This document shows, piece after piece, positions 1-13,621 of a stretch of DNA of 13,621 nt (positions are counted from its first letter, which is position 1; the number at the start of each line of letters is the position of its first letter). Source of the stretch: Planctomycetota bacterium (GTDB lineage: Bacteria > Planctomycetota > UBA1135 > GCA-002686595); NCBI GenBank assembly GCA_011524785.1, contig WTJQ01000386.1, positions 1 through 13,621 on the forward strand, in the 5' to 3' direction. A program made the translations under genes and the position numbers. Under the pieces are notes generated by a model. That model did no database searches. It was not told the origin of the DNA and saw only the letters and a program-made list of their open reading frames with translations.

Positions 1-681
1 GAGCAGGCCCGCGCCGCTCGCGAGGTCGCGTCCCTCGCCGAGCAGGGCCTCTCCGGCCGCGGGCTCGACCTCTGCTGCGGCCATGGCCGGCACCTCGTGG
101 CCATGCGGCCCGCTGGGGTCGATGCCCATGGTCTCGATCTCTCGCACGAGCTGCTCGTCCGCAGCCCGGGCCTCGAGGGCGGGGCGACCGTCCAGGGCCG
201 CATCGTGCGCGGCGACCAGCGCGCGCTGCCCTTCGCCTCGGAGAGCCACGACGCGGTCGCGCTGCTCTTCAGCTCCTTCGGCTACCACGACGACGCGGGC
301 GACCTCGGCGTGCTGCGAGAGGTGCGGCGCATCCTGCGGCCCGGCGGCCGCGTGTTCCTCGACCTGATGAACCCCCCGCGCATCCGGACGACCCTGGTTC
401 CGGAGAGCCGCCGCGAGCGGCAGGGGCTCGCGCTCGAGGAGTCCCGCTCTCTCAGTGAGGACGGTCGCCGCGTGCGCAAGCGCGTGACCATGCGGGACCC
501 CGAGGGCGGCGAGCGCTCGTGGATGGAGGACGTGCGCCTCTACGAGCCGGGTGAGCTGGACGCGGCTCTTCGAGCTGCCGGCCTGGCGACCCGCGCGCGC
601 TTCGGGGACTTCGAGGGCGCGGCGTTCGACGCGGCCGCGGCCCGCCAGCTCGTGGTGGCCGAGGCCGTCCAGGGAGCCTGA
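1..681 (+). CDS. class I SAM-dependent methyltransferase, 5' end missing
   Basis: The reading frame is open from the first base of the window, so the gene begins to the left; 226 C-terminal residues are visible, ending at TGA 679-681. The SAM-binding glycine loop (motif I) is seen as DLCCGHGRH at visible residues 23-31, followed by an acidic position in AHGLDLS (motif II), then ALPFASESHDAV and FSSFGY (motif IV region) and VLREVRRILRPGG (motif V/VI). This order is that of the Methyltransf_25/11 fold, which moves a methyl group from S-adenosylmethionine to a small-molecule or protein acceptor. ATG 97 is not the true start, because it would cut off motif I. The substrate cannot be told from sequence. 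The protein is soluble with no membrane segment in the visible part. The 3' neighbour is 179 nt away, so it is probably not co-transcribed. Confidence 0.85.
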   Translation, partial: EQARAAREVASLAEQGLSGRGLDLCCGHGRHLVAMRPAGVDAHGLDLSHELLVRSPGLEGGATVQGRIVRGDQRALPFASESHDAVALLFSSFGYHDDAGDLGVLREVRRILRPGGRVFLDLMNPPRIRTTLVPESRRERQGLALEESRSLSEDGRRVRKRVTMRDPEGGERSWMEDVRLYEPGELDAALRAAGLATRARFGDFEGAAFDAAAARQLVVAEAVQGA

Positions 682-699
682 GCAGGGCTGGGGGGCGCA

Positions 700-744
700 T
701 CGCCGGGTCGTCTTCATGACCTGGGACATGTGGTCGCCGGGTCG
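700..744. repeat. pair of 11-bp direct repeats upstream of the acyl-CoA dehydrogenase gene
   Basis: TCGCCGGGTCG occurs at 700-710 and again at 734-744, 34 bp apart start to start (about three helical turns). It lies in the 179-nt gap before the acyl-CoA dehydrogenase gene. A second short repeat, GGGGGCGCC, occurs at 764-772 and 800-808. In DNA this GC-rich such repeats can arise by chance, so a regulatory role is only a possibility. Confidence 0.3.
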
Positions 745-779
745 GCTCGCCGCCGGTGGGACCGGGGGCGCCTTCGAGC

Positions 780-785
780 TATCCT
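780..785 (+). promoter_or_regulatory. possible -10 element for the acyl-CoA dehydrogenase gene
   Basis: TATCCT is the only AT-richer hexamer in this GC-rich gap and sits 75 nt before the ATG at 861. No convincing -35 hexamer is seen 16-18 nt upstream (TGGGAC at 757-762 is the nearest). This is a weak call. Confidence 0.2.
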
Positions 786-860
786 CGCGGAAGCACGCAG
801 GGGGCGCCGAAGGCTCGAGAGCCGCTCACGCCCCTGCCGAGTCCCCTCGATCCGCACCCC

Positions 861-2108
861 ATGGAACACACCAACGTCGTCTTCTCCGACAAGGCCAAGG
901 AGCTCCAGGCCATCGCCCGCAGGATCGCTGACGAGCACGTCCGACCGCTCGCCGCGAAGTACGACAAGGCGCAGGAGTACAACTACGAGGCGGCGCGGGC
1001 CGTCGCGGAGGCAGGACTCTTCCGGACCTTCATCCCCGAGGAGTACGGCGGCCATGGCGCCGGCGTCCTGGCCCTCTCCCTCGTGGCCGAGGAGCTCGCG
1101 AAGGCGGACAGCGGCTTCGGCGTGGCCTTCGCGGTCAACGCGCTGGGCTCCTTCCCGATCATCCTCGGGGGGACCGAGGAGCAGAAGAAGCACTGGCTCC
1201 CGCAGATCGCCGCTGGCGACAAGTTCGTGGCGTTCTGCCTCTCCGAGAAGTTCGCCGGCTCGGATGCGCAGGGACTGTCGGTGCGTGCCTACGAGGACGG
1301 GGACGACTACGTCATCTGCGGCGAGAAGAAGTGGACCACCAACGGCGGCGTCGCGGACGTCTACTCGGTCTTCGCCGTGACCGATCCGGAGTCCAAGTCG
1401 CGCCGCATCAGCGCCTTCATCGTCGAGAAGGGCACCCCCGGCTTCGAGGTGAAGAAGGTCGAGGACAAGATGGGCATCCGCTGCGTCCCCGTCGTGGAGA
1501 CGCACTTCGATCACGTGCGCGTGCCGAAGGCGAACCTCATCGGTGGGCGCGCCGGGCTCGGCTTCCGTCACGCCATGTCGACCCTCGACTACGCCCGCCC
1601 GGGCGTGGCCGCTCAGGCCGTGGGAGCCTCCCAGGGGGCCCTCGACCTCGCCAACGTGTACGCCAACCGTCGCAAGCAGTTCGGCGTGCCCATCAGCAAC
1701 CACCAGATGGTCCAGCAGATGATGGCCGACATGGCGATGAAGACCGAGGCCGCGCGACGCCTCGTCTACACGGCCGCCGCGGGCATCGACGAGTCCGGGC
1801 CCTCCGCGCTCAACAGCAAGATGGCCGCGATGGCCAAGTGCTTCGCGACCGACGTGGCGATGGACGTCGCCACGGACGCGGTGCAGGTGTTCGGCGGCTA
1901 CGGGTTCATGGAGGACTACCCCATCGCCAAGTTCTTCCGCGACGCGAAGATCCTCCAGATCTACGAGGGCACCAACCAGGTGCAGCGCCTGGTGATCGCG
2001 CGCCACCTGATCCGGGAGTCCGGCGAGCTGGAGCACCTCCAGCAGTTCATCCCGCACGAGGAGCAGCTGCCGTACTCCGACGAGCCCGTCGGATCGCGGA
2101 ACCTGTGA
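861..2108 (+). CDS. acyl-CoA dehydrogenase
   Basis: This 415-residue flavoprotein of the acyl-CoA dehydrogenase family would oxidise an acyl-CoA to the trans-2-enoyl-CoA, passing electrons to electron transfer flavoprotein. The helical N-domain starts at FSDKAKELQAIARRIADEHV; FIPEEYGGHG is a family signature. The FAD/substrate strand motif is FCLSEKFAGSDA (residues 125-136), followed by WTTNGGVAD from residue 158. The C-terminal helical domain contains RKQFGVPISNHQ and ends in YEGTNQVQR, with Glu369 in the position of the catalytic base. The start at ATG 861 matches the usual family N-terminus; in-frame upstream codons add no family sequence. There is no Shine-Dalgarno site before it. The C-terminus runs about 30 residues past the usual family end. 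Chain-length specificity cannot be assigned. The gene stands alone, closed by a hairpin terminator, with no ETF or hydratase gene beside it. Confidence 0.92.
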   Translation: MEHTNVVFSDKAKELQAIARRIADEHVRPLAAKYDKAQEYNYEAARAVAEAGLFRTFIPEEYGGHGAGVLALSLVAEELAKADSGFGVAFAVNALGSFPIILGGTEEQKKHWLPQIAAGDKFVAFCLSEKFAGSDAQGLSVRAYEDGDDYVICGEKKWTTNGGVADVYSVFAVTDPESKSRRISAFIVEKGTPGFEVKKVEDKMGIRCVPVVETHFDHVRVPKANLIGGRAGLGFRHAMSTLDYARPGVAAQAVGASQGALDLANVYANRRKQFGVPISNHQMVQQMMADMAMKTEAARRLVYTAAAGIDESGPSALNSKMAAMAKCFATDVAMDVATDAVQVFGGYGFMEDYPIAKFFRDAKILQIYEGTNQVQRLVIARHLIRESGELEHLQQFIPHEEQLPYSDEPVGSRNL

Positions 2109-2141
2109 GCCCGGGGCCGGCGACCGCCGGTCCGGAACGCC

Positions 2142-2180
2142 CTGCGAGCCCGCTCGAGTCGAGCCGGGCTCGCAGTTCTA
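2142..2180 (+). terminator. hairpin terminator after the acyl-CoA dehydrogenase gene
   Basis: The arms CTGCGAGCCCG (2142-2152) and CGGGCTCGCAG (2165-2175) are perfectly complementary over 11 bp, and the inner bases can add a further GCTCG/CGAGC stem after a one-base bulge. The short T-containing tail TTCTAT follows at once. It begins 33 nt after the stop codon. The U-tract is weak, so rho help may be needed, but in this GC-rich DNA it is a good intrinsic terminator candidate. Confidence 0.7.
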
Positions 2181-2509
2181 TGAGCGCTCTGCAGATCGGG
2201 CAGATTGAGGCCCCTGTCGCAGGCAGGGCGGGGCCCAAGTGGCGGGCTTTCTTCTGCCCTGACCGTTCGTTCAGGGGATCTTCTGGCGCTTGGGCAAGGG
2301 CCCAACGCGCGCACGGCCCGCGCATCTGCGACATGCTGTCACAGAGACCCCAAGTTTTCGCCAAGTCCTGCCCACCTGAGCGGCCCGCCGGCGAATCAAC
2401 CCCTGAAGACACCTCTTCCGTCAGCGGTAGGGATTCCCTTCGTGGGGGCCCAGGCGGGGAGGTCCCTCACCGGAACAAGCCCCCTGGGCTTCCAGGGCAG
2501 ATCAAGACC
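2181..2509 (+). other. non-coding, hairpin-rich leader of the sigma factor gene
   Basis: No gene is supported here. The stretch has many A/T bases at would-be third codon positions, unlike the flanking genes. Several hairpins can be drawn: CCCTGA/TCAGGG at 2257-2262 and 2271-2276 (8-nt loop); TTGGGC/GCCCAA at 2290-2295 and 2300-2305 (AAGG loop), extended by GCGC/GCGC across a bulged C to span 2286-2310; and CCCTGG/CCAGGG at 2482-2487 and 2492-2497 (GCTT loop). The last ends 12 nt before the sigma factor ATG, exactly where a ribosome would bind. The motif CCAAGT occurs three times. No recognisable tRNA, riboswitch or clear promoter was found. It may be a long 5' untranslated region or hold a small RNA. 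Confidence 0.4.
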
Positions 2510-3655
2510 ATGGCGACCCCCCCCCTGCTGACCATCGAGGAGGTCGACGCCAAGCTGGACGGCTGGGCGGACGACCACGAGCGCTTCTCCGGCCGCATCA
2601 AGCGGTGGGCCCGGCGCCTGAACCGGGAAGGTCGCTCCCTCGAGCTCTCGGCCCCCGGGGACTGGCGTGACGCGCGCCCCGAGATCCCTGGCGTCGCCAC
2701 GATCGAGGACCAGCTGCGGGCCGAGATCGACTCGATCACGATCATGGACCGCGAGGAGGAGGCCCGCCACGCGCGCCGCCTCGAGCTCGCTCGCATGCGC
2801 CTCGACTTGGCTCTCGAGCAGCACGGTCTCGAGGAGCAGGAGGTCGACGGCCGCATCTGCTACGACCCCCAGACCTTCCGGGACGTGGAGCCCGAGGCCT
2901 GCGAGCTGCCCGTCGACCTCTGCGACCGCTGGAAGGAGCTCCACGCGCTCCGGACCGAGCTCGTCGAGCGCAACCTCTACCTCGTCCTCATCAACGTCGA
3001 GCGGTACGCGCACCTCGGCGTGCCGCGCCTGGACCTCGTCCAGGAGGGCTCCGCCTCGCTCTTCCGCGCCGTCGACGGCTTCGACTGGCGACGCGGCCTG
3101 CTGTTCCGCACCTACGCGGTCCACTGGCTCAACCAGGCCTTCCGGAGCCACCTCTACAACCACGGCCAGACCGTCCGGATCCCCGTCTACCTGCAGAAGG
3201 CCATGCGGCACGTGAAGGCCGCCATCGCCCGCATCGGGGACCCGAACGCCTCCGCCGCTCGCATCGCCGAGGTCTCCGGCCTCGGGGTCCACATCGTCGA
3301 GAGCGCCCTCGCGGCCTCGCGCTCGACCCTCTCCATGGACGCCAGCGGCAAGGACGACGACGGCCCGGGCCTCGTCGAGGCCCTCGGCTACGAGGACCCC
3401 GATGGGCTCTACGACGTCTCCATGGAGGACGTCACCCTGGAGCAGGGCCTGGGCGAGGCCCTGGATCGACTCTCGGACCGCGAGCGCTTCGTGGTCGAGC
3501 GCCGCTACGGGCTGGGCTCCTTCCAGGAGCAGACCCTCTCCGAGGTCGCCTCGCAGATGGGCGTGAGCCTGGAGCGCGTGCGGCAGATCCAGATGCGGGC
3601 TCTCGGCAAGCTCCGCACGCCCACTCTCCGGAAGGCGATCGATCCCTTCCTGTGA
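2510..3655 (+). CDS. sigma-70 family RNA polymerase sigma factor (RpoD-like, alternative)
   Basis: This 381-residue protein would direct RNA polymerase to promoters. A region 1.2-like stretch, MDREEEARHARRLE, ends near residue 92. Region 2 runs from about residue 155 (NLYLVL), through DLVQEG (175-180), to VRIP near residue 223. Region 3 covers about 230-295. Region 4 starts near 311 and ends in the helix-turn-helix TLSEVASQMGVSLERVRQIQ (from residue 342). Regions 3 and 4 make it a group 2/3-type sigma factor, not an ECF. It lacks the long region 1.1 and non-conserved region of a housekeeping RpoD. Region 2.4 is altered (see findings). ATG 2510 is chosen because codon use becomes gene-like there; an in-frame ATG at 2180 exists, but the extra sequence does not look coding. 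No Shine-Dalgarno site is present. Target genes are unknown. Confidence 0.9.
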   Translation: MATPPLLTIEEVDAKLDGWADDHERFSGRIKRWARRLNREGRSLELSAPGDWRDARPEIPGVATIEDQLRAEIDSITIMDREEEARHARRLELARMRLDLALEQHGLEEQEVDGRICYDPQTFRDVEPEACELPVDLCDRWKELHALRTELVERNLYLVLINVERYAHLGVPRLDLVQEGSASLFRAVDGFDWRRGLLFRTYAVHWLNQAFRSHLYNHGQTVRIPVYLQKAMRHVKAAIARIGDPNASAARIAEVSGLGVHIVESALAASRSTLSMDASGKDDDGPGLVEALGYEDPDGLYDVSMEDVTLEQGLGEALDRLSDRERFVVERRYGLGSFQEQTLSEVASQMGVSLERVRQIQMRALGKLRTPTLRKAIDPFL

Positions 3656-3692
3656 CGGTCCCCAGAGGGCCCTCGAGGCCCTGACTGTCCCC

Positions 3693-3717
3693 AGGACCCG
3701 GCCGAGTGCCGGGTCCT
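3693..3717 (+). terminator. hairpin after the sigma factor gene
   Basis: AGGACCCGGC (3693-3702) and GCCGGGTCCT (3708-3717) form a perfect 10-bp stem with a CGAGT loop, 37 nt after the sigma factor stop. No T-run follows (GTGCGTTGG), so it is either a rho-assisted terminator or an mRNA 3' stabiliser. Confidence 0.6.
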
Positions 3718-3891
3718 GTGCGTTGGTGCCGGCCGTCCTGGCGAGCGGTCGCCACGCCGCCAGCAGCCTGCCCACTGCTCCCGAGGCGTTGGAGGCCTGC
3801 GTGGTGACACCCCGTCGCGGGACCGCTTCCCACGGGTGCGTTCGGAGTGTGTCGGGTTGGCGCTGGGACGCCTCCCGCGGCCGATAGCACC

Positions 3892-3897
3892 TATGAT
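3892..3897 (+). promoter_or_regulatory. possible -10 element of the DUF1549/DUF1501/cytochrome unit
   Basis: TATGAT lies 9 nt before the ATG at 3907 and is close to the TATAAT consensus, standing out in GC-rich DNA. If used, transcription would begin at or just before the start codon, giving a leaderless mRNA; this agrees with the lack of a Shine-Dalgarno site. No good -35 hexamer lies at normal spacing. A five-codon ORF (3893-3910) overlaps the start but would lie outside such a transcript. Confidence 0.35.
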
Positions 3898-3906
3898 CGA
3901 GCCTCG

Positions 3907-5001
3907 ATGAGACCGCCGAGCACGCCGCCCTCGCCAGCCCTCCTGCTCCAGGACGGACAGGATCCCCGGACCCGCGCTGCGGCGGCCCGGGCGCTGGACG
4001 CGCGGTCGCTGCGCGCCGTCTTCATGGACCTCGTCGGCCGGCCGCCCCGCCGGGCCGAGGCGCAGGAGTGGCTCGGGCGCGGCCGTGGCGAGCTGCTCGA
4101 CGACCTGCTCGGGAGCGAGGAGTTCTGGGCCCACTGGTGGCACGAGCAGCTCTACTACTTCCTGCTCATCGACAACTTCCGTCCGCGCACGCGGGCGGCG
4201 AAGGAGGTGCCGACGAAGCTCGCGGAGGGGCGCCTCCACTACCGCGACGCCCTCCACCAGGCGGCCCTCACCCCGACCTTCGACCTCCGCAACCCCGGCG
4301 CCGACACCTTCGTGACCGTCGTCATGGAGCAGTTCTGCGGGGTCGTGGTCCAGGACCGTGCGAGCGAGCTGGAGATCGGCAAGGTCGCCTACGAGGGGGG
4401 CAAGGGCCGCTTCCTGGGGACCACCGCGGAGAACCAGGCCGACGTCATCCGGATCTGCGTCGAGCACCGGGACGCCTCGCGCCACTTCCTCGCGCGCGAG
4501 CACCAGCGGCTCCTCCGCCGCGACCTGGAGCGCAAGCAGCTCCGCAAGGACGCAGGCCGCCTCCACCGCGATCCCTGGGCCTACCTCGCTCTCGTCCGCG
4601 AGTGGCTGCTGTCGGAGGCCTACGACGAGCGCCTCGCCGCCCTCGTGCCCAAGTCGAACAGCCTGTTCGTGCGCTGCCTCTTCGTGGACCTGCTCGATCG
4701 CCTGCCCGAGGACGACGAGCTGGAGCCCATGCGCAACGCCCTGGACGGCCTGGCGGACTCGCGCCCCCTGCGGTCGGTCGTGGTGCGCCTGCTGCTCGAG
4801 TCCGGGCGCGCGGCCGTCCCCGCCAAGGCGGCGATCGAGGACCCCACGCGCTGGATCGGCCAGCAGTTCCCGCGCTTCCTGGGCCGTGAGGCCACGCCCG
4901 AGGAGCTGCGCGTGTTCGTCACCGCCTTCCACGAGGAGGGCTGCGAGCCCAGCACCATCCTCTACGCGCTCCTGTCGCACTCGGAGTACCAGTCCTACTG
5001 A
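3907..5001 (+). CDS. DUF1549-like protein with three internal motif copies
   Basis: This 364-residue protein has no known catalytic function. Residues about 35-76 (LRAVFMDLVGRPPRRAEAQ, then LLGSEEFWAHWW) resemble the start of the planctomycete DUF1549/PSCyt2 domain, whose usual form is a Leu-Gly-Arg/Leu-Pro-Pro turn, a helix, and a short 'ASPRYGERWARHWL'-like end. Related pieces recur at about 255-302 (VRCLFVDLLDRLPEDDEL) and 316-364 (FLGREATPEEL, ending in LLSHSEYQSY). No CxxCH haem motif, signal peptide or membrane segment is seen. DUF1549 proteins are commonly encoded next to DUF1501 proteins, as here: the next gene starts 4 nt after this stop. ATG 3907 is preferred over the in-frame 3847 because the latter adds only 20 non-conserved residues and overlaps the likely promoter. 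The alternative is a DUF4214-type repeat protein. Confidence 0.7.
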   Translation: MRPPSTPPSPALLLQDGQDPRTRAAAARALDARSLRAVFMDLVGRPPRRAEAQEWLGRGRGELLDDLLGSEEFWAHWWHEQLYYFLLIDNFRPRTRAAKEVPTKLAEGRLHYRDALHQAALTPTFDLRNPGADTFVTVVMEQFCGVVVQDRASELEIGKVAYEGGKGRFLGTTAENQADVIRICVEHRDASRHFLAREHQRLLRRDLERKQLRKDAGRLHRDPWAYLALVREWLLSEAYDERLAALVPKSNSLFVRCLFVDLLDRLPEDDELEPMRNALDGLADSRPLRSVVVRLLLESGRAAVPAKAAIEDPTRWIGQQFPRFLGREATPEELRVFVTAFHEEGCEPSTILYALLSHSEYQSY

Positions 5002-5005
5002 CGCC

Positions 5006-6160
5006 ATGCACGCCAACCTCTCCCTCGACCGCCGCGCGCTCCTGCGCGCCTCGACGCTCCTCGGCGCGGGCGCCGCACTTCCCTCCGGGCTGCTGGCGCA
5101 CTCGCTCGCGCCGCTGCGGCCCGATCGGCGCACCAAGCGCGTGGTCCTGATCGCCTTCGCGGGTGGCGTCCGGACCCGAGAGACCTTCGGGACCCCGGCC
5201 AACGTGCCGAGCCTGCGCCAGATGGCCGACGAGGGCGTCCTCTACACGAACGTCGCGACGTCCAACCTCGGCCACTTCGGGGCGACCATGTCGATCTTCA
5301 CCGGGATCTCGGAGCCGCGCGGCATCCGTGAGAACGCGCGCGGGAACGACCCGACGCTCTTCGAGTACCTCCGCAAGGGGCTCGCCCTCCCCAAGCAGGA
5401 CGTCTGGGTCACCACCACTGGCGGCGCGCAGCAGGTGAACTACTCCTACAGCCTGCACCCCGAGTACGGCGTGAAGTACGGCGCGAACATCCTCGACGGC
5501 GACGGGATCTTCAACAAGGAGTTCAAGGACCTGCTCAACGACTGGGGCATGCCACAGCCCGTGGAGGCGCGCGAGCGTGCGCTCCTCGATCGCCTGCGGC
5601 GCGGCGTGGGCGGCGGGGAGGACGCGGCCCGCGAGGCGGAGCAGCTCGCGCGCGTCGAGGACTACATCCTCGGCGAGCTCAGTCGTGGCACCACCGACAT
5701 CTCCGGCGCGGCCGCCGGGGACCGCAAGGCGCTGCGGCTCGCTCGCAACCTGCTCAGCCTCTTCAAGCCGCGCATGCTTGGCGTCGTGCTCCAGAACGCG
5801 GACGTGGCCCACGGCAGCTTCAACGCCTACAGCGAGGTCGTGCGCCAGAACGACGCGGCGATCGGCGAGCTGATGACCGCCATCCGCGAGGACGAGGAGC
5901 TGCGTGACTCGACCGCGGTCCTGGTGGTCCCCGAGTTCGGGCGCGACCGCGACCTGAACAGCCGCCGGGGTCTCGACCACGGGGACGGCTCGGACGACCT
6001 GCGGCGCGTCAGCTGCGTCGCCTGGGGCCCGGACTTCAAGAGCGGCGTCGAGAGCGGCCGCGACCAGCGCGTCATCGACGTGGTCGGCACCGTCTGCGAC
6101 GTCTTCGGGACCGAGGCCCCGCTCGCCAAGGGCGGTCGTCTCCAGGGTCTCTACGCCTGA
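5006..6160 (+). CDS. Tat-exported DUF1501 family protein (alkaline phosphatase-like fold)
   Basis: This 384-residue protein begins with a twin-arginine signal: LDRRALLRAS (Arg9, Arg10), then a small hydrophobic stretch rich in Gly/Ala, suggesting export in folded form. After VVLIAFAGG (to residue 54), NVPSLRQMADEGVLYTNV and ATMSIFTGISEPRGI follow the pattern of the alkaline phosphatase/sulfatase superfamily. Near the C-terminus PEFGRDRDLN and GLDHGDG (residues 309-328) match the DUF1501 signature 'GEFGRTP...GRDHW'. The family's usual 'GGPSHLDTFDPKP' is replaced by GGVRTRETFG at residues 53-62. The protein is shorter than many family members. It lies 4 nt after the DUF1549-like gene and 8 nt before the cytochrome gene, with no Shine-Dalgarno site, so translation is probably coupled. 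Reaction and substrate are unknown. Confidence 0.8.
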   Translation: MHANLSLDRRALLRASTLLGAGAALPSGLLAHSLAPLRPDRRTKRVVLIAFAGGVRTRETFGTPANVPSLRQMADEGVLYTNVATSNLGHFGATMSIFTGISEPRGIRENARGNDPTLFEYLRKGLALPKQDVWVTTTGGAQQVNYSYSLHPEYGVKYGANILDGDGIFNKEFKDLLNDWGMPQPVEARERALLDRLRRGVGGGEDAAREAEQLARVEDYILGELSRGTTDISGAAAGDRKALRLARNLLSLFKPRMLGVVLQNADVAHGSFNAYSEVVRQNDAAIGELMTAIREDEELRDSTAVLVVPEFGRDRDLNSRRGLDHGDGSDDLRRVSCVAWGPDFKSGVESGRDQRVIDVVGTVCDVFGTEAPLAKGGRLQGLYA

Positions 6161-6168
6161 CCCCCTCC

Positions 6169-9100
6169 ATGCACCGGATCTCGTCGCGCATGCGCTGGCT
6201 CGCGCTGGCCGTGGGGCTCGCCCTCACGGGGCTGGTCGAGCGCGTGCCGGCTGCTGGGCCCGGCACCCGCGGCGTCCTCGTGGGAGCGCACTTGGCGAGC
6301 GGCACGTCCGTGATGGGGACCGCCTACCAGGACGGCGGCGTGGGGCAGGACCCCCCCGCGATCGCGACCCAGCCCGCCCCTGAGGGGGAGGGCTCGAACG
6401 GCTGCCTCGCGTGCCACGTGGGGATCGAGGACATGCACCCGTGGCAGGAGCTCTCCTGCGTCGACTGCCACGGGGGGGACGCCAGCGCCAAGGACAAGCT
6501 CAGCGCGCACGTGCCCGAGCCGGAGCTCGACGACGACGAGCGGGTCCTCCCCATGGACCGCGACCTCACCTGGCTCCGGTTCCGCAACCCCTCCGACCTC
6601 CGCGTGGTCGACGTGACCTGCGGCACCTGCCACGCCGACCTCTGCAGCGACCTCTTCCTCAGCCTGCACGGCACCACGGCGGGTCACCTCTCCGACGGCT
6701 TCTACGAGATGGGCCTGACGAAGGAGAAGGGCTCGCTCTACGGGGTCTTCCCCGTCCCTGGTCACCTCACGGACGAGGGCGAGGTCGACCGCCTCGTCCA
6801 GCCGCCGGCGTTCACGACCGCCGACGACGAGAACGAACTGGCCTCGCACTTCCCAGACCTCATCCGCAAGGAGTGCATGCAGTGCCACCTGTGGTCCGAG
6901 GGGCGCGCGGTCCGCGGGCGCCTCGGCTTCGACGGGGACTACCGGGGTGACGGCTGCGCCGCGTGCCACGTGCCCTACGCCGTGAACGGCCTCTCCGACT
7001 CCGCCGATCGCACCGCGAACCGGACCGAGCCGGGGCACCCGCGTCGCCATGCCATGACGGCGGCGCCCGCGACCGAGACCTGCGTGACCTGCCACTACGG
7101 GGACGCCTCGATCGGCCTGCACTTCCGGGGGCTCAGCCAGCTGCCTCCCGGTGCTCCCGGCGGCCCGGAGATCGAGGGCACGACCGAGAGCCCCCTCAAC
7201 CGCGTCTTCTACCTCGAGGACAACGAGCTCGCGCCGCCCGACGTGCACCACGAGCTCGGCATGCACTGCATCGACTGCCACGGGGTCGGGGACGTGATGG
7301 GGGACGGCGCGCTCCACGGCCAGATGGAGCACGCGGTGTCGATCAGCTGCGAGGCGTGCCACGGCGACTTCGAGGAGCGCGCGAGCCTCGTCACCGAGCG
7401 CGGGGAGCCGCTCGAGCACATGTGGAAGGAGGGCGCCGAGGTCTTCCTGCGCTCGAAGGTCACCGGGGAGGTCCACCGCGTGAAGCAGGTCGTCGACGTG
7501 CTCGACGAGGGCCACCGCGACCACTCGCCGGACGCGACGCGCGCGATGACGGGCGACCACGCCCAGCTCGAGTGCTACGCCTGCCACGCGGGCTGGAACA
7601 TCAACTTCCTCGGCTTCCACTTCTACCGGAACGAGGCCCTCACGCAGCTCGACCTGCTGAGCGGACGCCGCACGCCGGGGCGGGTGACCACCCAGGAGAA
7701 GGTCTTCACGACCTGGAAGTCCTTCTACGCGGGCCTCAACGAGAACGGCCGCGTCGCGCCCTACATGACCGGCTTCTCGACCATGGGGACCGTGGACGAT
7801 GCCGATGGCAACCGCCTGCTGGACCAGGCGATGCCGGTCACGCGCTCCGGGCGCTCGGGGATGAGCATGGTCCACCACCAGATGCACACCACGCGTCCCA
7901 CGGCGCGCAGCTGCGTGGAGTGCCACCGGACCAGTGGCACGTGGGGCATGGGGACCTCGAACTTCCGCCTGGGGCGTCAGGTCGCCTACGTCGCCGACCG
8001 ACGCGGCATCGAGGCCGTGGCGCTGAACCGGCAGGCCCTCACGGCCTCCGTCCCGCTGGCGAAGTTCGTGCTCCCGGACGTCATCGACCTCGAGCTCGCC
8101 TGCGATCCGCTGCAGGGGCACGGCACGCACCTGTTCGTGACGGAGGGCGGGCGCGGCGTCCACGTGCTGGACGTGTCCGACCCGTCCCACATGCGGCGCG
8201 TCGCCTTCCTCTCGACCCTCTCCCCGCGTGGCATGGCGCTCTCCGGCGATCACCTGCTGGTGGCGGACGGCGTGGGGGGCCTGCGGGTCCTCGACGTGAG
8301 CGAGCCGGCGAAGCTGGAGCAGGTCGGCCACCTGCCGCTGTTCGACGCCCACGAGGTGGAGGTGCGCTGGCCGTACGCCTACGTGGCCGACGGCGTCGGT
8401 GGACTGGCCATCGTGGACGTGCGCGAGCCCATCGCACCGCGTCTGGTGGGGGCCGTGAGCTGGCCCGGGGGCCGCGACGAGGTCGAGGCCATCGACCTCG
8501 ACCTGCTCTTCCAGTACAGCCGCCCCGAGACCGTCGCCGGGACCATCCCAGCGCCCTTCCGGAGCGACGCGAGCCACCTGTGCGCGGTGCTCGATCGGAC
8601 GCGGGGCCCGATCCTGATCGACGTGACCGAGCCCAGCCGACCGACGGTCGTCTACCCGCGCCGCAGCGGGGAGCGCTCCCGTGCGGTCCAGGACGGCCTC
8701 AGCTACCGCGGCCTCGCGCTGCGCAGCAAGGTGGACCTCGCCACGCCCCAGGGCGGCGAGCGCACCTGGGAGCGCGACTGCCTCTACGTGGCGGTCGAGC
8801 GCACCCAGGGCAACGGCGACCAGCGGACGCGGGTGCTCGCCTTCGACGTGAGCAACCCGGCGCGGCCCGAGCGCCTCGGCGACGTGGAGAGCGGGGACGC
8901 CTCCGAGATGCTCGCGCACGTCTCGCTCTACAACCAGCCCTTCCTCCAGCCGCTGGCCCTGGTGCCAGGGGACGAGGGGGTCTTCGTGACCGACCTCACG
9001 GTCAGCGCCGAGCCCAACCCGCTGGGGGTCCTGCCCGGCCTGCGCGACACGTACGCGATCTGCGTCGAGGAGTTCCCGCTGGACGCGATGGTCTCGCCCA

Positions 9101-10149
9101 CCGGCGAGCAGCTGAAGGACGTCAGCCATCCCGGTTCGCGCTGGCTCTACCCGCGTGAGATCGCCCGGCTCCTCGACGTGCCCGGCAGCGTGCTGGGGAC
9201 GATCGACGCCGACGAGGCCGCGCCGCCCATCCCCGGCGCCTCGGCGCGGGCCTTCTTCCAGCGCCTCGACCGCGATCGCAGCGGGCTCCTCACCGGGGAC
9301 GAGCTCCGCCGAGCGGGGCCGGGCCTGGACAAGAACGAGGACGGCCGCGTGACCCTCGCCGAGCTGGCGGAGACGGGGGCGGTCTTCAGCACGGGCGAGT
9401 CCCGTACGGACGAGGCGCCCGCGGGCTTCGGCAGCCCGCGCACGGAGCCCGACGGGGACCTGGCGCGCCTGTTCGATGGCGTCGACCCACTCGCCTTCGA
9501 TCGTGACGAGGACCGGCGCCTGGACCGCAAGGAGCTGGCGCGGGCCCTGTTCGCGGCCCTCGACCTGGATGGCGACAAGCGCCTCGATCGGCACGAGCTC
9601 TCGCGCCACCCCGGGCGCGCGCGCCAGATCCGCTACGGTGACGAGGGCGCCATGGCCGAGTTCGGCGCGCGGGACCTCAACCGGGGCGGCACCATCAGCG
9701 CCCGCGAGCTGCGCGTGCGCGACGCGGAGTGGGAGGCCCTCGACCGCAACCAGGACGGCTTCGTCCAGCTGGAGCCGGACCCGACCGCCGGCGATCGCTC
9801 GGGCCAGGCCGCGCGCCCGGACCCCGAGTGGCCGACCCGGCGTCCGCGGGCCCTGCCCCTGCCGCCCGACCTCACGGAGGAGCGCCTCCTGACCCTGGAC
9901 GGGAACGGGGACCGGACCCTGACCAAGCGCGAGCTCCGCCAGCGCCCGGACCTGTTCGAGGTGCTCGACCTCAACCGCGACGGCGTGGTCGAGGAGGGCG
10001 AGTGGACCCGCATCCTGAACCAGGTGCAGGGCGCGGGCGTGCGGCTGCTGGCGGACGGCTTCGAGGCGCGCTGGGACCTCGACGGGGACGGCCGCGTCGA
10101 GGACGACGAGCTGCCCGAGGCGGGCCGCATCCCTCTCGCTCGGCGCTAG
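6169..10149 (+). CDS. secreted ten-haem cytochrome c fused to LVIVD propeller and EF-hand repeats
   Basis: This 1326-residue protein has three parts. (1) A short basic N-terminus and hydrophobic segment (MRWLALAVGLALTGLV, then VPAAG) form a Sec-type signal; residues 79-586 carry ten CxxCH haem sites beginning at Cys 79, 97, 151, 236, 263, 305, 367, 394, 469 and 582. Nearby His residues (for example HHELGMH and MVHHQMH) could be distal ligands. (2) LVIVD-type beta-propeller repeats: three clear ones start near 654, 695 and 736 (each like HLLVADGVGGLRVLDVSEP), with weaker copies near 605, 802, 871 and 938. (3) Nine EF-hand-type loops lie between 1034 and 1314. The likely role is electron transfer outside the cytoplasmic membrane, with a binding or scaffold propeller and calcium-binding tail. 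Partners and electron acceptor are unknown. The start at 6169 lacks a Shine-Dalgarno site; ATG 6190 is a possible alternative. It closes the three-gene unit. Confidence 0.88.
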   Translation: MHRISSRMRWLALAVGLALTGLVERVPAAGPGTRGVLVGAHLASGTSVMGTAYQDGGVGQDPPAIATQPAPEGEGSNGCLACHVGIEDMHPWQELSCVDCHGGDASAKDKLSAHVPEPELDDDERVLPMDRDLTWLRFRNPSDLRVVDVTCGTCHADLCSDLFLSLHGTTAGHLSDGFYEMGLTKEKGSLYGVFPVPGHLTDEGEVDRLVQPPAFTTADDENELASHFPDLIRKECMQCHLWSEGRAVRGRLGFDGDYRGDGCAACHVPYAVNGLSDSADRTANRTEPGHPRRHAMTAAPATETCVTCHYGDASIGLHFRGLSQLPPGAPGGPEIEGTTESPLNRVFYLEDNELAPPDVHHELGMHCIDCHGVGDVMGDGALHGQMEHAVSISCEACHGDFEERASLVTERGEPLEHMWKEGAEVFLRSKVTGEVHRVKQVVDVLDEGHRDHSPDATRAMTGDHAQLECYACHAGWNINFLGFHFYRNEALTQLDLLSGRRTPGRVTTQEKVFTTWKSFYAGLNENGRVAPYMTGFSTMGTVDDADGNRLLDQAMPVTRSGRSGMSMVHHQMHTTRPTARSCVECHRTSGTWGMGTSNFRLGRQVAYVADRRGIEAVALNRQALTASVPLAKFVLPDVIDLELACDPLQGHGTHLFVTEGGRGVHVLDVSDPSHMRRVAFLSTLSPRGMALSGDHLLVADGVGGLRVLDVSEPAKLEQVGHLPLFDAHEVEVRWPYAYVADGVGGLAIVDVREPIAPRLVGAVSWPGGRDEVEAIDLDLLFQYSRPETVAGTIPAPFRSDASHLCAVLDRTRGPILIDVTEPSRPTVVYPRRSGERSRAVQDGLSYRGLALRSKVDLATPQGGERTWERDCLYVAVERTQGNGDQRTRVLAFDVSNPARPERLGDVESGDASEMLAHVSLYNQPFLQPLALVPGDEGVFVTDLTVSAEPNPLGVLPGLRDTYAICVEEFPLDAMVSPTGEQLKDVSHPGSRWLYPREIARLLDVPGSVLGTIDADEAAPPIPGASARAFFQRLDRDRSGLLTGDELRRAGPGLDKNEDGRVTLAELAETGAVFSTGESRTDEAPAGFGSPRTEPDGDLARLFDGVDPLAFDRDEDRRLDRKELARALFAALDLDGDKRLDRHELSRHPGRARQIRYGDEGAMAEFGARDLNRGGTISARELRVRDAEWEALDRNQDGFVQLEPDPTAGDRSGQAARPDPEWPTRRPRALPLPPDLTEERLLTLDGNGDRTLTKRELRQRPDLFEVLDLNRDGVVEEGEWTRILNQVQGAGVRLLADGFEARWDLDGDGRVEDDELPEAGRIPLARR

Positions 10150-10175
10150 GAGCGGGCAGCCTGTGCGATCCGGTC

Positions 10176-10212
10176 GCGGGGGCGCCGCTCGGGACCTCTC
10201 CGGGGCCCCCGC
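10176..10212 (+). terminator. possible GC hairpin after the cytochrome gene
   Basis: GCGGGGGC (10176-10183) and GCCCCCGC (10205-10212) can form an 8-bp stem with a 21-nt loop, 26 nt after the stop. There is no T-tract, and the DNA is very GC-rich, so this is a tentative terminator between the cytochrome gene and lipA. Confidence 0.3.
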
Positions 10213-10240
10213 ACGGGCACCCCCGGGACGGCCCCTTTGG

Positions 10241-10246
10241 TACCCT
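10241..10246 (+). promoter_or_regulatory. possible -10 element for lipA and the bkd genes
   Basis: TACCCT, preceded by TTTGG, lies 22 nt before the lipA ATG in a 119-nt gap. It is the only AT-richer spot there; no clear -35 hexamer is found. It would start a short leader. This is a weak call. Confidence 0.25.
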
Positions 10247-10268
10247 GCGGCGCTTCCCGGCATCGCCC

Positions 10269-11243
10269 ATGGACCCGATGAACGCCACTCCCACTGCCCA
10301 GGACCCGGTCACCCCGGATCCCGCGACGGGCAGGAAGCCGGAGTGGCTGAAGGTGCCGCTGCCCGGAGGGGAGGGGTACACCCGCCTCAAGGGGCTGGTG
10401 AAGGGGCTCGGCCTCCACACCGTCTGCGAGGAGGCGCGCTGCCCCAACATCGGCGAGTGCTGGCGCGGCGACCACGCGACCATGACGCTCATGGTGCTCG
10501 GCGACGAGTGCACCCGGCGCTGCCGCTTCTGCGCGGTCAAGACGGTCCAACAGGCCGCGCCGCCCGACCCCGACGAGCCGGCCCACGTCGGCCAGGCCGT
10601 GGCGTCGCTCGACCTCGAGTACGTCGTGATCACGAGCGTCGATCGCGACGACCTGGCGGACGGGGGAGCCGGCCACTACGCCGAGTGCGTGCGGCAGATC
10701 CGAACCCAGGCCCCGCGCACGATCGTGGAGACCCTGATCCCCGACTACACCGGGGCGCCGCTGGCGTCGCTGATGGACGCGCGTCCCGATGTGCTCGCTC
10801 ACAACGTGGAGGTCGTCCCGCGCCTGCAGCGCCGGGTCCGGGACCCGCGCTGCTCGTTCGAGCGCTCGCTCGAGACCCTGCGCGGTGCCAAGCAGGCCTG
10901 GCCCGGGACCTTCACCAAGTCCTCCCTGATGCTCGGGCTCGGGGAGTCGCACGACGAGGTCGTCACCTCGATGGAGCTCCTGCGCACCGCGGACGTCGAC
11001 TTCCTGACCCTGGGGCAGTACCTGCGGCCCACGCCCCAGCACGCCCCCGTGCGCGAGTACGTGACGCCCGAGCGCTTCGATGCGCTGGACCGCCTCGGGC
11101 GGGAGCTCGGGTTCAAGCAGGTCTCCTCCGGGCCGCTCGTGCGGTCGAGCTACAAGGCGGGTGAGCTGCAGGCGGCCCACCTGGTTCGAGAGCGGCGTCG
11201 CGCGGAGGCGGCCGCCGGCCGTGGCAACGGGGAGGCTCGCTGA
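10269..11243 (+). CDS. lipA: lipoyl synthase
   Basis: This 324-residue radical SAM enzyme inserts two sulfur atoms into protein-bound octanoyl groups, making the lipoyl cofactor of 2-oxo acid dehydrogenases. Both iron-sulfur sites are intact: the lipoyl-synthase-specific C-x4-C-x5-C is CEEARCPNIGEC (Cys53, Cys58, Cys64), and the radical SAM C-x3-C-x2-C is CTRRCRFC (Cys81, Cys85, Cys88). The C-terminal RSSY motif (Arg292-Tyr295) supplies the auxiliary-cluster serine ligand. The length is normal for the family. ATG 10269 is used; ATG 10278 is possible, as both lie in a non-conserved N-terminus. The gene lies 29 nt before the E1 alpha gene, so the enzyme that makes the cofactor is encoded with the complex that uses it. 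No lipB is in view. Confidence 0.96.
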   Translation: MDPMNATPTAQDPVTPDPATGRKPEWLKVPLPGGEGYTRLKGLVKGLGLHTVCEEARCPNIGECWRGDHATMTLMVLGDECTRRCRFCAVKTVQQAAPPDPDEPAHVGQAVASLDLEYVVITSVDRDDLADGGAGHYAECVRQIRTQAPRTIVETLIPDYTGAPLASLMDARPDVLAHNVEVVPRLQRRVRDPRCSFERSLETLRGAKQAWPGTFTKSSLMLGLGESHDEVVTSMELLRTADVDFLTLGQYLRPTPQHAPVREYVTPERFDALDRLGRELGFKQVSSGPLVRSSYKAGELQAAHLVRERRRAEAAAGRGNGEAR

Positions 11244-11259
11244 CCGGGAGTTCCCCGGC

Positions 11260-11265
11260 GAGGTG
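11260..11265 (+). promoter_or_regulatory. Shine-Dalgarno site for the E1 alpha gene
   Basis: GAGGTG lies 7 nt before ATG 11273 and decides between that start and the nearby in-frame ATGs at 11282 and 11285. It is one of only two clear Shine-Dalgarno sites in the window. Confidence 0.7.
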
Positions 11266-11272
11266 TGATCGC

Positions 11273-12385
<1,113 letters not shown>

Positions 12386-12405
12386 TCCCGAGACCCGCGA
12401 CACCC

Positions 12406-13380
12406 ATGGCGACCCTCACCCTGCTCCAAGCCGTCAACGACGCCCTGCGCACCAAGATGGCGCAGGACGACAGCGTGCTCGTGTTCGGCGAGGACGTCGG
12501 CCCGAAGGGCGGCGTCTTCCTCGCGACCGAGGGCCTCACCGCCGAGTTCGGCGCGCAGCGCTGCTTCGACACCCCGCTCTCCGAGGACGGGATCATCGGG
12601 GCTGCGATCGGGATGGCGGCCAACGGCCTCCGCCCGGTCTGCGAGATCCAGTTCCAGGACTTCATCTTCCCGGCCTTCGACCAGATCGTCAGCGAGGCCG
12701 CCAAGCTGCGCTATCGCTCCGGCGGCCAGTACACCGCGCCGATGGTGATCCGGACGCCCTACGGCGGCGGCATCCGTGGCGGCCTCTACCACAGCCAGTC
12801 CGGAGAGGCCTACTTCGCGCACACTGCCGGCCTCAAGGTGGTCATCCCCTCGACGCCCCACGACGCCAAGGGCCTGCTGATCGCCGCGATCGAGGACCCC
12901 GACCCGGTCCTCTTCATGGAGCCCAAGGCGCTCTACCGCTCCGTCAAAGGAGAGGTCCCGGAGGGGCACTACACGGTCGACCTCTCGACCACCCGGACGG
13001 TGCGCGAGGGCAAGGACGTGACGGTCTTCTGCTACGGCGCGATGGTGCCCGTCTGCGAGAAGGCGGCCCAGACGGCCGCCGAGCAGGGCGTCGAGGTCCA
13101 CGTGGTCGACCTGCGCACCCTCCTGCCGCTGGACGAGGAGGCCGTCCTCGACGCCGCCCGCCGGACCGGGCGCGTCGTGGTCGTGCACGAGGCGCCGCGC
13201 TTCTGCGGCTTCGGAGCCGAGATCAGCGCGCTCATCGCCGAGCACGCCATCGAGTACATGGAGGCCCCGGTGCGCCGCGTCACCGGGTTCGACACGCCCT
13301 TCCCCAACACCCTCGAACACCACTACATGCCCGACGAGCGCCGCGTCCTCGATGCCATCGAGGCCACGGCGTCCTTCTGA
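12406..13380 (+). CDS. bkdAB: branched-chain 2-oxo acid dehydrogenase E1 component, beta subunit
   Basis: This 324-residue protein completes the E1 heterotetramer: its N-terminal half joins the alpha subunit in forming the ThDP site, and its C-terminal transketolase domain helps bind E2. GEDVGPKGGVF near residue 28 and TPLSEDGIIGAAIGMA are E1 beta signatures. FQDFIFPAFDQIVSEAAKLR, LYHSQSGEA and FMEPKALYR closely resemble branched-chain E1 beta. The length is that expected for a separate beta subunit. The gene starts 20 nt after E1 alpha and ends 20 nt before E2, so the three are almost surely one operon. No strong Shine-Dalgarno site precedes ATG 12406. Confidence 0.93.
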   Translation: MATLTLLQAVNDALRTKMAQDDSVLVFGEDVGPKGGVFLATEGLTAEFGAQRCFDTPLSEDGIIGAAIGMAANGLRPVCEIQFQDFIFPAFDQIVSEAAKLRYRSGGQYTAPMVIRTPYGGGIRGGLYHSQSGEAYFAHTAGLKVVIPSTPHDAKGLLIAAIEDPDPVLFMEPKALYRSVKGEVPEGHYTVDLSTTRTVREGKDVTVFCYGAMVPVCEKAAQTAAEQGVEVHVVDLRTLLPLDEEAVLDAARRTGRVVVVHEAPRFCGFGAEISALIAEHAIEYMEAPVRRVTGFDTPFPNTLEHHYMPDERRVLDAIEATASF

Positions 13381-13389
13381 GCACCCACC

Positions 13390-13393
13390 AGGT
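13390..13393 (+). promoter_or_regulatory. Shine-Dalgarno site for the E2 gene
   Basis: AGGT lies 7 nt before ATG 13401, within the 20-nt gap after E1 beta. It is short but well placed and supports the chosen E2 start. Confidence 0.5.
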
Positions 13394-13400
13394 CCCTGCA

Positions 13401-13621
13401 ATGATCGAGTTCAAGCTGCCGGACATCGGCGAAGGCGTCGCCGAGGGCGAAATCGTGAAGTGGCTCGTCGCCGAGGGCGACGCGGTCCAGGAGCATCAGT
13501 CCGTGGTCGAGGTCATGACCGACAAGGCCACGGTCGAGGTGCCCGCGCCTGCCGCGGGGACCGTGGTCAAGCTCCTCGCTGGGGAGGGCGACACGATCCC
13601 CGTCGGGGACGTGATCTTCCA
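13401..13621 (+). CDS. bkdB: branched-chain 2-oxo acid dehydrogenase E2 (dihydrolipoamide acyltransferase), 3' end missing
   Basis: Only the first 73 residues are in the window; the frame is still open at the right edge. They form a complete lipoyl domain: FKLPDIGEGVAEGEI at the start, then VVEVMTDKATVEVPAPAAGT with Lys42 as the lysine that carries the lipoyl group, and a closing VGDVIF strand. E2 is the core of the complex: its lipoyl arm takes the acyl group from E1 and transfers it to CoA. The MTDKATVE context is typical of branched-chain E2. The peripheral-subunit-binding and catalytic domains, and probably an E3 gene, should follow outside the window. It is downstream of lipA, whose product modifies this lysine. 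Confidence 0.92.
   Translation, partial: MIEFKLPDIGEGVAEGEIVKWLVAEGDAVQEHQSVVEVMTDKATVEVPAPAAGTVVKLLAGEGDTIPVGDVIF

Follow-up and report, generated by a model that had tools for sequence, protein, structure and literature searches.

A ten-haem-motif protein with a predicted propeller and an EF-hand tail recurs in a conserved gene unit of Planctomycetota

Introduction

Multihaem wires are known, as are propellers and EF-hands. Among propellers, the beta subunit of hydrazine synthase is proposed to gate or channel substrate, and the copper propellers of nitrous oxide reductase and thiocyanate dehydrogenase carry a conserved cluster of histidines on the propeller. In the PVC group, the PSCyt2 (DUF1549)/DUF1800 and DUF1501 families are paired. 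Among multihaem proteins, ExtM is a 12-haem c-type cytochrome of the Geobacter ext cluster, as described in passages of PMC5877670. In the Verrucomicrobia, a porin-multihaem system has been proposed, and sulfatase genes of freshwater members often adjoin PSCyt genes, according to passages of PMC5615132.

Here, a stretch of 13,621 nucleotides from a Planctomycetota bacterium (the window) was analysed, in which gene C encodes a ten-haem-motif domain, an LVIVD-type propeller and an EF-hand tail as one protein. No description of a multihaem LVIVD fusion with calcium repeats was found in the titles, abstract openings and passages of the open-licence literature that were searched. The features of the locus are collected in Table 1.

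Table 1. Features of the A-B-C locus, in window positions
Feature	Positions	Strand	Evidence
Gene A, ~365 aa, like PSCyt2/DUF1549, DUF1800 and DUF4214; signal peptide not evident by eye	3904..5001	+	Pfam, loci
Gene B, DUF1501-like (alkaline phosphatase/sulfatase superfamily), twin-arginine type N-terminus	5006..6160	+	Pfam, loci
Gene C, decahaem, LVIVD propeller and EF-hand fusion	6169..10149	+	Frame, motifs, Pfam, AlphaFold2
Putative Sec signal peptide, residues 1-29	6169..6255	+	Judged by eye from sequence
ExtM-like ten-haem domain, residues ~77-590	6397..7938	+	Motif count, NF040943 profile, alignment
Predicted seven-bladed LVIVD-type propeller, residues ~601-970	7969..9078	+	Pfam, AlphaFold2, structure matches
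Propeller stretch with two conserved islands outside the LVIVD repeats (FQYSRP, ERDY), residues 781-873	8509..8787	+	Candidate interface, by eye
EF-hand tail, residues 1020-1326, counterpart of sister-lineage gene D	9226..10146	+	Pfam, loci, model, alignment
Eight canonical EF loops and one degenerate loop (residue 1192)	9268..10110	+	Loop pattern, alignment

Results

Protein C

Gene C is a single open frame of 1326 amino acids. The original prediction had placed an uninterrupted frame behind a signal peptide; the frame is intact and the N-terminus is Sec-like by eye, and the peptide is listed as putative. The analysis bears out the three-part protein and shows that it recurs. In 50 of the best 80 loci, C ends in three or more EF loops, and the three parts, rather than occurring only as unrelated neighbours, are fused in many genomes. 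Relative to L023, the closest named relative, dN/dS is low throughout (haem part 0.073, propeller 0.128, tail 0.193). Together, the recurrence of the terminal loops and the low dN/dS reject chance or an assembly artefact as the origin of the fusion.

Some good genomes within the same family lack C, for example G001, G011 and G041, and the protein is thus not essential. A few copies elsewhere contain internal stop codons within the match, for example in G129 and G048. The finished chromosome of strain Poly30 (L041) encodes the fused form; this strain is presumably in culture, and biochemistry may therefore be within reach.

The haem domain

Ten CxxCH motifs had been claimed and ten were counted, at residues 79, 97, 151, 236, 263, 305, 367, 394, 469 and 582. 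By comparison, 1000 composition shuffles gave a mean of 0.018 motifs and a maximum of one. Every one of the 59 aligned rows, that of the window among them, retains all ten, and column conservation is higher in the haem domain (0.70) than in the propeller (0.53). In addition, C matches Pfam Cytochrome_C7 with 29.9 bits (cut-off 24.8), and cytochrome c assembly genes are present. The ExtM profile (NCBIfam NF040943) aligns with residues 74-596 at E 6.5e-57 and 193.1 bits, which is far below its cut-off of 800; a search of the genome with the same profile gave 188.4 bits, also under the cut-off. As judged from these scores, the haem part is ExtM-like and not ExtM. The lists of solved-structure matches are filled by the propeller. 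The VIA lists give model ranges, hardly any of which reach the haem region, and the Foldseek lists give no ranges; this is not evidence of absence.

Eleven further histidines are invariant in the 59 rows (90, 114, 167, 173, 290, 294, 360, 464, 484, 570 and 573), and this is enough to provide distal ligands for ten haems. These residues bear on a different role for the protein, in which C would catalyse the reduction or oxidation of a small molecule (an oxyanion or a nitrogen compound), with one haem as the active site and the propeller gating or channelling substrate. The precedent would be hydrazine synthase, whose beta subunit is also a seven-bladed propeller. With 11 invariant free histidines for ten haems, however, no five-coordinate haem is implied. 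Furthermore, CxxCK motifs occur neither in window C nor in the 120 protein relatives listed (of 437), and many unrelated propellers score as high as the hydrazine synthase chain 5c2v_B. A catalytic role of this kind is consequently thought unlikely.

The propeller

Three clear propeller-type repeats had been noted. Pfam LVIVD (PF08309) matches C in three stretches with 61.1 bits against a cut-off of 20.2, which places C among the LVIVD proteins. AlphaFold2 predicts a beta-propeller between the haem and EF-hand parts, at residues ~601-970, with block pLDDT mostly >90. The second model has 30 strands in this region and the best solved-structure matches are of the seven-bladed kind, in keeping with the seven blades that had been considered possible from repeat spacing.

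A copper-site propeller was considered and rejected. Past residue 596, only H987 is conserved in at least 85% of the 59 rows (55 rows), and the next-best histidines are H665 (35), H651 (25) and H695 (24).

The EF-hand tail and gene D

Four Pfam EF-hand families score over their cut-offs in the tail of C, which also holds eight loops that satisfy a strict pattern written by the authors (residues 1034, 1054, 1111, 1132, 1169, 1244, 1267 and 1303), making it an EF-hand region. By comparison, 1000 shuffles of residues 976-1326 yielded a mean of 0.41 loops and a maximum of three. Nine calcium loops had been proposed: eight are canonical, and the ninth, at residue 1192, is degenerate, with P replacing the terminal acid and a strict loop at that place in only 5 of 43 aligned rows.

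A sister lineage encodes the EF-hand part in a gene of its own, D, which lies downstream of C in all 21 testable loci (sought on the strand of C only) and whose start codon overlaps the stop codon of C in 15 of them. The separate D and the fused tail can be aligned across 285 columns, a match that overstates kinship because EF-hand profiles match one another easily. The tail motifs EWP and SR.P were not found in any of the 21 D proteins. On the tree of fused (40 rows) and split (19 rows) forms, each label needs at least two changes; L048 and L088 were labelled from sequence that is cut short by a contig end. As the starred branches force only one change, the tree does not fix how many fusions or fissions took place.

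From these comparisons the putative calcium part is a linked but separable partner of C. The idea that calcium stabilises the protein is thereby weakened, as the part appears to be a linked partner and not an obligate brace.

The A-B-C unit

The gene order of the conserved unit is A, B and then C. Counts were made on the best 80 of 329 relatives, in which remote forms are under-sampled. Gene B lies upstream of C in 73 of these 80 loci, and for six of the seven exceptions that position lacks sequence. A recurring fusion beside DUF1501 genes had been put forward as support for a defined system, and B is DUF1501-like. Gene A precedes B and C in 65 of the 80 loci; in six loci it was not found although there was room for it, and in L043, L076, L080 and L081 it is 1.0 to 3.6 kb away from B. 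Frames of ~1690 to 1740 amino acids in some genomes had hinted at a fusion of B to C. This was rejected, as the two genes are in different frames and no in-frame fusion exists in the best 80 loci.

In the window, the neighbours of C are A, B, lipA and pyruvate dehydrogenase genes, and the unit contains no redox partner gene. Sense-strand families were compared across 27 loci (22 split-type and five divergent fused, or L072-type, loci). Here, the B/C/D cluster recurs in 27 loci and A in 17, and among the 25 largest families shown no other family recurred beyond the five divergent loci, which also share lipA and pyruvate dehydrogenase neighbours.

The conservation of the unit suggests a complex of the cell envelope, as yet undescribed, that handles electrons. 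Such a complex could be of the porin-cytochrome kind, with C as a conduit at the outer surface that leads to extracellular acceptors. A signal-like N-terminus joined to a multihaem wire would suit this role, as would the porin-multihaem proposal made for Verrucomicrobia in PMC5615132, and the cell surface would be a fitting place for calcium-type repeats and for the IPTL-CTERM sorting motif carried by two relatives in a mostly 11-haem family (see below). An MtrB-family porin was not found in the 79%-complete genome, however, and a classical outer-membrane conduit is therefore not supported. The single Porin_O_P match is short (22.1 bits; cut-off 20.9), and in the 27-locus comparison no other gene family recurs in the unit. 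The chance that C is a conduit of this kind is considered slim.

Genes A and B

Window A scores 23.4 bits against PSCyt2/DUF1549, under the Pfam cut-off of 29.8, and window B scores 26.5 bits against DUF1501, under the cut-off of 27. Matches at E 0.01 are nevertheless repeated among relatives, in 29 of 35 A rows for PSCyt2 and in 25 of 28 B rows for DUF1501. The Pfam TAT signal matches 13 of the 28 B proteins. As window A has no clear signal peptide, it may stay in the cytoplasm, which would argue against a complex lying wholly in the envelope. By eye, A appears signal-like in a few relatives, L043 and L068.

The distant kinship of A and B to PSCyt2/DUF1549 and DUF1501 also raises the question of polymer breakdown. 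Here, A-B-C would help to degrade polymers, sulfated polysaccharides or others, a role that has been suggested for PSCyt genes, and C would be the electron sink. Consistent with this, the B profile matches sulfatases (E 8.6e-9), the genome has 15 further DUF1501 matches over cut-off (some of them fragments), and passages of PMC5615132 place sulfatase genes near PSCyt genes in freshwater Verrucomicrobia. Against it, the comparison of sense-strand families in the 27 loci shows no other recurring neighbour family outside the five L072-type loci, and B, as its alignment reads by eye against phosphatase-superfamily motifs, appears to be missing the usual nucleophile and some of the metal site. A role in polymer breakdown is accordingly held to be very improbable.

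Discussion

Proposed mechanism

The reading that we favour, and to which we give about even chances, is that C is an exported decahaem electron-transfer protein that has a propeller scaffold and a calcium partner and acts together with A and B in the envelope. The ten haems, most or all of them probably bis-histidine, would be arranged as a wire, as is expected for Geobacter ExtM, and would carry electrons along it. The seven-bladed propeller behind the haem part may hold a partner, possibly A or B, or orient a substrate. The EF-hand part, which is fused here and is a coupled gene D elsewhere, would bind calcium and support folding, assembly or placement in the envelope. The distant DUF1549/DUF1800 and DUF1501 relatives A and B would be dedicated partners of C, in a complex that could lie in the periplasm or on the surface.

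A bolder version is more doubtful and is offered tentatively. In this, A-B-C-D would be an undescribed envelope redox machine built from a decahaem wire-propeller, a degenerate phosphatase-fold partner and a calcium switch protein, making electron flow or assembly dependent on calcium; the 11-haem relatives would have recruited other calcium repeats to the same end.

Comparison with known systems

A sister family of C was found with L103 (P0121-P0240), and its members are Phycisphaerae and other Planctomycetota by their given names. For the 120 of 417 members that were listed, 11 haem motifs are present in 105 and calcium-type loops near the C-terminus in 72. As in C, haem spacing is similar and LVIVD is found in many members. 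In contrast to C, the Pfam domains listed for these proteins are Dockerin_1 (18 of 120) or TSP_3 (six of 120) and not EF-hands, and neither A nor B is present at L103 or L104, the two loci of this family that were checked. The IPTL-CTERM C-terminal sorting motif scores 24.4 and 16.9 bits in two members (cut-off 20.8).

ExtM resembles C as a multihaem cytochrome whose profile covers the haem region. C differs in having ten haems and not 12, 193 bits against 800, an added propeller and EF-hand tail, and neighbours other than those of the ext cluster (A, B, lipA and pyruvate dehydrogenase genes). The YVTN surface-layer propeller (1l0q) is described, for the solved chain, as a propeller with PKD domains, and no haem domain is named. 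The hydrazine synthase beta subunit (5c2v) shares with C a seven-bladed propeller tied to haem; there, in contrast, it is a separate subunit that itself has no haem and is tied to haem subunits, and its sequence similarity to C is weak.

Finally, A and B match the PSCyt2/DUF1800 and DUF1501 families weakly but repeatedly. The difference is that A has no CxxCH and the haems sit in a third gene, C. For relatives of the DUF1549/DUF1800 and DUF1501 families, which are unexplained, the unit offers a concrete and testable set of partners.

Conservation and spread of protein C

Protein C is a real, conserved decahaem-propeller protein. A protein search returned 437 relatives and, among the best 120 of these, ten haem motifs are present in 111 and nine in 9. 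At least three EF-hand loops lie beyond the last haem in 119 of the same 120, the sole exception being P0027 (990 aa), which has fewer than three. Each of the 59 aligned rows keeps the ten haem motifs intact; 11 further histidines are invariant there, and conservation is higher in the haem domain than in the propeller. Relative to L023, the closest named relative, dN/dS is 0.142 for C (haem part, 0.073; propeller, 0.128; tail, 0.193), 0.15 for A and 0.067 for B. The protein is probably exported.

A class-wide search at E 0.001 gave a match in 111 of 151 genomes, although so permissive a threshold picks up other multihaem proteins as well. At this threshold, all six other genomes of the window genus have a match and some good genomes of the window family, such as G001, G011 and G041, have none. 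In the phylum-wide search at E 1e-60, a match was found in 47/392 genomes.

The gene unit

A calcium-type partner and a defined gene unit go with C. The scan of named genomes gave 329 relatives, and the counts that follow use the best 80 of these loci. B is upstream of C on the same strand in 73/80; at six of the misses (L032, L033, L057, L069, L077, L088) the sequence starts with C, which leaves L078 as the one true miss. A is present in 65/80, upstream of B every time, at a distance of 1.0 to 3.6 kb in L043, L076, L080 and L081. It was not found at the seven loci missing B, nor at L045, L083, L086, L087, L094, L095, L096 and L098; the upstream sequence is short at L086, L096 and L098. Parts of the window neighbourhood recur at many fused-form loci.

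Features of the gene unit, its surroundings and related loci
Feature	Location	Strand	Observation
First flank	window 1-3655		methyltransferase, acyl-CoA dehydrogenase, sigma-70-type factor
A	window 3904-5001	+	PSCyt2/DUF1549- and DUF1800-like
B	window 5006-6160	+	DUF1501-like
C	window 6169-10149	+	1326 aa
Second flank	window 10150-13621		lipA and pyruvate dehydrogenase genes
Conserved islands	C residues 781-873		two, outside the LVIVD repeats
CxxCH cluster	G000:C83:2767-5496		eight CxxCH-type DNA patterns (window genome)
CxxCH cluster	G000:C14:15644-16792		eight CxxCH-type DNA patterns (window genome)
Multihaem LVIVD protein	L108:1957-5964		same class; length and haem arrangement unlike C
Multihaem LVIVD protein	L113:801-4214		same class; length and haem arrangement unlike C
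ExtM-like protein	L107:3612-6437		11 haem motifs; in genome G065
ExtM-like protein	L105:3278-5752		12 haem motifs

Of 35 A rows, 29 match PSCyt2/DUF1549, with further matches to PBS linker (23), DUF4214 (20), DUF1800 (8) and DUF1553 (5). DUF1501 is matched by 25 of 28 B rows, alongside phosphodiesterase (16), TAT signal (13) and sulfatase (10). In the window, both A and B fall under Pfam cut-offs. As the window genome holds 15 DUF1501 matches over the cut-off besides B, some of which are fragments, B is a distant branch. According to one study, PSCyt genes have no known function, and PSCyt2 and PSCyt3 genes usually adjoin families of unknown genes (PMC5615132).

Fused and separate calcium parts

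The calcium part of C is separable from the haem-propeller core. Among the best 80 of 329 loci, the end of C carries at least three EF-hand loops in 50 and lacks them in 30. Six of the latter are cut off by a contig edge (L048, L051, L056, L061, L098, L102), the sequence of L088 ends 359 bases after C, and L059 and L070 appear frameshifted. All 21 remaining loci have a downstream reading frame, D, with 6 to 14 EF-hand loops on the strand of C, which was the strand searched. The D start codon overlaps the C stop by four bases in 15/21, lies within 14 bases of it in L071 and L077, and is first found 117 to 586 bases away in L078, L096, L097 and L100; C of L097 and L100 itself aligns only as far as about residue 765. 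By eye, the N-terminus of D is signal-like in 20/21, the exception being L074.

An hhalign comparison matches the fused tail to separate D across 285 columns with a probability of 99.95, a score inflated by the repetition of EF-hands. The tail motifs EWP and SR.P are missing from the 21 D proteins compared. The tree is compatible with more than one number of fusions or fissions.

Related multihaem families

Haem spacing similar to that of C is also seen in a second family, which was found with L103. Among the best 120 of its 417 members, 105 have 11 haem motifs, 14 have 10 and one has 12; 72 carry DxNxDG loops within their last 150 residues, 18 have Dockerin_1 and 6 have TSP_3. When six members were scanned, Dockerin_1 was over the cut-off in three and just under in a fourth (22.3 of 22.9), and two had TSP_3 over the cut-off plus an IPTL-CTERM motif. 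As the EF-hands of C and the Dockerin_1 and TSP_3 repeats of this family show, more than one form of calcium-type repeat has joined the haem-propeller core. Using tblastn, A and B were not found at L103 and L104.

P0205 and P0227, both of this family, end in thrombospondin-3 repeats and IPTL-CTERM, which is over its cut-off in P0227 only; these ends hint at surface sorting. Further multihaem LVIVD proteins occur at L108 and L113. The ExtM-like proteins of L107 and L105 have no LVIVD match.

Among the open-licence papers examined, we found no description of a fusion of multihaem, LVIVD and calcium repeats. The matches examined for LVIVD with cytochrome and for LVIVD alone, PMC2447325 included, do not describe one either.

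Proposed function and comparison with known systems

The function proposed here is inferred. The two conserved islands make residues 781-873 a candidate interface. A copper propeller was rejected, as its conserved histidines are missing from the propeller of C. Since the seven-bladed propellers of hydrazine synthase serve haem enzymes, according to one report (PMC12758564), a gating role for the propeller of C is possible by analogy.

The aligned rows hold enough invariant histidines for ten bis-histidine haems and the CxxCK motif is absent from window C and 120 listed relatives, which together favour haems that would form an electron wire rather than a catalytic site. The ten-haem domain would then act as that wire. 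The window genome holds cytochrome c assembly genes and a haem-copper oxidase; at 79% completeness, it gave no MtrB porin match. The CxxCH-type DNA pattern occurs 129 times genome-wide, versus 82 for the reversed control, and the clusters on G000:C83 and G000:C14 are probably other multihaem proteins. The haem domain of C resembles, across its whole length, ExtM, a c-type cytochrome of the Geobacter ext cluster. One study links extI, the porin gene of that cluster, to selenite and tellurite reduction (PMC5877670).
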